Positions 1-64,000 of a stretch of 64,000 bases of DNA are shown here, piece after piece; positions within the stretch are counted from its first letter, which is position 1; each line of letters opens with the position of its first letter. The translations under genes were made by a program, and so were the position numbers. The notes below the pieces were generated by a model. That model ran no database searches and had not been told where the DNA came from. It saw only the letters and a list, made by a program, of their open reading frames with translations. The stretch is from Rhizobium sp. Root483D2 (GTDB taxonomy: Bacteria > Pseudomonadota > Alphaproteobacteria > Rhizobiales > Rhizobiaceae): NCBI RefSeq assembly GCF_001426685.1, contig NZ_LMFB01000038.1:1-64000 (forward strand). Direction: 5' to 3'.

Positions 1-8
1 CCAAAGAT

Positions 9-527
9 ATGGTCGAGGAATTCACATCCTTCGCGAGTTTCTCCCCATCACCCGAAAAACATGTGAAGGCGGACCCGGCTCTGATCGGTATAGCCGAAGA
101 GATTGAGGAAAGCGGTGGGCACTGGCAGCCGTGCTCCGGTTGCTACGATACCGAAGACGGGCACCCAACCCAGAAATATGACTTCAGCCCCGCGTTGCAG
201 ACTGCGATCGGATGCGGTTGCCATGAGTGCGGCGGCTTAGGTGCCGTCTGGTGGCACATGACCGACGAGCAAGTTGCTTCTTTTGCGGAAGATATGGAAG
301 CCATCGATGACGATGCAATCGACGCCATCCAGCGCATGATGGATAAAAGAGGTCTGACGCGGAAGGACGTTTTCCCCGCTAAGTCACGCGCCTCCGAGTG
401 CATGAGCCGCAAGCGCCCACTGTCCATCGCAATGATCCGCAAGCTCCACTTCGAGCACGGCGTACCCGCCGAGGTGCTGATCGCGCCGTATCGCATTGTA
501 ACGGAGGGATCGGCCAATGAAGTTTGA
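9..527 (+). CDS. Prophage-type protein: Cys-rich domain plus HigA-like HTH (possibly 5' partial)
   Basis: The 172-residue frame has two recognisable parts. Residues 38-82 form a Cys-rich module with C42-x2-C45 and C69, C71 and C74 followed by GG, probably a zinc-binding ribbon. Residues about 105-160 match the XRE-type HTH of HigA antitoxins (DKRGLTRKD, then RKRPLSIAMIRKLH, then GVPAEVLI). HigA proteins normally carry a different N-terminus, so this looks like a fusion. A DNA-binding regulatory role is inferred. The reading frame stays open to the window edge, so the true start may lie upstream. The stop overlaps the next gene by 11 bases, which indicates one polycistronic unit. Confidence 0.75.
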   Translation: MVEEFTSFASFSPSPEKHVKADPALIGIAEEIEESGGHWQPCSGCYDTEDGHPTQKYDFSPALQTAIGCGCHECGGLGAVWWHMTDEQVASFAEDMEAIDDDAIDAIQRMMDKRGLTRKDVFPAKSRASECMSRKRPLSIAMIRKLHFEHGVPAEVLIAPYRIVTEGSANEV

Positions 528-1284
528 ACCTATCGCGTATGCAAGCCATTACGGCGGCCGATGCCGTGGATGTGCTGACGAAAACGGCGTGTGCCCCACG
601 ACCGGCATGCCATGCGATCCAGATGAACGTCTGAAGGCTGCAGCACACTGCCTGAAGGCGTGGCAGTTTGGCATCGAGCACGGCCACATGGATAACCCGT
701 TCCTGCCAGCGCCCGCACCGAATTCGCGGGGGAATGACGCCCCTCTGACTATCTCACTTCCCGTCCATCAGATCGCCCATGATCTGCTGAAGGCCCACAC
801 CGGCCAAGAGGGCGGATGCCCGAAGATTGACTGGTATAGGCTGCGCTCGGAAATTTCGGATGCGATAGCGGTCGCCTTGGATAGTCAGCGCAGGACCGAC
901 ACACCGCCCGCACCGAATGTGCCGTGCCCGTGCACGCTAATCGAGCAGGACGAGGATTGCCCCGTGGGTTATCCGTCGATGATCTGCGGCGTCTGCCAGG
1001 GCAAGGGCCACACGACGCCAGGCCAGGTAACCGCGCTGGCCTGCGAGATGATCAAAATCGCGAGCGACATGGGCGAGCCGGAAGACCCGTTCGCCGCTTG
1101 GGAGAGCGTCAGCCTTATCCAGAGCCAGAAGGATCAGCTTCGGAAGGCGCTGGCAGACATGGTGCCGCCGAAGCTCACGTGGAAAGAACGGGATGCAGAC
1201 GGCTTCCTTGTCCATCATCAGGTCGCGGCAATAAACGCGGCCCGCGCCGCCCTCGCAGCTTCGGAGGGCTCGGCCGATGCTTAG
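517..1284 (+). CDS. Hypothetical prophage protein with Cys clusters
   Basis: This 255-residue protein of unknown function starts inside the end of the preceding gene (ATGAAGTTTGA overlap). Two Cys-rich patches are visible: CRGCADENGVC near residues 16-26, and a C-terminal patch near 137-162 with PCPC and CGVCQGKGH. The second resembles the CxxCxGxG repeats of DnaJ-type zinc centres. The rest is acidic or Pro-rich linker with no family I recognise. Translational coupling on both sides places it in the same early or accessory phage operon. Metal binding is inferred only from the Cys spacing. Confidence 0.65.
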   Translation: MKFEPIAYASHYGGRCRGCADENGVCPTTGMPCDPDERLKAAAHCLKAWQFGIEHGHMDNPFLPAPAPNSRGNDAPLTISLPVHQIAHDLLKAHTGQEGGCPKIDWYRLRSEISDAIAVALDSQRRTDTPPAPNVPCPCTLIEQDEDCPVGYPSMICGVCQGKGHTTPGQVTALACEMIKIASDMGEPEDPFAAWESVSLIQSQKDQLRKALADMVPPKLTWKERDADGFLVHHQVAAINAARAALAASEGSADA

Positions 1285-1933
1285 CCGCCGTATGTTTCTC
1301 GCAAGCTCGTCTGCTATCGCGGTCGCGCATTTGGCGCCAGCCTTTCCCGTATCCACGGCACCCGTCGCCGCAGTTGCCACCAAGCCAGCTACGACGATCT
1401 GGATTGCCGGACATCACGGCGATTTCGACTGGCACGTGTTCGAGGGCAAAAACAAGATCGACGTATTGCGGGAGGCTCTTAATTACCACGGGCACGGCAA
1501 CGCTGAAGAAATCGAGGACATGCTTACCCTCGATGATGAGGCCCTCAAAAAAGAGCTGGACTACATGCATTTCGGGCTTGATCGCGCCGCGAAAATGGAC
1601 GGGCTGACGCCAGAAGAAATCAAGTCTCACCATTGGCTTAGAGCCGGGTTCGGAGCCTGCTGCGATCGTTGCTCCAGCGAATGCTATGATGGTGACGGCG
1701 GTAGGGCATTCGGAACGGAAGCAGTTTGCGAGGAATGCACGACGATCGTGGACCTCTTAGGTAGCGACAGCTACGACAAAGAGCTTGGCGAAGAGCGCTT
1801 AACAGAATGGTTTCTCAACCACGATTGCGACGAAGCGTCGGTTCGCAAGCAGATGAGCCGTGATTTTGATCCTGAACTAATCCCACCGGAGATCTGGCAA
1901 AAGTGCCTAGCAGAAGCAAGGGCAGAGCTATGA
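1277..1933 (+). CDS. Hypothetical prophage protein with Tat-like N-terminus
   Basis: 218 residues. The N-terminus reads MLSRRMFLASSSAIAVAHL: an SRRxFL twin-arginine motif followed by a hydrophobic stretch and an Ala/Pro-rich region, which looks like a Tat signal. The middle carries a Cys-rich patch near residues 128-155 (ACCDRCSSEC, then CEEC). The C-terminus is acidic and probably helical. No known family is recognised. It overlaps the previous gene by 8 bases and the next by 4 (ATGA). An exported, metal-binding phage or lysogenic-conversion protein is possible, but the signal could be fortuitous, so function stays open. Confidence 0.6.
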   Translation: MLSRRMFLASSSAIAVAHLAPAFPVSTAPVAAVATKPATTIWIAGHHGDFDWHVFEGKNKIDVLREALNYHGHGNAEEIEDMLTLDDEALKKELDYMHFGLDRAAKMDGLTPEEIKSHHWLRAGFGACCDRCSSECYDGDGGRAFGTEAVCEECTTIVDLLGSDSYDKELGEERLTEWFLNHDCDEASVRKQMSRDFDPELIPPEIWQKCLAEARAEL

Positions 1934-2505
1934 GCAATCAGCGGGAACTATTTGAGGCCGCCGTGGTCGAACGCCTGAAAGAGAGCGGTTTTCTGGAAAT
2001 CGAGATCCGAACCGAATGCCTTGTGCGCTGCGATGACGGCTACCAGGATGAGCTGATTAATGCGGGGTGGCATTATTGGAACGCTGCCATAGCCGCCCAA
2101 TCGCCCGCAGCGAATGTGGGGCCTTTTCAGGCCCGCGTCCAACCGTGGATGATGGCTTGTTTTGGCGCTATGATCGCTGGCGACCGTGAGGAGCGGAACC
2201 ACCGTTTCCTTGAAGAGGCTCTTGAGCTTGTCCAGTCCACCGGCTGCACGGCGCACGAAGCGCACCAACTGGTCGATTACGTCTATGGCCGCGCGACCGG
2301 CGAACCGCATCAAGAGGTCGGCGGCGTCATGGTCACGCTGGCCGCGCTCTGCCTCGCCAACCATCTCGACATGCACGAGGCGGCGGAAACCGAGCTTGCC
2401 CGCATCTGGACGAAGGTCGATGCCATCCGGGCAAAGCAGGCCGCAAAGCCGAAACACTCGCCGCTTCCCGGCCCGTCAGCGTCGGAGGGCTCGCCCGATG
2501 TTTAA
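1930..2505 (+). CDS. MazG-like all-alpha NTP pyrophosphohydrolase-type phage protein
   Basis: 191 residues starting at MSNQREL; the ATGA overlap with the preceding stop decides this start. After an N-terminal 60-residue segment, residues 88-101 (RNHRFLEEALELVQ) and 128-135 (QEVGGVMV) have the acidic helix pattern of MazG-like proteins, where Glu residues of two helices bind Mg2+ for NTP hydrolysis. Here the second metal motif has GG where classical MazG has an Asp. Phages often carry such proteins for nucleotide-pool control. The assignment rests on the helix motifs only. Translation runs straight into the next gene, which overlaps by 8 bases. Confidence 0.6.
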   Translation: MSNQRELFEAAVVERLKESGFLEIEIRTECLVRCDDGYQDELINAGWHYWNAAIAAQSPAANVGPFQARVQPWMMACFGAMIAGDREERNHRFLEEALELVQSTGCTAHEAHQLVDYVYGRATGEPHQEVGGVMVTLAALCLANHLDMHEAAETELARIWTKVDAIRAKQAAKPKHSPLPGPSASEGSPDV

Positions 2506-2734
2506 GCGCATCCCGGAATATCGCATCCGCTGGGGACTTGTGCACGGCAGCTGGATAGGCCGTCGTCGCATGTGTCTCGCCGAGAAGCGAGTTCGCTTTC
2601 TATGGCTCATTCCAATGTGGTGGCCACTCGAACACGCCGACTGGCGTTTCGACGAGAAGACGGCATGCGCCGATATATCTGCCGATATTGAATTCTGCAT
2701 GCCACTACCTGCCAGCCAGGAGATACGCCCATGA
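2498..2734 (+). CDS. Small hypothetical prophage protein
   Basis: 78 residues, basic and Trp-rich (RIRWGLVHGSWIGRR, then RFLWLIPMWWPLEHADW). The start overlaps the previous stop by 8 bases and the end overlaps the next ATG by 4. I do not recognise a family. The central hydrophobic WLIPMWW stretch is too short for a sure membrane helix. The main support for it being real is the unbroken coupling with both neighbours. Confidence 0.55.
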   Translation: MFKRIPEYRIRWGLVHGSWIGRRRMCLAEKRVRFLWLIPMWWPLEHADWRFDEKTACADISADIEFCMPLPASQEIRP

Positions 2735-2991
2735 CCAATAAAGACACGCAAGCACCCGCCCCGAAACTGAGGGTGACCGGGTTTCGCGGAAACCCGCTCC
2801 GCGTCGTGTTGAGCAACGGCGATGAGGCAACCGTCACGCAAAAGCTCGTCGATGCCTTTGCCAGCCCCTCGCCGTTCGATCATGGGGTGACTGAAAGTGC
2901 CGAAGGGGTGACTAACGCCGAAAATGGTGCAGTTCAGCGGCAGAGCGTCGGCCAGACATCGCCATCGGCGAGGGCTACCGCGAATGAGTAA
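2731..2991 (+). CDS. Small hypothetical prophage protein
   Basis: 86 residues, starting at an ATGA overlap and preceded by a purine-rich SD (CCAGGAGA). The N-terminal half (LRVTGFRGNPLRVVLSNGDEATVTQKLVDAF) has beta-strand-like alternation. The C-terminus is low-complexity Ser/Ala/Gln-rich and probably disordered. No family is recognised. The stop TAA lies inside the start region of the following gene. Confidence 0.55.
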   Translation: MTNKDTQAPAPKLRVTGFRGNPLRVVLSNGDEATVTQKLVDAFASPSPFDHGVTESAEGVTNAENGAVQRQSVGQTSPSARATANE

Positions 2992-3313
2992 AGGAGGCAC
3001 AGTCCGTCGCCGGGAAGCGACATACCGCAAAGGGTTCATGGCCGGTGCCAGCACGCTGCACGAGGCGATGCGAGTCATCAACCAGATCGCAGATGTCGTC
3101 AAGGAAGAGGGCGGCGGCTGGATGTCCTGCACGGGATGCCACGAGACGATCGACGGGCAGGAGACCGGGCATTATCCGTGGAGTAACATTTTCAGCTGCA
3201 TCACTGGCTACGGCTGCCGGGAATGTGGCGGCATCGGAGTGCGCTGGAACGAACCTTTCCCTATCCAAGACGCCGAAGCGATGATGCCCGAATGCCATGA
3301 GGTTACCGCATGA
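2984..3313 (+). CDS. Cys-rich prophage protein, paralogue of the first gene's ribbon domain
   Basis: 109 residues from MSKGGTV; the overlap with the upstream stop favours this start over an in-frame one at 2924. Residues 43-88 carry GGGWMSCTGCHE and then GYGCRECGGIGVRW, the same order and spacing of Cys (C49, C52, C78, C81) and Gly-Gly/aromatic positions as in the gene at 9-527. A zinc ribbon is the likely fold. Unlike that gene it has no HTH, and its N-terminus is short and basic. Function is unknown. The next gene begins in the ATGA at 3310. Confidence 0.65.
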   Translation: MSKGGTVRRREATYRKGFMAGASTLHEAMRVINQIADVVKEEGGGWMSCTGCHETIDGQETGHYPWSNIFSCITGYGCRECGGIGVRWNEPFPIQDAEAMMPECHEVTA

Positions 3314-3684
3314 GCAATCGTCGCGACCGTATTCGCGCCAAGATCATGGCGCGAGTGGAAATTGATCCTGCCACCGGATGCTGGCAATGGACTGGGCCAA
3401 CATCGGGAAGCGAAGGTCGTGGCGCCGGATATCCCAGAATGTGGTTGGACGGCCAGACCGTCGCCGTCCACAAGGCGATGTGGACCAACGAACACGGCTT
3501 CATACCGGGAAAAAAAGAACTCGATCACAAATGCCGCAACCGGCTTTGTATTCGACCCGACAACAAAGATCACGTCGAACTTGTCACGCGCAAGGTCAAT
3601 GCCTTTCGGCGCGAAGAGGCCAAGCGTGCCCAGATTACCCATCCCGGCAAACCGAAGATGGAATGCGAGGAGATACTTCGATGA
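3310..3684 (+). CDS. HNH endonuclease
   Basis: 124 residues with the phage-type HNH core: ELDHKCRNRLCIRPDNKDH at residues 70-88, giving H73, N77 and H88 as metal and catalytic positions with the Cys pair C75/C80. The N-terminal part (ATGCWQWTGPTS, then YPRMWLDGQTVAVHKAMW) is the domain usual in phage HNH homing-type enzymes, a sequence-tolerant nuclease. It may be a free-standing homing endonuclease or serve phage DNA processing. It is coupled to both neighbours by ATGA overlaps, so it seems part of the operon and not a late insertion. Confidence 0.85.
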   Translation: MSNRRDRIRAKIMARVEIDPATGCWQWTGPTSGSEGRGAGYPRMWLDGQTVAVHKAMWTNEHGFIPGKKELDHKCRNRLCIRPDNKDHVELVTRKVNAFRREEAKRAQITHPGKPKMECEEILR

Positions 3685-3974
3685 GAAATCCCGACACCAC
3701 TGCAGCGTCCGCTTTTTCGACGCCATTCCTTCTCTTCGCGCAGTATGGCGGAAGAGCCGTCATCCCTGTCGAGGATGTCTGCCGGGATTACTTTAGCCAC
3801 CTGACCCCAGACAAATTCCTTCGCAAGGTCAGCTCGGGCGAAATCCCCTTGCCGGTGGTGCGGGCCGAGACATCGCAGAAATGCCAAAAGGGCGTCTATC
3901 TGCAGGATTTGGCGGATTATATCGACACGCGCCGGGCCGCCGCTTTGAAAGAATTTGAGCAACTCCACCGATAG
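3681..3974 (+). CDS. PrtN-family (pyocin activator-like) regulator
   Basis: 97 residues matching the PrtN family named after the Pseudomonas pyocin activator: FLLFAQYGGRAVIPVEDVC, RDYFSHLTPDKFLRKVSSG, IPLPVVRAE, and a GVYLQDLADYID tail. Members are small DNA-binding proteins of prophages, and in alphaproteobacteria they often sit next to the integrase or attachment end. Here it is the last gene of the overlapping module and no integrase follows. It is probably a regulator of the element or an excisionase-like factor (inference). The start is the ATGA shared with the HNH gene. Confidence 0.85.
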   Translation: MRNPDTTAASAFSTPFLLFAQYGGRAVIPVEDVCRDYFSHLTPDKFLRKVSSGEIPLPVVRAETSQKCQKGVYLQDLADYIDTRRAAALKEFEQLHR

Positions 3975-4455
3975 CGGTTGCTACAATTTTGCTACAAACG
4001 CTTTACAAGTATTGTTTTTATTTGATTTTTTCACTGTTTCAGTCCAGTCGATCATCGGGGCAACGGCAAAGACGGGGGCGCGAAAATATGCCGAAGCGGT
4101 ACCGTCCGATGCCGAAATCGCTGCAGTGCCCATTGCAAAAAAATTCTTTCATCTCCGCGCGCAAGGCAGGCGGTACAGTCTGATGGAAAAAAAGGCGCGT
4201 GAGCGGAGAAGGGTTTCTCGCGGCTCAAACGGCCTGACCAATTCCGGCCTTATACAGCGCAGAGGTTTTGAAAGCGAGATGGAAGTTTGGCGGAAGGATC
4301 GGAGATAGTTTTTCGAAAAAGACGATGTTTTGGTCCGCTTTCTGCGGGCCCATCCTGAAAGCTATTTAATGAAGGTACGAATGGCACCAAGCAACTGCTA
4401 AAACGGAGTAAAAAGGCCGACGCCAACGCGTACAGCCCTTTTCTGCCCAGTTTGA
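3975..4455. other. Gene-free boundary region
   Basis: About 480 bases with no convincing gene on either strand. Apart from the phased repeats it starts AT-rich (long T runs at 4017-4040) and becomes mixed. No tRNA-like T-arm or cloverleaf was found by eye. It probably marks the junction between the prophage-type module and host DNA. Confidence 0.5.
3978..4008. repeat. Phased direct repeats after the prophage operon
   Basis: TTGCTACAA occurs at 3978-3986 and again at 3989-3997, and a diverged third copy (GCTTTACAA) sits at 4000-4008, giving an exact 11-base period. It lies 4 bases after the last prophage stop. Helically phased short repeats at an element edge suggest arm-type recombinase sites or a regulator array (inference). 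Confidence 0.5.
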
Positions 4456-4477
4456 ACGCCAGCTTTTTCGCTGGCGT
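4456..4477 (-). terminator. Hairpin at the end of the DUF982 gene
   Basis: ACGCCAGC / GCTGGCGT form a perfect 8-bp stem around a TTTTTC loop, touching the stop codon of the minus-strand gene. No long U tract follows on that strand, so efficiency is uncertain. Confidence 0.5.
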
Positions 4478-4719
4478 CAATGCGCCTGGAGTTTCGCCTC
4501 TTGCGCGGCAGCGATGAAGACCTCGCGGGCTTCTTCCGCCGACTTGCGGCCGTCGATTGCGGCGCGGCAAAAGCTTCTCGCGGCGACGTAGCGCGGACCG
4601 CGAAGATCGGGCCAGGTTTCCATCAGGCAGGCCAGCGCATCGAACGGACCCAGCACCACCTGAGACCCTTTGTGAGCAAATCCGACCTCGACGGGATTGG
4701 ACCATTTGGCATTTGGCAT
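4477..4719 (-). CDS. DUF982 family protein
   Basis: 80 residues from MPNAKWSNPVEVGF, matching DUF982, a family largely confined to Rhizobiales: WxxPVxV at the start, GPFDALACLMETWPDLRGPRY in the middle, and AARSFCRAAIDGRKSAEEARE as the C-terminal helix. The start was chosen for the GGAGGAG SD seven bases upstream; an in-frame extension to 4794 runs toward the neighbouring sRNA terminator and looks non-coding. The biochemical role of the family is unknown. It is a monocistronic host gene adjoining the prophage edge. Confidence 0.85.
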   Translation of the reverse strand: MPNAKWSNPVEVGFAHKGSQVVLGPFDALACLMETWPDLRGPRYVAARSFCRAAIDGRKSAEEAREVFIAAAQEAKLQAH

Positions 4720-4798
4720 GAGCGTCTCCTCCGAATGTCTTGCCAGACCAGAACGGCACCATAGCGGATTTGGTTCCTTTTGGGCAGAGCACAAAACG

Positions 4799-4832
4799 AA
4801 AAAAGCCTGCCGCGGGAGGAGGTGCGGCAGGC
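4799..4832 (-). terminator. Intrinsic terminator of the sRNA
   Basis: GCCTGCCGC (4805-4813) pairs perfectly with GCGGCAGGC (4824-4832), and a run of six A at 4799-4804 gives the U tract on the minus strand. The loop doubles as the third anti-SD motif. Confidence 0.85.
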
Positions 4833-4913
4833 TTTCTGAAAATGACCCACGGTCGGGAGGAGGTGACCGCTGGTCGATCGCAGCTTTCCGGGAGGAGGTG
4901 GATTGCTGCGATA
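4799..4913 (-). ncRNA. alpha-r14/NfeR1-like sRNA with three anti-SD hairpin loops
   Basis: On the minus strand three successive hairpins each expose the identical loop ACCTCCTCCC (plus-strand loops at 4890-4899, 4855-4864 and 4814-4823). The stems differ in sequence but all pair, the first with two mismatches. The third hairpin is a Rho-independent terminator ending in six U. CCUCCUCCC is complementary to Shine-Dalgarno sequences. Three such loops in a transcript of about 115 nt is the architecture described for rhizobial alpha-r14 RNAs such as Sinorhizobium NfeR1, which act on many mRNAs in trans. Length, strand and promoter all fit. Individual targets are not predictable here. Confidence 0.85.
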
Positions 4914-4919
4914 AATATG

Positions 4920-4948
4920 ACTATAATGCTGCGATGCACAATAATCAA
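4920..4948 (-). promoter_or_regulatory. Sigma70-type promoter of the sRNA
   Basis: On the minus strand TTGATT (4943-4948) is spaced 17 bases from TATAGT (4920-4925), placing the transcription start near 4912-4914 at the foot of the first hairpin. It matches the housekeeping consensus well. Confidence 0.7.
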
Positions 4949-4972
4949 TTCAAATTTGATGCAAAGCACCCT

Positions 4973-5221
4973 TTACCAGTAACTTCTTCGTGTTGAGGCG
5001 CCGTTTGAGGCGCTGCCGATGAGATAACCGGCAACGAATGCCGCAGCCCCAAAGACAAGAAGGGCCGTGCTGGTGGCCGAGGGATGGTCCTGCGCGCTCT
5101 GAACGACAGCAGAGGCTTCGTCGCTGACATAGTTTGCCGCTTTTTTCGTCTTGGCCGTCACGCCGCTGGTATCATTGAGTTCGCCGGTAAAGCCGGTCCG
5201 CAAATTCTTGACATTTGCCAT
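4973..5221 (-). CDS. Small membrane-anchored ElaB/YqjD (DUF883)-like protein
   Basis: 82 residues starting at MANVKNLRTG behind a strong AAGGAG. The N-terminal half is hydrophilic and helical (TKKAANYVSDEASAVVQSAQ). One C-terminal transmembrane helix follows (ALLVFGAAAFVAGYLIG), with a short basic tail. This layout resembles ElaB/YqjD/DUF883 tail-anchored proteins that associate with ribosomes at the membrane in stationary phase in E. coli. That functional transfer is an inference. It ends just upstream of the sRNA promoter. Confidence 0.75.
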   Translation of the reverse strand: MANVKNLRTGFTGELNDTSGVTAKTKKAANYVSDEASAVVQSAQDHPSATSTALLVFGAAAFVAGYLIGSASNGASTRRSYW

Positions 5222-5505
5222 TTCGCGCTCCTTTTCCGTTCGAAAAGAAAACACGCGAAAGGCAGGATTGTTCCAGATTGCCGGGCAGCGATGTGAAACC
5301 AAAATCGAACAATCCGCAGCGAAACGTCCGGCATTGGGCAAACTGCACCGTCCCGATCCGGCACAAATAAAAGCATCTGCTCAGAAATCACTGTTGCGAT
5401 TTCTTCATGTGTGGCATGCTAATAGATGAGGTGCCTCATAAAAACCAATTTCGGAGTAGCTACTGCAGTCCAGAATCAAAAAAATAAAGAGACGGGAGAA
5501 ACCAC

Positions 5506-5703
5506 ATGGTAGAGGAAAATCTGTATCGGATCGTTGAAGTCAGCCTGAAGCGCGGCGGCGATCGCCGGGATGTCGGCATCATGACGGTGCGTCAGGCACT
5601 GGAACTTCCAGATGTCCCGAGCCTGGAATATACACATCCCGATAGCCGCGCAGACAGCCGGTTTCTGACACGCGATCAGCTCCAGGCCTACGTCTGCAGC
5701 TGA
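5506..5703 (+). CDS. Small hypothetical protein
   Basis: 65 residues (MVEENLYRIVEVSLKRGGDRRDVGIMTVRQALELPDVPSLEY...). The GGGAG at 5492-5496 gives an SD about 9 bases before the ATG. The amphipathic start (YRIVEVSL) looks protein-like, but no family is recognised and there is no operon support. The 160-base upstream leader is AT-rich and may hold its promoter. Confidence 0.5.
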   Translation: MVEENLYRIVEVSLKRGGDRRDVGIMTVRQALELPDVPSLEYTHPDSRADSRFLTRDQLQAYVCS

Positions 5704-5977
5704 CGCGCTGTCCCCACCCCTCACAGGGTGCCATCGTCCGCTATTCGCAAACGGATAGCCGGCTGATGATGACTGCAATCCCCTCCCCGCGCCGGCGCCG
5801 GTGATGAATTCCAAGAGTATGTTTTCCCGTCGCCGCATGCATCGTGTGGGTCGCAATTTCGCCGTCCACACGGTACAGATCGGCCGTGATATGCACAGCC
5901 GGGCGCTTGTTGCTAAGCCGGTACGCAGCATGGATGAAGCCGCAGCGCTGACCATCAACGCCGTTTGAGAGGGAAAT
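5704..5977. other. Intergenic stretch without a convincing gene
   Basis: A plus-strand frame of 54 codons (5802-5968) and a minus-strand frame both run through here. Neither has a clear SD or recognised family, so no gene is called. It carries the leader of the carbonic anhydrase gene (AGAGGGAAAT SD just before 5978). Confidence 0.45.
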
Positions 5978-6508
5978 ATGCCGCTTTATGCTCTTGGAAC
6001 CACCCGTCCCGCAGTTCCTGCCCAAGACCGTTACTGGATCGCACCGGATGCGCATGTGATCGGCCAGGTCGAATTTGGAGACGATGTCGGGATCTGGTTC
6101 GGTGCGATCCTGCGCGGCGACAATGCGCTGATCCGGATCGGCGCCCGCACCAATATCCAGGAGGGTGTGGTGATCCATGTCGATCCCGGCCAACCGGTCA
6201 CGATCGGGCAAGGCTGCACCATCGGCCACCGCGCCATCGTGCATGGCTGCACCATCGGCGACAATTCGCTGATCGGCATGGGCGCAACGGTTCTGAACGG
6301 CGCCGTGATCGGCAACAATTGCCTGGTGGGGGCCAATGCGCTGGTGACGGAAGGCAAGGTCTTTCCCGACAATTCGCTGATCGTCGGGGCGCCGGCAAAG
6401 GCCATCCGGCTGCTGGATGAGGCTGCTGTGGCGGGCTTGCGGCTATCTGCAGACAGCTACGTCAAAAAATGGCAGCTGTTTGCGGCAAGTCTTTCCGTCA
6501 TCGAATAG
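5978..6508 (+). CDS. Gamma carbonic anhydrase family protein
   Basis: 176 residues forming a left-handed beta-helix of hexapeptide repeats (for example VTIGQG, CTIGHR, CTIGDN, VIGNN). The three metal-binding histidines of the gamma-CA family are present at H67 (VIHVDPG), H84 and H89 (GHRAIVHG), along with the R-G-D-N segment (ILRGDNALIRIG). The family hydrates CO2 or acts as related acyl/CoA-type paralogues (PaaY, YrdA); catalytic activity here is not provable. The SD is GAGGGAAAT. It is convergent with zur and placed beside the zinc regulon, fitting a zinc enzyme, though the link is only positional. Confidence 0.9.
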   Translation: MPLYALGTTRPAVPAQDRYWIAPDAHVIGQVEFGDDVGIWFGAILRGDNALIRIGARTNIQEGVVIHVDPGQPVTIGQGCTIGHRAIVHGCTIGDNSLIGMGATVLNGAVIGNNCLVGANALVTEGKVFPDNSLIVGAPAKAIRLLDEAAVAGLRLSADSYVKKWQLFAASLSVIE

Positions 6509-6556
6509 GCGACGCCGGGGCGCCCGCAACGCGACAGCCCGAAGACAGTCCTTTGC

Positions 6557-6961
6557 CTATTCGGCGGTGCAGTTCTGGCAATGGCCGCGGATCTCGATCG
6601 TGGTCTTCTCGGTCTTGAAATGCTGCTTGCCGGCGAGCACCGACAGGCGCTCCTCCATGGCTTCGTCATGCATCTCGGTCACCTGGCCGCAATCCTCGCA
6701 AATGGCAAACGCCGTCACGCCGTGGTCGTGATGGTGATGATGATCCGGGTGGGCGCAGGCGACGAAGGAATTCATGCTTTCAAGCCGGTGGATGAGGCCG
6801 AATTCCAAAAGCTTGTCGAGCGCCCGGTAGACCTGCAGCGGCGCGCGGAACCCGTGATCGCGCAGCTTGTCGAGGATCGTATAGGCGCTGAGCGGCCCTT
6901 CGGCATGATGGAGCGTATCGAGGACCAGCGACTGGTTCTTGGTGAGCTGTTGTGCCGCCAT
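6557..6961 (-). CDS. zur: Zinc uptake regulator Zur (Fur family)
   Basis: 134 residues. The N-terminal winged helix (LTKNQSLVLDTLHHAEGPLSAYTILDKL, then LQVYRALDKLLEFGLIHRLES) and the C-terminal dimerisation domain are typical of Fur-family proteins. Zinc ligands are visible: a His run HPDHHHHHDHG, then CEDCGQV and a terminal CQNC pair, the two CxxC motifs of the structural zinc site. Zur with bound zinc represses uptake genes. The ATG overlaps the stop of znuB in a TAATG, so it is co-transcribed as the last gene of znuC-znuB-zur and probably autoregulated through the boxes at 8758-8794. Confidence 0.95.
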   Translation of the reverse strand: MAAQQLTKNQSLVLDTLHHAEGPLSAYTILDKLRDHGFRAPLQVYRALDKLLEFGLIHRLESMNSFVACAHPDHHHHHDHGVTAFAICEDCGQVTEMHDEAMEERLSVLAGKQHFKTEKTTIEIRGHCQNCTAE

Positions 6962-7794
6962 TAGTGATGTCCTCCATGCGTCGAATGTATCGCCGTCTCA
7001 GCCTGTTTGTTGCGCCCGAACGGCAGCAGACTGAGCACGAAAAGCACCATCGCCGCAACCACGATCGACGGTCCCGATGGCGTATCGAAATGCAGCGAGC
7101 CGAACAGGCCGCCGGTCACCGCAAGCGCGCCGATGACGGAAGCCAGCACCGCCATGATCTCCGGCGACGTGGCAAAGCGCCGGGCGGTGGCTGCCGGGAT
7201 GATCAGGAGCGAGGTGATCAGCAGAATGCCGACGATCTTCATGGCAATCGCAATCACCAGCGCCATCAAAAGCATGAAATAGAGCCGCGCCCGCTCCGGC
7301 TGCAGGCCTTCGGCCTCAGCCAGTTCCGGATTGACGGTGGAGGCCAGCAAGGGCCGCCAGAGATAGACGATCGCCGCCAAAACCAGAATGCCACCGCCCC
7401 AGACCAGGTCGATATCGGCTTCGGAAACAGCGAGAATATCGCCGAACAGGAAGCCGACCAGATCGATCCGCACCCAGGTCATGAAGGCGACGATGACAAG
7501 GCCGATCGACAGCGAGGAATGCGAGAGAATGCCGAGCAGCGCATCGGTGGACAGCGCGCCGCGCTTTTGCAGCAGCAACAGCAACAGTGACACGGCGGCG
7601 GCAACGATGAAGACGCTGAGCATCAGATTGAGATCGAGCAGAAGCGACAGCGCCACACCAAGCAGCGCGGAATGGGCCATCGTGTCGCCGAAATAGGCCA
7701 TGCGCCGCCAGATGACGAAACAGCCGAGCGGGCCGACGGTGATGGCAAGGCCGATGCCGGCAATCAGAGCACGGGTGAAGAAATCGTCAAACAC
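6961..7794 (-). CDS. znuB: Zinc ABC transporter permease ZnuB
   Basis: 277-residue inner-membrane permease of the ABC-3 family with 7-8 hydrophobic helices (for example LIAGIGLAITVGPLGCFVIW and VIAIAMKIVGILLITSLLIIP). The family pattern GDTMAHSALLGVA is present. The GTG start at 7794 was chosen because AAGGAGA lies six bases upstream; the longer in-frame ORF upstream is an antisense-type low-complexity extension. It overlaps the end of znuC by 8 bases and couples to zur. It forms the zinc channel with ZnuC in the cytosol and ZnuA in the periplasm. Confidence 0.95.
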   Translation of the reverse strand: MFDDFFTRALIAGIGLAITVGPLGCFVIWRRMAYFGDTMAHSALLGVALSLLLDLNLMLSVFIVAAAVSLLLLLLQKRGALSTDALLGILSHSSLSIGLVIVAFMTWVRIDLVGFLFGDILAVSEADIDLVWGGGILVLAAIVYLWRPLLASTVNPELAEAEGLQPERARLYFMLLMALVIAIAMKIVGILLITSLLIIPAATARRFATSPEIMAVLASVIGALAVTGGLFGSLHFDTPSGPSIVVAAMVLFVLSLLPFGRNKQAETAIHSTHGGHH

Positions 7795-8716
7795 GGCCGC
7801 TCTCCTTGGTGTCATAGCCCTGCAGCCGGCTCTTGTAGCCGCAGCCGCAATCCGGTCCGTGGACGTGATCGTGCCCGCCGTGATCGTGGCCGCTGTCCTG
7901 GTCACCCTCGTGATGGTGGCCATCACCGGGATGGCAATGTTCGGTAATGCTGCCATCGGTGTGCAGCACGCGGCCATCCGGCAGATGGGTATGGTCGTGG
8001 TCGTGGCTGTAGACCGCCAGCGACTTGGCGGCACGGCTGCCGAACAATTTCAGGTATTCCGGGCTCTGGCTGACCATCTGCGGCGTGCCACGGCAGCAGA
8101 CATGGCCGTTGAGGCAGATTACCGTATCGGTCTCGGCCATCACCACATGCAGATCGTGGGAGATCAGCAGGATACCGCAGCCGGTCCGGTTGCGGATAGA
8201 TTTGATCAAATCGTAAAGCGCGATCTCGCCGGAAAAATCGACGCCCTGCACCGGCTCGTCGAGGACGAGCAGATCAGGCTTGCGGGCAATGGCGCGGGCA
8301 AGCAAGGCGCGCTGGAACTCGCCGCCGGAGAGATGCTGCACCTCGGCGCGGGCAAGATGGGCAATGCCGGTCGAATGCAGCGCTTCCTCGACCTCGCGGC
8401 CCTTCAGCGGCCCGGTCAGCGTCATCAGCCGCTCCACGGTCAAAGGCAGCGTCCAGTCGATCGAAAGCTTCTGCGGCACGTAGCCGACCTTCAGCCCCGG
8501 CATTTTCTCGACCCAGCCCTCGTCCGGCTTCAAGACGCCGATCGCAGCCTTCGCCGTCGTCGATTTGCCGGAACCATTGGGGCCGATCAGCGTGACGATC
8601 TCGCCCCTGCTGATCGAAAACTCGACGCCGCGCACCAGCCAGCGGCCATTGCGGCGGATGCCGGCATTGGTGAGCGAGACGAGCGGCGCCTGGTCGGACT
8701 TGTGAAAATTCAGCAT
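7787..8716 (-). CDS. znuC: Zinc ABC transporter ATPase ZnuC with His-rich tail
   Basis: 309 residues. ABC ATPase landmarks in order: Walker A GPNGSGKS, signature LSGGEFQRALLARA, Walker B LLVLDEPVQG, and the H-loop LISHDLH. After residue about 245 comes a long tail rich in His, Asp and Gly (SHDHDHTH, HPGDGHHHEG, GHDHGGHDHVHG) ending in a CGCG pair. It is probably a cytosolic zinc buffer or sensor. Such tails occur in some ZnuC homologues, but this one is very His-dense. The start ATG 8716 follows the divergent Zur-controlled region. Confidence 0.93.
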   Translation of the reverse strand: MLNFHKSDQAPLVSLTNAGIRRNGRWLVRGVEFSISRGEIVTLIGPNGSGKSTTAKAAIGVLKPDEGWVEKMPGLKVGYVPQKLSIDWTLPLTVERLMTLTGPLKGREVEEALHSTGIAHLARAEVQHLSGGEFQRALLARAIARKPDLLVLDEPVQGVDFSGEIALYDLIKSIRNRTGCGILLISHDLHVVMAETDTVICLNGHVCCRGTPQMVSQSPEYLKLFGSRAAKSLAVYSHDHDHTHLPDGRVLHTDGSITEHCHPGDGHHHEGDQDSGHDHGGHDHVHGPDCGCGYKSRLQGYDTKESGRV

Positions 8717-8757
8717 CAAAAAAATCCGGATGGGGTGTTGCCAGCCGCTATGCCACA

Positions 8758-8794
8758 CGTTATAGCATAACGCAATTGATGTAATAACATTACA
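8758..8794. promoter_or_regulatory. Two Zur-box-like palindromes between znuC and znuA
   Basis: CGTTATAGCATAACG (8758-8772) and TGTAATAACATTACA (8780-8794) are imperfect-centre palindromes of the GTTAT/GTAAT-ATAAC/ATTAC type reported for alphaproteobacterial Zur. They lie between the divergent starts of znuC (8716) and znuA (8821), so each could serve one promoter. Confidence 0.8.
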
Positions 8795-8820
8795 TTGATT
8801 TACAAGACAGGAGTCCCCGC

Positions 8821-9816
8821 ATGAGCCTGAAAAATTCCCTCCTTTTGACATCGGCGCTGATATTCGCCCCCTCCATGCTTCTGGCGGCGGGCACGGCCCA
8901 TGCCGAAGTCCCCAATGTCGTCGTCTCGATCAAGCCGATCCACTCCCTGGTCGCCTCGATCATGCAGGGTGTCGGCGAGCCGGCACTGATCGTCGAAGGT
9001 GCCGCCTCGCCGCACACCTACAGCATGAAACCGTCCAATGCCGCAGCCCTGGAAAAGGCCAATATCGTCTTCTGGGTCGGCCACGGGCTGGAGGCTTTTC
9101 TCGAAAAGCCGCTGGAATCGCTCGGCAGCGGCGCTGAGATCGTCGAGCTTGACGACGCACCCGGTCTTGAAAAGCTGAAATTCCGCGAAGGCGGCGCCTT
9201 TGAGGCCCATGACGACGGCGACGAGCATGACGCCAGCGCAGAGGGTACCGAGGGTCACGCCCATGAAGAAGCCGGTCATCACCATGACGAGGGCGAATTC
9301 GACATGCATCTGTGGCTTGATCCTGCCAATGCCAAGGCCATGGCTGCACAGATCGAGGCCACGCTGACGGCTGCCGATCCGGACAACGCAGCCGCCTACA
9401 AGGCCAATCTGGAGGCGCTCGGCATACGGCTCGATGCGCTCGACAAACAGATTACCGAGACCGTCGCACCCATTAAGGACAAGCCCTTCATCGTCTTTCA
9501 TGATGCCTACCAGTATTTTGAGCATCGCTATCATGTGAAGGTAGCGGGATCGATCACGGTCAGCCCGGAAACGCTGCCAGGTGCCGCACGGTTGAAGCAG
9601 ATCCACGAAAAGATCGTCGAACTCGGCGCGACCTGCGTCTTTGCCGAGCCGCAGTTCGAACCCAAGCTCGTCAATGTCGTGCTGGAAGGCACGCCGGCAA
9701 AATCCGGCACGCTGGATCCGGAAGCAGCGACCCTTGATGCCGGCCCGGACCTTTATTTCCAGCTGATGGAGGGGATCGGCACATCGTTGAAGACCTGCCT
9801 CTCCTCCGGCAGCTGA
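8821..9816 (+). CDS. znuA: Periplasmic zinc-binding protein ZnuA
   Basis: 331 residues with an N-terminal signal peptide (LLLTSALIFAPSMLLAAGTAHA). It is a cluster A-I solute-binding protein with the conserved zinc histidines in SPHTYSMKPS, FDMHLWLDP and FIVFHDAYQYFEHRY. A His/Asp/Glu-rich loop (HDDGDEHDASAEG, then HAHEEAGHHHDEGE) lies around residues 130-160; in ZnuA such loops capture Zn2+ and pass it on. The SD is CAGGAG. It is divergent from znuC, under the shared Zur boxes, and followed by an intrinsic terminator. Confidence 0.95.
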   Translation: MSLKNSLLLTSALIFAPSMLLAAGTAHAEVPNVVVSIKPIHSLVASIMQGVGEPALIVEGAASPHTYSMKPSNAAALEKANIVFWVGHGLEAFLEKPLESLGSGAEIVELDDAPGLEKLKFREGGAFEAHDDGDEHDASAEGTEGHAHEEAGHHHDEGEFDMHLWLDPANAKAMAAQIEATLTAADPDNAAAYKANLEALGIRLDALDKQITETVAPIKDKPFIVFHDAYQYFEHRYHVKVAGSITVSPETLPGAARLKQIHEKIVELGATCVFAEPQFEPKLVNVVLEGTPAKSGTLDPEAATLDAGPDLYFQLMEGIGTSLKTCLSSGS

Positions 9817-9841
9817 CGCGTTCCTCCCGAGCGACTGAACG

Positions 9842-9867
9842 AGGCGGGCCCCAGGTCCGCCTTTTTC
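9842..9867 (+). terminator. Terminator after znuA
   Basis: AGGCGGGCC and GGTCCGCCT pair (one G-T) across a CCA loop and are followed by T5. It separates znuA from the GTPase gene, which has its own Zur-box promoter. Confidence 0.7.
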
Positions 9868-9876
9868 AGATCATCG

Positions 9877-9895
9877 AATGTAATAGTATAACATT
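9877..9895 (+). promoter_or_regulatory. Zur-box-like palindrome before the COG0523 gene
   Basis: The 19-base stretch AATGTAATAGTATAACATT is a near-perfect palindrome of the same type as those at 8758-8794. It ends only 11 bases before the ATG at 9907, so binding would block the promoter or start region. Confidence 0.75.
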
Positions 9896-9906
9896 AAATG
9901 TAAATC

Positions 9907-11112
9907 ATGTCCGACAAACTTCCGGTCACTGTGCTGTCCGGCTTCCTCGGGGCCGGAAAGACCACGGTGCTCAATCACATCCTCAACAATCGCGACGGAC
10001 TGCGGGTCGCCGTCATCGTCAACGATATGAGCGAGGTCAATATCGATGCCGCCCTGGTGCGCGAAGGCGGCGCCAACCTGTCGCGGACCGAGGAGCAGCT
10101 GGTCGAGATGACCAATGGCTGCATCTGCTGCACGCTGCGCGACGACCTTTTAAACGAAGTGCGCAAGCTCGCCGAACAGGACCGGTTCGATTATCTGCTG
10201 ATCGAATCCACCGGCATCGCCGAACCCCTGCCCGTCGCAACCACTTTCGAATTCCGCGACGAGCACGGCAACAGCCTTGCCGATGTCGCCCGGCTCGACA
10301 CGATGGTCACCGTGGTCGATGCGGTCAGCCTGCTGGGTGACTATTCCTCTGCCGATTTTCTGGCTGAGCGCGGCGATACGGCAGGGGAAAACGACAACCG
10401 CACGCTTGTCGATCTCCTGGTCGAGCAGATCGAATTTGCCGATGTCGTCATTCTCAACAAGACGGGAAGCGCAACGCCCGAACAACGGGATGCCGCCCGC
10501 AAAATCATCGTAGGGCTCAATGCCGATGCGCGGCTGATCGAGACGGATTTCGGCAAGGTGGCGCTGCGCCAAGTGCTCGGCACCGGCCTGTTCGACATGC
10601 TCAAGGCCGAGCAGCATCCGCTCTGGTACAAGGAACTCAACGGCTTCAAGGACCATATTCCTGAAACCGAGGAATATGGCATCCGCTCCTTCGTCTACCG
10701 GGCACAAAAACCCTTCGATCCCGCGCGGTTCCACGATTTCGTTCACCGGCCCTGGCCGGGCGTGGTACGGGCCAAGGGCTTCTTCTGGCTGGCGACACGG
10801 CCGCATCACGCCGGCGAACTCAGCCAGGCCGGGCCAATGGTGCGCACCTCGAAAATGGGACTGTGGTGGTCGGCCGTGCCGAAAGCCCAATGGCCGGATG
10901 ATCCGGGCTTTCTGTCGATGATGAAGCCCTATCTCGATCCCGTCTGGGGCGACCGGCGCCAGGAAATCGTCTTCATCGGCGCCGATCCGATGGATCAGGC
11001 TACCCTGGAAGCGGAACTCGATGAGTGTCTGGTTGATGCCGACGCCTTCACGCCCGATCGCTGGCGGGCACTGCCGGACCCGTTTACGGACTGGTCGCCA
11101 CGGGCAAACTAG
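9907..11112 (+). CDS. COG0523 zinc-responsive GTPase (ZigA/YciC-like)
   Basis: 401 residues. The N-terminal SIMIBI GTPase has Walker [10 protein letters not shown] (residues 12-20), the metal motif CICC within [12 protein letters not shown], and guanine-specificity NKTG. The C-terminal CobW-C domain ([20 protein letters not shown], then [15 protein letters not shown]-type sequence, here [14 protein letters not shown]) is complete. Zur-controlled members of this family deliver zinc to apo-enzymes under starvation; ZigA is the best known. The Zur-like box and position after znuA support this over a cobalt role. The window also holds the related CobW at 56269-57333. Confidence 0.9.
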
Positions 11113-11142
11113 GCCGCCGGAATAACGGCCGCCCCAATCTCG

Positions 11143-11178
11143 CAAAAAAAGGACGGCATTCAACGCCGCCCTTTTTTG
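11143..11178. terminator. Bidirectional terminator
   Basis: A GC stem (GGACGGC / GCCGCCC region, one mismatch) is flanked by seven A on the left and six T on the right. It can end both the plus-strand GTPase transcript and the minus-strand RcnB-like transcript that converge here. Confidence 0.75.
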
Positions 11179-11195
11179 TCAGTCACATCAAGCGA

Positions 11196-11549
11196 TCAGC
11201 GCATTGCCAGATTGACGATGACGCCGGTGGCGACGCTGATCAGAAGGAAGTTGTTGTCGACGCGAACCCACTGCTGTCCACGCGGCGGCGCACGCAGCTT
11301 GTAGCGGCGGTAATCGTTGACGGCGGCAATGCGGCGGCGTTCTGCCGCAGATAGGCGCTGACCGCGCGCCCAGCGCTTCTTAACAACGACGTTCTTTTCG
11401 ACAATCTTGGTATTGCCGTTTCTGTAAACGCGTTTTTCGACATGGCGCTCCTTGGCCTGAGCGACTTCGAAGGGCCGCGCCGGCTGGGCTAAAGCCATCG
11501 GCGCTGTCAGGAAGGAGCTTGCAACCAGCGCAATCATCAGACGTTTCAT
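11196..11549 (-). CDS. RcnB-like small periplasmic protein
   Basis: 117 residues with a signal peptide (MKRLMIALVASSFLTAPMALAQ). A basic linker follows (VEKRVYRNGNTKIVEKNVVVKKRW). The C-terminal YRRYKLRAPPRGQQWVRVDNNFLLISVATGVI matches the RcnB family, small periplasmic proteins tied to nickel/cobalt homeostasis in E. coli. In rhizobia these homologues are numerous and mostly uncharacterised. The start was set at MKRL because it begins the signal peptide and AAAGGA lies upstream. Two AT-rich palindromes occupy its promoter side. Confidence 0.8.
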   Translation of the reverse strand: MKRLMIALVASSFLTAPMALAQPARPFEVAQAKERHVEKRVYRNGNTKIVEKNVVVKKRWARGQRLSAAERRRIAAVNDYRRYKLRAPPRGQQWVRVDNNFLLISVATGVIVNLAMR

Positions 11550-11618
11550 CGGGGTGTCCTTTCGTTTTTGACACTCTGAATCTACGCCCGCAAAGATGAA
11601 CGGAAACTGAAACATAAA

Positions 11619-11665
11619 ATTACAAAATTGTAATGATATCAGTTAATTATAAGAATTAACTGATA
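11619..11665. promoter_or_regulatory. Adjacent AT-rich palindromes between GH43 and RcnB-like genes
   Basis: ATTACAAAATTGTAAT (11619-11634) is a perfect 16-base palindrome. Immediately beside it TATCAGTTAATT (11637-11648) and AATTAACTGATA (11654-11665) are perfect 12-base arms around ATAAG. The position is upstream of the RcnB-like gene and downstream of the GH43 gene. The first looks like an operator. The second may be an operator or a terminator hairpin without a U tract. Confidence 0.5.
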
Positions 11666-11690
11666 CAACGCGCAAACTTGCAACCTCGTT

Positions 11691-13310
11691 TCAAAGCGCC
11701 TCATAGGAAAATCGGCTGAAATCAGCCACCTGCGCCCTGCCCGATGTGTCGAAGGCGAAGACACCGGCAAAGGCGCCGGTAAACGAGCCATGTTCGCCCC
11801 GGCCGCCCTCGTCGGAGACCACACCGGCATCGAGCAAGGGGCCAAGTTTGCGCCAGTCCGGGTCTCCTTCGGGGTGCCAGAAGAACTGCAGATCGTTGTC
11901 GCGGATCTCCATGGCCAGATACACCCAGCTTACGGGCACGGAAACGCCGCTTTCGACCGGGAAGGTCATGCGGCTATGGGGAAAATCGCCATTGCACGAA
12001 AAGATCGTCACCACCCGGCCGAGCTGTTCATGCAGCGTTACCACGATCGCATGGAATTTGTGGCGGTTGTAATAATGGGTGAGCCCCGCCGCCTGCTGAT
12101 AGGTGTCAGGCTCGAATTCGACCACGGTTTCGGCGCAAAAGGCGTGATGTTCCTGGCGCCGCGCCACCAGCGCCTGCTCGAACCAGCTGCCGATGCTTTC
12201 GCGTCCAAACAGCCTGAGATGCCCCGGCCGCTCCGTCAGCGAGAAGATCCTCTCCGGCTCCGGCGTGCGCAGCCATTGGAACTCCATCGGCAAATGCGGA
12301 GCATCGAACCCCGTTTCCAAGCGTGGGTGTTTCTCGATGACGGCGGCCTCTCCCGGCGCCGGAACATCGACCGCGGGCTCGACACCGCCCTGTGCAAGAT
12401 AAAGCCAGCCGTCATCGCCCCAGACGCATTTCTGCAAGCCCGTCTCACGCCCGAGCGTACAGCGCCGGTGCGGCGCAAGCGGCCGACCGGTCAAGTGGGT
12501 GTGGTAGGGCTGGCCATCCGGGGTTTCGACATATTGGCCATGCCCTGCCCTTTGCAGCACCGCTTCCGGATTGTCCTTGGAGGTGATCAGATGCGTCTGC
12601 GGGTGCATCTCGTAGGGACCCTCGATGGTTCGGGCGCGCGCCATGGTCACCGCGTGGTCGTAACCGGTGCCGCCTTCGGCCGTGGTCAGGTAGTACCAGC
12701 CGTCACGCTTGAACAGATGCGGCCCCTCGACAAGCCCCTGCGCGCTGCCGGCAAAGATGTTGCGGATCGGGCCGGTCAGCGCTTTCGTGATGGGGTCCCA
12801 TTCCTGCAGGAGAATGCCGTCGAAGGCCGGGGATTTCGGCGCGCCGCCAAAACTCTCGGTGCGGTGGTTCCACTGCATGTTGAGAAACCATTTGCGCCCG
12901 TCGTCATCGTGAAACAGCGACGGGTCGAAGCCTGAGGAATTGACATAGACCGGCTCCGACCAGACGCCTTCGATCGTTGCTGACGTGACGATGTAGTTGT
13001 GGGCGTCCTTGAAATTGCCGTCGAAGCGCTTGACGTCGGTATAGACCAGATAGAACAGACCGTCCGCAAACGACAGGCACGGCGCCCAGACACCGCAGCT
13101 GTCGGGATTGCCGCGCATGTCGAGCTGGCTCGCCCGTTCCAGCGGCCGGCGCACCAGGGTCCAGTTCACCAGATCGCGGGAATGGTGGATCTGCACGCCC
13201 GGATACCATTCGAAGGTCGAGGTGGCGATATAATAGTCATCGCCGACGCGGCAGATCGAGGGGTCCGGATTGAAACCGGGCAGGATCGGATTGCGGATCG
13301 TCGCGGTCAT
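11691..13310 (-). CDS. GH43 beta-xylosidase/arabinofuranosidase-type glycosidase
   Basis: 539 residues. The N-terminal five-bladed beta-propeller of family GH43 has the catalytic triad D16 (PGFNPDPSICRV), D129 (SGFDPSLF) and E195 (GLVEGPHLF). The C-terminal beta-sandwich domain (about 330-539) is the one of GH43 subfamily 11/12 beta-xylosidases (XynB type). No signal peptide is seen, so it should act in the cytosol on imported xylo- or arabino-oligosaccharides. No dedicated importer adjoins it; the neighbouring TRAP transporter is of an organic-acid type. Exact substrate is inferred only at family level. Confidence 0.9.
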   Translation of the reverse strand: MTATIRNPILPGFNPDPSICRVGDDYYIATSTFEWYPGVQIHHSRDLVNWTLVRRPLERASQLDMRGNPDSCGVWAPCLSFADGLFYLVYTDVKRFDGNFKDAHNYIVTSATIEGVWSEPVYVNSSGFDPSLFHDDDGRKWFLNMQWNHRTESFGGAPKSPAFDGILLQEWDPITKALTGPIRNIFAGSAQGLVEGPHLFKRDGWYYLTTAEGGTGYDHAVTMARARTIEGPYEMHPQTHLITSKDNPEAVLQRAGHGQYVETPDGQPYHTHLTGRPLAPHRRCTLGRETGLQKCVWGDDGWLYLAQGGVEPAVDVPAPGEAAVIEKHPRLETGFDAPHLPMEFQWLRTPEPERIFSLTERPGHLRLFGRESIGSWFEQALVARRQEHHAFCAETVVEFEPDTYQQAAGLTHYYNRHKFHAIVVTLHEQLGRVVTIFSCNGDFPHSRMTFPVESGVSVPVSWVYLAMEIRDNDLQFFWHPEGDPDWRKLGPLLDAGVVSDEGGRGEHGSFTGAFAGVFAFDTSGRAQVADFSRFSYEAL

Positions 13311-13652
13311 GATGGACGTACCTCATGTTTCTCGGAACGCCATACGGCCTCAAACCGATGGGAAATTCAACCCCTGCCCGGTTCCGCGAGCGGCTTCCCG
13401 CCTTTTCGACTCGGCCGGCCACTGGTCTTGCGGGCGCAATCGAGCCCACGTCATCCACCGTCCTACGCTGGTTTCCCACAGTTTTTGCCCAAGCTTTAGG
13501 CAAAGGCGGAAAGCCTATATGCGACTTTGGTATGACGGTGGCGGACTAGGCCGGAAAATCGGAAACCAGACTTGAAACAGGGCTTGAAATCGGCACTGTG
13601 GCTAGGCTTGGCCATAAAAATCGACAATCAGCTTAGCGGTGGAGGAAACTAT
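13311..13652. other. Divergent promoter region GH43 / TRAP permease
   Basis: 340 bases between divergent starts. No strong operator was found by eye. The segment is GC-mixed and ends with the GGAGG SD (13641-13645) of the small TRAP permease. Confidence 0.4.
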
Positions 13653-14228
13653 ATGACCGCACTGCTCGGGTTCAGCAGGCTCATTGACCGTGTCACGGAA
13701 ATCATCGGCAAATCAGTCTCCTGGCTGATCCTGGTGGCCGTTCTGGTCAGCGCCGGCAATGCCATCATCCGGAAGATATTCAACATGTCGTCGAACGCTT
13801 GGCTGGAGGCGCAATGGTACCTGTTTGGGGCCGCCTTCATGCTCGCGGCCGCCTATACGCTCAGCCAGAACGAACATATCCGCATCGACGTGGTCTACGG
13901 CAAGTTTTCGCGCCGCACCCAGCATTGGATCGACCTGTTCGGGCATGTCTTCTTCCTGATGCCCTTCGTGCTTTTGATGACCTATTACCTCATCCCCTAC
14001 GTGCTGATGTCGGTTCGCTCGCAGGAGGGGTCTTCCAGCGCCGGCGGCCTGATCGTCTGGCCGGCCAAGGCCATCCTCCTGGCCGGCTTCGTGCTTCTGG
14101 CGCTCCAGGGCGTCTCCGAGATCATCAAGAAGGTGGCGATCATGACCGGCAACGTGGACGATCCGACGCCCTATGTGCCGACCCATGCGCCGCTTGACGA
14201 TGTCACCGTTCCGGAGGCACGCCCATGA
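13653..14228 (+). CDS. TRAP transporter small permease (DctQ)
   Basis: 191 residues with four predicted membrane helices: WLILVAVLVSAGNAIIR, WYLFGAAFMLAAAYTL, HVFFLMPFVLLMTYYLIP and AILLAGFVLLALQGVSEI. The DctQ signature RIDVVYGKFS follows helix 2. The start at ATG 13653 was chosen for the GGAGGAAAC upstream; an in-frame ATG at 13572 lacks an SD. It overlaps the large permease by 4 bases (ATGA). With DctM and the binding protein encoded at 16134-17240 it forms a sodium-driven uptake system of the FcbT/TakP class. The substrate is probably an organic or keto acid. Confidence 0.9.
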   Translation: MTALLGFSRLIDRVTEIIGKSVSWLILVAVLVSAGNAIIRKIFNMSSNAWLEAQWYLFGAAFMLAAAYTLSQNEHIRIDVVYGKFSRRTQHWIDLFGHVFFLMPFVLLMTYYLIPYVLMSVRSQEGSSSAGGLIVWPAKAILLAGFVLLALQGVSEIIKKVAIMTGNVDDPTPYVPTHAPLDDVTVPEARP

Positions 14229-16021
14229 TGGAATTCATCGCCGTCAATCTTGCGCCGATCATGTTCGTGTCGCTGATCATCTTTCTGCTGCTTGGCTATC
14301 CCGTCGCGTTTTCGCTCGCCGCCAACGGTCTTTTGTTCTTCATCATCGGCGTGGAACTGGCACCCTTATCCGGCGGCTCTATCAACCTGTCCTGGCCGTT
14401 GCTCAACGCTCTGCCCGATCGCTTCTGGGGGGTGATGTCGAATGACACTTTGCTCGCCATTCCCTTCTTCACCTTCATGGGGATCGTGCTGGAACGCTCG
14501 GGCATGGCCGAAGATCTGCTTGATACGATCGGCCAGCTGTTCGGCCCGATCCGGGGCGGCCTTGCCTATGCGGTCATTTTCGTCGGCGCACTTCTGGCCG
14601 CAACCACCGGCGTGGTTGCCGCATCTGTCATCGCCATGGGCCTGATCTCGCTGCCGATCATGCTGCGCTACGGCTACGACCGCCGCGTCGCCTCCGGCGT
14701 CATTGCCGCGTCCGGAACGCTCGCACAGATCATCCCGCCATCGCTGGTGCTGATCGTCCTTGCCGACCAGCTCGGCCGCTCCGTCGGCGACATGTATGCC
14801 GGCGCGCTTATCCCCGGCCTGGTTCTGACCGGGCTCTACATGCTCTATATCCTGATCATGACCTTCGTCCGGCGCGATTCCATGCCGGCCCTGCCGCTCG
14901 AAGCCCGCACGCTCGGCTCCGGCGTCACCTCGCTGATCATCGCCTTGATCGTGGCGGCCGGTTTTGCCTATGCCGCCCATATCTATCTCTATCCGGCACA
15001 TGGCGAAAACGCCGATATCCTCGGCGCAACCGTCGGCATCGGCTTCATCTATATCGTCGCCCTTCTGGACAAGGGGCTGAAGGTCAACGCGATGTCGCGG
15101 CTGGCCCAGCAGGTCATCATCGTGCTGATCCCGCCGCTGGCGCTGATATTCCTGGTGCTCGGCACGATCTTCCTCGGCATCGCAACGCCGACCGAAGGCG
15201 GCGCGATGGGTGCCGTTGGCGCGCTCGTCATGGCGGCGGCCAAGGGGCGGCTGAGCATGGAGGTGATCCGCTCGGCCCTGGCCGCCACCACGCGGCTCTC
15301 GGCCTTCGTGCTGTTCATCCTGATCGGTGCGCGGGTGTTTTCGCTGACCTTCTACGGCGTCAACGGCCATATCTGGGTCGAGCATCTGCTGGTCGCCATG
15401 CCCGGCGGCGAAACCGGCTTCCTGATCACGGTCAACCTGCTCGTATTCTTCCTGGCCTTCTTCCTGGATTTCTTCGAACTGGCCTTCATCATCGTGCCGC
15501 TGCTCGTACCGGCGGCCAATGCGCTCGGCATCGATCTCATCTGGTTCGGCGTGCTTCTGGGCATCAACATGCAGACGAGCTTCATGCACCCGCCCTTCGG
15601 CTTCGCTCTGTTTTACCTGCGCTCGGTGGCGGCCAAGGTGCCCTATCTTGACAGGGTTACCGGCAAGGTGACGCAACCTGTCACGACGGGGCAGATTTAT
15701 TGGGGCGCCGTCCCGTTCGTCGGCATCCAGATCATCATGGTCGGGCTCACCATCATGTTCCCGCAGATGGTCATGCACTACAAGGGCGATGCTGCCGTGG
15801 TCGATCCCAATACGATCAACATCGTCGTTCCTGGTTTTGGAACAGGCGGCGGCGGGCTGACCTTGCCGGACAATGGCGGCGGGCTTGGATTGCCCGGTGG
15901 CCTGCAGCTGCCGGGCGGCAGCGCGCTGGATGGCGACAGCCAGAAACCGGCGGATCAGAACGGTGGCGCGGGTGGCAACAAGCCTGCCACGGACCTCAGC
16001 GCTCCGCCGTCCTTCAATTGA
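14225..16021 (+). CDS. TRAP transporter large permease (DctM) with Gly-rich tail
   Basis: 598 residues. The DctM body has about 12 hydrophobic helices, with the family patterns IPFFTFMGIVLERSG, IPPSLVLIVLADQLG and ATPTEGGAMGAVGAL. An insertion typical of the FcbT3-like class lies near 220-300. After residue about 530 a soluble low-complexity tail rich in Gly, Pro and Asp follows (FGTGGGGLTLPDNGGG, LPGGLQLPGG, then PADQNGGAGG). The tail is unusual for DctM and probably disordered. The gene is coupled to dctQ. It ends just before a strong UUCG-capped hairpin and converges on the binding-protein gene. Confidence 0.9.
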   Translation: MMEFIAVNLAPIMFVSLIIFLLLGYPVAFSLAANGLLFFIIGVELAPLSGGSINLSWPLLNALPDRFWGVMSNDTLLAIPFFTFMGIVLERSGMAEDLLDTIGQLFGPIRGGLAYAVIFVGALLAATTGVVAASVIAMGLISLPIMLRYGYDRRVASGVIAASGTLAQIIPPSLVLIVLADQLGRSVGDMYAGALIPGLVLTGLYMLYILIMTFVRRDSMPALPLEARTLGSGVTSLIIALIVAAGFAYAAHIYLYPAHGENADILGATVGIGFIYIVALLDKGLKVNAMSRLAQQVIIVLIPPLALIFLVLGTIFLGIATPTEGGAMGAVGALVMAAAKGRLSMEVIRSALAATTRLSAFVLFILIGARVFSLTFYGVNGHIWVEHLLVAMPGGETGFLITVNLLVFFLAFFLDFFELAFIIVPLLVPAANALGIDLIWFGVLLGINMQTSFMHPPFGFALFYLRSVAAKVPYLDRVTGKVTQPVTTGQIYWGAVPFVGIQIIMVGLTIMFPQMVMHYKGDAAVVDPNTINIVVPGFGTGGGGLTLPDNGGGLGLPGGLQLPGGSALDGDSQKPADQNGGAGGNKPATDLSAPPSFN

Positions 16022-16025
16022 TAAC

Positions 16026-16055
16026 GGAAGGGCCGGTTTTCGAACCGGCCCTTCC
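16026..16055. terminator. UUCG-capped hairpin after dctM
   Basis: GGAAGGGCCGGTT (16026-16038) and AACCGGCCCTTCC (16043-16055) pair perfectly around TTCG. No U tract follows on the plus strand, so it may protect the 3' end and not terminate by itself. Confidence 0.6.
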
Positions 16056-16073
16056 CTCCAAAAGCAGACAATG

Positions 16074-16107
16074 AAAAACCCCAAAGCTGTTCAACTTCGG
16101 GGTTTTT
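16074..16107. terminator. Terminator between convergent TRAP genes
   Basis: AAAAACCCC (16074-16082) and GGGGTTTTT (16099-16107) form a stem flanked by A and T runs in both directions, suited to both dctM and dctP transcripts. Confidence 0.65.
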
Positions 16108-16133
16108 GGTTTCCGCGATTATCTCTCCAGCGC

Positions 16134-17752
<1,619 letters not shown>

Positions 17753-18730
17753 ATGAAACGTCTACTGCTCATCGGCGTCGCGCTTGCGGCCTTGACCGCT
17801 CCGGCCGCAGCCGCCGACAAGCTGCTCAATGCATCCTACGACATTTCCCGTGAATTGTTCGAACAGGTGAACGAAGCCTTTGTCGCCGCCCATCCCGGCG
17901 TGACCATCGACCAGTCGCATGGCGGCTCCTCCAAGCAGGCCCGCGCCATTCTCGAGGGCCTCGAGGCCGACGTCGTGACCTTCAACCAGGTGACCGACGT
18001 CGATGCCCTGGTCAAGGGCGGCTTTGTGTCCGAGGACTGGAAGAGCGACTTTGCCAACAACGCATCGCCCTTCTATTCCTTCCCGTCCTTCCTGGTGCGC
18101 GAAGGCAATCCGAAGGGTGTCAAGGACTGGGGCGATCTGGTGCGCGACGATGTCAAGGTGATCTTCCCGAACCCGAAGACATCAGGCAATGCCCGCTACA
18201 CCTACCTCGCCGCCACCGCTTACGCGAAGGAAAAATTCGCCAACGATCCGGCCAAGGTCGAGGAATTCGTCAAGAAGATCTTTGACAATGTTCCGGTCTT
18301 CGACACCGGCGGACGTGCAGCCACGACGACATTCGTCGAGCGCGAAACCGGCGACGTGCTGATCACGTTTGAAGCGGAAACCAAGGGCATTGCCAAGGAA
18401 TTCGGCGAAGACAAGTTCGACATCGTCACGCCCTCCGTCAGCCTTCTCGCCGAATTCCCGGTCGCGATCGTCGATAAGGTGGTGGACAAGAATGGCACCC
18501 GCGCGCTGGCCAAATCCTATCTCGACTTCCTCTACACGCCGGAAGGCCAGAAGATCCTGGCCGAGAACGGCAACCGCGTCAACGATGCGGCCGTTTCTGC
18601 CGAATTCAAGGACCAGTTCCCCGACGTCCGTCTGCTGAAGGTCGAAGATGTCTTCGGTGGCTGGGAGAAGGTCAAGACGGAGCAGTTCGCCGAAGGTGCC
18701 TCACTGGATAAAATCTACGGTAATCGTTGA
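17753..18730 (+). CDS. sbp: Sulfate ABC transporter substrate-binding protein
   Basis: 325 residues with a signal peptide (MKRLLLIGVALAALTAPAAAAD). It belongs to the Sbp/CysP family: LLNASYDISRELFEQVNEAF, SHGGSSKQARAILEGLEADVVTFNQ, and the sulfate-contact region NPKTSGNARYTYLAA. The SD is GGGGAG. It heads the operon with cysT-cysW-cysA. A 16-bp hairpin directly behind it should lower downstream expression relative to the abundant binding protein. Confidence 0.93.
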   Translation: MKRLLLIGVALAALTAPAAAADKLLNASYDISRELFEQVNEAFVAAHPGVTIDQSHGGSSKQARAILEGLEADVVTFNQVTDVDALVKGGFVSEDWKSDFANNASPFYSFPSFLVREGNPKGVKDWGDLVRDDVKVIFPNPKTSGNARYTYLAATAYAKEKFANDPAKVEEFVKKIFDNVPVFDTGGRAATTTFVERETGDVLITFEAETKGIAKEFGEDKFDIVTPSVSLLAEFPVAIVDKVVDKNGTRALAKSYLDFLYTPEGQKILAENGNRVNDAAVSAEFKDQFPDVRLLKVEDVFGGWEKVKTEQFAEGASLDKIYGNR

Positions 18731-18754
18731 TCCCAAACGAATAATGTGAAAAAC

Positions 18755-18801
18755 GGAGGCCGTGGCGGATATCGATCCGCCACGGCCTCCCGTTATTTTT
18801 G
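18755..18801 (+). terminator. Strong intercistronic hairpin between sbp and cysT
   Basis: GGAGGCCGTGGCGGAT (18755-18770) and ATCCGCCACGGCCTCC (18775-18790) pair perfectly over 16 bp with loop ATCG, followed by TTATTTTTT. It has the form of an intrinsic terminator inside the operon, so it probably acts as a partial terminator or RNA-end stabiliser. Confidence 0.75.
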
Positions 18802-19647
18802 AACTCGATTTTCAAAGGGCATGTTTTGGCACGGCGCATTCTTCCAGGCTTGCCCCTGACGCTCGGCATCACGCTCGTTTATGTCGCCATCATCGTGGTG
18901 CTGCCGCTTGGCGCGCTGATTTTCAAGGCCGCCAGCCTTGGGCCGGAAGACTACTGGCGCATCGTCTCGTCTGACCGCGCCATAGCCAGCTACCGGGTCA
19001 CCATTCTCTGCGCGCTCGCGGCCACGCTGTTCAACCTCGTCTTCGGCATGGCGCTTGCCTGGATCATCGTGCGCTACCGCTTTCCCGGACGGCGCTTCGT
19101 CGATGCCCTGGTGGACCTGCCCTTCGCGCTACCGACTGCCGTTGCCGGTATCGCGCTGACGACGCTGTTTGCCTCGAACGGATGGTTCGGCGCGCCGCTT
19201 GCCGCCATCGGCATCAAGGTCGCCTATACGCCGCTCGGCATCATCATCGCCATGGCGTTCACCAGCCTGCCCTTCATCGTGCGCACCGTGCAGCCTGTGC
19301 TGGAGGAACTCGATCCGGCGCTGGAGGAAGCGGGCCAGACGCTTGGCGCCAGCGATCTTGAAATCTTCATGCGCGTGATCCTGCCGCAACTGGCACCGGC
19401 GATCCTGGCCGGATTGTCGCTGTCGTTCGCGCGCAGCCTTGGCGAATTCGGCGCGATCATCTTCATCGCCGGCAACCAGCCGTTCGAGACGGAAATAACC
19501 GCCCTTCTCGCCTTCATCCGGCTGGAGGAATATGACTACCCCGCCTCTGCCGCCATCGCCTCGGTCATGCTGATCGCCGCCTTCACGATGCTGGCCATCA
19601 CCAATCTTCTGCAGGCGCGCGCCCTGCGTTACACGGTGAAGGGTTGA
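18799..19647 (+). CDS. cysT: Sulfate ABC transporter permease CysT (CysU)
   Basis: 282 residues, inner-membrane permease with about six helices (LGITLVYVAIIVVLPLGALI, ILCALAATLFNLVFGMAL and others). The EAA loop EEAGQTLGASDLEIFMRVILPQLAPAI contacts CysA. No ATG is in frame at the N-terminus. TTG at 18799 gives the family-typical length but sits in the T run of the hairpin. TTG at 18826 has a better SD (AAAGGG six bases upstream) and would shorten the protein by nine residues. The stop lies within the start region of cysW. Confidence 0.9.
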   Translation: MNSIFKGHVLARRILPGLPLTLGITLVYVAIIVVLPLGALIFKAASLGPEDYWRIVSSDRAIASYRVTILCALAATLFNLVFGMALAWIIVRYRFPGRRFVDALVDLPFALPTAVAGIALTTLFASNGWFGAPLAAIGIKVAYTPLGIIIAMAFTSLPFIVRTVQPVLEELDPALEEAGQTLGASDLEIFMRVILPQLAPAILAGLSLSFARSLGEFGAIIFIAGNQPFETEITALLAFIRLEEYDYPASAAIASVMLIAAFTMLAITNLLQARALRYTVKG

Positions 19648-19649
19648 GC

Positions 19650-20579
19650 ATGGCCAAAACTGCAGCCGCAACGCCAGCCAAGACCAAGACCAAATCCAAG
19701 ACCCGGCGCCCGCCACGGATCGGCGAGGCGCCGATCTTCCGCAACACCATGATCACCGTCGTGCTGATCCTGGTGGCGCTGGTCATTATCGCGCCGCTCG
19801 CCGTCATCGGCTATGAAGCCTTTTCCAGGGGCGTCGCCTATTTCGGCAAGACCATCGCCAATTCCGATACGCGTCACGCCATCCTGATGACGGGGCTGAC
19901 CGCATTGATTGCGGTGCCGGTCAACACCGCCTTCGGCGTGGCCGCCGCCTGGGCGATCACCAAATTCGATTTTCCCGGCCGCCGCCTGCTTCTGATCGTC
20001 ATCGAGATCCCATTCTCCGTGTCGCCGATCGTTGCCGGCGTCGCCTATCTGTTCGTCTACGGCCTGCAGGGACTGTTCGGCGATGCGCTGCAATCGGCCG
20101 ATGTCAAAATCCTCTTCGCGCTGCCCGGTATCGTGCTTGCCAGCATGTTCGTCACCGCCCCGTTCGTCGCCCGCGAGCTTATTCCTTTGATGCAGGCGCA
20201 GGGCCGCGACCTTGAGGAAGCCGCCACCTCGCTCGGGGCCAGCGGCTGGCGGACATTCTTCTTCGTCACCCTGCCCAATATCAAATGGGCGCTGCTCTAC
20301 GGCGTCATCCTCTGCAACTCGCGGGTCATGGGCGAGTTCGGCGCGGTCTCGGTGGTCTCGGGCAATATTCGCGGCCAGACCAACACCCTGCCGTTGCATA
20401 TCGAGCTGCTCTATCACGACTATAACGCCGTCGGCGCCTTTGCCGCCGCCTCGATCCTGGCTGCCCTTGCGGTCGTTACCCTGATTGCCAAGGTTGCGCT
20501 GGAGCGCCGTGGAGCCGGCCGCGTGCGCCGCCCGTCGCTTGCCGGCACAGCGCCGAACACACCGGAGACCACACCGTGA
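19650..20579 (+). CDS. cysW: Sulfate ABC transporter permease CysW
   Basis: 309 residues. A basic Lys/Thr-rich N-terminal segment (KTAAATPAKTKTKSKTRRPP) precedes the first helix MITVVLILVALVIIAPLAVIGYEAF. The sulfate permease pattern RHAILMTGLTALIAVPVNTAFGVAAAW and the EAA loop EEAATSLGASGWRTFFFVTLPN are present. It pairs with CysT as the channel heterodimer. The ATG at 19650 begins two bases after the cysT stop; the end overlaps cysA in a GTGA. Confidence 0.93.
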   Translation: MAKTAAATPAKTKTKSKTRRPPRIGEAPIFRNTMITVVLILVALVIIAPLAVIGYEAFSRGVAYFGKTIANSDTRHAILMTGLTALIAVPVNTAFGVAAAWAITKFDFPGRRLLLIVIEIPFSVSPIVAGVAYLFVYGLQGLFGDALQSADVKILFALPGIVLASMFVTAPFVARELIPLMQAQGRDLEEAATSLGASGWRTFFFVTLPNIKWALLYGVILCNSRVMGEFGAVSVVSGNIRGQTNTLPLHIELLYHDYNAVGAFAAASILAALAVVTLIAKVALERRGAGRVRRPSLAGTAPNTPETTP

Positions 20580-21595
20580 AAATCCGCCTCGATACCGTCG
20601 TCAAGACATTCGACACGTTTCGCGCCGTGCACGGCGTCTCGCTGGATATTGAGAGCGGCGAACTGGTGGCGTTGCTCGGCCCTTCCGGCTCCGGCAAGAC
20701 GACGATCCTGCGCATGGTCGCAGGCCTCGAATTCCCCGACGGCGGCGCCATCTATTTCGGTGACGAGAACGCCACCGATATCGAGGTGCGCCATCGCGGC
20801 GTCGGCTTCGTCTTCCAGCATTATGCGCTCTTCCCGCATATGACGGTGGGGGAAAACATCGCTTTCGGCATGAAGGTCTCGAAGACAAAACGGTCGGGTG
20901 CCGAGATTTCCGAACGCGTCGCGCATCTTCTGCGCCTGGTTCAGCTTGAAGGCCTGCAGGACCGCTTTCCGGCGCAGATTTCCGGCGGGCAAAGACAGCG
21001 CGTGGCGCTTGCCCGGGCGCTCGCCGTCGATCCGAAGGTGCTCTTACTCGACGAACCCTTCGGCGCGCTCGATGCCAATGTGCGGCGCGACCTGCGCCGC
21101 TGGCTGCGCAAGATCCATGACGAGTTGGGCATCACCACGCTGTTCGTCACCCATGACCAGGCCGAAGCGCTCGATCTCGCCGACCGCGTCGTCATCCTCG
21201 ACAAGGGCCGGATCATTCAAACGGGAACGCCGGAAGAAGTCTGCCGTGCGCCAGCCAGCGCCTTCGTGATGAACTTCCTCGGCGATGCCAATCGTCTGAA
21301 GGTGACGGTATCGGCTGAAAAAGCGCAGATCCAGAATGTCGTCTTCGACGCCGCCGGGATCGCCGACGGTGCCGCCGAACTCTACTTCCGCCCGGCCGAC
21401 GTCACCTGGCGCGAGGACGGTCACGGCATCCAGGCGACCATTGCCCGCGTCATCGACCGGCCCGATTCCAAACGGGTGCTTGCCCTGACGGTGGATGGCC
21501 AGTCCATCGAGTTCGACGCCGCCCCGGAATTCCCGTTCCGCGCGGAAGCCCGCGGCTTCGTCGATATCCGCCGCCCGCGGGTTTATCCGGCCTGA
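20576..21595 (+). CDS. cysA: Sulfate ABC transporter ATPase CysA
   Basis: 339 residues with GTG start overlapping the cysW stop. Walker A GPSGSGKTT, Q-loop FVFQHYALFPHMTV, signature [15 protein letters not shown], Walker B VLLLDEPFGALD and H-loop FVTHDQAEA are intact. The C-terminal TOBE-like region (RPADVTWRE, then IEFDAAPEF) is the regulatory domain of the CysA/MalK class. It energises uptake of sulfate/thiosulfate through CysTW. It is the last gene of the operon, with a terminator 20 bases downstream. Confidence 0.95.
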   Translation: MKIRLDTVVKTFDTFRAVHGVSLDIESGELVALLGPSGSGKTTILRMVAGLEFPDGGAIYFGDENATDIEVRHRGVGFVFQHYALFPHMTVGENIAFGMKVSKTKRSGAEISERVAHLLRLVQLEGLQDRFPAQISGGQRQRVALARALAVDPKVLLLDEPFGALDANVRRDLRRWLRKIHDELGITTLFVTHDQAEALDLADRVVILDKGRIIQTGTPEEVCRAPASAFVMNFLGDANRLKVTVSAEKAQIQNVVFDAAGIADGAAELYFRPADVTWREDGHGIQATIARVIDRPDSKRVLALTVDGQSIEFDAAPEFPFRAEARGFVDIRRPRVYPA

Positions 21596-21614
21596 ACACA
21601 TTGCAAAACGCAAA

Positions 21615-21647
21615 AGCCACCGGATCTCGCGATCCGGTGGCTCTTTC
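21615..21647. terminator. Terminator between cysA and the convergent aldo-keto reductase
   Basis: AGCCACCGGATC (21615-21626) and GATCCGGTGGCT (21631-21642) pair perfectly with loop TCGC and are followed by CTTTCT. It serves the cysA transcript and possibly the converging operon. Confidence 0.75.
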
Positions 21648-21668
21648 TGTTGTAATTGAGTTCAGTGC

Positions 21669-22700
<1,032 letters not shown>

Positions 22701-22732
22701 GGTGTTATCCTGCCCTGTCTTTGAAATTGGAA

Positions 22733-22758
22733 TTCCCGGAGCAGCGATGCTCCGGGAA
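22733..22758 (-). promoter_or_regulatory. Perfect hairpin in the leader of the aldo-keto reductase
   Basis: TTCCCGGAGCA and TGCTCCGGGAA form an 11-bp stem around GCGA, 33 bases upstream of the start. No U tract follows. It probably sets relative expression within the operon (processing or stabilising element). Confidence 0.55.
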
Positions 22759-22890
22759 GGATTGGGATAGATCCGGTATATTTTATTGTGATGACGGTGC
22801 AAAGCGATACTGACCGGCCCCCCCAGATTTGGCTTTTATGCCGGCGCAATTCCGGACCCAAAACCGTTGCGCAGTTTTGGCGCAATTGCT

Positions 22891-24039
22891 TCAGCGCAAG
22901 AGAGCCCTGGCTTCCTCGATCCCCAGTGCCGCCGGCTGGGTGCAGGTCGTCGTCAGTTCGATGAACCGGCCCTCTTCGCCCGATTTCAGGATCGAAACCA
23001 TGACATCGACGCCGTGCAATGCACGCTCCAGCGAGCAGCGTGCGTCCCGGCCATCGAGGATGGCGAGCGCCATGTCGGCAAGACCGGCGGTGCGGTAATT
23101 CGCCATCATACCCTGCTTGTGTTCCTGGTTGGGAACGGAGAACGGATGATCCCAGGTTTCCAGCGGCTGGATATCCTTGTCGCGCCCACTTGCCGAAACC
23201 GTACCGCCAAAGAAATTCGGATCCGGCACGAACAGAGAGCCTTCCGTGCCGTAGAGCTCCATATTGGCATGGTTGTGCGACCAGACATCCCAGCTCGCCG
23301 ACAGGGTAACTGTTGCGCCATTCTGGAATTCGAGCAGCGCATGGATATTGGTCGGCGTTTCAACCGGAATGACCTCGCCCTTGCGCGGCTCGCTGGTGAT
23401 GGTGCGGCTTGCATTGGCCATCGAGGTCAGTGCCGCAACGCGCTTGACCGGGCCGATCAGGTTGACGAGATCGGCAATGTAGTAAGGGCCGAGATCGAGG
23501 ATCGGGCCGCCGCCGGGCAGGAAGAAGAAATCCGGGTTCGGATGCCACATTTCCATGCCCGGGCTCATGACGTGGCAGGTTCCGGAAGTGACGCGGCCGA
23601 TCTTGCCCTGGTCGATATAATCGCGCGCCAGCTGATGAGCGCCGCCGAGGAACGTGTCAGGAGCGCAACCGACCTTGAGATTGCTGGCGGTCGCGATCCC
23701 GCGCAGCTGCTCGCCCTGTTCCAGAGACAGGACCAGCGGCTTTTCGGAATAGACGTGTTTGCCGGCTTCCAGGATCATCTTGGAGACCGGAAAGTGCGCA
23801 TCCGGGATCGTCAGGTTGACGACGATATCGACGTCCGGATTGGCCAGCAGCGCTTCGATCGTCTGTGCCTCGACGCCAAATTCAGCCGCGCGGATTTCGG
23901 CAGCCGCCGGGTTGATGTCGGCGCAGGCGATAACCTTGATGCCCTTGAAGAGCGGCGAGAGCGTGAAATAGGTGGTAGAGATATTGCCGCATCCGATGAT
24001 GCCGACGCCAAGCTCCCCGGTCACTCGTTCCTGTGTCAT
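22891..24039 (-). CDS. Gfo/Idh/MocA family oxidoreductase
   Basis: 382 residues. The N-terminal Rossmann fold carries VGIIGCGNIS (NAD(P)-binding GxGxxS) and the conserved AGKHVYSEKPLVLSLEQG with the EKP motif. The C-terminal alpha/beta domain includes GGGPILDLGPYYIADLVNLIGP, where the GGG...DxGxH-like region holds the substrate-site residues. Members oxidise or epimerise sugars and inositols. In this operon it probably handles a sugar derived from the imported glycoside; the substrate is not predictable. It follows the epimerase-like gene by 14 bases. Confidence 0.9.
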   Translation of the reverse strand: MTQERVTGELGVGIIGCGNISTTYFTLSPLFKGIKVIACADINPAAAEIRAAEFGVEAQTIEALLANPDVDIVVNLTIPDAHFPVSKMILEAGKHVYSEKPLVLSLEQGEQLRGIATASNLKVGCAPDTFLGGAHQLARDYIDQGKIGRVTSGTCHVMSPGMEMWHPNPDFFFLPGGGPILDLGPYYIADLVNLIGPVKRVAALTSMANASRTITSEPRKGEVIPVETPTNIHALLEFQNGATVTLSASWDVWSHNHANMELYGTEGSLFVPDPNFFGGTVSASGRDKDIQPLETWDHPFSVPNQEHKQGMMANYRTAGLADMALAILDGRDARCSLERALHGVDVMVSILKSGEEGRFIELTTTCTQPAALGIEEARALLR

Positions 24040-24053
24040 GGTCTGTCTTTCTT

Positions 24054-24815
24054 TCAATAGGTCTTGATCGACGCGATCGAGCGCTCGGCCGTCGCCTTGT
24101 AATCCTTGGGATTGTCGTGCTCGACGATGTAATATTTGGCAGGTGTCGCAGACAGCGCCTTGAAGAGTTTCGCCCATTCGACGGTGCCGTGGCCAACATC
24201 GGCCCAGCCGTCCTGATCGGTATTCTCCCCGGCTGGCGCGATATCCTTGACGTGGACGGCGGTGATGCGGTGGCCGTATGTCTCGATCCAGGCGAAGGGG
24301 TCGGCACCGCCGCGAATGATCCAGGCAATATCGGCTTCCCAGGACAGGTTCGGCCCACCGGCAAAAATATGGGTCTGCGGGATCGAGCCATCGGGCAGTG
24401 CGGCGAATTCGAAATCATGATTGTGCCAGCCGAAATCGAGACCGACATCCCGGAAGGGTTGGCCTGCCTTTTCCAGCCGCGCCCCAAAAGCCTTCCAGCC
24501 GCTCGCATCGGCCGGCCGCTGGTCTGCAGCGAGATGAGGGCAGTAGATCGATTGGATGCCGAGCGTCTGGGCGATATGCACGGCCCGCGCCGGATCGGAT
24601 TCGAGCAGGTCGAGCCCGAAATGCGCCGACGGCATGGTGACGCCGCTCTTGTCCATGTCGGCTTTCAGCGCCGTGAGGGCCGCATCGTCGAGGGCGGCAT
24701 AGAGCGCGCCATAGCCTTCGACCTGCGTATAGCCGGCGGCACCGATGGTCTTTAGGACATCGGCGAGCGGTGGAAAATTTCGGGCGCTGTAAAGTTGGAA
24801 GCTGACGGTCTGCAT
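24054..24815 (-). CDS. Sugar phosphate isomerase/epimerase (AP endonuclease-2 family fold)
   Basis: 253 residues forming the TIM barrel of the IolE/xylose-isomerase-like family: FQLYSARNFPPLADVLKTIGAAGYTQVEGYG at the start; metal ligands expected in FGWHNHDFEFAAL (His), WEADIAWIIRGGADP (Asp), AVHVKDI (His/Asp) and IVEHDNPKDY (Glu). The WHNH and VKD motifs are typical of paralogues paired with Gfo/Idh/MocA dehydrogenases, as here, where together they interconvert keto and hydroxy sugars. The substrate is unknown. Confidence 0.88.
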   Translation of the reverse strand: MQTVSFQLYSARNFPPLADVLKTIGAAGYTQVEGYGALYAALDDAALTALKADMDKSGVTMPSAHFGLDLLESDPARAVHIAQTLGIQSIYCPHLAADQRPADASGWKAFGARLEKAGQPFRDVGLDFGWHNHDFEFAALPDGSIPQTHIFAGGPNLSWEADIAWIIRGGADPFAWIETYGHRITAVHVKDIAPAGENTDQDGWADVGHGTVEWAKLFKALSATPAKYYIVEHDNPKDYKATAERSIASIKTY

Positions 24816-24854
24816 GGGAATGTCTCCTTGGGATCGCTTGGGAAAGGGGATCGA

Positions 24855-25544
24855 TTACGAAAGCCAGGTGTCATAGTCCGACACCAAGAGATGGCTCGGT
24901 TTGATGTCTTCCTGGATGGTGGAAAAGCGGCCGACAGGCTCGCGGAAATAATTGTCGGTGAGATCGTCGTTGACGGTGGAAACCTCACCCATCAGCACAT
25001 CGGCACCCTCAGCCCAGAAGGCATGCCAGTTTCCAGGCAAGAGTGTGACGCTTTCGCCGGGCGACAGGCGCAGGAAAGAGCCGGCCTTCAGCGTGCGCAG
25101 CCGCGCATCTGCCGCCACCACCACATCCGTTGCTTCATCGACATCGCCGTCCGGCAGCGAATCGTACATCTGCAGCACCAGCGTACCGCCGCCGCGATTG
25201 ATGATATCCTCGGTCTTGACCGCATGCCGGTGCAGCGGATTGACCTGGTCCTTGGCGGTAATCATCAGCTTTTCGGCATAGAGCATGCCACGGCCATGGG
25301 CGAGCGCTGCGGCAGAACCGTTGCGCAGCGTGAAGAGCACAAGGCCGAACGCGCTGAACCGGTCCTTGCCGTAATCCGTGATATCCCACCCGAGCCGCGT
25401 ATCGCGGATCGACGGGGTGTCAGACGCAACCCGCGTTTTCAACTCATCCGGTGACCAGTAGGCGAATGGCGGCAGGACGAAACCATGCTGGCGCATGAAG
25501 GCGTCGCTTTTCTCGATGATGGCATTGACTTCGCTTCGCAGCAT
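24855..25544 (-). CDS. D-lyxose/D-mannose isomerase (cupin-type)
   Basis: 229 residues of the D-lyxose ketol-isomerase family, a metal-dependent cupin. The ligand region NPLHRHAVKTEDIINRGGG (HxHx4E-like) and the second cupin motif LLPGNWHAFWAEGADVLMGEVS with its His are present. Family enzymes convert D-lyxose to D-xylulose and D-mannose to D-fructose. Next to a beta-mannosidase the mannose-to-fructose reaction is the more sensible job (inference). It lies 9 bases after the mannosidase stop, in the same operon. Confidence 0.85.
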   Translation of the reverse strand: MLRSEVNAIIEKSDAFMRQHGFVLPPFAYWSPDELKTRVASDTPSIRDTRLGWDITDYGKDRFSAFGLVLFTLRNGSAAALAHGRGMLYAEKLMITAKDQVNPLHRHAVKTEDIINRGGGTLVLQMYDSLPDGDVDEATDVVVAADARLRTLKAGSFLRLSPGESVTLLPGNWHAFWAEGADVLMGEVSTVNDDLTDNYFREPVGRFSTIQEDIKPSHLLVSDYDTWLS

Positions 25545-25553
25545 CGTGGTCTC

Positions 25554-28019
25554 CTATCCGTTGCCCTGGCAGGACTGCAGGTCGTAGCCGGTAAAGACCG
25601 GCACGCTGCCTTCAGCCAGCGGCTGTCTGGGGGTGAAGCGGATGACGCGGCTTTCGCCAGCCGTCAAATCGAAGGCGTTGTCGGAATAACGGCCCTCGGC
25701 ATCGGCTTCGATCATCACATGCAAGGCAAGGCCAGTGGCAGACACGGTGACCCCGAAGGAACCGTCGCCGGTTGGAATTGCCAAGATGGAAAGGCCGGAG
25801 GGCTGTAGATCCAGCGCCTTGTAGGTGCCGGCAACATGATGCCCCTCGCCCCGCATGCCGTTTGAAGCCTCGAACGACCAGAACAGCACTTCGTCCTTTG
25901 GAATATCCGATGCCGCCATTGTCATCAGCGTTGCCGCGCGATCCGGGCTGCAGGTCCCGGCTGCGGCCATCAAGGGCCGTTTTTCGCCTGAGAGCGTCAC
26001 AAGGAACGTCTGAAGCGCGACCGTCACCGGCGCTTGCGTGTCGTTGACCATGGAAAAGCTGATCGTCTTGCCGTTATCGGACGGGATCGCGGCAACGGTG
26101 ACCGGCTGGAAGAACCGGCGGGTCATATAATGCATGGCCTTCCAGTTGCCGCCATAATCGAGGCTCGCCCAGGAGGCGACCGGCCAGGTGTCGTTGAGCT
26201 GCCAGTAGAGCGTCCCCATGCAATGCGGTTTCAGCGACCGCCAGAAATCCACGGCGGTGCGGATCGCCAGCCCCTGCTGGATCTGACTGAGATAGACGAA
26301 ATTGGAAAAATCCTTCGGGAACCGGAAATAGCGGAACATGGTGGCGGCGATGCGCTCATTGCCACCGGCGTTCTTCTGATGCGCTTCGATCACCGGCGAA
26401 GCGACGTTCAGGTCGTTTTGCCCGGCAAACTGCCGGATGACCGGCATCGAGGTGTAGGACTGGAAGCCAAATTCCGAGCAGAAACGCGGCCGCACGGTGC
26501 GGTAATTGTCGAACGACTTGTTCTCGTGCCAGACCGACCAGTAATGCATGTCGCCGGAGCCATCGGCATGCCAGGCATCGCCGAAATTGAGCGGCCCGAC
26601 CGATGGGCTCGACGGCCACCAGATCGCCTCAGGGGCGGCCACCTTGATGCCCGTCTCGATCACCCGGTTCAGGCGGTCATAGGAGACGAGATAGCGGTCA
26701 CGATCCCTCCGGCTTTCCTCAAACCAGGTGAGCGCGCCGACCAGTTCGTTATCGCCGCACCAGAGCACGATGGAGGGATGCGACGACAGGCGCTTGACCT
26801 GATAGGCGACCTCGGCTGCGACATTGTCGAGGAAATCCGGCGTCGAGGGATAGAGATTGCAGGCAAACATGAAGTCCTGCCAGACCATGATGCCCAGCCG
26901 GTCGCACAGATCATAGAACCAGTCCGGCTCGTAGAAGCCACCGCCCCAGATGCGGATCATGTTCATGTTGGCATCGACGGCCGATTGCAGCAGATCCTCG
27001 ACGCCCGCGCGCGTCACCCGCGAGGCCAGCGCATCGGCCGGGATCCAGTTGGCGCCACGGCAGAAGATTTCGCGACCATTCACACGGAATGCAAACCGGC
27101 TACCCGCCGCATCCGCGTCGGTCAGCAGTTCGACGGTGCGAAAGCCGATCTGACGGGAGACGGTTTCGCCCGGCAGCGAGACCGTCAGCACCGACACGGC
27201 CTGCTCGCCACTGCCCGCCGGCCACCAGAGTTTCGGGTTTTCGACGGTGAAAATCTGGGTGATCCGCGTTTCACCGGCAGTGACCGTGCAGTCCAGCCAC
27301 TGTTGTTCGCCATCCAGCGCGAAATCAAGGCCGACAGTGCCGGGCTCGTTCCCAGACAGCGTCACCGTCACATGAAGATCAATCGCACCGCCGACACGCG
27401 GCACCTGCCGCGTCGTCAGATGCTCGATGCGCGCAGCCGCAAATTTCTTGAGCGCGATCTCGCCATAGATGCCGAGCGGTGCAATGGCGATATTCCAGTC
27501 CCAGCCAAAATGGCATTGCGGCTTGCGCAGCATGTTGCCATTGGCGATCGGCGAGTTGCCGGTCGAATAGGGAATGTAGAATGGCTGGGCCGCCTGCCGC
27601 TCCACGCCCGCAGCAATCGAGGAATGAAGGACAATGCGCAGCTTGTTTTCGCCCGCGCTCAAGGCCGGGGCAACATCCGGGCGGTAGCGCCGGAAGCAAT
27701 TGTCGGCGGTGAGCACCCGCTGATCGTTGACATAGACATCGGCAACCGTGTCGAGGCTGTCGATGTCGAGATACCAATTGCCGGGCAGATCAGCCGCATC
27801 GAGATGAAACTGCCGCTCCAGCACCCAGTCCTTGTGCGCCACCCACTGTACATCGTCCTCGTTGCGCCCGGCATAGGGATCGGCAATCACGCCTGCCGCC
27901 TGCAGCGCGCTGTGGACATCACCGGGAATGGCAATCGTCAACGCATGGCTGCTGTCGGACGCGGCAAGCTGCCAGTCGCCGGAAAGGTCGATGGCGGTGT
28001 TCTGGGTGAATGTGGTCAT
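25554..28019 (-). CDS. GH2 beta-mannosidase
   Basis: 821 residues. The order is an N-terminal jelly-roll (LSGDWQLAASDS, then PGDVHSALQAAGVIADPYAG, the beta-mannosidase hallmark), an immunoglobulin-like domain, a (beta/alpha)8 barrel and a C-terminal sandwich. Catalytic residues are acid/base E425 (WCGDNELVG) and nucleophile E516 (RFCSEFGFQSY). GRNEDDVQWVAHKDW is also typical of beta-mannosidases versus beta-galactosidases. No signal peptide, so it cleaves imported beta-mannosides in the cytosol. It lies downstream of the ABC genes, separated by a palindromic repeat element. Confidence 0.93.
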   Translation of the reverse strand: MTTFTQNTAIDLSGDWQLAASDSSHALTIAIPGDVHSALQAAGVIADPYAGRNEDDVQWVAHKDWVLERQFHLDAADLPGNWYLDIDSLDTVADVYVNDQRVLTADNCFRRYRPDVAPALSAGENKLRIVLHSSIAAGVERQAAQPFYIPYSTGNSPIANGNMLRKPQCHFGWDWNIAIAPLGIYGEIALKKFAAARIEHLTTRQVPRVGGAIDLHVTVTLSGNEPGTVGLDFALDGEQQWLDCTVTAGETRITQIFTVENPKLWWPAGSGEQAVSVLTVSLPGETVSRQIGFRTVELLTDADAAGSRFAFRVNGREIFCRGANWIPADALASRVTRAGVEDLLQSAVDANMNMIRIWGGGFYEPDWFYDLCDRLGIMVWQDFMFACNLYPSTPDFLDNVAAEVAYQVKRLSSHPSIVLWCGDNELVGALTWFEESRRDRDRYLVSYDRLNRVIETGIKVAAPEAIWWPSSPSVGPLNFGDAWHADGSGDMHYWSVWHENKSFDNYRTVRPRFCSEFGFQSYTSMPVIRQFAGQNDLNVASPVIEAHQKNAGGNERIAATMFRYFRFPKDFSNFVYLSQIQQGLAIRTAVDFWRSLKPHCMGTLYWQLNDTWPVASWASLDYGGNWKAMHYMTRRFFQPVTVAAIPSDNGKTISFSMVNDTQAPVTVALQTFLVTLSGEKRPLMAAAGTCSPDRAATLMTMAASDIPKDEVLFWSFEASNGMRGEGHHVAGTYKALDLQPSGLSILAIPTGDGSFGVTVSATGLALHVMIEADAEGRYSDNAFDLTAGESRVIRFTPRQPLAEGSVPVFTGYDLQSCQGNG

Positions 28020-28057
28020 GCGAGACTATCCAATATATTTTCGTGTTCGGGGCTTGC

Positions 28058-28204
28058 ACCCCCCTCTGTCCCTCCGGGACATCTCCCCCTAAAGGGGGGA
28101 GATCGACCGAGAACTCTGTGCCACACTGGCGATTGAAGCTCTGAAGCTTGCGGTAATCTCCCCCCTTTGAGGGGGAGATGTCGGCGTCGCCGACAGAGGG
28201 GGGT
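28058..28204. repeat. Rhizobial palindromic mosaic element (type ATCTCCCCC), intergenic copy
   Basis: 147 bases bounded by perfect 13-base inverted ends ACCCCCCTCTGTC and GACAGAGGGGGGT. Inside, each end carries its own palindrome (ATCTCCCCC / GGGGGAGAT type). A related copy with the same ends and inner palindromes lies at 55312-55483 inside cobN. The form is that of non-autonomous rhizobial intergenic mosaic (RIME-like) elements. It sits within the sugar operon and would fold strongly in the mRNA. Confidence 0.85.
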
Positions 28205-28224
28205 AAAGCCTCCGCAAATACGGA

Positions 28225-29310
<1,086 letters not shown>

Positions 29311-29314
29311 GCAA

Positions 29315-30256
29315 TTACCCTTTCACTGCGCCAGCGGCGATGCCACGGACGAAAAGCCGTCCGGAGACGAAATAGACGATCAACGGCACGGCGCCGGTCA
29401 GGATGGTGGCCGCCATGTTGACGTTGTATTCCTTCACGCCCTGGACCGAATTGACGATATTGTTGAGCTGGACGGTCATCGGATAATATTCCGGCCGGGT
29501 GAACACGACGCCGAACAGGAAGTCGTTCCAGATCCCGGTGACCTGCAGGATCATCGCGACCACGAAGATCGGCAGCGACATCGGCAGCATGATCTTGAAA
29601 TAGATCGTCCAGAACCCGGCGCCATCGACACGCGCCGCCTTGAACAGTTCCTCCGGCAACGAACTGAAATAGTTGCGGAACAGAAGGGTCAGGATCGGCA
29701 TGCCGAAGATCGAATGCACGATGATCAGGCCGGTGAGCGAGCCGTAAAGCCCCAGTTCGCGCAGCACGATAACGATCGGATAGATCATCACCTGGTAGGG
29801 AATGAACGCTCCGACGATCAGGATGGTGAAGAATAGGTCCGCGCCCTTGAACCGCCAGTTGGCGAGCGCATAGCCATTGATCGAGGCGATCGCGATGGAA
29901 AACAGCGTCGATGGGATGGTGATGCGCACCGAATTCCAGAACCCCCGCGAAAGCCCGTCGCAGTTTAGCCCCGTGCAGGCGCTCGACCAGGCCTTGACCC
30001 AGGGCGCGAAGGTAATCTCCATCGGCGGCGAGAAGATATTCCCAAGCCGGATTTCCGGCATGCCCTTCAGCGAGGTGACGACCATGACGTAGAGCGGCAG
30101 CAGATAATAAGCGGCCGCAAAGAGCAGCGCGCCATAGACCATGATGTTGCGCGGCGAAAGCATCGGACGCGGCTTCCTGCCGCTTGGACCGGGGGCCATT
30201 TTCGTGGTGGAACCGGCCTTTGAGGACGGATCGATAGGCATTGCGATATCAACCAC
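29315..30256 (-). CDS. Sugar ABC transporter permease (MalG type)
   Basis: 313 residues. After a Pro/Lys-rich cytosolic N-terminus comes [27 protein letters not shown] and five further helices. The EAA loop reads [28 protein letters not shown]. Domain order and length fit the MalG side of CUT1 sugar importers; a large periplasmic loop contains CTGLNCDG. It overlaps the MalF-type gene by 8 bases. Confidence 0.92.
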
Positions 30257-31151
30257 GCTTGCGTCCTCCGAATTCGAGATAGGCCCAGGGAACGATGATG
30301 ATGGCGACGGTGATCAGCATCATGGTCGAGGCGGCAAAGCCTTGGCCGAGATTTTGGGCCTGGAACATGTAGTCGTAGACGTATTTTGCCGGAACTTCCG
30401 AGGAGATGCCGGGCCCGCCGCTGGTCTGCGCCACCACGAGATCGTAGACGCGCACGATACCGCTGGCGATGATGACCAGCGTTGTGATGAAGACGGCACG
30501 CATCATCGGGATGATGATGAACAGATAGGTCTTCCACATCGGGATGCCATCGACGCGCGCGGCCTTCCAGATGTCTTCGTCGATGCCGCGCAGACCGGCC
30601 AGCATCAGGCACATGACAAGGCCGGTGCCCTGCCAAAGCGCTGCAATCAGAATGCCGTAGATGACGATGCTCGGCGTGTAGAGCGGATCGAAGCTGAATG
30701 TCGTCCAGCCCAGCGAACGCACCACCGACTGGATACCGAATTCAGGATTGAGGATCCATTGCCACACAAGTCCCGTGACGATGAAGGACAGGGCGAAAGG
30801 ATAGAGGAAGATCGTCCGGAAGGTGTTTTCGAAACGGATCTTCTGATCCATCAGCGCTGCCAGCAGAAAGCCGATGACCAGGCTGAAGATCAGCGAGAAG
30901 ACGCCGTAAATGGCAAGGTTCTGGATGGAGACGATCCAGCGCGGTGCGGCCCACAAACGCTCGTACTGATCAAGCCCGACGAAGGAGAGGCGCGGCAGGA
31001 GCTTGGAATTGGTGAAGGAATAAAACACCGTCCAGAGCGTGCCGCCGAGAAAGATGACGACGGCGGTGAGTATCATCGGAATTGAGGCAATCTTTGAATG
31101 GAGATTGCGCAGCAACTGGTTTGGCCGGCCGGCATTCGCTTGGCCCGTCAT
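30249..31151 (-). CDS. Sugar ABC transporter permease (MalF type)
   Basis: 300 residues with six helices (PMILTAVVIFLGGTLWTVFYSF at the start). The EAA loop is DIWKAARVDGIPMWKTYLFIIIPMMR. The EntF-like long first loop of MalF is missing, as usual in alphaproteobacterial CUT1 systems. It is preceded by 118 bases after the binding-protein gene and overlaps the MalG-type gene, supporting a heterodimeric channel. Confidence 0.92.
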   Translation of the reverse strand: MTGQANAGRPNQLLRNLHSKIASIPMILTAVVIFLGGTLWTVFYSFTNSKLLPRLSFVGLDQYERLWAAPRWIVSIQNLAIYGVFSLIFSLVIGFLLAALMDQKIRFENTFRTIFLYPFALSFIVTGLVWQWILNPEFGIQSVVRSLGWTTFSFDPLYTPSIVIYGILIAALWQGTGLVMCLMLAGLRGIDEDIWKAARVDGIPMWKTYLFIIIPMMRAVFITTLVIIASGIVRVYDLVVAQTSGGPGISSEVPAKYVYDYMFQAQNLGQGFAASTMMLITVAIIIVPWAYLEFGGRKRG

Positions 31152-31269
31152 GGATCAACCCTCCCCTGGATCGTGGTTTTCGTGCGAGGATGAAGCGCAG
31201 GCATGAGATGCCAGCTTGCTTCAGACCGGTCCTGCACTGCAGAGCCGGTCTTTCACAAAGACGTGCCCG

Positions 31270-32505
31270 TCAGTCGGCAGCGGCGATGATATCCACGAAG
31301 CGCTTCTGCGCATCTTCCGGCGTCATCGTTGGTGTGGCGAAGAACTCGGAGAAGAGATCCTCCATCTGCTTCTGGCTGTCTGCGGACACCAGCTGGTCGG
31401 TACTCACGACGACATTGCCCTTGGCGAGAATGTCGAGACCTTTTTTCATGCAGTCGTTGGCGGCGGCCAGATCGACGTCGCCGCGCACCGGCAGCGACCC
31501 CTTCTTCAGATTGAAGGCAACCTGCGTTTTCGGGTTCAGAAGCGTCGAGGCGAGCACTTCCTGCGCCTTCGATTTCTCCTCATCCTCCAGAAGCGGGAAA
31601 TAGAAGGCATCGCCGCCCGTCGAGATGATCTCATTGACGCCGAGGCCCGGCAGGCAGGTATAGTCGGTCCCGGCCGTCTGGCCGGCGAGCTGAAATTCGC
31701 CCTGCGCCCAGTCGCCCATGATCTGGCCGCCGGCCTTGCCGGTGATGACCATGTTGGTGGCCTGGTTCCAATCCTGCACGTTGGTGCCCTTGGACAGGCG
31801 GCGCGCGTCGTCGGCAGCCTTGAAGACCTTGACCATCTCGGGACCGGCTGCGGCTTCCTCATCCTTGTCGGCAAAGACCTTCTGATAGACGTCCTTGCCG
31901 CCAATCGCGATCACCAGAACGCCGAAGGCGCCGTTTGCCTGCCAGGCCTGGCCACCGATGGCGAGCGGCACGATACCGGCCTTCTCCAATGCGGGACCGG
32001 CAGCGACGAATTCATCCCAGTTCTTCGGAATTTCGACGCCGGCCGTCTTGAAGGCGGCGTTGGACAGCCAGAGCCACTGCCAGGAATGAATATTGACCGG
32101 GGCGCAATAGATCTTTCCGTCGATCGTGCAGCTGTCGAGCAGGCTCGACGGCTTGATGACGTCCTTCCAGTTTTCCTTGGTCGCAACATCTGTCAGGTCG
32201 CGCATCAGCCCGGCCTGCACCAGCTCTTCCGCCTGGCGGCCATGGTTGAACTGGGTGGCGCCCATCGGATCGCCGCCGGTGATGCGGCTGACCATGATCG
32301 GCCGCGCCGTGCCGCCGGAACCGGCGATGGCACCATCGACCCATTTATTGCCGGTGGCATCGAATGCCTTGGCGAGTTCAGCGACGGCAGCGGCTTCGCC
32401 TCCCGACGTCCACCAATGCGTTACTTCCAGATCGGCAGCGTTGGCCATGCCCAACGGCAAAACCACAGTCGCCGCCAATGCAGCAGCCAACAAACGCAAT
32501 TTCAT
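31270..32505 (-). CDS. Sugar ABC transporter substrate-binding protein (glucose/mannose-type, GtsA-like)
   Basis: 411 residues with signal peptide MKLRLLAAALAATVVLPLGMANA. The mature start DLEVTHWWTSGGEAAAVAELAKAF and WKDVIKPSSLLDSCTIDGKIYCAPVNIHSWQWLW match the cluster-B binding proteins of the GtsA/glucose-mannose group. It is first in the operon, with an AGGGAGG SD and a palindromic operator at 32521-32536 directly upstream. Given the beta-mannosidase downstream, a manno-oligosaccharide or mannoside ligand is likely (inference). Confidence 0.9.
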   Translation of the reverse strand: MKLRLLAAALAATVVLPLGMANAADLEVTHWWTSGGEAAAVAELAKAFDATGNKWVDGAIAGSGGTARPIMVSRITGGDPMGATQFNHGRQAEELVQAGLMRDLTDVATKENWKDVIKPSSLLDSCTIDGKIYCAPVNIHSWQWLWLSNAAFKTAGVEIPKNWDEFVAAGPALEKAGIVPLAIGGQAWQANGAFGVLVIAIGGKDVYQKVFADKDEEAAAGPEMVKVFKAADDARRLSKGTNVQDWNQATNMVITGKAGGQIMGDWAQGEFQLAGQTAGTDYTCLPGLGVNEIISTGGDAFYFPLLEDEEKSKAQEVLASTLLNPKTQVAFNLKKGSLPVRGDVDLAAANDCMKKGLDILAKGNVVVSTDQLVSADSQKQMEDLFSEFFATPTMTPEDAQKRFVDIIAAAD

Positions 32506-32520
32506 GAGTTTTCCTCCCTC

Positions 32521-32536
32521 ACTGTAACGTTACCGT
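32521..32536 (-). promoter_or_regulatory. LacI-type operator upstream of the sugar operon
   Basis: ACTGTAACGTTACCGT contains the perfect palindrome GTAACGTTAC with a central CG, the usual signature of LacI-family sites. It abuts the SD of the binding-protein gene. The divergent lacI gene has a near-identical site at 32840-32855. Confidence 0.75.
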
Positions 32537-32839
32537 AAAAACTTAGTTCAATCGTTTTCCAGACGCAACCTCTACAACGCAAAATTCCAGTTAAAAATCT
32601 CCACACAATCCAGAGTGTAAATTTTCGCGGCTGCAAAATAATCCCGCGTGACGACGTAAAGCGAGAAAATAAGCTCAAGAATTGCTGGAAATGCAGTTAT
32701 TTGGCGATATTTCCGGGAATATGCAATAAACCCGATCCGGAGTAAGAGCCTCGCATCTGCAGTCGATTTTGGTGCGGCGCATCATTCAACCCTTCCGGGA
32801 GCAACTTTAGTGAGACGAAAAAAACCGCTCGACAATGCT

Positions 32840-32855
32840 ACTGTATCGTTACAGA
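32840..32855 (+). promoter_or_regulatory. LacI-type operator upstream of the regulator gene
   Basis: ACTGTATCGTTACAGA matches the operator at 32521-32536 in 13 of 16 positions and is palindromic except at one pair. Its place upstream of the lacI gene suggests autoregulation, possibly with looping between the two sites, which are 319 bases apart. Confidence 0.7.
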
Positions 32856-32998
32856 TTTCGAGACAAGGGAAGAGATCAGGCCGTGGGTGCCTCCAGGTTG
32901 TGAATCGGATATAAGGCAAGGCAGGACCTTTTAAACTGCTGCAGGCAGGCTCCATCCTTGTGATGGATCGGTCTGAACATGGAAAGCGACGGACGGGA

Positions 32999-34027
32999 AT
33001 GGACGACAAAAACAAAAGCCGACAGGCGGCGCACCCGGCCTCGATGAATGATCGCCCCACCCTGAAGACAATCGCCTTCATGACCGGCCTTGGCATCACC
33101 ACCGTATCGCGCGCGCTGAAGGATGCTCCCGATATCGGCGCCGAAACCAAGGAGCGCGTGCGGCTGGTCGCCAAACAGGTCGGGTATCAGCCCAACCGCG
33201 CCGGCGTCAGGTTGCGCACCGGCAAAACCAATGTGATCAGCCTTGTGCTCTCGCTTGAGGAAGAGGTGATGGGCCTGACCAGCCCGATCGTCGTCGGTAT
33301 TTCCGAAATCCTGGCCTCGACGGGCTATCACCTCGTCATCACGCCATACCGCTTCTCCAAGGACGCGCTGGCGCCGGTGCGCTACGTGCTCGACACGGGC
33401 GCGGCCGACGGCGTGATCATCTCACGGACCGAACCGAACGACCCCCGGGTTGCCCTGATGATGGAGCGGAATTTTCCCTTCGCCACGCATGGGCGCACCG
33501 ATATGGGGCTGACCCACCCCTATCACGACTTCGACAACGAAGGCTTTGCCTATGAGGCCGTGCGGCGCCTGGCCGAACTTGGGCGAAAGCGCATCGTCAT
33601 CCTGCAGCCGCCGCAGCATCTGACCTTCCACCGGCATATGCGAAAGGGGTTTGACCGGGCCGTCCGCGATTTCGGGATCGAAGCCGTGCCGTTCAATTCC
33701 GTCGATATCGACAATAGCCTCGTGGATATCCGCGCTGCTTTCGAGAGTCTGATGGGTGCGCCGGATGCGCCTGACGGCATCGTCTCCGGCTCCGGCGCAG
33801 GCTCGATCGCGGTCATTGCCGGTCTAGAAGCGGTCGGAAAACGGCTGAAGCATGATGTCGATATGGTCTCCAAAGTGCCAAGCGATTTCCTGAGTTGGCT
33901 GCGGCCGGAAGTCATCACCATGAACGAGGACATCCGCCATGCAGGCCGCGAACTCGCCAAGGCCGTGATCGCCCGCATCGCCGGCACGCCTGCAGAAGAA
34001 CTGCAAAGCCTCAGCAAAGCTGTTTGA
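32999..34027 (+). CDS. LacI family transcriptional regulator of the mannoside locus
   Basis: 342 residues from MDDKNKSRQAAHP. The HTH and hinge are RPTLKTIAFMTGLGITTVSRALKDAPDIGAETKERV and GYQPNRAGVRLRTGKT, followed by the periplasmic-binding-protein-like effector domain (NVISLVLSLEEEV, then ADGVIISRTEPNDPRV). The start has SD GGACGGGA; an in-frame GTG at 32960 and ATG at 33044 are alternatives. It is divergent to the nine-gene operon and flanked by paired palindromic operators, so local repressor control with a sugar inducer is the natural reading. Confidence 0.9.
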   Translation: MDDKNKSRQAAHPASMNDRPTLKTIAFMTGLGITTVSRALKDAPDIGAETKERVRLVAKQVGYQPNRAGVRLRTGKTNVISLVLSLEEEVMGLTSPIVVGISEILASTGYHLVITPYRFSKDALAPVRYVLDTGAADGVIISRTEPNDPRVALMMERNFPFATHGRTDMGLTHPYHDFDNEGFAYEAVRRLAELGRKRIVILQPPQHLTFHRHMRKGFDRAVRDFGIEAVPFNSVDIDNSLVDIRAAFESLMGAPDAPDGIVSGSGAGSIAVIAGLEAVGKRLKHDVDMVSKVPSDFLSWLRPEVITMNEDIRHAGRELAKAVIARIAGTPAEELQSLSKAV

Positions 34028-34046
34028 CTGAAGAGGTGCCATTGAT

Positions 34047-34076
34047 AAGCCCGCGTGGATCGCTCCACGCGGGCTT
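34047..34076. terminator. Terminator between lacI and gnd
   Basis: AAGCCCGCGTGGA and TCCACGCGGGCTT pair perfectly over 13 bp around TCGC, with T-rich sequence after it. It is symmetric enough to serve both convergent genes. Confidence 0.75.
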
Positions 34077-34102
34077 TGTTGTTTCAAGATAATGAAACGC
34101 GA

Positions 34103-35533
34103 TCAGGCGATGAGGCCGCTGCCCCAGGGGCCATGGTGCGAATCGGCTCCGTCGATACGGTCGAAACCGTGAGCGCCGAAGAAGTCGCGCTGCGCCTGGA
34201 TGACGTTTGCCGTGCCGCGGCCGCGGCGGTAGCTGTCGAAATAGCCGAGTGCCGAGGCGAGCGCTGGAACCGGCAGGCCGCCGAGCACGGCTGCCGACAC
34301 GACCCGGCGAAGCGCGCCGTCGGTTTCCTTGACCATGCCGGAGAAGGCCGGTGTCACGATCAGGTTGGCGACATTCGGATCCTTGGTGAAGGCAGTGGTG
34401 ATTTCGTCGAGGAAGGCCGAGCGGATGATGCAGCCGGCGCGCCAGATTTTGGCGATCGTCGGCATCGGCAGGTTCCAGTTGAACTCGCGCGACGCTTCGG
34501 CCATCACGGCAAAGCCCTGCGCATAGGCACCGATCTTAGCGGCCAGCAGCGCACTTTCCAGATCCTTGAGAAACGCGGTCCTGTCGGCAACGTTGAACTC
34601 ACCGACAGCAGGCAGGCCCAGTACCTTTTCGGCCGCTTCGCGCTCGCCCTTGACCGACGAGATGCTGCGGGCAGCAACTGCGGCTTCAATCGCGGTCGCC
34701 GGAATGCCCATGTTCTGCGCCTCGATGACCGACCATTTCCCGGTGCCCTTCTGGCCGGCCTTGTCGAGGATGAGATCGACGATCGGCTTGCCCGTGATCG
34801 GATCGGCCGCTTTCAGCACCTTCTCGGTGATTTCGATCAGGTAGGAATTCAGGCGGCCCTTGTTCCACTCGCCGAAGACCTCGCCGATTTCGGTGGCGCT
34901 CATCTTCAGGCCATCGCGCAGGATGCCGTAGATTTCGGCGATCATCTGCATGTCGGCATATTCGATACCATTATGGATGGTCTTGACGAAATGGCCTGCG
35001 CCATTTTCGCCGAGCCAGGCAACGCACGGATCGTCATTGTATTTCGCAGCGATCGAGGTCAGCACCTTTTCAACGCGCTTCCAGGATTCTTCCTTGCCGC
35101 CGACCATGATCGACGGGCCGTGGCGCGCGCCTTCCTCGCCACCGGAAACGCCCATGCCGATAAAGGTCAGGCCGCTATCCTTCAGATTGTCGAAGCGGCG
35201 CATCGTGTCGCGGAAATTGGCGTTGCCGGCATCGATCATGATGTCATTCTTCTCGAGATAGGGCTTGAGCAGTTCCATCTGCTGATCGACCGGCTCGCCG
35301 GCCTTGATCATGATGATGATCGGCCGTGGCGGGCGGATCGCAGCCACGAATTCCTCGATGGTCTCGCATGGCACGATCTGGCTTTGCAACGCGCCGGCTT
35401 CGGCATAGAACTTCCGCGTCGCCTCGACGGTGCGGTTGAAGACTGCGATCGTGTTGCCCTTTTCGGCAATGTTGAGCGCCAGATTCGATCCCATAACGCC
35501 AAGACCGATAAGGCCGATTTCTGCCTGTGCCAC
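34103..35533 (-). CDS. gnd: 6-phosphogluconate dehydrogenase (decarboxylating)
   Basis: 476 residues, the normal full length of the long-form enzyme. NADP-binding GLIGLGVMGSNLALNIAEKG and VFNRT are at the N-terminus. Substrate and catalytic segments GMGVSGGEEGARHGPSIMVGG, the catalytic Lys in HFVKTIHNGIEY, and the C-terminal RRGRGTANVIQAQRDFFGAHGF are intact. It converts 6-phosphogluconate to ribulose 5-phosphate, CO2 and NADPH. The GTG start at 35533 has GGAGG seven bases upstream; longer in-frame extensions are non-coding. It is monocistronic. Confidence 0.97.
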   Translation of the reverse strand: MAQAEIGLIGLGVMGSNLALNIAEKGNTIAVFNRTVEATRKFYAEAGALQSQIVPCETIEEFVAAIRPPRPIIIMIKAGEPVDQQMELLKPYLEKNDIMIDAGNANFRDTMRRFDNLKDSGLTFIGMGVSGGEEGARHGPSIMVGGKEESWKRVEKVLTSIAAKYNDDPCVAWLGENGAGHFVKTIHNGIEYADMQMIAEIYGILRDGLKMSATEIGEVFGEWNKGRLNSYLIEITEKVLKAADPITGKPIVDLILDKAGQKGTGKWSVIEAQNMGIPATAIEAAVAARSISSVKGEREAAEKVLGLPAVGEFNVADRTAFLKDLESALLAAKIGAYAQGFAVMAEASREFNWNLPMPTIAKIWRAGCIIRSAFLDEITTAFTKDPNVANLIVTPAFSGMVKETDGALRRVVSAAVLGGLPVPALASALGYFDSYRRGRGTANVIQAQRDFFGAHGFDRIDGADSHHGPWGSGLIA

Positions 35534-35801
35534 GTATGTGCCTCCGTTGGACAGTGAAGGTGCCAAAGCCCGGCTGGGCGTGCGCACGGCTCCACCAGAT
35601 TGAAGTTGCAGGGTGACTTTGCTCAGGCTCCAAAAGCCAGGCACGCCCCGCAGATGCTGAGGGAGTTTTGGCATTCAAATCGATTAACGACAAGTGATTG
35701 TTGTCAAAAGTGATATATTTCCGGTATGGCGCGGTCGTCTTTGACGCCTCAATGCAGACTGCAAAAACCAGACGGCAAATGATCTGAACGGAGAAAACAG
35801 C

Positions 35802-36200
35802 ATGGCTGCAATGGACGCAAAAATCATCCATATCACCATCGAAAGACAGTGGCGCGACGTCTACGCGTTTGCGGCAAAGCCGGAAAATATGCCCCTCTGG
35901 GCATCAGGTTTGGCCGCCGGACTGGAGCCGGATGGCGAGGACTGGGTTGCGCATGGCGCCCTCGGCAATGCCCGCATCCGCTTCACGCCTCTCAATGATT
36001 TCGGCGTGCTTGACCATCTCGTCACACTGGAAACAGGAGTTCAGGTGCACAACGCCCTTCGCGTCGTGGCGAACGGCAGCGGAGCGGAAGTCATGTTCAC
36101 GCTGCTCAGGCAGCCTGCTATGAGCAAGGAACAGTTCGACGACGATGCCGCATGGGTCAAGAAGGACCTCACCGCATTGAAAGAACGATTGGAAGCATAG
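35802..36200 (+). CDS. SRPBCC family protein (polyketide cyclase/START-like)
   Basis: 132 residues with the helix-grip pattern of the SRPBCC superfamily: KIIHITIERQWRDVYAFAAKPENMPLWASG at the start, a central antiparallel sheet (VAHGALGNARIRFTPLNDFGVLDHLVTL), and a long C-terminal helix (FDDDAAWVKKDLTALKERL). These proteins bind hydrophobic ligands; none can be named here. It is followed 20 bases later by a VOC gene, a common small two-gene unit. Confidence 0.85.
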   Translation: MAAMDAKIIHITIERQWRDVYAFAAKPENMPLWASGLAAGLEPDGEDWVAHGALGNARIRFTPLNDFGVLDHLVTLETGVQVHNALRVVANGSGAEVMFTLLRQPAMSKEQFDDDAAWVKKDLTALKERLEA

Positions 36201-36220
36201 AGCCTCGTAGGAGAGACAGC

Positions 36221-36571
36221 ATGGGACAGAAGGGCACGGACCGCCAGATCGACAATATCGAGTTCGCAGTTGCCGATATCGCGCGCTCGAAGGCGTTTTA
36301 CGGCGGCGCCTTCGGATGGTCATTCACGGAATACGGGCCACAATATTGCGAATTTACAGACGGCCGGCTGACGGGCGGTTTGACCACGGGAACGGCAAGA
36401 CCCGGCGGCCCCCTGATCATCCTCTATGCCGATGATCTTGCTGAAACCCAAGCGCGGCTGGAAGCGCTCGGCGCCCGCATCACGGTGGAAACCTTTTCCT
36501 TCCCCGGCGGAAGACGGTTTCAGTTCCAGGATCCGGATGGATACGAATTGGCTGTGTGGTCAGACAAATAG
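36221..36571 (+). CDS. VOC (glyoxalase/bleomycin-resistance) family protein
   Basis: 116 residues starting at MGQKGTDRQIDNIEFAVADI behind GGAGAGA. The two beta-alpha-beta3 modules are visible: VADIARSKAFYGGAFGWSFTEYG, then PLIILYADDLAETQARLEALGARI and FQFQDPDGYELAVWS with the terminal Glu of the metal site. The reaction is not deducible. Probable operon with the SRPBCC gene. Confidence 0.88.
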   Translation: MGQKGTDRQIDNIEFAVADIARSKAFYGGAFGWSFTEYGPQYCEFTDGRLTGGLTTGTARPGGPLIILYADDLAETQARLEALGARITVETFSFPGGRRFQFQDPDGYELAVWSDK

Positions 36572-36617
36572 TCTTTAGAGGACATCGAGCGAGGGCAAGC
36601 GCCCTCGCCTCTCACGC

Positions 36618-37328
36618 TCAGGCCGCAATCGAACGGCGGCGGTCGGCGATTTCCTGCAACACCAGGATGGCGCCGATGACCTTGCCCGTGCCGGACATGC
36701 ACGGCGTCATCCGGCAGCGGACCACCACGGTGCGGTTTCCAACATCCTTGGCGAAGGTATAGTCCACCAGTTCGCCGGAAAAACACCTGTCGAGATTGGG
36801 CTTCACCCGCTGCTCGAACCGCTGGATGCCGACGAACTCGACAATATGGCGTCCAACGAGATCCATCGGACGCTCTTCGAGGCGCGCTGCGTTGAGGGGG
36901 TTGCTGTACAGATAGCGATAATCCGGCGTGATCACCGCAACCCGGTCCGGCAAACAGTCAAGGATGGCCTCGTTGAGGAACCCTTCGTCGGCCCGGCCCT
37001 TGAGGGCGACAACCGGAGACGGCGATTTCCAGGATTGTCCGGCAATCTCGTTGCTGCCGGTGGAGAAATAGCGGTCGGCCAGCGTCTGCAGGGCCTCGCG
37101 CTGACGCAAAACGCTCGAGACGTCATCGGCTTCCTTGCGCAGGAGATCGAGGACGAACTGGAACTGCATGCGCGCGTCGTGGACGTTCCCGGCCTTTTCC
37201 TCATAGATCGCGGTCAGAACCGGATCGATCTCGCGATCCAGAATGCTGATCAGCAGATCATCGCCGGATTTCACCGCATATTGCAGCTGAGAATATTTGA
37301 ACCAGAAGAGCTCGATCAGTGCCTTCAA
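36618..37328 (-). CDS. PAS-domain protein
   Basis: 236 residues. The N-terminal half is helical (ALIELFWFKYSQLQYAVKSGDDLLISILDREIDPVLTAIYEEKA, shown in part by ELFWFKYSQLQYAV). The C-terminal PAS_4-type domain (about 130-225) contains AILDCLPDRVAVITPDYRYLY, GRHIVEFVG and CRMTPCMSGTGKVIGAILVLQEI. No output domain (kinase, GGDEF) is attached, so it is probably a sensory adaptor. Starts are uncertain: TTG 37328 has a purine-rich GGGGTGGAAA upstream, while the longer TTG 37403 has no SD. Confidence 0.75.
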   Translation of the reverse strand: MKALIELFWFKYSQLQYAVKSGDDLLISILDREIDPVLTAIYEEKAGNVHDARMQFQFVLDLLRKEADDVSSVLRQREALQTLADRYFSTGSNEIAGQSWKSPSPVVALKGRADEGFLNEAILDCLPDRVAVITPDYRYLYSNPLNAARLEERPMDLVGRHIVEFVGIQRFEQRVKPNLDRCFSGELVDYTFAKDVGNRTVVVRCRMTPCMSGTGKVIGAILVLQEIADRRRSIAA

Positions 37329-37725
37329 TTTCCACCCCACTCCCCACTCAATCCTCCATTTAAGCCAGAACAGCTCGGAAAATTGAACGCAATCAAAAAT
37401 CAAATCGATTGAAGGCGCTATTTTTACAGACCCGAAGCGCTTGCAATCGTCCTATAGTAATATTCGAAGTTTACACCCAAAATTGTCCTGTTCAACACCC
37501 GAAAATTGACCTGAAACGTTTCCGGTGAAGATATTTTAGATGATTTATATAAAATGTCCGGTAAGGGGCGGCGATTTCATGCAACCGGAGCTGCCATCGG
37601 CATTCCCGGATCATCCACGGCGTCAAAAATATGCCGATTCCCGCGCACAATGCCCGGAAGCCGCGTGGTCCCCTCCGGAATGTGAATACCGCCCCTCCAG
37701 ACGTCTCAAATGCGCGGGGTGAGGC
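37329..37725. other. Intergenic region
   Basis: About 400 bases. An AT-rich stretch at 37400-37560 probably carries the PAS-gene promoter. A 60-codon plus-strand frame at 37540-37722 has no SD or family and is not called. Confidence 0.4.
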
Positions 37726-38664
37726 TTAGTCGTTCAGGGATTTCTTGATGTGCCAGCGGTCGTGATACCAGAGCCATTGTCCCGGATATTCGCGCACCCA
37801 GCTTTCCACCTTGTCGTTCAACAGCTGCGCCGTTGCATTGACATCGACATTGCCGTTGGGCATGCGCGGGATTTCGATCGCAGGCTCCAGCTCCAGGCGG
37901 AAGCGGCCATCCGGCAGGCGGATCGAGCGGGCGGGATAGACCTCGCAATTGAACTGCCGCACCAGCTTGGCCAAAAGCGGATTGGTGCGCACGTCGCGGT
38001 CGAAGAATTTCGTCATCAAGCCTTTGCGGAATTTCTGATCGACGAGAACGCCGACTGCCCCGCCCGCCTCCAGCCTGCGCGCCAGCGTAAACGAGGAGCC
38101 CGCATGCGACGGAACCAGATTTCCCATGCGCTGCTTGCGGAAATCGAAAACCTTTTCGGCCACATAAGGGTTGTTCGGCGGCCGGAAAAGCACCGTCACA
38201 TCCAGCCCGAACGCCGCACTTGCCACCGGCAACAGCTCGAAATTGCCGGTATGGGCGGTAAACACGATGAAGGGACGCGGATTGTCGCGCAGTTCCAGGA
38301 ATAGAGGAATACCTGAAACTTCGATCCGGCCGGGCACCGGATTTTCCGGATCGAAATCGAAGATCTCGTCCAGAAACACATATTCGGCGGCAAGCCGGCC
38401 GATGCTGCTCCAGCTTTCCAGCGCGATGGCCTCGATCTCCGCCTCGCTCTTTTCCGGAAAGGCATTGCGAAGATTGGTCATCGTCAGCGTGTGGCGCCGC
38501 TTCAGTTTCGGCCCCAGCCAACGGGTGAAGCGCGCGGAAAACTCGATGGCGCCTCTCGCCGGAAACAGCTTGAGCAGACCCAAAAGCAGAAAGACGAACT
38601 GGGCGATCGACCACTGGCGAAACCGCAGCAGGGACAGAACCAGGCGTGTGATCAGCATGCGCAC
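37726..38664 (-). CDS. lpxXL: Lipid A VLCFA acyltransferase LpxXL (HtrB family)
   Basis: 312 residues of the lysophospholipid acyltransferase-like HtrB/LpxL family. After a membrane-anchoring N-terminus (SIAQFVFLLLGLLKLFP) the catalytic motif lies in FTAHTGNFELLP (HTGNFE, the Hx4E form used by LpxXL), followed by FRPPNNPYVAEKV and VGVLVDQKFRKG. It should transfer the 27-hydroxyoctacosanoate-type chain from AcpXL to lipid A at the inner membrane. It is last in the minus-strand cluster fabZ-fabF-fabF-adh-lpxXL, five bases after adh, an order conserved in Rhizobiaceae. Confidence 0.93.
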   Translation of the reverse strand: MRMLITRLVLSLLRFRQWSIAQFVFLLLGLLKLFPARGAIEFSARFTRWLGPKLKRRHTLTMTNLRNAFPEKSEAEIEAIALESWSSIGRLAAEYVFLDEIFDFDPENPVPGRIEVSGIPLFLELRDNPRPFIVFTAHTGNFELLPVASAAFGLDVTVLFRPPNNPYVAEKVFDFRKQRMGNLVPSHAGSSFTLARRLEAGGAVGVLVDQKFRKGLMTKFFDRDVRTNPLLAKLVRQFNCEVYPARSIRLPDGRFRLELEPAIEIPRMPNGNVDVNATAQLLNDKVESWVREYPGQWLWYHDRWHIKKSLND

Positions 38665-38669
38665 GGTGT

Positions 38670-39698
38670 TCAGTCCATCCGCAGAATGATTTTGCCGAAG
38701 ACCTGGCGTGTTTCCATGCGCTCCAGCGCCTTGTCGATGTCGCCAAAACCGACTTCGGTATCGATGACGGGGTGAACGAGCCCGCGCGCCATCTTTTGCA
38801 TCGCGTTGGCCATGTTCTCCATCCGGCAGCCGAACGAGCCGAACAGCTTCAGCTGCTGCTGGAAAAGCATCATCAGGTTCATTTCGGTGGAAACGCCGGA
38901 GGTCGAACCACAGGTGACCAGACGGCCGCCGCGTTTCAGAACGAACATGGACGCTGCAAACGTATCCTTGCCGACATGTTCGAAGACGACATCGACGCCC
39001 TTCTTCTTGGTCAGCTTGCGCGTCACGCCCTCGAAACGGTCCTTGCGGTAGTTGATAACGTGATCGGCGCCAAGGGCCTTCGCCTTTTCGATCTTGTCGT
39101 CGGATCCAACGGTAGTGATCACCGTGCAGCCGATCTTCTTGGCAAGCTGGATCGCCGCCGAGCCAATGCCGGAACCGCCGGCGTGAATGAGAATGGTTTC
39201 GCCGGGCTCAAGCTTGGCATTGTCGAACAGCATGTGCTCGACGGTGCCGAAGGTCACCGGAGCGACGGCAGCAGCAACCGCATCGACGCCTGGAGGAGCC
39301 GGAACGAGCAGACGCGCCGGGAGATTGACCTTTTCCTGCGCAAAGCCATCGAGATGGAAGCCATGCACGCCGCCGACATGTTCGCACAGGTTGTCGCGGC
39401 CTTCGCGGCACGGACGGCAAAGGCCGCAGGTGCGCGCGCCGTAGATCGATACGAGCTGCCCCGGCAGGACGTTGGAGACGCCAGGACCAATCTGATCGAC
39501 CACGCCGGACGCTTCCGCGCCGATCACCAGCGGCATCTTGCGCTTGGCAAACGCCATGCCGCGCCAGCCCCAGACATCGATATGATTGAGCGCGACGGCC
39601 TTGACGCGAAGGGTGACTTCACCGGGACCCGGCGCGTCCGGCTCGGGCAGATCGGTGATTTCCAGCTTGCGGTCATCGACCAGTTGCAAAGCGCGCAT
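38670..39698 (-). CDS. Zinc-type alcohol dehydrogenase/enoyl reductase of the VLCFA cluster (adhXL)
   Basis: 342 residues of the MDR superfamily. The N-terminal GroES-like domain contains the structural zinc motif CGLCRPCREGRDNLC. The Rossmann domain has the nucleotide motif AGGSGIGSAAIQLAK. Within the acpXL cluster of rhizobia this gene is thought to supply a reductase step, probably enoyl reduction, in very-long-chain fatty acid synthesis; that role is inferred from context. The GroES-part catalytic Cys of true alcohol dehydrogenases is not obvious (NHIDVWGWRGM). Confidence 0.88.
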   Translation of the reverse strand: MRALQLVDDRKLEITDLPEPDAPGPGEVTLRVKAVALNHIDVWGWRGMAFAKRKMPLVIGAEASGVVDQIGPGVSNVLPGQLVSIYGARTCGLCRPCREGRDNLCEHVGGVHGFHLDGFAQEKVNLPARLLVPAPPGVDAVAAAVAPVTFGTVEHMLFDNAKLEPGETILIHAGGSGIGSAAIQLAKKIGCTVITTVGSDDKIEKAKALGADHVINYRKDRFEGVTRKLTKKKGVDVVFEHVGKDTFAASMFVLKRGGRLVTCGSTSGVSTEMNLMMLFQQQLKLFGSFGCRMENMANAMQKMARGLVHPVIDTEVGFGDIDKALERMETRQVFGKIILRMD

Positions 39699-39754
39699 GA
39701 TATAAGTCCTTGAGCCCGAGGCATATGTGCCTGGAAAAAAAATGTGACGTCCGA

Positions 39755-41038
39755 TTAGGCCGGTTCTGCGGCCATGACAAGGCTGGCATTCTGGCCGCCG
39801 AAGCCGAAGGAGTTCGACAGGACGGCATGAACCTGCGTATCCCGCTTCACATTCGGCACGACATCGAGAACGATGGACGGATCGGGGTTCTGATAGTTGA
39901 TCGTCGGCGGCACGGTGCCGGTGAGAATCGTCTGCAGCGAAAACACCGCCTCGACGGCGCCTGCTGCCGTCAATGTGTGGCCGATCATCGACTTGTTCGA
40001 CGAGACCGGAATGGACGGCAGAGCGTCGCCGAACACAGACAGCATGGCGCCATATTCCATCTTGTCGTTTTCGGGGGTCGAAGTGCCGTGCGCATTGATA
40101 TAGCCGATATCGCCTTCGCTCAGCCCGGCATCGGCAAGTGCAGCGCGGATCGTCGCGATCGCCGGGCCGCCATCGGGCGAAGACCGCGTGCGGTGGAACG
40201 AATCGGCCTTTTCGCCGCAGCCCTTCAGGATGCCGTAGATTTTTGCGCCGCGCGCGACTGCCGCTTCCAGCGATTCCAGCACCAGCGTCGCCGCACCTTC
40301 GGCGATGACGAAGCCGTCGCGATCCTTGGAGAACGGCTTGGAGGCGCGCTCGGCCGGGTCGTTCTGGGTCGATAGAGCCGACAGGAGGGCAAAGCGGATC
40401 AGCGCCTCGGCACTGACCGAACCGTCGGTGGCGACGGTGAGCGCCCGGTCGGTGCGGCCCTGGCGGATCGCTTCGACACCCAGCTGGATCGCCGTTGCGC
40501 CCGATGCGCAGGCCGTCGACAGCGTCACCGGCAGTCCGCGCGTGCCGAACCGGTCCGACAGGCGCTCGGAAATTGCCCCAAACAGGGCGGCCTCGTGGAA
40601 CACCGGATCGGCCCGCTCGCGCATGGCGGCGAGAAAACGGTCATAGGCGTCGCCCGGCTTCTGCGATGGCGGCGAACGGTCGGCGAGTTCGAAACGGGCG
40701 TTCCATTCCGGCTCGATCGGCGGCGCTGCCAAAAACAGAGGGCCGTTGAAATCGCCGGAAATTCCCGCCTGAGCCAAGGCTTCAGCGGTGGTTTCGCGGG
40801 CGAAGGCATAGGAACGCTCAACGGCGTTTTCCGCAGGCAAATCAATGAAATCGACGGTTCCGCTGATTCGGGTCGAGAGGCCTTCCGTCGGGAAACGGGT
40901 AATCTTGTGGATGCCGGAGACGCCGGAGGTCAACGCCTTCCAGTTATCCTCGACGCCCTGGCCGAGCGAGGTGATGACACCCATGCCGGTCACGGCGATC
41001 AGCGGGCGGCCGAGATGATCCTTGTAAGCGCTGGTCAT
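39755..41038 (-). CDS. fabF1XL: Beta-ketoacyl-ACP synthase, catalytically complete (FabF1XL)
   Basis: 427 residues with the full FabF triad: C177 in LSTACASGATA, H317 in INAHGTSTPENDK and H354 in SNKSMIGHTLTAAG. It performs Claisen condensation of malonyl-ACP with the growing chain on AcpXL. An insertion around residues 105-150 (PPIEPEWNARF, then RFLAAMRERADPVFHEAAL) distinguishes it from housekeeping FabF. Its neighbour FabF2XL lacks the nucleophile, so the two probably form a heterodimer. Twelve bases separate the genes. Confidence 0.93.
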   Translation of the reverse strand: MTSAYKDHLGRPLIAVTGMGVITSLGQGVEDNWKALTSGVSGIHKITRFPTEGLSTRISGTVDFIDLPAENAVERSYAFARETTAEALAQAGISGDFNGPLFLAAPPIEPEWNARFELADRSPPSQKPGDAYDRFLAAMRERADPVFHEAALFGAISERLSDRFGTRGLPVTLSTACASGATAIQLGVEAIRQGRTDRALTVATDGSVSAEALIRFALLSALSTQNDPAERASKPFSKDRDGFVIAEGAATLVLESLEAAVARGAKIYGILKGCGEKADSFHRTRSSPDGGPAIATIRAALADAGLSEGDIGYINAHGTSTPENDKMEYGAMLSVFGDALPSIPVSSNKSMIGHTLTAAGAVEAVFSLQTILTGTVPPTINYQNPDPSIVLDVVPNVKRDTQVHAVLSNSFGFGGQNASLVMAAEPA

Positions 41039-41050
41039 ATCTGCCGCTCC

Positions 41051-42262
41051 TTATTCTTCTGCCGAAAGCACGGCAATGCCTTCGCCGCGCGCATGGCCGA
41101 TCGTGGTGACGATGGCCGTCTTAGCCGGTTGTTCCATGGCGGTCTCTGCACCCGGATCGAATGGCGGCACCTTGGCACCCGCGCCGAGCGACAGCGCGGC
41201 AAACGCCAGGCCCAGCGGAAACTGGGATTCCAGACCATGGCCGACGAGCCCGCTATAGGCCCGCACGGCAGCCTTGGGAAACTGCGCATCGAGAAACGCC
41301 TTTTCGCGCGCCGTAAGGTCCGGAAAGCCGGTCGCGCCGGAAAAGATCACCGTGCGCGCCGGATCGGCGTCTGCGGCAGGAGCCGTCAGATACTGCAGGC
41401 GCTGCTCAAGGCGGTCGCCTTCGCGGCTGCCGCGATCGCCGCCGACGGCATCGATCGTTGCGTAGATACGGGCATTGCGGGCCTCGGCATGCGCGCGCGA
41501 TTCCAGCATCAGGAACGCGCCGACCGAACCCGTGATCATGCCGCCGCCATCTTCAGGCTTGCGCGACCAGATCGGATAATGGGCACCCAGCGCATGGCCC
41601 TGGATCGCTTCGATCAACAGGATCATGTCGAGACGTTCGGCCGAGAACGCACCGCCAACCAGCGTATGGGTCGATTGTCCGGCTTTGATGCGGGCAAAGG
41701 CGGTTTCGATCGCCGAAATGCCGGCGCCCTCTTCGCCCATGAAGGTCCGCGAGGAACCGGTGACCTTGTGCACGATGGAGATATTGCCGGCCATCAGGTT
41801 TGAAAGCTGGGCCAGAAACAGCGTCGGGCGCAGTTCGGTCGTCAGTTTCTCGTTGAGAAGCTGTTCGCGGTCGTTGCGCTTCAAGGCTTCATCGACGATC
41901 AGCGAATCGACATTGATATCGCGCTCGCCGCCACCGGCCGCCACGATCATGTCCATGCTGCCGCAGGCCTCCAGATCGTCCTTGAAACCGGCATCATCGA
42001 GTGCGAGGCCGGCGCTGAAAACGCCCAGCCGCTGCCAGTTTTCCATCTGCCGCTGGTCGCCGCGCTTGGAAATCTGCTGCGACCAGTCGATATCAGGCAG
42101 CGTATGCACCGGATACGGCGCGAAACGCTCGGTATCGACGCGCACGGCCGGGGTTTCTGCAGCGGTTAGAAATGCCGTGTGCACGTCCGCGCCAACGCCC
42201 TGGCTGGTGACAATGCCGACACCGGTGATCACAACATCATTGGCGGATTTGCTCATCGTCAT
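41051..42262 (-). CDS. fabF2XL: Ketosynthase-like partner lacking the catalytic Cys (FabF2XL)
   Basis: 403 residues with a thiolase-fold ketosynthase body (VVITGVGIVTSQGVGADV at the start, GGGMITGSVGAFLMLESRAHA in the middle). At the nucleophile position, where FabF has TACASG, this protein reads TFMGEEGAG (residues 173-181), so no Cys is available. The first active-site His motif (NAHGTST) is also absent; only a YSGLVGHGLES stretch recalls the second. This resembles chain-length-factor subunits of type II polyketide systems. A role in setting chain length with FabF1XL is inferred. It overlaps fabZ by 4 bases. Confidence 0.9.
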   Translation of the reverse strand: MTMSKSANDVVITGVGIVTSQGVGADVHTAFLTAAETPAVRVDTERFAPYPVHTLPDIDWSQQISKRGDQRQMENWQRLGVFSAGLALDDAGFKDDLEACGSMDMIVAAGGGERDINVDSLIVDEALKRNDREQLLNEKLTTELRPTLFLAQLSNLMAGNISIVHKVTGSSRTFMGEEGAGISAIETAFARIKAGQSTHTLVGGAFSAERLDMILLIEAIQGHALGAHYPIWSRKPEDGGGMITGSVGAFLMLESRAHAEARNARIYATIDAVGGDRGSREGDRLEQRLQYLTAPAADADPARTVIFSGATGFPDLTAREKAFLDAQFPKAAVRAYSGLVGHGLESQFPLGLAFAALSLGAGAKVPPFDPGAETAMEQPAKTAIVTTIGHARGEGIAVLSAEE

Positions 42263-42744
42263 TCCCCCGTCGCAACTGACGCCGCAATCGCGGCCATCAG
42301 CCCCACTTCTTCAGCCCGCTTCTTGACGACCGGGCCGAGCGGCACCTGATCGAACGGCATGGTGCGCAACTTCAATTGCGCATCGCAGACTTTCTTGCCC
42401 TGCGAGGTGATCTTGGCTTTCACCACCGCGAAGCCGGAACCGTCATGTTCCAGGAAGGCCTCGATATCGAGCACCGCTTCCGGCTCCACAAAAGTGCGCA
42501 TCTTGGCGCTATCGACCGACATCAGGAACGGCATGGCGGCGAAATCGGTGGCAGCCAGCACCAGAAAGCCGCAGGCCTGCGCCATCGTCTCGATCAAAAG
42601 AACACCGGGAACCAGCGGGTAACCGGGAAAATGTCCCTCAAAGACGGGGCTTTTGGCCGGCACCACAGACCGCGCCGTCAGCGTCTTGGCATTGAGATCG
42701 ACCGTTTCGACCCGATCGATCATCTGAAAATATTCAAGGAGCAT
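42259..42744 (-). CDS. fabZXL: 3-hydroxyacyl-ACP dehydratase (FabZXL)
   Basis: 161 residues of the hot-dog FabZ family. The catalytic His is in FEGHFPGYPLVPGVLLIETMAQ, with the conserved Glu of that helix. The start at MLLEYFQMIDRV was preferred to a TTG nine bases earlier. It is the first gene after the acpXL terminator, with a 230-base leader that must carry its own promoter (a TTGACG is visible near 42866). It works in VLCFA elongation on AcpXL-bound intermediates. Confidence 0.92.
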   Translation of the reverse strand: MLLEYFQMIDRVETVDLNAKTLTARSVVPAKSPVFEGHFPGYPLVPGVLLIETMAQACGFLVLAATDFAAMPFLMSVDSAKMRTFVEPEAVLDIEAFLEHDGSGFAVVKAKITSQGKKVCDAQLKLRTMPFDQVPLGPVVKKRAEEVGLMAAIAASVATGE

Positions 42745-42881
42745 CAGGAGCAAATCCAGCTTGGCCCGGAGCGCGGCGCTTTGGTAACGGCGCCTGAACG
42801 ATTCCGGATTTCAAATTCGCGCATGATCCCGTCCGGACAGCGTCCGGTATCGCGATCATCCGACCGTCAAGTAAAAACGCA

Positions 42882-42922
42882 AATGCCGCCTGTCAAGCGC
42901 GGTCCACGCGACAGGCGGCATT
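42882..42922 (-). terminator. Terminator downstream of acpXL
   Basis: AATGCCGCCTGTC and GACAGGCGGCATT pair perfectly over 13 bp; on the minus strand T-rich sequence (TTTGCGTTTTTA) follows. It would make acpXL largely monocistronic and more abundant than the enzymes downstream. Confidence 0.75.
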
Positions 42923-42973
42923 GATGGGTGGTTCATGCACGGGATCGCGCGCTGAAAACGCGCAATATCGTCA

Positions 42974-43258
42974 TCAGCCCTTGGCGGCTTTCAGTTCGTC
43001 GATCTTGGCGCAGAGATTCTTCAGGACGAAATACTCTTCCGTCGAAACCTTGCCTTCGTTGACTTCCTGGGTCCACTGCTCAAGCGGGATCTTGATGCCG
43101 AATTCCTTGTCGATCGCAAAGACGATGTCGAGGAAGTCCAGGCTGTCGATGCCGAGATCGTCGATGGTGTGGCTTTCCGGCGTAATCGTCTCGCGATCGA
43201 TTTCGCTCGTTTCCGCAATGATGTCGGCAACCTTGTCGAATGTAGCTGTCACGCGCAT
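42974..43258 (-). CDS. acpXL: Very-long-chain acyl carrier protein AcpXL
   Basis: 94 residues. The phosphopantetheine site is the Ser in [24 protein letters not shown]. The sequence [22 protein letters not shown] at the N-terminus and the long C-terminal helix are those of rhizobial AcpXL, which carries the 27-hydroxy C28 chain before LpxXL transfers it to lipid A. It is separated from the enzyme genes by a terminator and has a good promoter at 43287-43315. Confidence 0.95.
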
Positions 43259-43286
43259 ACCTCTTTAGAATACATGTTTTGGCGAA

Positions 43287-43315
43287 CCTATAGGTAAATG
43301 CGGCTGAAAAGCCAA
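43287..43315 (-). promoter_or_regulatory. Putative sigma70 promoter of acpXL
   Basis: On the minus strand TTGGCT (43310-43315) is 17 bases from TATAGG (43287-43292), giving a start about 20 bases before the acpXL ATG, which itself follows AAAGAGG. Confidence 0.6.
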
Positions 43316-43448
43316 TGGCCTTGGGCTCAAGAGTTGCATTTATGGCGGTGGTGTTGCGCAAACATCAAGTTCGCCCTGAAATACGCGGCCTCAAAGCCCC
43401 GTTGGGGTGCGGATCAAGCTCGGCATGCTCCAGTTGGCAACGCTGTTG

Positions 43449-43499
43449 GCGATGCCGCAGCGCGGTAGCGATGCCGCAGCGCTGTCAGCGATGCCGCAA
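43449..43499. repeat. Short tandem repeat near acpXL
   Basis: GCGATGCCGCAGCGC occurs at 43449-43463 and 43468-43482, and a truncated copy (GCGATGCCGCAA) at 43488-43499, a period of 19-20 bases. It lies between the L,D-transpeptidase gene end and the acpXL promoter. No function is evident. Confidence 0.6.
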
Positions 43500-43511
43500 G
43501 ACTCACCCCCA

Positions 43512-43940
43512 TCAGCGGCTGACGACGATCTGGGTGTTCTTCAGTCCGTATTCCCGTGCCAGCGAAAAGAATTCGGCAGCATTTTCCGGATGCAGGCGGA
43601 TACAGCCGTGCGAGGCGGGGCGGCCGAGGCGTTTCAGGTCGAATGTCGCATGCACGGCGTAACCGCCGTTGAAGAACACTGCATATGGCATGGGCGCATT
43701 GTCATATTTGCGCGAGCGATGGTCCCGCGACAGCCACTTGGCGCTCCAGCTTCCCTGCGGCGTCACATAGCCTTTGCGGGCGGTGGAAACCTTCCAGCGA
43801 TACCGGACAAAACCATTCTGCGACACAGTCATGGTCTGAGAAGAAAGGCTCACTCTTGCAACAAGATTGGCGGCAAAGGCCGCTGGCGAATGAAATTGCA
43901 TCAATAAGACGGCCAAAGAGGCCATAAAGACTGTACGCAT
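43512..43940 (-). CDS. Small L,D-transpeptidase (YkuD domain)
   Basis: 142 residues with a signal peptide (MRTVFMASLAVLLMQFHSPAAFA) and a single YkuD domain: VARVSLSSQTMTVSQNGFVRYRWKVST, GYVTPQGSW, AVFFNGGYAVHAT, and the catalytic SHGCIRL with Cys near residue 113. It should act in the periplasm on peptidoglycan, making 3-3 cross-links or attaching proteins to the wall. In Rhizobiales, polar growth depends heavily on such enzymes. Monocistronic; no partner nearby. Confidence 0.92.
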   Translation of the reverse strand: MRTVFMASLAVLLMQFHSPAAFAANLVARVSLSSQTMTVSQNGFVRYRWKVSTARKGYVTPQGSWSAKWLSRDHRSRKYDNAPMPYAVFFNGGYAVHATFDLKRLGRPASHGCIRLHPENAAEFFSLAREYGLKNTQIVVSR

Positions 43941-44088
43941 GAAAGCTCTCTCCGAAAAATACGCCGAATTTTACTGGTGTCCCCAACGGCACAGACTTTA
44001 CAGCCTTTGACATGATAGACGTTTAAGACAATTGGAAAATTCTGCGTTAACGCCCGCGCATTCAATTTTATCAAGGAAAGTAGAAAGC

Positions 44089-45072
44089 TCAGACTATACT
44101 GAAGAAAAGCGCCGTTATGGCCGCCAAGACTGTCAGCGAACCGCAGGCGCGGTAGAATATGGAAACACCCGTCTCGACATCGGCGACGGTTGCCACGGCC
44201 CGGCCCGCTCCGTTGACCATCGGCTCACTCACCAAGGCCCCGCCATAGATTCTGGGGCCTGCCAGTTGCACATCGAGTGCCCCCGCCATTGCAGCCTCCG
44301 GCCAGCCGGAATTGGGCGAACGATGCAATCCGTGATCGCGCAATGCGACGCCAAGGGCATTACTTGCCGCGCGCCGCCCATTGGTAAAGAACGCCCCGGC
44401 AGCAATCAGAAAAATCGACAGCCGGGCTGCAGGGATATTGGCGAGATCGTCGAGACGGGCCGAAGCCCAGCCGAAATGCAGATATTTTGGGCTCTTGTGA
44501 CCGATCATCGAATCGGCGGTGTTGAGCATCTTGTAGGCAAGCACGCCCGGCAGGCCGAGGAGCGCATACCAGAACGCCGGAGCGACCACCCCGTCGGAAA
44601 AATTCTCAGCCAGGCTTTCAATCGCGGCACGGCACACGGCCGGCTCGTCCAAAGTCTGCGGATCACGCCCGACGATCATCGACACGGCCTGCCGGCCACC
44701 CTCCAGCCCGCCGCTGCGAAGACCGGTTGCCACCCGCGACACATGATCGGCAAGGCTTTTCTGGGCAAGGAAAATGGCAAGGACAACGGTTTCAAGCAAC
44801 CAGCCGAATTTGCCCACCTGCATGAACACACGGTGCAGCAGCCAGCCGCAGAACAGGCTCCACAACAGCAAACCTGCAATGACCAGAACACCGCTGATCC
44901 GCAGGGCATCCTCTCCCAGACGCTTGCGGTTGAACGTCCGGTCGCACCAGCCGATCATCGCCCCGAACAGAACGACCGGATGCGGCAGCCGGCGCCAGAG
45001 CCAATCGGGATCGCCGATAATCCGGTCGAGCAGCAGGGCGGCGATCAGGACGAGCAGAATTCCGGTCGACAT
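44089..45072 (-). CDS. cobD: Adenosylcobinamide-phosphate synthase CobD (CbiB)
   Basis: 327 residues, integral membrane protein with at least four hydrophobic segments (GILLVLIAALLLDRIIGDPDWLWR, then VLVIAGLLLWSLFCGWLL). Family patterns: HPVVLFGAMIGW, ESLAENFSDGVVAPAFWYALLGLPG, NTADSMIGH. It attaches the aminopropanol arm to adenosylcobyric acid. Twelve bases after cobC, last gene of cobE-A-B-C-D. The start is MSTGILL. Confidence 0.93.
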   Translation of the reverse strand: MSTGILLVLIAALLLDRIIGDPDWLWRRLPHPVVLFGAMIGWCDRTFNRKRLGEDALRISGVLVIAGLLLWSLFCGWLLHRVFMQVGKFGWLLETVVLAIFLAQKSLADHVSRVATGLRSGGLEGGRQAVSMIVGRDPQTLDEPAVCRAAIESLAENFSDGVVAPAFWYALLGLPGVLAYKMLNTADSMIGHKSPKYLHFGWASARLDDLANIPAARLSIFLIAAGAFFTNGRRAASNALGVALRDHGLHRSPNSGWPEAAMAGALDVQLAGPRIYGGALVSEPMVNGAGRAVATVADVETGVSIFYRACGSLTVLAAITALFFSIV

Positions 45073-45084
45073 TAGAAGGTCCGT

Positions 45085-46089
45085 TCAGGCGAGGTGCGCG
45101 CTGCGCAAGGCATCCGCCAAACGTGTATCGCCTGCCGCATCGGGTGCAAGTCCAATCCTCAGCCATGACGGCGCATAGGCGAATTTCCGCGTCAAAATCC
45201 GCTGCTGGCAGAGATGCGCGTGCAGATCGGCTGCCCGCGCGTGATCAACAAGCGTGAAAAGCGGCGTGCCGCCGATGATCGTCAGCCCGGCCCGGCGCAG
45301 GACGGCCGCAAGCCCTTCACTCCGCGCCAGAATCAGCGACTGCACCGCCTTCGTATCCCCGCCCATCAGCTTTGCCGCCACCACAAGCGCCGGCCCTGAC
45401 ACCGCCCAGGGGCCGAGCCATTCCTGAAACGCGGATAGAACCGGCTCCGCTGCAATGACGAAACCAAGCCGCAGCCCCGCCAGGCCGAAGAATTTGCCAA
45501 AGGAGCGGAAGACGATGAGATTGCCGTGAGCGGCGGTCTGTCCGGCGACGCAGAGATCAGGCGCGGTATCGCCAAAGGCTTCATCGACAAGCAGCAACCC
45601 GCCATGAGCCTGCATGCGCTGCGCCATGCAGACGACATCCTCGGGCGCAAAGGCGCGTCCGGTCGGATTGTTGGGATTGACCAGGACCGCCAGTCCATGA
45701 TCCGGCGTCAGCTGATCGGCTGACGAAATCTCGTCGATCGCGAAACCGGCACTGGCGAAGGCCCGCGCATATTCGCCGTAAGTCGGCGCGAAAATGGCGA
45801 TGCGGCGGCCGGGCGCAACCAGACGCGGCAGGAGCTGGATGACCGACTGCGTGCCGGGAACAGGAAGCGGCAGGCTGCCGCTGCTACGATAATAACGAGC
45901 TGCCGCATGCCGGGCGCTGTCCACCAGATGCCGGTCCGGCAGCCGGTGCCAGGCCTGAACGTCGATATCGGGCAAACGCACAGGATTGGGGTTGATGCCG
46001 GTCGAAAGATCCAGCCAGTCCTCCGGCTTGCCGCCGAACGCAGCTGCAGCCTCGGTAATCCCGCCGCCATGCACGATCGGCGCGGTCAT
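45085..46089 (-). CDS. cobC: Threonine-phosphate decarboxylase CobC
   Basis: 334 residues of the class-I PLP aminotransferase fold. Ala/Gly-rich start GGGITEAAAAFGGKPEDWLDLSTGINP; Asn in VNPNNPTGRAF; the PLP Lys is in FRSFGKFFGLAGLRLGF (SFGK); the C-terminal Arg lies in WLRIGLAP. It produces (R)-1-aminopropan-2-ol phosphate for CobD. It overlaps cobB by 4 bases. Confidence 0.93.
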   Translation of the reverse strand: MTAPIVHGGGITEAAAAFGGKPEDWLDLSTGINPNPVRLPDIDVQAWHRLPDRHLVDSARHAAARYYRSSGSLPLPVPGTQSVIQLLPRLVAPGRRIAIFAPTYGEYARAFASAGFAIDEISSADQLTPDHGLAVLVNPNNPTGRAFAPEDVVCMAQRMQAHGGLLLVDEAFGDTAPDLCVAGQTAAHGNLIVFRSFGKFFGLAGLRLGFVIAAEPVLSAFQEWLGPWAVSGPALVVAAKLMGGDTKAVQSLILARSEGLAAVLRRAGLTIIGGTPLFTLVDHARAADLHAHLCQQRILTRKFAYAPSWLRIGLAPDAAGDTRLADALRSAHLA

Positions 46090-47390
46090 GCGCCGGCGGC
46101 CATGTCGATCAGATGCATGAAGGAACCGGCAACCTGCCCGCGCTGCAGCCCGGCGGGCCCCAGCGGCGTGCCTGCGGCATCGGTAGTGGCAAACAGCCTG
46201 TCGGCGTCGCCCTCGGACAGGATCGTGGCATAGTGAAATTCATGCGCCATCAGCGGACCATCGAAAAAGCTGGCATTGAGCGGCGTGACCCGCCGGTAGC
46301 CCAGATGCCGTTTTCGCACCGCAAAACTGGTGGCGAGCGGCAGGAGGCCAAGCATTTCGTAGCGCGTGCCATCGGCAGCGGCAAGCCCCTCGCCCAGCAC
46401 CATATAGCCACCGCATTCGCCAAAAATCCGGGCGCCGCGATCCCGGGCTACCGCCATGCCGGATTTGAACGTTGCGGCATTCGCGAGTGTGCCCGCATGA
46501 AGCTCGGGATAGCCGCCCGGCAGATAGACGGCGTCGGTATCATCAGCGGGCGCCTCGTCTGCAAGCGGCGAGAAGAACACGAGTTCAGCCCCCGCACGCC
46601 GCCAGCCCGCCAGAAGATGCTCATAGCAAAAAGCAAAGGCGATATCGCGGGCAATGGCGATCTTCTGGCCAAGCGGCTTCAAAGGCGCGATATCGGCCTG
46701 CGCACGCGATATAGGGCCCGGCCGGGCAAGAGACAGGATTGCATCCAGATCGCAGCCCTGTTCGACCTGTGTGGCGGCGTGCTCGATGAACGCATCCAGC
46801 GCGCCATGTTCCCCGGCCTGCACGAGGCCGAGATGACGCTCGGGCAGCTTCAGGCCGGCATCCTGCCGCAACACGCCCAGCACCGGCATGCCGATCGCAT
46901 CCAGCGCACCGCGCAGCATCGTTTCGTGGCGCGCGCTGCCGACCTTGTTGAGAATAACGCCGCAGATTTGCACATCGTCGCGGTACGTGGCGTAGCCGCG
47001 CACCAGCGCTGCCACCGATTGCGCCATGCGGCCGCAATCCACCACCAGGATGACGGAAATCCCCAGCATGGCGGCGAGATCGGCGGGCGAACCGGTGCCA
47101 TCCACGGAACCGTCATAAAGCCCCATCATCGCCTCGATGATCAGCGCTTCGCCGCCTGCGCTTGCCATCGCCGCATTGGAACCGAGCAGCAACGGGCGCA
47201 TCGCCCATGGGTCATAGTTTAGGCACACCCGGCCGCTTGCGGCCGTATGGAAGGCCGGATCGATATAATCAGGACCAGCCTTGCCCGGCGCCAGCGATAT
47301 TCCGCGATTGCGCAAGGCCCGCATCAAGCCGAGCGTCACCGTCGTCTTGCCAGAACCGGAGGATGGCGCTGCGATCAGCAGGCCGGTCAT
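46086..47390 (-). CDS. cobB: Cobyrinic acid a,c-diamide synthase CobB
   Basis: 434 residues from MTGLLIAAPSSGSGKTTVT, a P-loop of the MinD/dethiobiotin synthase type. The C-terminal class-I glutamine amidotransferase domain has YLPGGYPELHA and GARIFGECGGYMVLGEG with the nucleophilic Cys, and a His near HEFHYA. It amidates the a and c side chains using glutamine and ATP. The start at 47390 overlaps the cobA stop (ATGA); longer in-frame sequence is non-coding. Confidence 0.94.
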   Translation of the reverse strand: MTGLLIAAPSSGSGKTTVTLGLMRALRNRGISLAPGKAGPDYIDPAFHTAASGRVCLNYDPWAMRPLLLGSNAAMASAGGEALIIEAMMGLYDGSVDGTGSPADLAAMLGISVILVVDCGRMAQSVAALVRGYATYRDDVQICGVILNKVGSARHETMLRGALDAIGMPVLGVLRQDAGLKLPERHLGLVQAGEHGALDAFIEHAATQVEQGCDLDAILSLARPGPISRAQADIAPLKPLGQKIAIARDIAFAFCYEHLLAGWRRAGAELVFFSPLADEAPADDTDAVYLPGGYPELHAGTLANAATFKSGMAVARDRGARIFGECGGYMVLGEGLAAADGTRYEMLGLLPLATSFAVRKRHLGYRRVTPLNASFFDGPLMAHEFHYATILSEGDADRLFATTDAAGTPLGPAGLQRGQVAGSFMHLIDMAAGA

Positions 47391-48229
47391 GCCGGGTCCT
47401 TGTAGGCGCGGCTTGAGAGGGGATCGGATGTCAGGACCCGGCCATCGAGCGCACCCAGCCAGTCGAGCGACGCCCGCAGGCGCACCACCTCCCCGACCAC
47501 GACGATCGCCGGCGGCTGTAGCCCGGATGCGGCCATATCGGCCTCCGCCCGCGACAGCGTCGTTTCCAAAATCGTCTGTTGCGGCGTTGCGGCGTCGCAC
47601 ACGAAGGCAACGGGTTCGTCCGGCGAGCGGCCGGCGGCCATCAGATTGGCGGCGATCTGGCCGATATGTTTCATCGCCATATACATGACGATCACGGGCG
47701 AACCTTTGGCGATGCCCTCCCAATGGATGCGGTCGGGAACGAGCCCGGAGGAATCATGGCCGGTGAGAAACGTCACCGCGTGATTGACCTCGCGATGCGT
47801 CACCGGAATGCCGGCATAGGCCAGCCCGCCGATCCCGGCGGTGATACCCGGCACGATTCTAAACGGAATGCCATGCTCGACCAGCATCAGCGCCTCTTCG
47901 CCACCACGGCCAAAGACGAAGGGATCGCCCCCCTTCAACCGCAGCACGCGCTTGCCCTGCCGTGCCAGTTCGACCAGCCGGAGCGAAATGTCGCGCTGTT
48001 TCGGCGACGGCTTGCCGCCGCGCTTTCCGGCAAATTCCAGGACGGCGCCCGGCTTGGCGAGGCTCAGGCAATCGGCGTTCACAAGCGCATCATGGACGAT
48101 GACATCCGCCTGGCCCAGCGCGTTGGCGGCATGCAGGGTGAGCAGGCCGGGATCGCCGGGACCGGCACCGACGAGCCAGACAGAGCCCGGCGCCAGCTCG
48201 GGAAGACCGGAAAACAGTCCGCCTGTCAT
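47387..48229 (-). CDS. cobA: Uroporphyrinogen-III C-methyltransferase CobA
   Basis: 280 residues. SAM-methyltransferase motifs of the SUMT family: VWLVGAGPGDPGLLTLHA, VIVHDALVN, LKGGDPFVFGRGGEEA and VPGITAGIGGLAYAGIPVTHR. It makes precorrin-2, the entry to both cobalamin and siroheme synthesis. No siroheme CysG fusion is present. Four-base overlaps with cobE and cobB show tight coupling. Confidence 0.95.
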   Translation of the reverse strand: MTGGLFSGLPELAPGSVWLVGAGPGDPGLLTLHAANALGQADVIVHDALVNADCLSLAKPGAVLEFAGKRGGKPSPKQRDISLRLVELARQGKRVLRLKGGDPFVFGRGGEEALMLVEHGIPFRIVPGITAGIGGLAYAGIPVTHREVNHAVTFLTGHDSSGLVPDRIHWEGIAKGSPVIVMYMAMKHIGQIAANLMAAGRSPDEPVAFVCDAATPQQTILETTLSRAEADMAASGLQPPAIVVVGEVVRLRASLDWLGALDGRVLTSDPLSSRAYKDPA

Positions 48230-48747
48230 GACGCGGCTCCGCTCAGCACGGATACGAGGCGCCCTGATTCCAGATGTGAAGATGCGGAATCACTTTGCCA
48301 GCGCCCGGCGGCAACATTCGGATTTGATTCGACAAATTCTCCGCAAGCAATGGCTGCGGTCGCATGGGCCGACTTGATCTTCGCAACGATGAGCGAGCCA
48401 GACTTGCCGGCCGCAGCCAGCGCCGCCGCTTCCGCCACGCCATGGCAGCCCGTCAGGGCAAAGACGATCTCCGACGGATTTTTAAGCCGTGACGTCTGCG
48501 CCTCCAGCGCGCCGGCATCAAAGACCAGAAAGGGTACGGAGAAATGCGTGGCGGCCGCCAGCATCGCCGGTTCTGCCGCACGCGTGTCGAGGGAGGCAAT
48601 ACCGGTCAGGTCACGGCGATCGAGACCTGCCAGACGCAACGCGTTTTCGGCCAGGAGGATCACCTCGCCACATGGCGTGCCGCGCTCGCAGCCAAGGCCG
48701 AGCACGAGCGGCCTTTGGCCCGCCTGATCGCCGATATCCCGATGCAT
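48226..48747 (-). CDS. cobE: Cobalamin biosynthesis protein CobE
   Basis: 173 residues. LVLGLGCERGTPCGEVILLAENAL and SLDTRAAEPAMLAAA match the CobE/CbiG C-terminal family, needed in aerobic cobalamin synthesis although its exact reaction is poorly defined. After residue about 125 the sequence becomes Ser/Ala-rich. The ATG at 48747 has GGGAGG 11 bases upstream; a GTG at 48903 has a closer AGGAG, but the extra 52 residues are Arg-rich and look non-coding. Confidence 0.85.
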   Translation of the reverse strand: MHRDIGDQAGQRPLVLGLGCERGTPCGEVILLAENALRLAGLDRRDLTGIASLDTRAAEPAMLAAATHFSVPFLVFDAGALEAQTSRLKNPSEIVFALTGCHGVAEAAALAAAGKSGSLIVAKIKSAHATAAIACGEFVESNPNVAAGRWQSDSASSHLESGRLVSVLSGAAS

Positions 48748-49277
48748 CACCAAAACGCGCCTCCCGCGCCGCACGATCACGATGCGCGGGGCCTTCGACA
48801 GCCAAAGGCTTCGAAGCGGTCTGGACAGCACCGGATGAAGCCCCCTGACTGGGTCGGCCGCACCGGACGCTCTTTCAGCCCACCTCGATGGGCACCGTCG
48901 CACGTCACTCCTGTTTAACGGAGGCCACCTGCCCGGTCAAACCGGATTGCGCCATTCGCGCAGCCGCCCGCGTCATACAGACGATTATGCCCTTTCAAGC
49001 ACCGCAAACGCGCCTCCCCACGCTTTGAACGCACTTAAACCGCATTTGACGCCCACGCCTCAGACAAGGTGCACCCAAAACCGCAAAAGACTGCGGCACC
49101 GCATTCCGTTCTGGAATATTTCTGACGATGACAAGCACCATTGCTCCTGGTCATCGCGCTACCAATGACAATCAGTGACGGCACGAACCGCAGGATGCGC
49201 GCTCGGTGCGCGGGCATTTGATAGAACAGTATCGAGCGTTCGCTGCCGACAGCCAAGCCGATGCGGGAGGACTGTCC
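48748..49277. other. Upstream region of cobE-A-B-C-D
   Basis: 530 bases without a confident gene. It should contain the promoter for the cob operon on the minus strand and for the small plus-strand ORF. A segment at 48840-48903 recalls the start of a cobalamin riboswitch but has no B12 box. The GC skew and codon pattern give no clear frame. Confidence 0.45.
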
Positions 49278-49445
49278 ATGATGTTTTTCAAGAAAAAGCC
49301 GGCATTGATCCAGATTGTCTCGGCAACAACGCCAAGGCCGGTGCGCAAGATAGCCGAGATCAAGGTCAAGGCGGCCGGGAAACCAGACAGCGACGGTCAA
49401 CACCGCCGCATGCTGCGCACTGTCGAAGATAACCGCCTTTTATAA
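49278..49445 (+). CDS. Small hypothetical protein
   Basis: 55 residues, MMFFKKKPALIQIVSATTPRPVRKIAEIKVKAAGK..., highly basic. GGGAGGA lies seven bases before the double ATG, a strong SD that sets the start. No family is recognised. It is 49 bases upstream of the DUF1488 gene and may share its transcript. Confidence 0.55.
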   Translation: MMFFKKKPALIQIVSATTPRPVRKIAEIKVKAAGKPDSDGQHRRMLRTVEDNRLL

Positions 49446-49494
49446 GCCGGATTTCGGCAGCCGATATTTCAATCATTCAAGGCACAGATTTTTC

Positions 49495-49758
49495 ATGGCA
49501 TTGACCTTTCCAAACACCAGCCGCAGCTACGACGAAACTGCCAGACGCGTCCGCTTTCTGGGCCATGACGGCATGTTCGAGGTCAAATTCTTCGTTGAAA
49601 TCGGCGCCCTGCCGAAGATCGTCTCGCGCGCACCGAGCGAGGCCGATTGCCTGGCCGCCTTCGATGCGGCGCGCACGTCCGTGCATGATATTGCCCGCAA
49701 GGCCTATGGGCGCGACCGGCGTGACAGCTATGTGCTGACCGAGGCGCATTTCAAATAG
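49495..49758 (+). CDS. DUF1488 family protein
   Basis: 87 residues matching DUF1488: LTFPNTSRSYDETARRVRFLGHDGMFEVKFFVE, an all-residue soluble small domain, then ADCLAAFDAARTSVHDIARKAYGR. The family is common in proteobacteria and has no assigned function. Confidence 0.85.
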   Translation: MALTFPNTSRSYDETARRVRFLGHDGMFEVKFFVEIGALPKIVSRAPSEADCLAAFDAARTSVHDIARKAYGRDRRDSYVLTEAHFK

Positions 49759-49881
49759 GGCACAAACCATCGTGATCTCTGCAAGGGGCGGCGCCGTTCT
49801 GGCCGCCGCCTTTGCATTTCCGGTGAACCTCTGACACACAGTGGCTGAATTTCCATCCGCTCCGGCCGTCCGAGTCTCCCC

Positions 49882-50667
49882 GTGCACGATCTTGCCCCCC
49901 ATCTCCTCGCCTTCCTATTCATCGCCGCCTTTGTTGCCGGGTTCATCGATTCCATCGCCGGTGGCGGCGGCATGATCACCATACCGGCCATGCTGATTGC
50001 CGGTATTCCGCCGCTCGAAACGCTGGGGACCAACAAGCTGCAATCGCTGTTCGGATCAGGCTCGGCGAGCATTGCCTATGCGCGGCGCGGCCATGTCAAT
50101 CTGGTCGGACAATTGCCGATGGCGGCCCTTGCGATGATCGGCGGAGCGCTGGGTGCCGTGCTCGCCACGATCGTTCCCGGTGACGTATTGAAGGTGGCGC
50201 TACCGTTTTTCCTGATCGCCATCGCGCTTTATTTCGGCTTGAAGCCGAATATCAGCGACACCGACCGGACACGGCGGATGACACCCTTTCTCTTCGGCCT
50301 GATCTTCGTTCCGTTGATCGGCTTTTATGATGGCGTGTTCGGCCCCGGCACAGGGTCCTTCTTCATGCTGGGCTTTGTAACATTGGCCGGTTTCGGCATA
50401 TTGAAGGCGACGGCGCATACGAAATTCCTGAATTTCGGCTCCAATATCGGCGGCTTCGTCGTGTTCGCGCTGTACGGCGTGATCCTGTGGAAAGTTGGCC
50501 TCCTGATGGGCGCCGGTCAGTTTGCCGGCGCTCAGGTCGGATCGCGGTTTGCCATGAAAAACGGCGCCAAGATCATCAAGCCGCTCCTGGTCGTCACCTG
50601 CATCGCCTTGGCGATCAAGCTTCTGGCCGATCCGGGCCATCCGGTCCGGATCTGGCTCGGCTGGTAA
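49882..50667 (+). CDS. TSUP (TauE/SafE) family permease
   Basis: 261 residues, about eight hydrophobic helices in two related halves (LLAFLFIAAFVAGFIDSIAGGGGMI and VPLIGFYDGVFGPGTGSFFML). The GGGG after the first helix and the GxxGPGTG signature are those of the TauE/SafE family, exporters or importers of sulfonates, sulfite or sulfoacetate. GTG start. It converges on cobO with 26 bases between stops; no functional link to cobalamin is evident. Confidence 0.9.
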   Translation: MHDLAPHLLAFLFIAAFVAGFIDSIAGGGGMITIPAMLIAGIPPLETLGTNKLQSLFGSGSASIAYARRGHVNLVGQLPMAALAMIGGALGAVLATIVPGDVLKVALPFFLIAIALYFGLKPNISDTDRTRRMTPFLFGLIFVPLIGFYDGVFGPGTGSFFMLGFVTLAGFGILKATAHTKFLNFGSNIGGFVVFALYGVILWKVGLLMGAGQFAGAQVGSRFAMKNGAKIIKPLLVVTCIALAIKLLADPGHPVRIWLGW

Positions 50668-50693
50668 AACACGAGCGCTTCACCGCTAGACGG

Positions 50694-51338
50694 TCAGAAC
50701 TCGACGCCGACCTGCGCCTTGATGCCGGAGCGGAAAGGATGCTTGATCAGTTCCATCTCGGTGACGAGATCGGCGGCCTCGATCAGCTCTTCCTTGGCGT
50801 TGCGGCCGGTCAGCACCACATGCGTCATAGGCGGCTTTTCGTCTTTCAGGAACCGTACCACCTCGGCCACGTCGATATAATCATAGCGCAGCGCAATATT
50901 GATCTCATCGAGCAGGACCATGGAATTCCGCTCGTCGCGGATCAGTTCCTTGGCCTTTTCCCAGGCTTTTTCGGCCATGGCGATGTCGCGCGACCGGTCC
51001 TGCGTTTCCCAGGTGAAGCCCTCGCCCAGCGTATAGAATTGGCAGACATCGCCAAAATGCTTCTCGATCAGATCGCGCTCGCCGGTTTCCCAGGCGCCCT
51101 TGATGAACTGCACGACGGCTGACGGCATGCCATGGGCGATATGGCGGAAGATCATGCCGAAACCGGCCGTCGATTTGCCCTTGCCCTTGCCGGTATTGAC
51201 GATGATGAGGCCCTTCTGGTCCGTCTTCGTCGCCATGATCTTTTCACGCGCGGTCTTCTTCTTCGCCATCTTCATGGCGTGACGGGCTTCGTCGTGGACG
51301 GGGCCTGTTTCCGCTGCCTGTACGTCGTCTTCACTCAT
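50694..51338 (-). CDS. cobO: Cob(I)yrinic acid a,c-diamide adenosyltransferase CobO
   Basis: 214 residues of the CobA/CobO family. P-loop NTGKGKGKSTAGFGM and the corrinoid-binding region FYTLGEGFTWETQD are intact, as is LLDEINIALRYDYID. It adenosylates the cobalt of the corrin ring using ATP. The start at MSEDDVQ follows the SD region inside the preceding cupin gene, with which it overlaps by 8 bases. Last gene of the cobP-W-N-(cupin)-O unit. Confidence 0.95.
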   Translation of the reverse strand: MSEDDVQAAETGPVHDEARHAMKMAKKKTAREKIMATKTDQKGLIIVNTGKGKGKSTAGFGMIFRHIAHGMPSAVVQFIKGAWETGERDLIEKHFGDVCQFYTLGEGFTWETQDRSRDIAMAEKAWEKAKELIRDERNSMVLLDEINIALRYDYIDVAEVVRFLKDEKPPMTHVVLTGRNAKEELIEAADLVTEMELIKHPFRSGIKAQVGVEF

Positions 51339-51921
51339 GGTGTGTCCCCTCAAATTTCGGTTTCTCAGCAAGCGGTCCGCCGCGCCACAGATAGAGTGCA
51401 ACGAGCGGCCGGTCCGTGGTTTTCATGGCATGGTTGATGCCGGATGGATGATGGATGACCTCACCGGCCATGCGGATTGCAAACGCGCTGCGATCGCGGC
51501 TCCACAGAGAGCCATCCGTCAGCGGCACGTAGATTTCCTCGGCGATATGATGGTGATCCGGATAGTCGATATCAGGCCCCAGAAGAAGAAAACCGCCCGC
51601 CATGTCGCCGCTGGCAAAATGGCCGCGAGAGCCGAAAAGCTCCATCCAGCCATAGTTCCTGAGGAAATGCTCGCCGAAATCGGCCGAGCCATAGGTGCGC
51701 CCCCAATGGAGGCCATGCGCTTGCTGCGACAGCATCTCTAGAAGGCTATCGCCGGGACCTGCGGTGATCGACTGCAGTTGCCTGACGACCGGGATGGTTT
51801 CCGGGTCAAGCTGCCGCAACTGCAAATCCCAGTCGAAACCATCGAGAAAATCCGCGACATCAGCTGAATTCATCGAATCCAGATAGTCCCTGAATGCCGT
51901 GAGCAGCGTCCGCTTTTCCAT
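51331..51921 (-). CDS. Cupin of the DMSP-lyase (DddL/DddQ-like) family inside the cob operon
   Basis: 196 residues. The C-terminal cupin carries the metal-binding pattern DYPDHHHIAEEIYVPLTDG (H123, H125, E129, Y131) and a later His in HHPSGINHAMKT (H164), as in the DddL/DddQ/DddW group that cleaves dimethylsulfoniopropionate. The N-terminal 60-residue helical region is also of that family. Its place between cobN and cobO, nine bases from cobN and overlapping cobO, suggests a cobalamin-related or co-regulated role and not DMSP cleavage. Function unproven. Confidence 0.8.
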   Translation of the reverse strand: MEKRTLLTAFRDYLDSMNSADVADFLDGFDWDLQLRQLDPETIPVVRQLQSITAGPGDSLLEMLSQQAHGLHWGRTYGSADFGEHFLRNYGWMELFGSRGHFASGDMAGGFLLLGPDIDYPDHHHIAEEIYVPLTDGSLWSRDRSAFAIRMAGEVIHHPSGINHAMKTTDRPLVALYLWRGGPLAEKPKFEGTHHE

Positions 51922-51930
51922 CGCCGCCGC

Positions 51931-54900
51931 CTATTCCGCCGCCGCCGAAAGGCCCTGCAGCTCGAACCGGGCCGAGTTGGAGCGTGGCGACCACAGGCCG
52001 CGGTCGATCGCCTCCATCAGCTTGTCGGTCATCTCCCGCAGTGCATTCGGGTTCTTCTCTTCCATGAACTGGCGCACGCGCTCGTCCATCACATAGGCCT
52101 GGTAGACCGCCTCGAAGTGATGGCTGCGCACGGCACCCGTCGTTGCCGCGAAGGCAAACATGTAATCGACGGTGGCTGCGATTTCGAAGGCGCCCTTGTA
52201 GCCATGGCGCATGACGCCGTCGATCCATTTCGGATTGACAACGCGGCCGCGCACCACCCGGCCGATCTCTTCTTCCAGCGAGCGGATCACCGGCTTTTCC
52301 GGGCGCGAATGGTCGTTGTGATAGATCACCGGGCGCGTGCCGGCCATCTGCTCGACGGCCAGGCTCATGCCGCCTTCGAACTGGTAATAGTCGTCGCTAT
52401 CGAGCAGGTCGTGCTCGCGGTTGTCCTGGTTCTGCACGACGGCCTCAACCGTCTTCAATCGCGCTTCAAGCAGCCCGCGCTCGGCCTTGCCGTCCTCGCC
52501 CGCGCCATAGGCATAGCTTCCCCAGGTGAGATAGGCATCGGCGAGATCGGCGCGATTGCCCCAGCCGCCCTCGTCCATCAGCGCCTGCAACCCGGCACCA
52601 TAGGCGCCGGGCTTGGCCCCGAAGACGCGGTAGGACGCGCGCCGTGCCGCATCCTTTGCCGAAACGCCGGCGGCTTCCAGCCGTTTGGCTTCCGCACGCA
52701 TGCGGGCGGCGATCATGTTGTCGGCATCATCCTCCTCGAGCCCGCCAACGGCGCGGATAGCCGTGTCGAAAAGGGCAATCTGCTCGGGAAAGGCATCGCG
52801 GAAAAAGCCGGAAATGCGCAAGGTGACATCGACGCGCGGACGGCCGAGAATAGCAAGCGGCACGATTTCATAGCCCGTCACACGCCGCGACATCATATCC
52901 CAGACCGGCTTGGTGCCGATCAGTGCCATGGCCTGGGCGATATCGTCGCCGCCGGTGCGCATGTTCGATGTGCCCCAGGCGGTCAGCCCGAACGATGTCG
53001 GCCAGTCGCCGTGATCCTGCAGATAGCGGCGGATCAACAGTTCCGCCGATTTCTTTCCGAGTTCGAAGGCCGCCGGCGTCGGTACGGCGCGGCTATCGAC
53101 CGAATAGAAATTGCGCCCGGTCGGCAACACGTCCGGCCGCCCGCGCGTCGGCGCACCCGACGGACCGGGAGCGACAAACCGTCCATCAAGACCAGTCATC
53201 AGGGCGGCAATTTCCGCATGCCCGGACTGGACGATCGACGGTTTGAGACGGGTTTCGACCTCATGCAGAACGGCGCCGGTGGCCGCCCAGCCTTGCGGGC
53301 ATGGCAAGTCGCCGGAGACAAATTTCGCCGCCAGAAGCTCGATGCGCTCGACGGTATCGCCAGCCGTCCGCCATGGGGCGTCGGATATCTCGGCGAGAAT
53401 GGCCGGTTTCGGGCCGGACCAGGGATCGGACGGGATGCAATCGAGCGGGTCGAAGGAAAAGATCCCCTCCCCAACCCCTCCCCACAAGGGGGAGGGACTA
53501 ATCTGCGGCTTGCCCGTCAGGCTACTGCCAAACTCTGCAGACGCAGCACCCTCGCTGTCTTGAACATGGGCCCCGGCGTTAGAAGCCGGGTTAAGCCCCT
53601 CCCCCTTGTGGGGAGGGGTTGGGGTGGGGTCTTTCGCAAACGCATCCGCCGCAATCGCCCGTTGCAGGCTCTGATCGCCGCCCTCGCTCTGTCCGCGGGG
53701 CACGCGCGCCAGCGCAACCGTCAGATCCGTCAGCAACCGGCCTTCCGGCGCCACCCCGAAGACATGCAGACCATCGCGGATCTGCAATTCCTTGAGGTCG
53801 CAGAGATAGGCATCGAGTTTTTCAAGCGCCTTGTCCTCGCCATCCGTGCCGGCAATGCCGGCATCATGGTCAAGGCCGATATCGCGGACGAGCTCGAGAA
53901 TTTGCTTGCTGAGCAGCCGCAGGCGCCGGGGATCACCGCCGGCCGCGTCGTAATATTCGTCGACCAGCGCTTCCAGGTCCTTCAGCGGACCATAGGATTC
54001 AGCCCGCGTCAAAGGCGGCGTCAGGTGGTCGATGATCACGGCGGCCGTGCGGCGCTTGGCCTGCGTGCCCTCGCCGGGATCGTTGACGATGAACGGATAG
54101 AGATGCGGCATCGGGCCGAAGACGGCTTCCGGATAGCAACCTTCCGACAGCGCCAGCGACTTGCCCGGCAGCCATTCGAGATTGCCGTGCTTGCCCATAT
54201 GGATGATGGCATGGGCGCCGTAGTCGCGGCGCAGACAGGCGTAGAAGGCGAGATATCCATGCGGCGGCACAAGGTCCGGCGAGTGATAGGTTTCCTTCGG
54301 ATCGATATGATAGCCGCGTGCCGGCTGGATGCCTACCAGCGTTTGCCCAAAGCGCGTCAAAGGCAGGGCGAAACGGCCATCCCGGAAAAACGGATCGCTC
54401 TGCGGCTCGCCCCACCGGCCGGTAACCTCAGCCTGAATCCGATCGGGAAGTGATGCAAAGAAGGCGTTGTATTCACTCAACGAAAACGTTTCACGGATGT
54501 CGCAATCCGCCCGCGCCGAGTTGGTCGGACCCTCCATCAGATGCGCAATCAGCGCGTCGCCACTGGCGGGGATCGAATCGATGGCATAGCCGGCGGCGGC
54601 CATTGCCTTCATCACTTCGATGGTTCCTGCAGGGGTATCGAGACCGACGCCATTGCCGAGCCGCCCGTCGCGGTTGGGGTAATTTGCCATGATGATCGCC
54701 ACGCGGCGCTCGCTTGGCGCGGCCTTGCGCAGCCTTGCCCAGTTGGCCGCAAGCTTCGCGGCAAAGGCGACCCGGTCGGCCAGCGGTTCGTGGCCGACGA
54801 TATTGGCCTCGACATCCGCGTCATAGATTGCCGCCGCCTTGAACGAGACGGCCCGCGACAGGATGCGGCCATCGACCTCCGGCAGCGCCACGTTCATGGC

Positions 54901-56088
54901 GAGATCGCGCGCCATCAGCCCCTGCGGCGAGGCTTCCCATGCGGATCGCGACGAACCGGAAAAGATCACCTGCAAAACGGGTGCATCCGAAAACTCCAGC
55001 ACGGTCGGCTTACGGTCGGCGCCGGGCGCAGAGACCGCGAACCCGGTTGCATTCATCACCACAGCCGGCGGCACCTCGCCAAAAATCGCCTGAAGCGTCC
55101 CGATCGACACGGCATCCTTGAGGCTGGACACGAATACCGGCAGCACCGTCATCCCTTCGGCACCGAGTGCTGCGATCAGGGCTTCGACGGGTTTGGTTTC
55201 GCCACTTTGAACAAGCGCGCGGTAGAAGCACAATGCGACGGTTGGGGGTTGGAGGCTTTCTCCCGTTACCGAGTTCGAACGGGATGGGACGCTCTCGTTT
55301 TGGGGACGCATACCCCCCTCTGCCCTGTCGGGCATCTCCCCCTCAAGGGGGGAGATCGCTGGGGCAATCTCTCGCAATCCCAGGTCAGACTCAGCGATCT
55401 CAAATTCGGTTAGGGATTGGTGCAGGCGCCCCGCGCCAATCTTACCCCTTGAGGGGGAAATGCCCGGCAGCGCAGCGGGGGGTATCTCTCCGAAAGCACC
55501 AAACCCAGCCGCCTTCTTCCAGGCCTCAACCCCGATCACACCCTGCCCTGGCCACCAGATACCGGCCTTCATCAGCGGTGCGGCCGATTGCGGTTTTTCC
55601 GCGCCGTCGATCAGGGCTTCGGCATAGCGCAGCAGCCGGCCCATATTGTCGGCGCCGCCCTCGGTGAAATAGGCCCACATCCGATTGCGGTCTTCGACGC
55701 CAATGGTCGAAAACGGCTCGAGCCCGGGATCGGGCTTGTCGCAGCCGGGCAGCACGGCAATCTGGAACCTGTGGGTGACGGCCGCCGCATGCAGCGCCTC
55801 CAGGACATACTGGAAATAGCTGGCGCCGCCGAGCGGCCGCACGATGATCAGTTTCGCGTGGCGGGCCGTGCGCTCGACATAGGTATCGACCGACATCGGG
55901 TGCTTGAGCGTGAGCAGGCTCGCGACCCGAAGGCTCGGCTGTGCGTCGCGCATGCGATGTGCGCCGGCGATTGACGAAAGCTCGGTATCGGCAGCCGACA
56001 GAAACAGGATATCGCCTGGCGACTGGCCGAGATCGATCGCCTCTTCGCCGTCGGTGATCGTGCCCTTCTGGGCTAGGAGGAGATGCAT
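51931..56088 (-). CDS. cobN: Cobaltochelatase subunit CobN with in-frame repeat insertions
   Basis: 1385 residues, the large ATP-dependent cobaltochelatase subunit (CobN/BchH family), which with CobS and CobT inserts cobalt into hydrogenobyrinic acid diamide. Landmarks: HLLLAQKGTITDGEEAIDLG at the start, VALCFYRALVQSGETKPVEALI, HMGKHGNLEWLPGKSLALSEG and the WGTSNMRTGGDDIAQAMAL region. Most CobN are nearer 1250-1300 residues. The excess is two low-complexity insertions encoded by palindromic repeats (53464-53629 and 55312-55483) that keep the frame. CobS/CobT are not in this window. Confidence 0.92.
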   Translation of the reverse strand: MHLLLAQKGTITDGEEAIDLGQSPGDILFLSAADTELSSIAGAHRMRDAQPSLRVASLLTLKHPMSVDTYVERTARHAKLIIVRPLGGASYFQYVLEALHAAAVTHRFQIAVLPGCDKPDPGLEPFSTIGVEDRNRMWAYFTEGGADNMGRLLRYAEALIDGAEKPQSAAPLMKAGIWWPGQGVIGVEAWKKAAGFGAFGEIPPAALPGISPSRGKIGAGRLHQSLTEFEIAESDLGLREIAPAISPLEGEMPDRAEGGMRPQNESVPSRSNSVTGESLQPPTVALCFYRALVQSGETKPVEALIAALGAEGMTVLPVFVSSLKDAVSIGTLQAIFGEVPPAVVMNATGFAVSAPGADRKPTVLEFSDAPVLQVIFSGSSRSAWEASPQGLMARDLAMNVALPEVDGRILSRAVSFKAAAIYDADVEANIVGHEPLADRVAFAAKLAANWARLRKAAPSERRVAIIMANYPNRDGRLGNGVGLDTPAGTIEVMKAMAAAGYAIDSIPASGDALIAHLMEGPTNSARADCDIRETFSLSEYNAFFASLPDRIQAEVTGRWGEPQSDPFFRDGRFALPLTRFGQTLVGIQPARGYHIDPKETYHSPDLVPPHGYLAFYACLRRDYGAHAIIHMGKHGNLEWLPGKSLALSEGCYPEAVFGPMPHLYPFIVNDPGEGTQAKRRTAAVIIDHLTPPLTRAESYGPLKDLEALVDEYYDAAGGDPRRLRLLSKQILELVRDIGLDHDAGIAGTDGEDKALEKLDAYLCDLKELQIRDGLHVFGVAPEGRLLTDLTVALARVPRGQSEGGDQSLQRAIAADAFAKDPTPTPPHKGEGLNPASNAGAHVQDSEGAASAEFGSSLTGKPQISPSPLWGGVGEGIFSFDPLDCIPSDPWSGPKPAILAEISDAPWRTAGDTVERIELLAAKFVSGDLPCPQGWAATGAVLHEVETRLKPSIVQSGHAEIAALMTGLDGRFVAPGPSGAPTRGRPDVLPTGRNFYSVDSRAVPTPAAFELGKKSAELLIRRYLQDHGDWPTSFGLTAWGTSNMRTGGDDIAQAMALIGTKPVWDMMSRRVTGYEIVPLAILGRPRVDVTLRISGFFRDAFPEQIALFDTAIRAVGGLEEDDADNMIAARMRAEAKRLEAAGVSAKDAARRASYRVFGAKPGAYGAGLQALMDEGGWGNRADLADAYLTWGSYAYGAGEDGKAERGLLEARLKTVEAVVQNQDNREHDLLDSDDYYQFEGGMSLAVEQMAGTRPVIYHNDHSRPEKPVIRSLEEEIGRVVRGRVVNPKWIDGVMRHGYKGAFEIAATVDYMFAFAATTGAVRSHHFEAVYQAYVMDERVRQFMEEKNPNALREMTDKLMEAIDRGLWSPRSNSARFELQGLSAAAE
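53464..53629. repeat. Palindromic element type AACCCCTCCCC inside cobN
   Basis: 166 bases with long inverted ends: 53464-53496 and 53596-53629 are reverse complements at nearly all positions (CCCCAACCCCTCCCCACAAG core). Each arm is itself partly palindromic. It is translated as a Pro/Gly-rich stretch (TPTPPHKGEG, then ISPSPLWGGVGEG) in CobN. A single-arm relative lies at 56206-56240. Confidence 0.85.
55312..55483. repeat. Palindromic mosaic element type ATCTCCCCC inside cobN
   Basis: 172 bases, starting ACCCCCCTCTGC and ending GCAGCGGGGGGT, flanked by TA on both sides. Inner palindromes ATCTCCCCCT / AGGGGGGAGAT match the intergenic copy at 28058-28204. In CobN it is translated as a linker including PPAALPGISPSRGK and ISPLEGEMPDRAEGG. 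Confidence 0.85.
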
Positions 56089-56205
56089 GGTCCCTCCTTG
56101 AGACGGGGCAAAGTCCGTGCCGGCTTGCCAAGCTTACGAGTTCCCGCGCGAAATTCAGCCCACGCGATTATGGTGGCGCACCAAATTTGCGGCAAACGCA
56201 ATCCG

Positions 56206-56240
56206 AACCCCTCCACCTTGTGGGGAGGGGTTGGAGAGGG
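56206..56240. repeat. Single palindromic arm between cobN and cobW
   Basis: AACCCCTCCACCTTGTGGGGAGGGGTT folds on itself and is followed by GGAGAGGG. It is the same unit as the arms of the element at 53464-53629. Confidence 0.75.
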
Positions 56241-56268
56241 AAAATTCTCGCGCCCGGTCAAGATACCC

Positions 56269-57333
56269 TCAAACCGCCGCAGCGATGGCAGCCCGAACGG
56301 CTGCTTCATCCATGTCGTGCAGGCCGATGACGACCAGGCGGGTGCGGCGCACTTCGCCGGCAGCCCAGGGGCGGTCGAAATACTGGTCGATCCGGGCGCC
56401 GACGCCCTGGATCAAAAGGCGCATCGGCTTTCCAGGTATATCGGCAAAGCCCTTCAGCCGCAGCACGTCATGCGCGGCGACGATCGGCTTCAGCTTTTCG
56501 ATGAAGGCGGCCGGATCGGCGATCGGGCCGAGTTCCACCACGAAACTGTCGAATTCGTCATGGCTGTGCTCTTCGCCCGCCTCATGTTCCATCTCGTGAT
56601 GGGACTTGCGGTTGGCGATGTCGCTTTCGGTGCCGACGCCAAGGCCGAGCAGAACGGCTGAAGAAACTTCGCCATTCTTCGCTTCGATCATCGTCGGCTT
56701 GCGGCTGGTGCGCGAGGCGACTTCGTTGCGGACAAAGGCAAGGCCGGTCGAATCGAGCAGGTCGGTCTTGTTGAGAATGATCAGGTCGGCAGCGGTCAGC
56801 TGGTCCTCGAACAGTTCCTCGATCGGGCTTTCATGATCGAGATTGTCGTCGTTGACGCGCAGAGCATCGACCTTGTCGTGATCGTCGGCGAAGCGTCCGG
56901 CGGCAACCGCAGCACTGTCGACCACGGTGATCACGCCATCGACGGTCACCTGCGTGCGGATATCCGGCCAGTTGAAGGCGGCGATCAGCGGCTGCGGCAG
57001 TGCAAGGCCGGATGTCTCGATGACGATGTGATCCGGGCGATTTTCGCGTTCCAGGAGCTTGGTCATGGTCGGGATGAAATCGTCGGCGACGGTGCAGCAG
57101 ATGCAGCCATTGGTCAGCTCGATAATATCGTCCTCGCTGCAGGCTTCCGCGCCGCAGCCCTTCAACACGTCGCCATCAACGCCGAGATCGCCGAATTCGT
57201 TGATGATCAGCGCGATGCGTCGGCCGCCGGCATTCTGCAGGATGTTGCGGATCATCGTCGTCTTGCCGGCACCGAGAAAGCCGGTGATGACGGTGGCCGG
57301 GATCTTGCCGTGGGCGGCTTTTTCAATGGTCAT
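56269..57333 (-). CDS. cobW: CobW GTPase
   Basis: 354 residues of the COG0523 family. Walker [10 protein letters not shown], CxCC motif in NGCICCTVADDFIP, NKTD guanine motif, and an acidic/His-rich metal loop HHEMEHEAGEEHSHDEFD before the CobW-C domain. In aerobic cobalamin synthesis CobW is thought to deliver Co2+ to the CobNST chelatase, which fits its place just upstream of cobN. It starts three bases after the cobP stop. Confidence 0.95.
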   Translation of the reverse strand: MTIEKAAHGKIPATVITGFLGAGKTTMIRNILQNAGGRRIALIINEFGDLGVDGDVLKGCGAEACSEDDIIELTNGCICCTVADDFIPTMTKLLERENRPDHIVIETSGLALPQPLIAAFNWPDIRTQVTVDGVITVVDSAAVAAGRFADDHDKVDALRVNDDNLDHESPIEELFEDQLTAADLIILNKTDLLDSTGLAFVRNEVASRTSRKPTMIEAKNGEVSSAVLLGLGVGTESDIANRKSHHEMEHEAGEEHSHDEFDSFVVELGPIADPAAFIEKLKPIVAAHDVLRLKGFADIPGKPMRLLIQGVGARIDQYFDRPWAAGEVRRTRLVVIGLHDMDEAAVRAAIAAAV

Positions 57334-57336
57334 GGA

Positions 57337-57861
57337 TCAACCCTTCATTTTCAGCGGCAATCCGGCCGCGATAAAATAGACGTCTGCGGATATCGCCGCA
57401 ATGATCTGGTTCAGCCGGCCGGCATGGTCGCGAAAGTCGCGCGCCATCCGGTTCTCCGGCACGATGCCCAGCCCGACTTCGTTGGAGACGAAGACCAGCC
57501 TGGCCTTGGCCTGCGGCACATCGGCCGCCAGCCGTTCAAATTCCGCCTGTATATCCCGATTCTCCATCATCAGATTGGTGACCCAGAGCGTCAGACAATC
57601 GATGAGGATGATACGATCGGGCGCGTCGATCGCTTTCAGGCAGGAGGCGAGTTCAAGCGGTTCCTCATGGGTTTGCCAGTCGTCCCCGCGGCGATCGCGA
57701 TGCTCGGTAATCCTTGCCTGCATTTCGCCGTCCCACGCCCTTCCGGTCGCGACGTAATGCATGCGCAGACCCGACGCCACGACAAGTTTCTCGGCGAAAG
57801 CGGATTTGCCGGAACGGGCGCCGCCCAAGACCAGCACGCTGCCTGACTGTATCGATGTCAT
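57337..57861 (-). CDS. cobP: Adenosylcobinamide kinase/guanylyltransferase CobP (CobU)
   Basis: 174 residues. P-loop [16 protein letters not shown], and the catalytic His in [12 protein letters not shown] where the GMP-intermediate forms; [11 protein letters not shown] follows. It phosphorylates and guanylylates adenosylcobinamide for the nucleotide loop. First enzyme gene behind the cobalamin riboswitch, after a short SD-led ORF. Confidence 0.95.
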
Positions 57862-57876
57862 AAAATGATCCCGGCC

Positions 57877-57975
57877 TCAGCGCGCGCCGGAAGAGAGTGC
57901 GATTGGTGCACGGCGCGTGACGGCCTGTGCGGCAACGCGAAACGGTCCGTTCCGGGAACGGGATGATAAAGCCAT
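57877..57975 (-). CDS. 32-codon leader ORF between riboswitch and cobP
   Basis: ATG at 57975 follows a strong SD (GGAGG, six bases upstream) and encodes a 32-residue Arg/Ser/Ala-rich peptide (MALSSRSRNGPFRVAAQA...). It stops 15 bases before cobP. Position and SD suggest a translated leader that couples cobP translation to the riboswitch, but a chance ORF cannot be excluded. Not similar to any protein I know. Confidence 0.5.
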   Translation of the reverse strand: MALSSRSRNGPFRVAAQAVTRRAPIALSSGAR

Positions 57976-58049
57976 GACAACCTCCGTGCTGGCATCGGGA
58001 GCATTTCTCCCTGGATCGGGCGGACCCCAAAATAAAGATGGCGTCCTTG

Positions 58050-58410
58050 AGGGTGGCAGGTCTCCTGGCTCACGGCGCCACGTCCTTATCAGGGGACGAA
58101 CGGGTCCGCCTCGCCTTCCCGGAGCTTTTGCGCCGCATTGCGTGACCGCAATCGGCGGGCATCGTGAAGAGGTGGACGATTCGTAGACATAGAGGCGTCC
58201 AGCCCCGGCTGATCACAATGCCGCTCCAGTGGCTTTTCCGGTTGGGCCGGTCCTGTCCGCCGCCGCGAATGCGGACAGTCCGGACGTATCGGCTTTCCCG
58301 GATGGCGAACCCTGACCGTTCTACAGTCGCGGGGTCGGCTGCGATAAGGACGCCCGGCATGGGTCCGGCCCGTCGCATTCCCATTTACTCCCGGCATGCA
58401 GCGGCATACC
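58050..58410 (-). promoter_or_regulatory. Cobalamin riboswitch upstream of cobP-cobW-cobN
   Basis: Read on the minus strand, the conserved parts appear in order: GGGAATGCGACGGG (58370-58383), the core GCAGCCGACCCCGCGACTGT (58322-58342), AAAGCCACTGG, CCGGGAAGGCGAGGCGGACCC, and the B12 box GAGCCAGGAGACCTGCC (58055-58071). A GC-rich extra arm (near 58250-58290, CCGGACTGTCC / GGACAGGACCGG) makes it longer than average. It should bind adenosylcobalamin and lower expression of the cob genes downstream. Confidence 0.92.
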
Positions 58411-58555
58411 GGGAACCATCCAACGGCTGATGATTAGGCGCTCGCCCGGATCAAGTCAATTGCGGCGCATCTGCGGACACCCGCACATCGGCAGACGAGG
58501 CTTGATCTCCGCTGCCATGCCTTTTACGACGGGTCAGAGACAGGACGGCCAAGCC

Positions 58556-60358
58556 ATGAAGCTGAAAATGATACCGAAACTCGACCTGCGGCGGCTCGGC
58601 TCTCTCTCCCTGCTTTTCGACATCGGGCGAATACGCGCCTTTGCGCGGCGAAGCGAACTGGGGCTGGTCACGGCCGGCATCATCGTCGGCGTCACGTCTG
58701 GCCTGGCGGTTACGGCGATGAGCATCATATCCAGCCGTCTGCACAGCCTGATTTTCGGAATTTCCGACGCAGAGCGACTCAGCTCCAGCAATCTGACAGG
58801 CGAAATCTCCGTGTTGATCGCGCCCATTGTCGGCGGCATCCTTCTGGGCCTGCTGATGCTGCTTCTGGCCTCCTGGCGCAAGAAGCCGATGGTCGATCCC
58901 ATCGAAGCCAACGCCCTGCACGGCGGCCGCCTGTCGCTCACCGACAGCATTATCGTCGCAGTCCAGAACCTGATTTCCAACGGCTTCGGCGCCTCCGTCG
59001 GGCTGGAGGCCGGTTATACGCAGCTGGCGTCCGGCATCGCCTCCAAGCTCGGCATTTCGCTGCAGCTTCGCCGCTCGGACCTGCGCACCCTGGTTGGCTG
59101 CGGCGCGGCAGGCGCCATTGCCGCCGCGTTCAATGCGCCGCTGACCGGTGCCTTCTATGCCTTCGAGCTGATCATCGGCACCTATACGATCGTCTCCCTC
59201 ACCCCGGTCGTCGTCTCCGCCCTCGTCGCAAACCTCATCGCGAGATGGCTCTATGCGGGTGATTTCACCATCGATGTCGGTCAGTTCGGCGCAGTCGTTC
59301 CGGCTGACTATCTGCCGGCGCTGCTGCTCGGCTGCTTCTGCGCCGGCATGGGCATCCTGCTGATGAAGGGCGTCTCGTTGGTCGAAGGGTTTGCCCGCCG
59401 CAGCTTCATCCCGGCTCCGCTGCGGCCGGCCCTCGGCGGCATCGTGGTCGGGCTTCTCGCACTGATATCGCCGCAGGTCCTGTCGGCCGGTCACGGTGCC
59501 CTGCATCTCAATCTTGCGAGTTCTCCCGCGATCCCGATGCTGATCGGCCTGTTCCTGATGAAATCGCTGGCATCGGCGATCTCGATCGGCTCCGGCTTTC
59601 GCGGCGGCCTGTTCTTTGCCTCGCTGTTCATGGGGGCACTGCTAGGCAAGCTGTTTGCCTTTTCCGCACCCTATATCTTTGCCCAGGCGACGCTGACCCC
59701 GGTCATCTATGCGGTCGTTGGCATGAGCGCGCTGGCGGTCGCCGTCATCGGCGGACCGCTCACCATGACGTTCCTGGCGCTCGAAATCACCGGCGACTTT
59801 CCCATCACGGTGCTCGTTCTTGCCGCCGTGATCACCTCCTCGCTCGTGGTGCGCACCACCTTCGGCTACTCGTTTGCCACATGGCGTTTTCACCTGCGCG
59901 GCGAGAGCATCCGCAGCGCCCACGATGTTGGCTGGATCCGCAACCTTACCGTCGGCCGCCTGATGCGCACCGATGTCCGAACGATCGACGCGCAAGCGAC
60001 GCTCGACGATTTCCGCCGCGACTTTCCGCTGGGATCGACGCAGCGGGTCGTGGTTGTAGATGGCGCGAAATATGCGGGTATCATCCAGGTGCCGGAGGTC
60101 TATGCGAGCCCTGTTGAGGCCAGCGGCGAAAAACAGGACCTGTCCGCCTTCATCCGGCTGGGCAATGATTTCCTGCAGCCGAACATGAATGCCAAGCAGG
60201 CGGCGTCCCTGTTCGACACGACGGAGAGCGATGCGCTGGCCGTGGTCAACAACCTCATCGAACGGCGTGTCATCGGCCTCTTGACCGAAAGCCATACGTT
60301 GCGCCGCTACAGCGAAGAACTCGACCGCAGACGCCGCGAAGCATCCGGAGAAATTTGA
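58556..60358 (+). CDS. ClC-family chloride channel/antiporter with C-terminal CBS region
   Basis: 600 residues. The membrane body has the ClC selectivity motifs: GFGASVGLEAGYTQ (GxxxGxEGP position, here VGLEAGY, a non-classical form), GSGFRGGLFFASLFMGALLG (GxFxP region varied), and GAAGAIAAAFNAPLTGAFYAFE. Two CBS-like segments (LMRTDVRTIDAQATLDDFRRDF, then DTTESDALAVVNNLIERRVIG) end the protein. Chloride or fluoride/proton exchange is possible. ATG 58556 was chosen; upstream in-frame starts overlap the riboswitch on the other strand. Confidence 0.88.
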   Translation: MKLKMIPKLDLRRLGSLSLLFDIGRIRAFARRSELGLVTAGIIVGVTSGLAVTAMSIISSRLHSLIFGISDAERLSSSNLTGEISVLIAPIVGGILLGLLMLLLASWRKKPMVDPIEANALHGGRLSLTDSIIVAVQNLISNGFGASVGLEAGYTQLASGIASKLGISLQLRRSDLRTLVGCGAAGAIAAAFNAPLTGAFYAFELIIGTYTIVSLTPVVVSALVANLIARWLYAGDFTIDVGQFGAVVPADYLPALLLGCFCAGMGILLMKGVSLVEGFARRSFIPAPLRPALGGIVVGLLALISPQVLSAGHGALHLNLASSPAIPMLIGLFLMKSLASAISIGSGFRGGLFFASLFMGALLGKLFAFSAPYIFAQATLTPVIYAVVGMSALAVAVIGGPLTMTFLALEITGDFPITVLVLAAVITSSLVVRTTFGYSFATWRFHLRGESIRSAHDVGWIRNLTVGRLMRTDVRTIDAQATLDDFRRDFPLGSTQRVVVVDGAKYAGIIQVPEVYASPVEASGEKQDLSAFIRLGNDFLQPNMNAKQAASLFDTTESDALAVVNNLIERRVIGLLTESHTLRRYSEELDRRRREASGEI

Positions 60359-60370
60359 ACCGGCCCTGCT

Positions 60371-61825
60371 TCAGGACATCAGACCGTCCAGCCAGCGCGG
60401 ATTAAGCACCGATTCCAGTTCGGCTGCGACATCGTCCAGCGCCCGGTCGACCGAGAGCCGGTAATTTTCACCGCCGCCTTCGATGCCGAAGCTCTTAAGC
60501 AGCGCTGCGCGGTAGGCGTCGCTGGCAAACAGGCCGTGCAGATAGGTTCCGCTGACAAGACCATCCGGCGAGACCGCCCCGTCCGGACGGCCGTCGATGA
60601 TGACAGCCGGACGGGCACAATCGGCGCCTATTGTGCGGCCTAGGTGGATTTCATAGCCTTCCAGCGCCACATCGTAGATTGCCGAACGGGCGCTTATGTT
60701 GCGCACCGTCTTTTCCGGCGCCATTTCCGTTTCGACCGCCAGAAGGCCAAGCCCTGCGATCTCGCTGACATTGCCTTCGATACCGTGCGGATCGGTGACG
60801 CGGTCTCCGAGCATCTGGTAGCCGCCGCAAATACCGATGACGCGGCCGCCGCGGCGCACATGCGCCTGAAGATCGCGGTCCCACCCCTGCGCGCGGACAT
60901 CTAAGAGGTCGGCGATCGTCGCCTTCGATCCGGGAATGACGACCAGGCCGGCATCGGCCGGAATGCGTTCGCCCGGCCGCACGAAGATGAGATCGACCTG
61001 CGGCTCGGCGGCCAGCGGATCAAAATCGTCGAAATTGGCGATGCGCGACAAAACCGGCACCGCAATCTTCAAGGCCCTGCCCGTCCCGCGCGTCAGTTTT
61101 TCAAGAACGACCGAATCTTCCGCCGGCAGACGCGCCGCACTCTTAAGCCAGGGCACGACGCCAAAACAGGACCAGCCGGTAAATCCATCGATCGCCGCAA
61201 TGCCATCGTCAAACAGCGACACGTCGCCCCGGAACTTGTTGATGATATAGCCGCTGATCATGGCGCAGTCTTCGCCGGGCAAGATGGCATGCGTGCCGAC
61301 CAGCGAGGCGATGACGCCGCCCCGGTCGATATCCCCGACCAGCACGACCGGCACATTGGCGCGCGTGGCAAAGCCCATATTGGCGATATCGCCGGCCCGC
61401 AGGTTGATTTCGGCGGGTGACCCCGCCCCTTCGACGACGACCAGATCCTTGCCCGACCGGACGATCTCGAAACTTTCCAGGACGGCGCCCATCAGCTTCG
61501 GCTTCAAGGCCTGATAATCGCGCCCCCTCGCCTGGCCGGCCACCTTTCCCTGCACGATGATCTGGCTGCCGGTTTCCGACTGCGGCTTCAAGAGGACAGG
61601 GTTCATATGCACCGATGACGGAATGCGCGCCGCCATCGATTGCAGCCACTGCGCCCGGCCGATCTCGCCGCCATCATCCGAAACCGCCGCGTTGTTCGAC
61701 ATGTTCTGGGGCTTGAAGGGCGCGACCTTGAGGCCGCGATTGGCAGCGATGCGGCAGAGCCCCGCCACGAGTACCGTTTTTCCGACATCGGAGCCGGTTC
61801 CCTGAAGCATGATCGTCTTTGTCAT
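60371..61825 (-). CDS. cobQ: Adenosylcobyric acid synthase CobQ
   Basis: 484 residues. N-terminal dethiobiotin-synthase-like ATPase domain ([33 protein letters not shown]). C-terminal GATase: [28 protein letters not shown] with the Cys, and a late His in SGTYLHGLF. It amidates carboxyls b, d, e and g. It stands alone here, convergent with the ClC gene, and must have its own promoter in 61826-62070. Confidence 0.95.
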
Positions 61826-62070
61826 GGCGCCTGATCTAGCATTGCGGCCACCGCAAGAAAAGCCTTATTCCGCCGCATTTCCGCCGCGTTTGACGGCGGT
61901 TTTCACGCGATATTTCAGGCCGCTGCAAGGCTTGTACGGCACGGCGCTAAAACTATCCGGAAAGCGACATCGCATGGCAAAAATACTCGTTGTATTCCGC
62001 CAAAACAGGATTATATCAGCACCATCAAAGCACGGAGCGATAGGCGCTCCACACCCAAGGTCAAACCCAG

Positions 62071-62214
62071 ATGTTGTTCATCTTCAGCAAGCCCAATTTC
62101 GTTCAGATCGCCTGGAACTCCAAGGTTCCCGACAGCCAGTCGCGCGTGCGCAACACGGTCATGGCCAGCCCCTTCGGCCCGCTGGGCTTCATCCGTACCC
62201 GCAGCGTCGGCTGA
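62071..62214 (+). CDS. Small hypothetical protein with its own terminator
   Basis: 47 residues, MLFIFSKPNFVQIAWNSKV...SRVRNTVMASPFGPLGFIR.... A consistent frame ends in TGA, and an intrinsic terminator follows 26 bases later. No clear SD is visible (CCAAGGTC 13 bases upstream). The mixed hydrophobic/basic composition looks protein-like. No family recognised. Confidence 0.5.
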   Translation: MLFIFSKPNFVQIAWNSKVPDSQSRVRNTVMASPFGPLGFIRTRSVG

Positions 62215-62239
62215 TACTCTCCCGGACTGACACTTCAAG

Positions 62240-62274
62240 ACCGCGCCGCTCTTTGAAGATGGCGCGGTTTTTTT
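62240..62274 (+). terminator. Intrinsic terminator
   Basis: ACCGCGCC (62240-62247) and GGCGCGGT (62261-62268) form the stem, followed by seven T. It ends the transcript of the small ORF at 62071-62214. Confidence 0.85.
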
Positions 62275-62977
62275 ATGCCTGAACGAGAGTGCCGCACATG
62301 CGAAAACCGCACCCGCTCCCGTCAAGGAACCGTGCGGTCTGCCAAAACAAACACATGGCCGCTCCGGCATACACCCGGAGATCGCTCCAGCCGGGACGCA
62401 AAACCTGATCCGGCCGGGCGGCCAAGTCTCCCCCGCCGCAGGAAAACAATTAGCCTGACAGTGTTACCGGATGGTTAGTGAGAGCTTAACCAAAGGTGAA
62501 TTCGCGCTTTTTTTTACTTTTTTTCACGGCGGATGAAAATCCGCGTGAAGACGCATACGGAACACAATTTGTCTGGGATAAAACACGCTCTGCAACTCTT
62601 GTGTGAAGCAGTGCTAATTTTACGCCACAGAGCGGCGTGTTTGCACAAAAATCTTGCCCGGCTCATTAAATTTCAACAGGTTGCGCAGGCCTCCGGCGGT
62701 TGCCGAAATGCTCTCGGAACGGCTTAAAACGATTCCGGAGGTTGATTTCTCCTGTGGAATACTTACGCTGCCCCTAACGGTAAAAAGAGAGATGGCTGAC
62801 GACAGAGTTCCGCAGCCAGACAAGAAAACTCCAACGCCGTCGCAGCGGGGATGAAAGATTGGCCTTGCCACAAGAGCCCCCCGGCCTGCTTCAACCTGTA
62901 CGATTGGGTTTGCGGGAGATGCAGTATCCCGATGGACCCCACGATTTTGTCTGCAATAAGACTGGGAGGTCTTAAAC
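62275..62977. other. Long intergenic region before the betaine-type binding protein
   Basis: About 700 bases with no convincing gene; short frames here lack SDs and families. It includes T-rich runs near 62508-62523 and a hairpin (TTCACG..CGGAT / ATCCG..GTGAA, 62523-62548). It should hold the promoter of the binding-protein gene, whose SD (CTGGGAGGTC) is at 62963-62972. Confidence 0.45.
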
Positions 62978-63976
62978 ATGAAGAAGCTCCTCGCTTCCAC
63001 CATTCTCGCCGCCGGCGTCTATGCGCTTGCCGGTTCCGCTCAAGCCGCAGACTGCGGCGAAGTCAGCATCGCAGAAATGAACTGGGCCTCGGCAGGCGTC
63101 GCGGCGCATGTCGATAAGTACATTCTTGAAAATGGCTATGGCTGCACGGTAACGCTTGTCACCGGCGACACGATGCCGACCTTCACCTCCATGAACGAGA
63201 AGGCCCAGCCCGACATGGCGCCCGAATTGTGGGTCAATGCCGTGCGCACGCCGCTCGATGCCGCCATCAAGGAAGGCCGTCTGATCGAAGCCGCCCCGCT
63301 GCTGAGCGAAGGCGGCGTCGAAGGCTGGTGGATTCCGAAGTTCCTGGCCGACGCGCATCCCGACATCAAGACCGTGCAGGACGCCCTGAAGCATCCGGAA
63401 CTGTTCCCGGCTCCGGAAGATCCGTCGAAGGCCGCCGTCTTCAACTGCCCGTCGGGCTGGAACTGCCAGGTCTCGACCGCAAACCTCTACAAGGCGCTAA
63501 ACGCCGACAAGGATGGCTTCGAACTGGTTGACACCGGCTCGGCCGCCGGCCTTGACGGCTCGATCTCCAACGCCTTCGAAAAGAAAGCTGGCTGGCTCGG
63601 CTACTACTGGGCTCCGACGGCCATCCTCGGTAAGTACCAGATGACCCGCCTGAGCTTTGGCGTCGATCACAACAAGGCGGACTGGGATGCCTGCACGGCG
63701 GTTCCAGATTGCGCCGATCCGAAGGTCAATTCCTACCCGACCTCCGACGTCTACACCGTCGTGACCAAGGCATTCTCCGAGAAAGCCGGCGTTGCCATGG
63801 ACTATGTCAAGGTCCGCAAATGGGACAACGGCACCGTCAACAAGGTTCTTGCCTGGATGACCGACAACCAGGGCACCAACGAAGACGCGGCCAAGTACTT
63901 CCTGGAAACCTATCCGGACATGTGGACCAAGTGGGTCGCACCGGATGTCGCCGAAAAGGTCAAGGCAGCCCTTTAA
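62978..63976 (+). CDS. Glycine betaine/choline-type ABC substrate-binding protein (OpuAC family)
   Basis: 332 residues with signal peptide MKKLLASTILAAGVYALAGSAQA. The OpuAC/ProX-like pattern CGEVSIAEMNWASAGVAAHVDKYILENGYGCTV, then TSMNEKAQPDMAPELWVNA and the aromatic-rich GWLGYYWAPTAILGKYQM (Trp/Tyr cage for quaternary ammonium) fit betaine or related osmolyte binding. A strong GGGAGG SD precedes it. Permease and ATPase genes are expected beyond the window edge. Confidence 0.9.
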   Translation: MKKLLASTILAAGVYALAGSAQAADCGEVSIAEMNWASAGVAAHVDKYILENGYGCTVTLVTGDTMPTFTSMNEKAQPDMAPELWVNAVRTPLDAAIKEGRLIEAAPLLSEGGVEGWWIPKFLADAHPDIKTVQDALKHPELFPAPEDPSKAAVFNCPSGWNCQVSTANLYKALNADKDGFELVDTGSAAGLDGSISNAFEKKAGWLGYYWAPTAILGKYQMTRLSFGVDHNKADWDACTAVPDCADPKVNSYPTSDVYTVVTKAFSEKAGVAMDYVKVRKWDNGTVNKVLAWMTDNQGTNEDAAKYFLETYPDMWTKWVAPDVAEKVKAAL

Positions 63977-64000
63977 GGCATTGCCTGCGGCAGCGGAGCC

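Follow-up and report, generated by a model that had tools for sequence, protein, structure and literature searches.

In-frame palindromic insertions are known from Rickettsia and, as single cases, from a few other bacteria. The Rickettsia palindromic elements (RPE; Ogata 2000, 2002) are described as palindromes of about 150 bp that form several families and lie in frame in unrelated protein genes (PMC10969869, PMC5896051). In Coxiella, the palindromic MITEs QMITE1 and QMITE2 are at times found in frame in a gene (PMC5896051). Rhizobia carry the Rhizobium-specific intergenic mosaic elements (RIME) and the AB/C palindromes (Osteras 1995), which are multi-copy and repetitive and, as their name and the papers that cite them have it (PMC2573895), palindromic and intergenic. 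No report of in-frame palindromic elements in rhizobia was found in the literature searched.

The DNA analysed here is a stretch of 64,000 nucleotides from Rhizobium sp. Root483D2 (the window), in which an earlier note had placed two palindromic elements of different families inside cobN. Both were recovered. The cobaltochelatase large subunit gene cobN (51931..56088, minus strand) is a single uninterrupted frame of 1385 codons with both elements inside, and its product of 1385 aa matches CobN-Mg_chel (PF02514) in Pfam. Element A (53464..53629, no strand assigned) is an inverted pair of hairpin arms (53464-53499 and 53594-53629), 94% complementary over 36 nt and separated by 94 nt; it is read in CobN as PTPTPPHKGEG...SPSPLWGGVGEG. 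Element B (55310..55485, no strand assigned) is an inverted pair of two-hairpin arms (55310-55356 and 55439-55485), 87% complementary over 47 nt with 82 nt between them, and is read as IPPAALPGISPSRGKI...ISPLEGEMPDRAEGG. Of these two arms, the one on the left in the CobN sense is partly decayed. Of the sizes first proposed, 166 and 172 bases, the span of A stands and that of B becomes 176 nt.

The elements occupy two linkers that vary among CobNs and are absent from the solved CobN structure 9uk9: site 1 (55255..55497, minus strand, aa 198-278) and site 2 (53458..53640, minus strand, aa 817-877). The blocks of CobN that align with 9uk9 are 1-187, 281-816 and 871-1382. In AF2 models, the site 1 linker has a pLDDT of about 27-39 and the site 2 linker one of about 25-38, the latter in a model (A2) that is poor overall, with a mean pLDDT of 49. 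The inserts are predicted to be disordered, and in-frame palindromes probably add floppy loops to proteins. The same segments in every CobN would have spoken against insertion; instead, 9uk9 lacks both and many relatives lack them as well, which rules out an ancient CobN domain.

Both families have copies elsewhere. The relatives already pointed out near 28058 and 56206 were found as a B-family inverted pair (28058..28205, no strand assigned), outside cobN, and a single A-family arm (56208..56240, no strand assigned) that lies between cobN and cobW (PF02492). The window's own genome holds at least 74 arms in at least 41 elements of families A and B (36 stretches and the window), lower bounds because the underlying searches scored 40 candidates each, out of 41 and of 72. 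Families A, B and C are mostly intergenic: among the matches listed (60 rows, from totals of 182 and 91 records), the best place fell on no listed gene in 103 of the 105 plasmid records that had a gene table. Chance palindromes are ruled out by copy number and by the existence of filled and empty alleles. Mobilisation by RAYT transposases is unsupported: of 26 genomes of the genus, two matched the Y1 (REP-associated) transposase domain PF01797, and the other 24, the window's own among them, did not.

Elements of these families also lie in frame in other conserved genes: in ftsY (SRP54-type) of the window's own genome; in a di-haem oxidoreductase (DHOR), with B in four of the genomes seen and A in one (G005); in ribD, with a fresh element in G012, a decayed one in G011 and an empty site in 21 of 25; and in a UvrD/PcrA-type helicase, with A in G003 and G008 and an empty site in 23 of 26. 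Family B starts in one common codon phase (PPS/PPL) at CobN sites 1 and 2, RibD, DHOR and FtsY, and A in one common phase in CobN, the helicase and DHOR, a pattern noticed post hoc over few host sites and of light weight. Besides ftsY, 13 ORFs span own-genome elements and extend 40 codons or more beyond them in both directions, and these were rejected as further hosts: ten were given to Pfam, nine of them without a match; in the spanning ORF of L144 an SLT_2 domain starts downstream of the element; and three (that of L155, the short one of L161 and one of L173) were judged on composition only.

Comparison of 81 CobNs (the window and the best-scoring 80 of 197 relatives) showed two variable sites. 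Elements of family A, B or C occupy one or both in 60 of these proteins, and 21 have no recognised element at either. At least 19 changes of family state at site 1 and at least 25 at site 2 were counted on the tree, some of which may reflect allele exchange. Across the loci of the 80 relatives, which total 1,261,760 nt with cobN accounting for 317,241 nt, cobN contains 36 of the 44 arms of family A and 109 of the 139 of family B. A third CobN linker bears an element in one other genome. In G033, of the same species as the window, the CobN frame is open (1336 aa), site 1 has a 165-nt (55-codon) in-frame deletion and site 2 holds an everted B pair in place of A. Footprints of in-frame collapse were seen at the cobN elements of L062, L084 and L109. 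No clear target-site duplication was apparent between L087 and L129/L109 or between the window and G033, the latter being a deletion footprint and not a virgin site; TA at the ends of B elements is frequent but not constant. All together, these sequence comparisons mark cobN as a hotspot of turnover, with gains of elements, exchanges of one family for another and losses through deletions that keep the frame.

That cobN with its inserts is in decay, or results from faulty assembly, is hardly credible. The frame is split in one genome (G036); against this, cobN matches one long open frame in each of the 80 relatives (one ended by the contig end), a choice of best-scoring sequences that favours intact genes. 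Moreover, dN/dS of cobN outside the inserts is about 0.07-0.12, and the inserts are common to independent assemblies and species. The spacers of the 76 inserts with at least two arms (5948 nt) contain no stop codon in the CobN frame; the two remaining sense frames have 42 and 99, and the antisense frames have 23-48 each. An intrinsic scarcity of stops holds, by eye, for the arm consensus but not for the spacers.

The arms diverge slowly. Over 113 pairs with a spacer identity of at least 0.5, which are drawn from 44 sequences and are not independent, median synonymous divergence (pS) was 0.075 for arms, 0.414 for spacers and 0.425 for the rest of CobN. Arm pS was lower than that of CobN in 112 of the 113 pairs and below half of it in 103; the exception is L092/L094, whose arms diverge more than CobN. 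In seven hand-made groups, arm pS was 0.024-0.154 versus 0.333-0.476 for CobN, and none of the CobN segments of equal length (1,113-1,126 per group) was as low as the arms in any of the seven, several of which have barely alignable spacers, so that common recent descent of the arms is possible there. In the tropici clade (14 sequences), mean pairwise differences were 0.029 for stems, 0.191 for loops and 0.336 for spacers, and in DHOR (four genomes) pS was 0.065 for arms, 0.498 for spacers and 0.487 for the rest. These values are biased low for arms, which are recognised by similarity, so that decayed copies drop out. Hairpin 1 exists in many self-complementary versions; its loops differ by 0.36 and those of hairpin 2 by 0.06-0.08, and only hairpin-1 loops are clearly free. 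Selection on the arms at the protein level is unsupported, as pN is close to pS in most of the groups. Comparison of sequences shows slow divergence of the arms, above all of their stems. Because the arms diverge less than the surrounding gene, they seem to be held at the nucleic-acid level, perhaps as DNA, while the protein tolerates them. A point against such a constraint is that it would be dispensable: 21 of the 81 CobNs are without a recognised element, and two genomes of one species can differ in the element they carry.

Plain survivorship could also be considered: selfish elements would insert anywhere, only in-frame cases in linkers would persist, and arms would be alike since the insertions are recent and come from one active family. 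This account agrees with the mostly intergenic location of the elements, with their fast turnover at the CobN sites and with the window's own B arms, which are little conserved (pS 0.22-0.23 against L060, versus 0.28-0.30 for CobN). We nevertheless regard it as unlikely: where spacers are clearly orthologous, the insertion dates back as far as the synonymous divergence of the gene, yet the arms do not, as seen in 112 of the 113 pairs, the tropici clade and DHOR. The window's own B element, with one arm partly decayed, is an exception in degree that shows the arm constraint weakly.

Gene conversion among genomic copies, perhaps GC-biased, might homogenise arms with no need for a function. Copies are many in each genome, units mix, stems are GC-rich, and the cobN element and an upstream element have one left hairpin-1 stem (TGTCGC..GCGACA) in common in L113 and L128. 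However, L113, L118 and L128 each have different right hairpin-1 stems at their two loci, the right stem in cobN (TGTCAGC..GCTGACA) is kept across the clade, and hairpin-1 loops are not homogenised; conversion is therefore a rather doubtful explanation, if less so than survivorship. As for stems kept as mRNA hairpins for pausing, processing or stability, the sites do fall between folded regions of a large protein and the stems are the slowest-changing part. Yet the same arms occur outside genes too, and sense-strand stem mismatches (16 G-U, 17 A-C and 43 other) show no excess of G-U over A-C in what is a weak test of strand, so that selection specific to mRNA is unsupported and this account improbable.

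We favour, as the probable account of the whole, that inverted-pair elements land in linkers in frame, after which spacers drift while a constraint at the nucleic-acid level keeps the arms. In this account, A and B belong to families of modular palindromic units that Rhizobiaceae carry in many copies, mostly located between genes and built of hairpin arms, usually as inverted pairs flanking variable DNA, most often of 33-95 nt. A pair may occasionally land inside a gene, where survival would require a length of 3n, a phase yielding a hydrophilic low-complexity peptide and a position in a loop or disordered linker; CobN would supply two suitable linkers. After insertion, the spacer would behave nearly as a free loop whose sole demand is an open frame, and the arms would be kept by a constraint blind to codons. 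We infer that selection, not a bias of conversion, lies behind this constraint and that its target is DNA, not mRNA. More tentatively, and with some doubt on our side, the palindromes may be functional DNA elements that work at any location, in or between genes, their stems being selected in place by a DNA-level reader such as a nucleoid, replication or recombination protein. If so, stretches of CobN, DHOR and other proteins would be written by DNA selection, with the protein filtering frame and hydrophilicity only.

The earlier note also suggested that the rhizobial version of such elements tolerates or exploits insertion into coding sequence. Tolerance is well supported; exploitation is not, as spacers drift almost freely except for the frame and elements differ even between genomes of one species. 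The insertions recur in conserved enzymes of culturable soil bacteria, and nature supplies alleles that are filled, empty, swapped or collapsed; how repeat DNA becomes protein sequence can therefore be tested directly. In addition, the slow, codon-blind change of stems within genes offers a new approach to an old question, the role of rhizobial palindromic repeats.

Compared with known systems, the rhizobial elements have terminal inverted repeats, as MITEs do. REP/BIME sequences, with their RAYT transposases, are made of hairpin units in inverted pairs, an arrangement common to both. In the passages of PMC5896051 consulted, QMITE1/2 lie in frame in hypothetical proteins and at the 3' end of enhC, and the divergence of arms is not set against that of spacers. 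Like RIME and the AB/C palindromes, families A and B are multi-copy, palindromic, rhizobial and mainly intergenic; set side by side by description only, A, B or C is likely to be RIME, although RIME are described as intergenic and A, B and C are also found inside genes. The parallel with Rickettsia drawn at the outset holds, with three families in CobN and in-frame insertions in several unrelated conserved hosts, at variable loops. On the basis of descriptions and not sequences, the likeness to RPE lies in the in-frame location in unrelated proteins, here CobN, FtsY, RibD, a UvrD/PcrA-type helicase and DHOR. In contrast to RPE, the rhizobial elements reside in a GC-rich host genome of about 6 Mb, with most copies seen outside genes, and they have a few hotspot linkers where families are swapped, and arms that diverge less than synonymous sites.

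The window carries cobN as an open frame of 1385 codons (51931-56088, minus strand) containing two inverted-pair palindromes, element A at 53464-53629 and element B at 55310-55485. Defined by eye, an A arm is a single hairpin, CCCTCCCC-ACAAG-GGGGAGGG, with a flanking stretch; a B arm consists of two hairpins, the first of the TGTCC..GGACA type, the second ATCTCCCCC..GGGGGAGAT. Within the 6.04-Mb genome (44 contigs), 36 stretches and the window together hold at least 74 arms in at least 41 elements, a lower bound because the B search scored 40 of 72 candidates. A/A, B/B and mixed A/B pairs occur alongside single arms, with spacers mostly of 33-95 nt (extremes 17 and 137); the mixed pairs, one A arm with one B arm, were seen at L157, L172 and L174 (contigs C9, C8 and C19). 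Three of the 41 elements lie in frame in recognised genes, two in cobN and one in an SRP54-type gene (L160) which we read as ftsY, the element falling in its acidic N-terminal region. Among the matches listed for plasmid records (60 of 182 and 60 of 91), 52 B and 53 A records come with a gene table, itself incomplete, and no listed gene lay under the best place in 50 and 53 of these, respectively; a further 15 listed records have no such table. The window also contains a cobalamin riboswitch (58038-58435, minus strand; Rfam RF00174, 41.1 bits) and the alphaproteobacterial sRNA ar14 (4798-4916, minus strand; RF02344, 97.9 bits).

CobN of the window was aligned with the best 80 of 197 relatives from one scan. 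In all 80, cobN matched a single long open frame, one of them ended by a contig edge. Two main variable sites were apparent, at window residues ~199-276 (site 1, holding B in the window) and 817-876 (site 2, holding A), and alignment to the solved CobN 9uk9, which lacks both linkers, was interrupted at each (187 to 281 and 816 to 871). Arm models at ≥12 bits, together with a pattern describing hairpins of a third family, C, recognised elements at site 1 in 30 of the 81 CobNs, at site 2 in 55 and at either in 60. A tree made without the insert sites requires at least 19 family-state changes at site 1 and at least 25 at site 2, with gain, loss, swap and allele exchange counted alike. In the relatives' loci, a sample centred on cobN by construction, cobN accounts for 25% of the sequence and holds 145 of the 183 arms; of the 38 arms elsewhere, 33 lie directly upstream of the gene, in the cobN-cobW gap where that region was inspected. 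Some A, B or C elements themselves enclose another small in-frame palindrome, namely at site 1 of L081, L097 and L084 and at both sites of L089. In a family-wide draw of 81 genomes (E cut 1e-6, 30 loci listed), site-1 elements were found in G067, G083 and G088, and an in-frame B element occupied a third CobN position in G076 (L330, C15:250568-250723, after AAWGKPASVFD), in a gene matching PF02514.

Filled, empty and rearranged alleles were also found. Compared with the empty L129 and L109, L087 has 180 nt of inserted B element, flanked by GTGCGGGG and TGCCTCC. In G033, computed to be conspecific with the window, CobN remains open (1336 aa); its site 1 differs from that of the window by a 165-nt in-frame deletion that left the right end of B behind, and its site 2 holds, in place of A, an everted B pair. 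Other in-frame collapse footprints were found in L062, L084 and L109. Everted B pairs, with reversed arm order and a short middle, were seen at site 2 in L065, L067 and L068 as well as G033, and therefore the arms are able to rearrange as units. In G036 (C114:19212-23140; L298, L300, L304, L305) cobN is broken up into two frames, of 836 and 411 aa, either a pseudogene or an assembly error.

The CobN inserts keep the frame, and the loops are tolerated. Across 5948 spacer nucleotides of 76 inserts, the CobN frame is free of stops, whereas the other sense frames contain 42 and 99. When window CobN fragments were modelled with AlphaFold2, the inserts scored a pLDDT of ~25-39 and the blocks adjoining site 1 67-90; those adjoining site 2 scored 73-83, in a model of poor overall quality.

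Arms and spacers diverge differently. By Nei-Gojobori counts in seven hand-made CobN groups, pS and pN were 0.024-0.154 and 0.049-0.115 for arms, 0.235-0.584 and 0.122-0.543 for spacers, and 0.333-0.476 and 0.038-0.072 for the rest of CobN; none of the 1,113-1,126 contiguous equal-length CobN windows per group had a pS as low as the arms. Because spacers barely align in some groups, the analysis was redone on the 113 of 647 same-state pairs (44 sequences) with spacer identity ≥0.5. Median pS was 0.075 for arms, 0.414 for spacers and 0.425 for the rest of CobN, in pairs that share branches and with recognised arms being a selected set. Arms had a lower pS than the rest of CobN in 112 of the 113 pairs, L092/L094 being the sole exception, and in 103 pairs it did not reach half the value of the rest; the window B element compared with L060 (arms 0.228, rest 0.299) stands near the weak end. 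In the tropici clade, where the spacer can be aligned across species, differences were 0.029 in stems, 0.191 in loops and 0.336 in the spacer (14 sequences, L122 excluded), with loop values of 0.36 for hairpin 1 and 0.06-0.08 for hairpin 2 (hairpin-1 stems versus loops, p = 5e-5).

Hairpin 1 exists in many self-complementary versions (94 of 117 B arms parsed). Comparison of the cobN element with the one lying upstream of the gene shows different right hairpin-1 stems in L113, L118 and L128 but the same left stem in L113 and L128, so that the evidence on homogenisation is mixed. Among one-sided stem changes, G-U was not preferred over A-C on the sense strand (16 versus 17, 43 others), a test of little power that speaks against an mRNA hairpin.

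Other genes host elements as well. A di-haem oxidoreductase (PF06537) carries B near its N-terminus in G002, G003, G008 and G010, with the same divergence pattern over these four genomes (arms 0.065, spacer 0.498, rest 0.487), and G005 has A in that region; G015 and G016 are represented by open frames of 587 aa alone. RibD, matched in 25 of 26 genomes, was empty in 21 and uninformative in two; one and the same loop holds a fresh B element in G012 and a decayed one in G011. A UvrD/PcrA-type helicase has 37 residues from EYQDT to VGDDDQSI (motifs II and III) in 23 of 26 genus genomes, and A elements lie inside this stretch in G003 and G008, at a place between residues 242 and 245 of PcrA 1pjr. 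G004 (L264) has a 39-residue insert without recognised arms at this stretch, perhaps a decayed element. A changed INICC flank of the site is common to these three genomes.

We propose that the elements are families of modular, mobile palindromes that insert mainly between genes. Insertions in linkers would survive when their length is 3n and their phase hydrophilic; the stems would remain under a codon-blind constraint as spacers drift, and deletions between repeats could remove elements in frame. A Y1 transposase was found in only 2 of 26 genomes.

In the full-text literature covered, we found no description of in-frame rhizobial insertions, a weak negative because most subscription papers, among them the original RIME and RPE descriptions, lie outside that scope; rhizobial repeats are handled there as intergenic (PMC2573895). 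In-frame palindromic cases are on record for Rickettsia and Coxiella (PMC10969869, PMC5896051), and a C. diphtheriae repeat family is likened to the Rickettsia cases (among PMC2267715, PMC12306157, PMC2873474 and PMC5082802).
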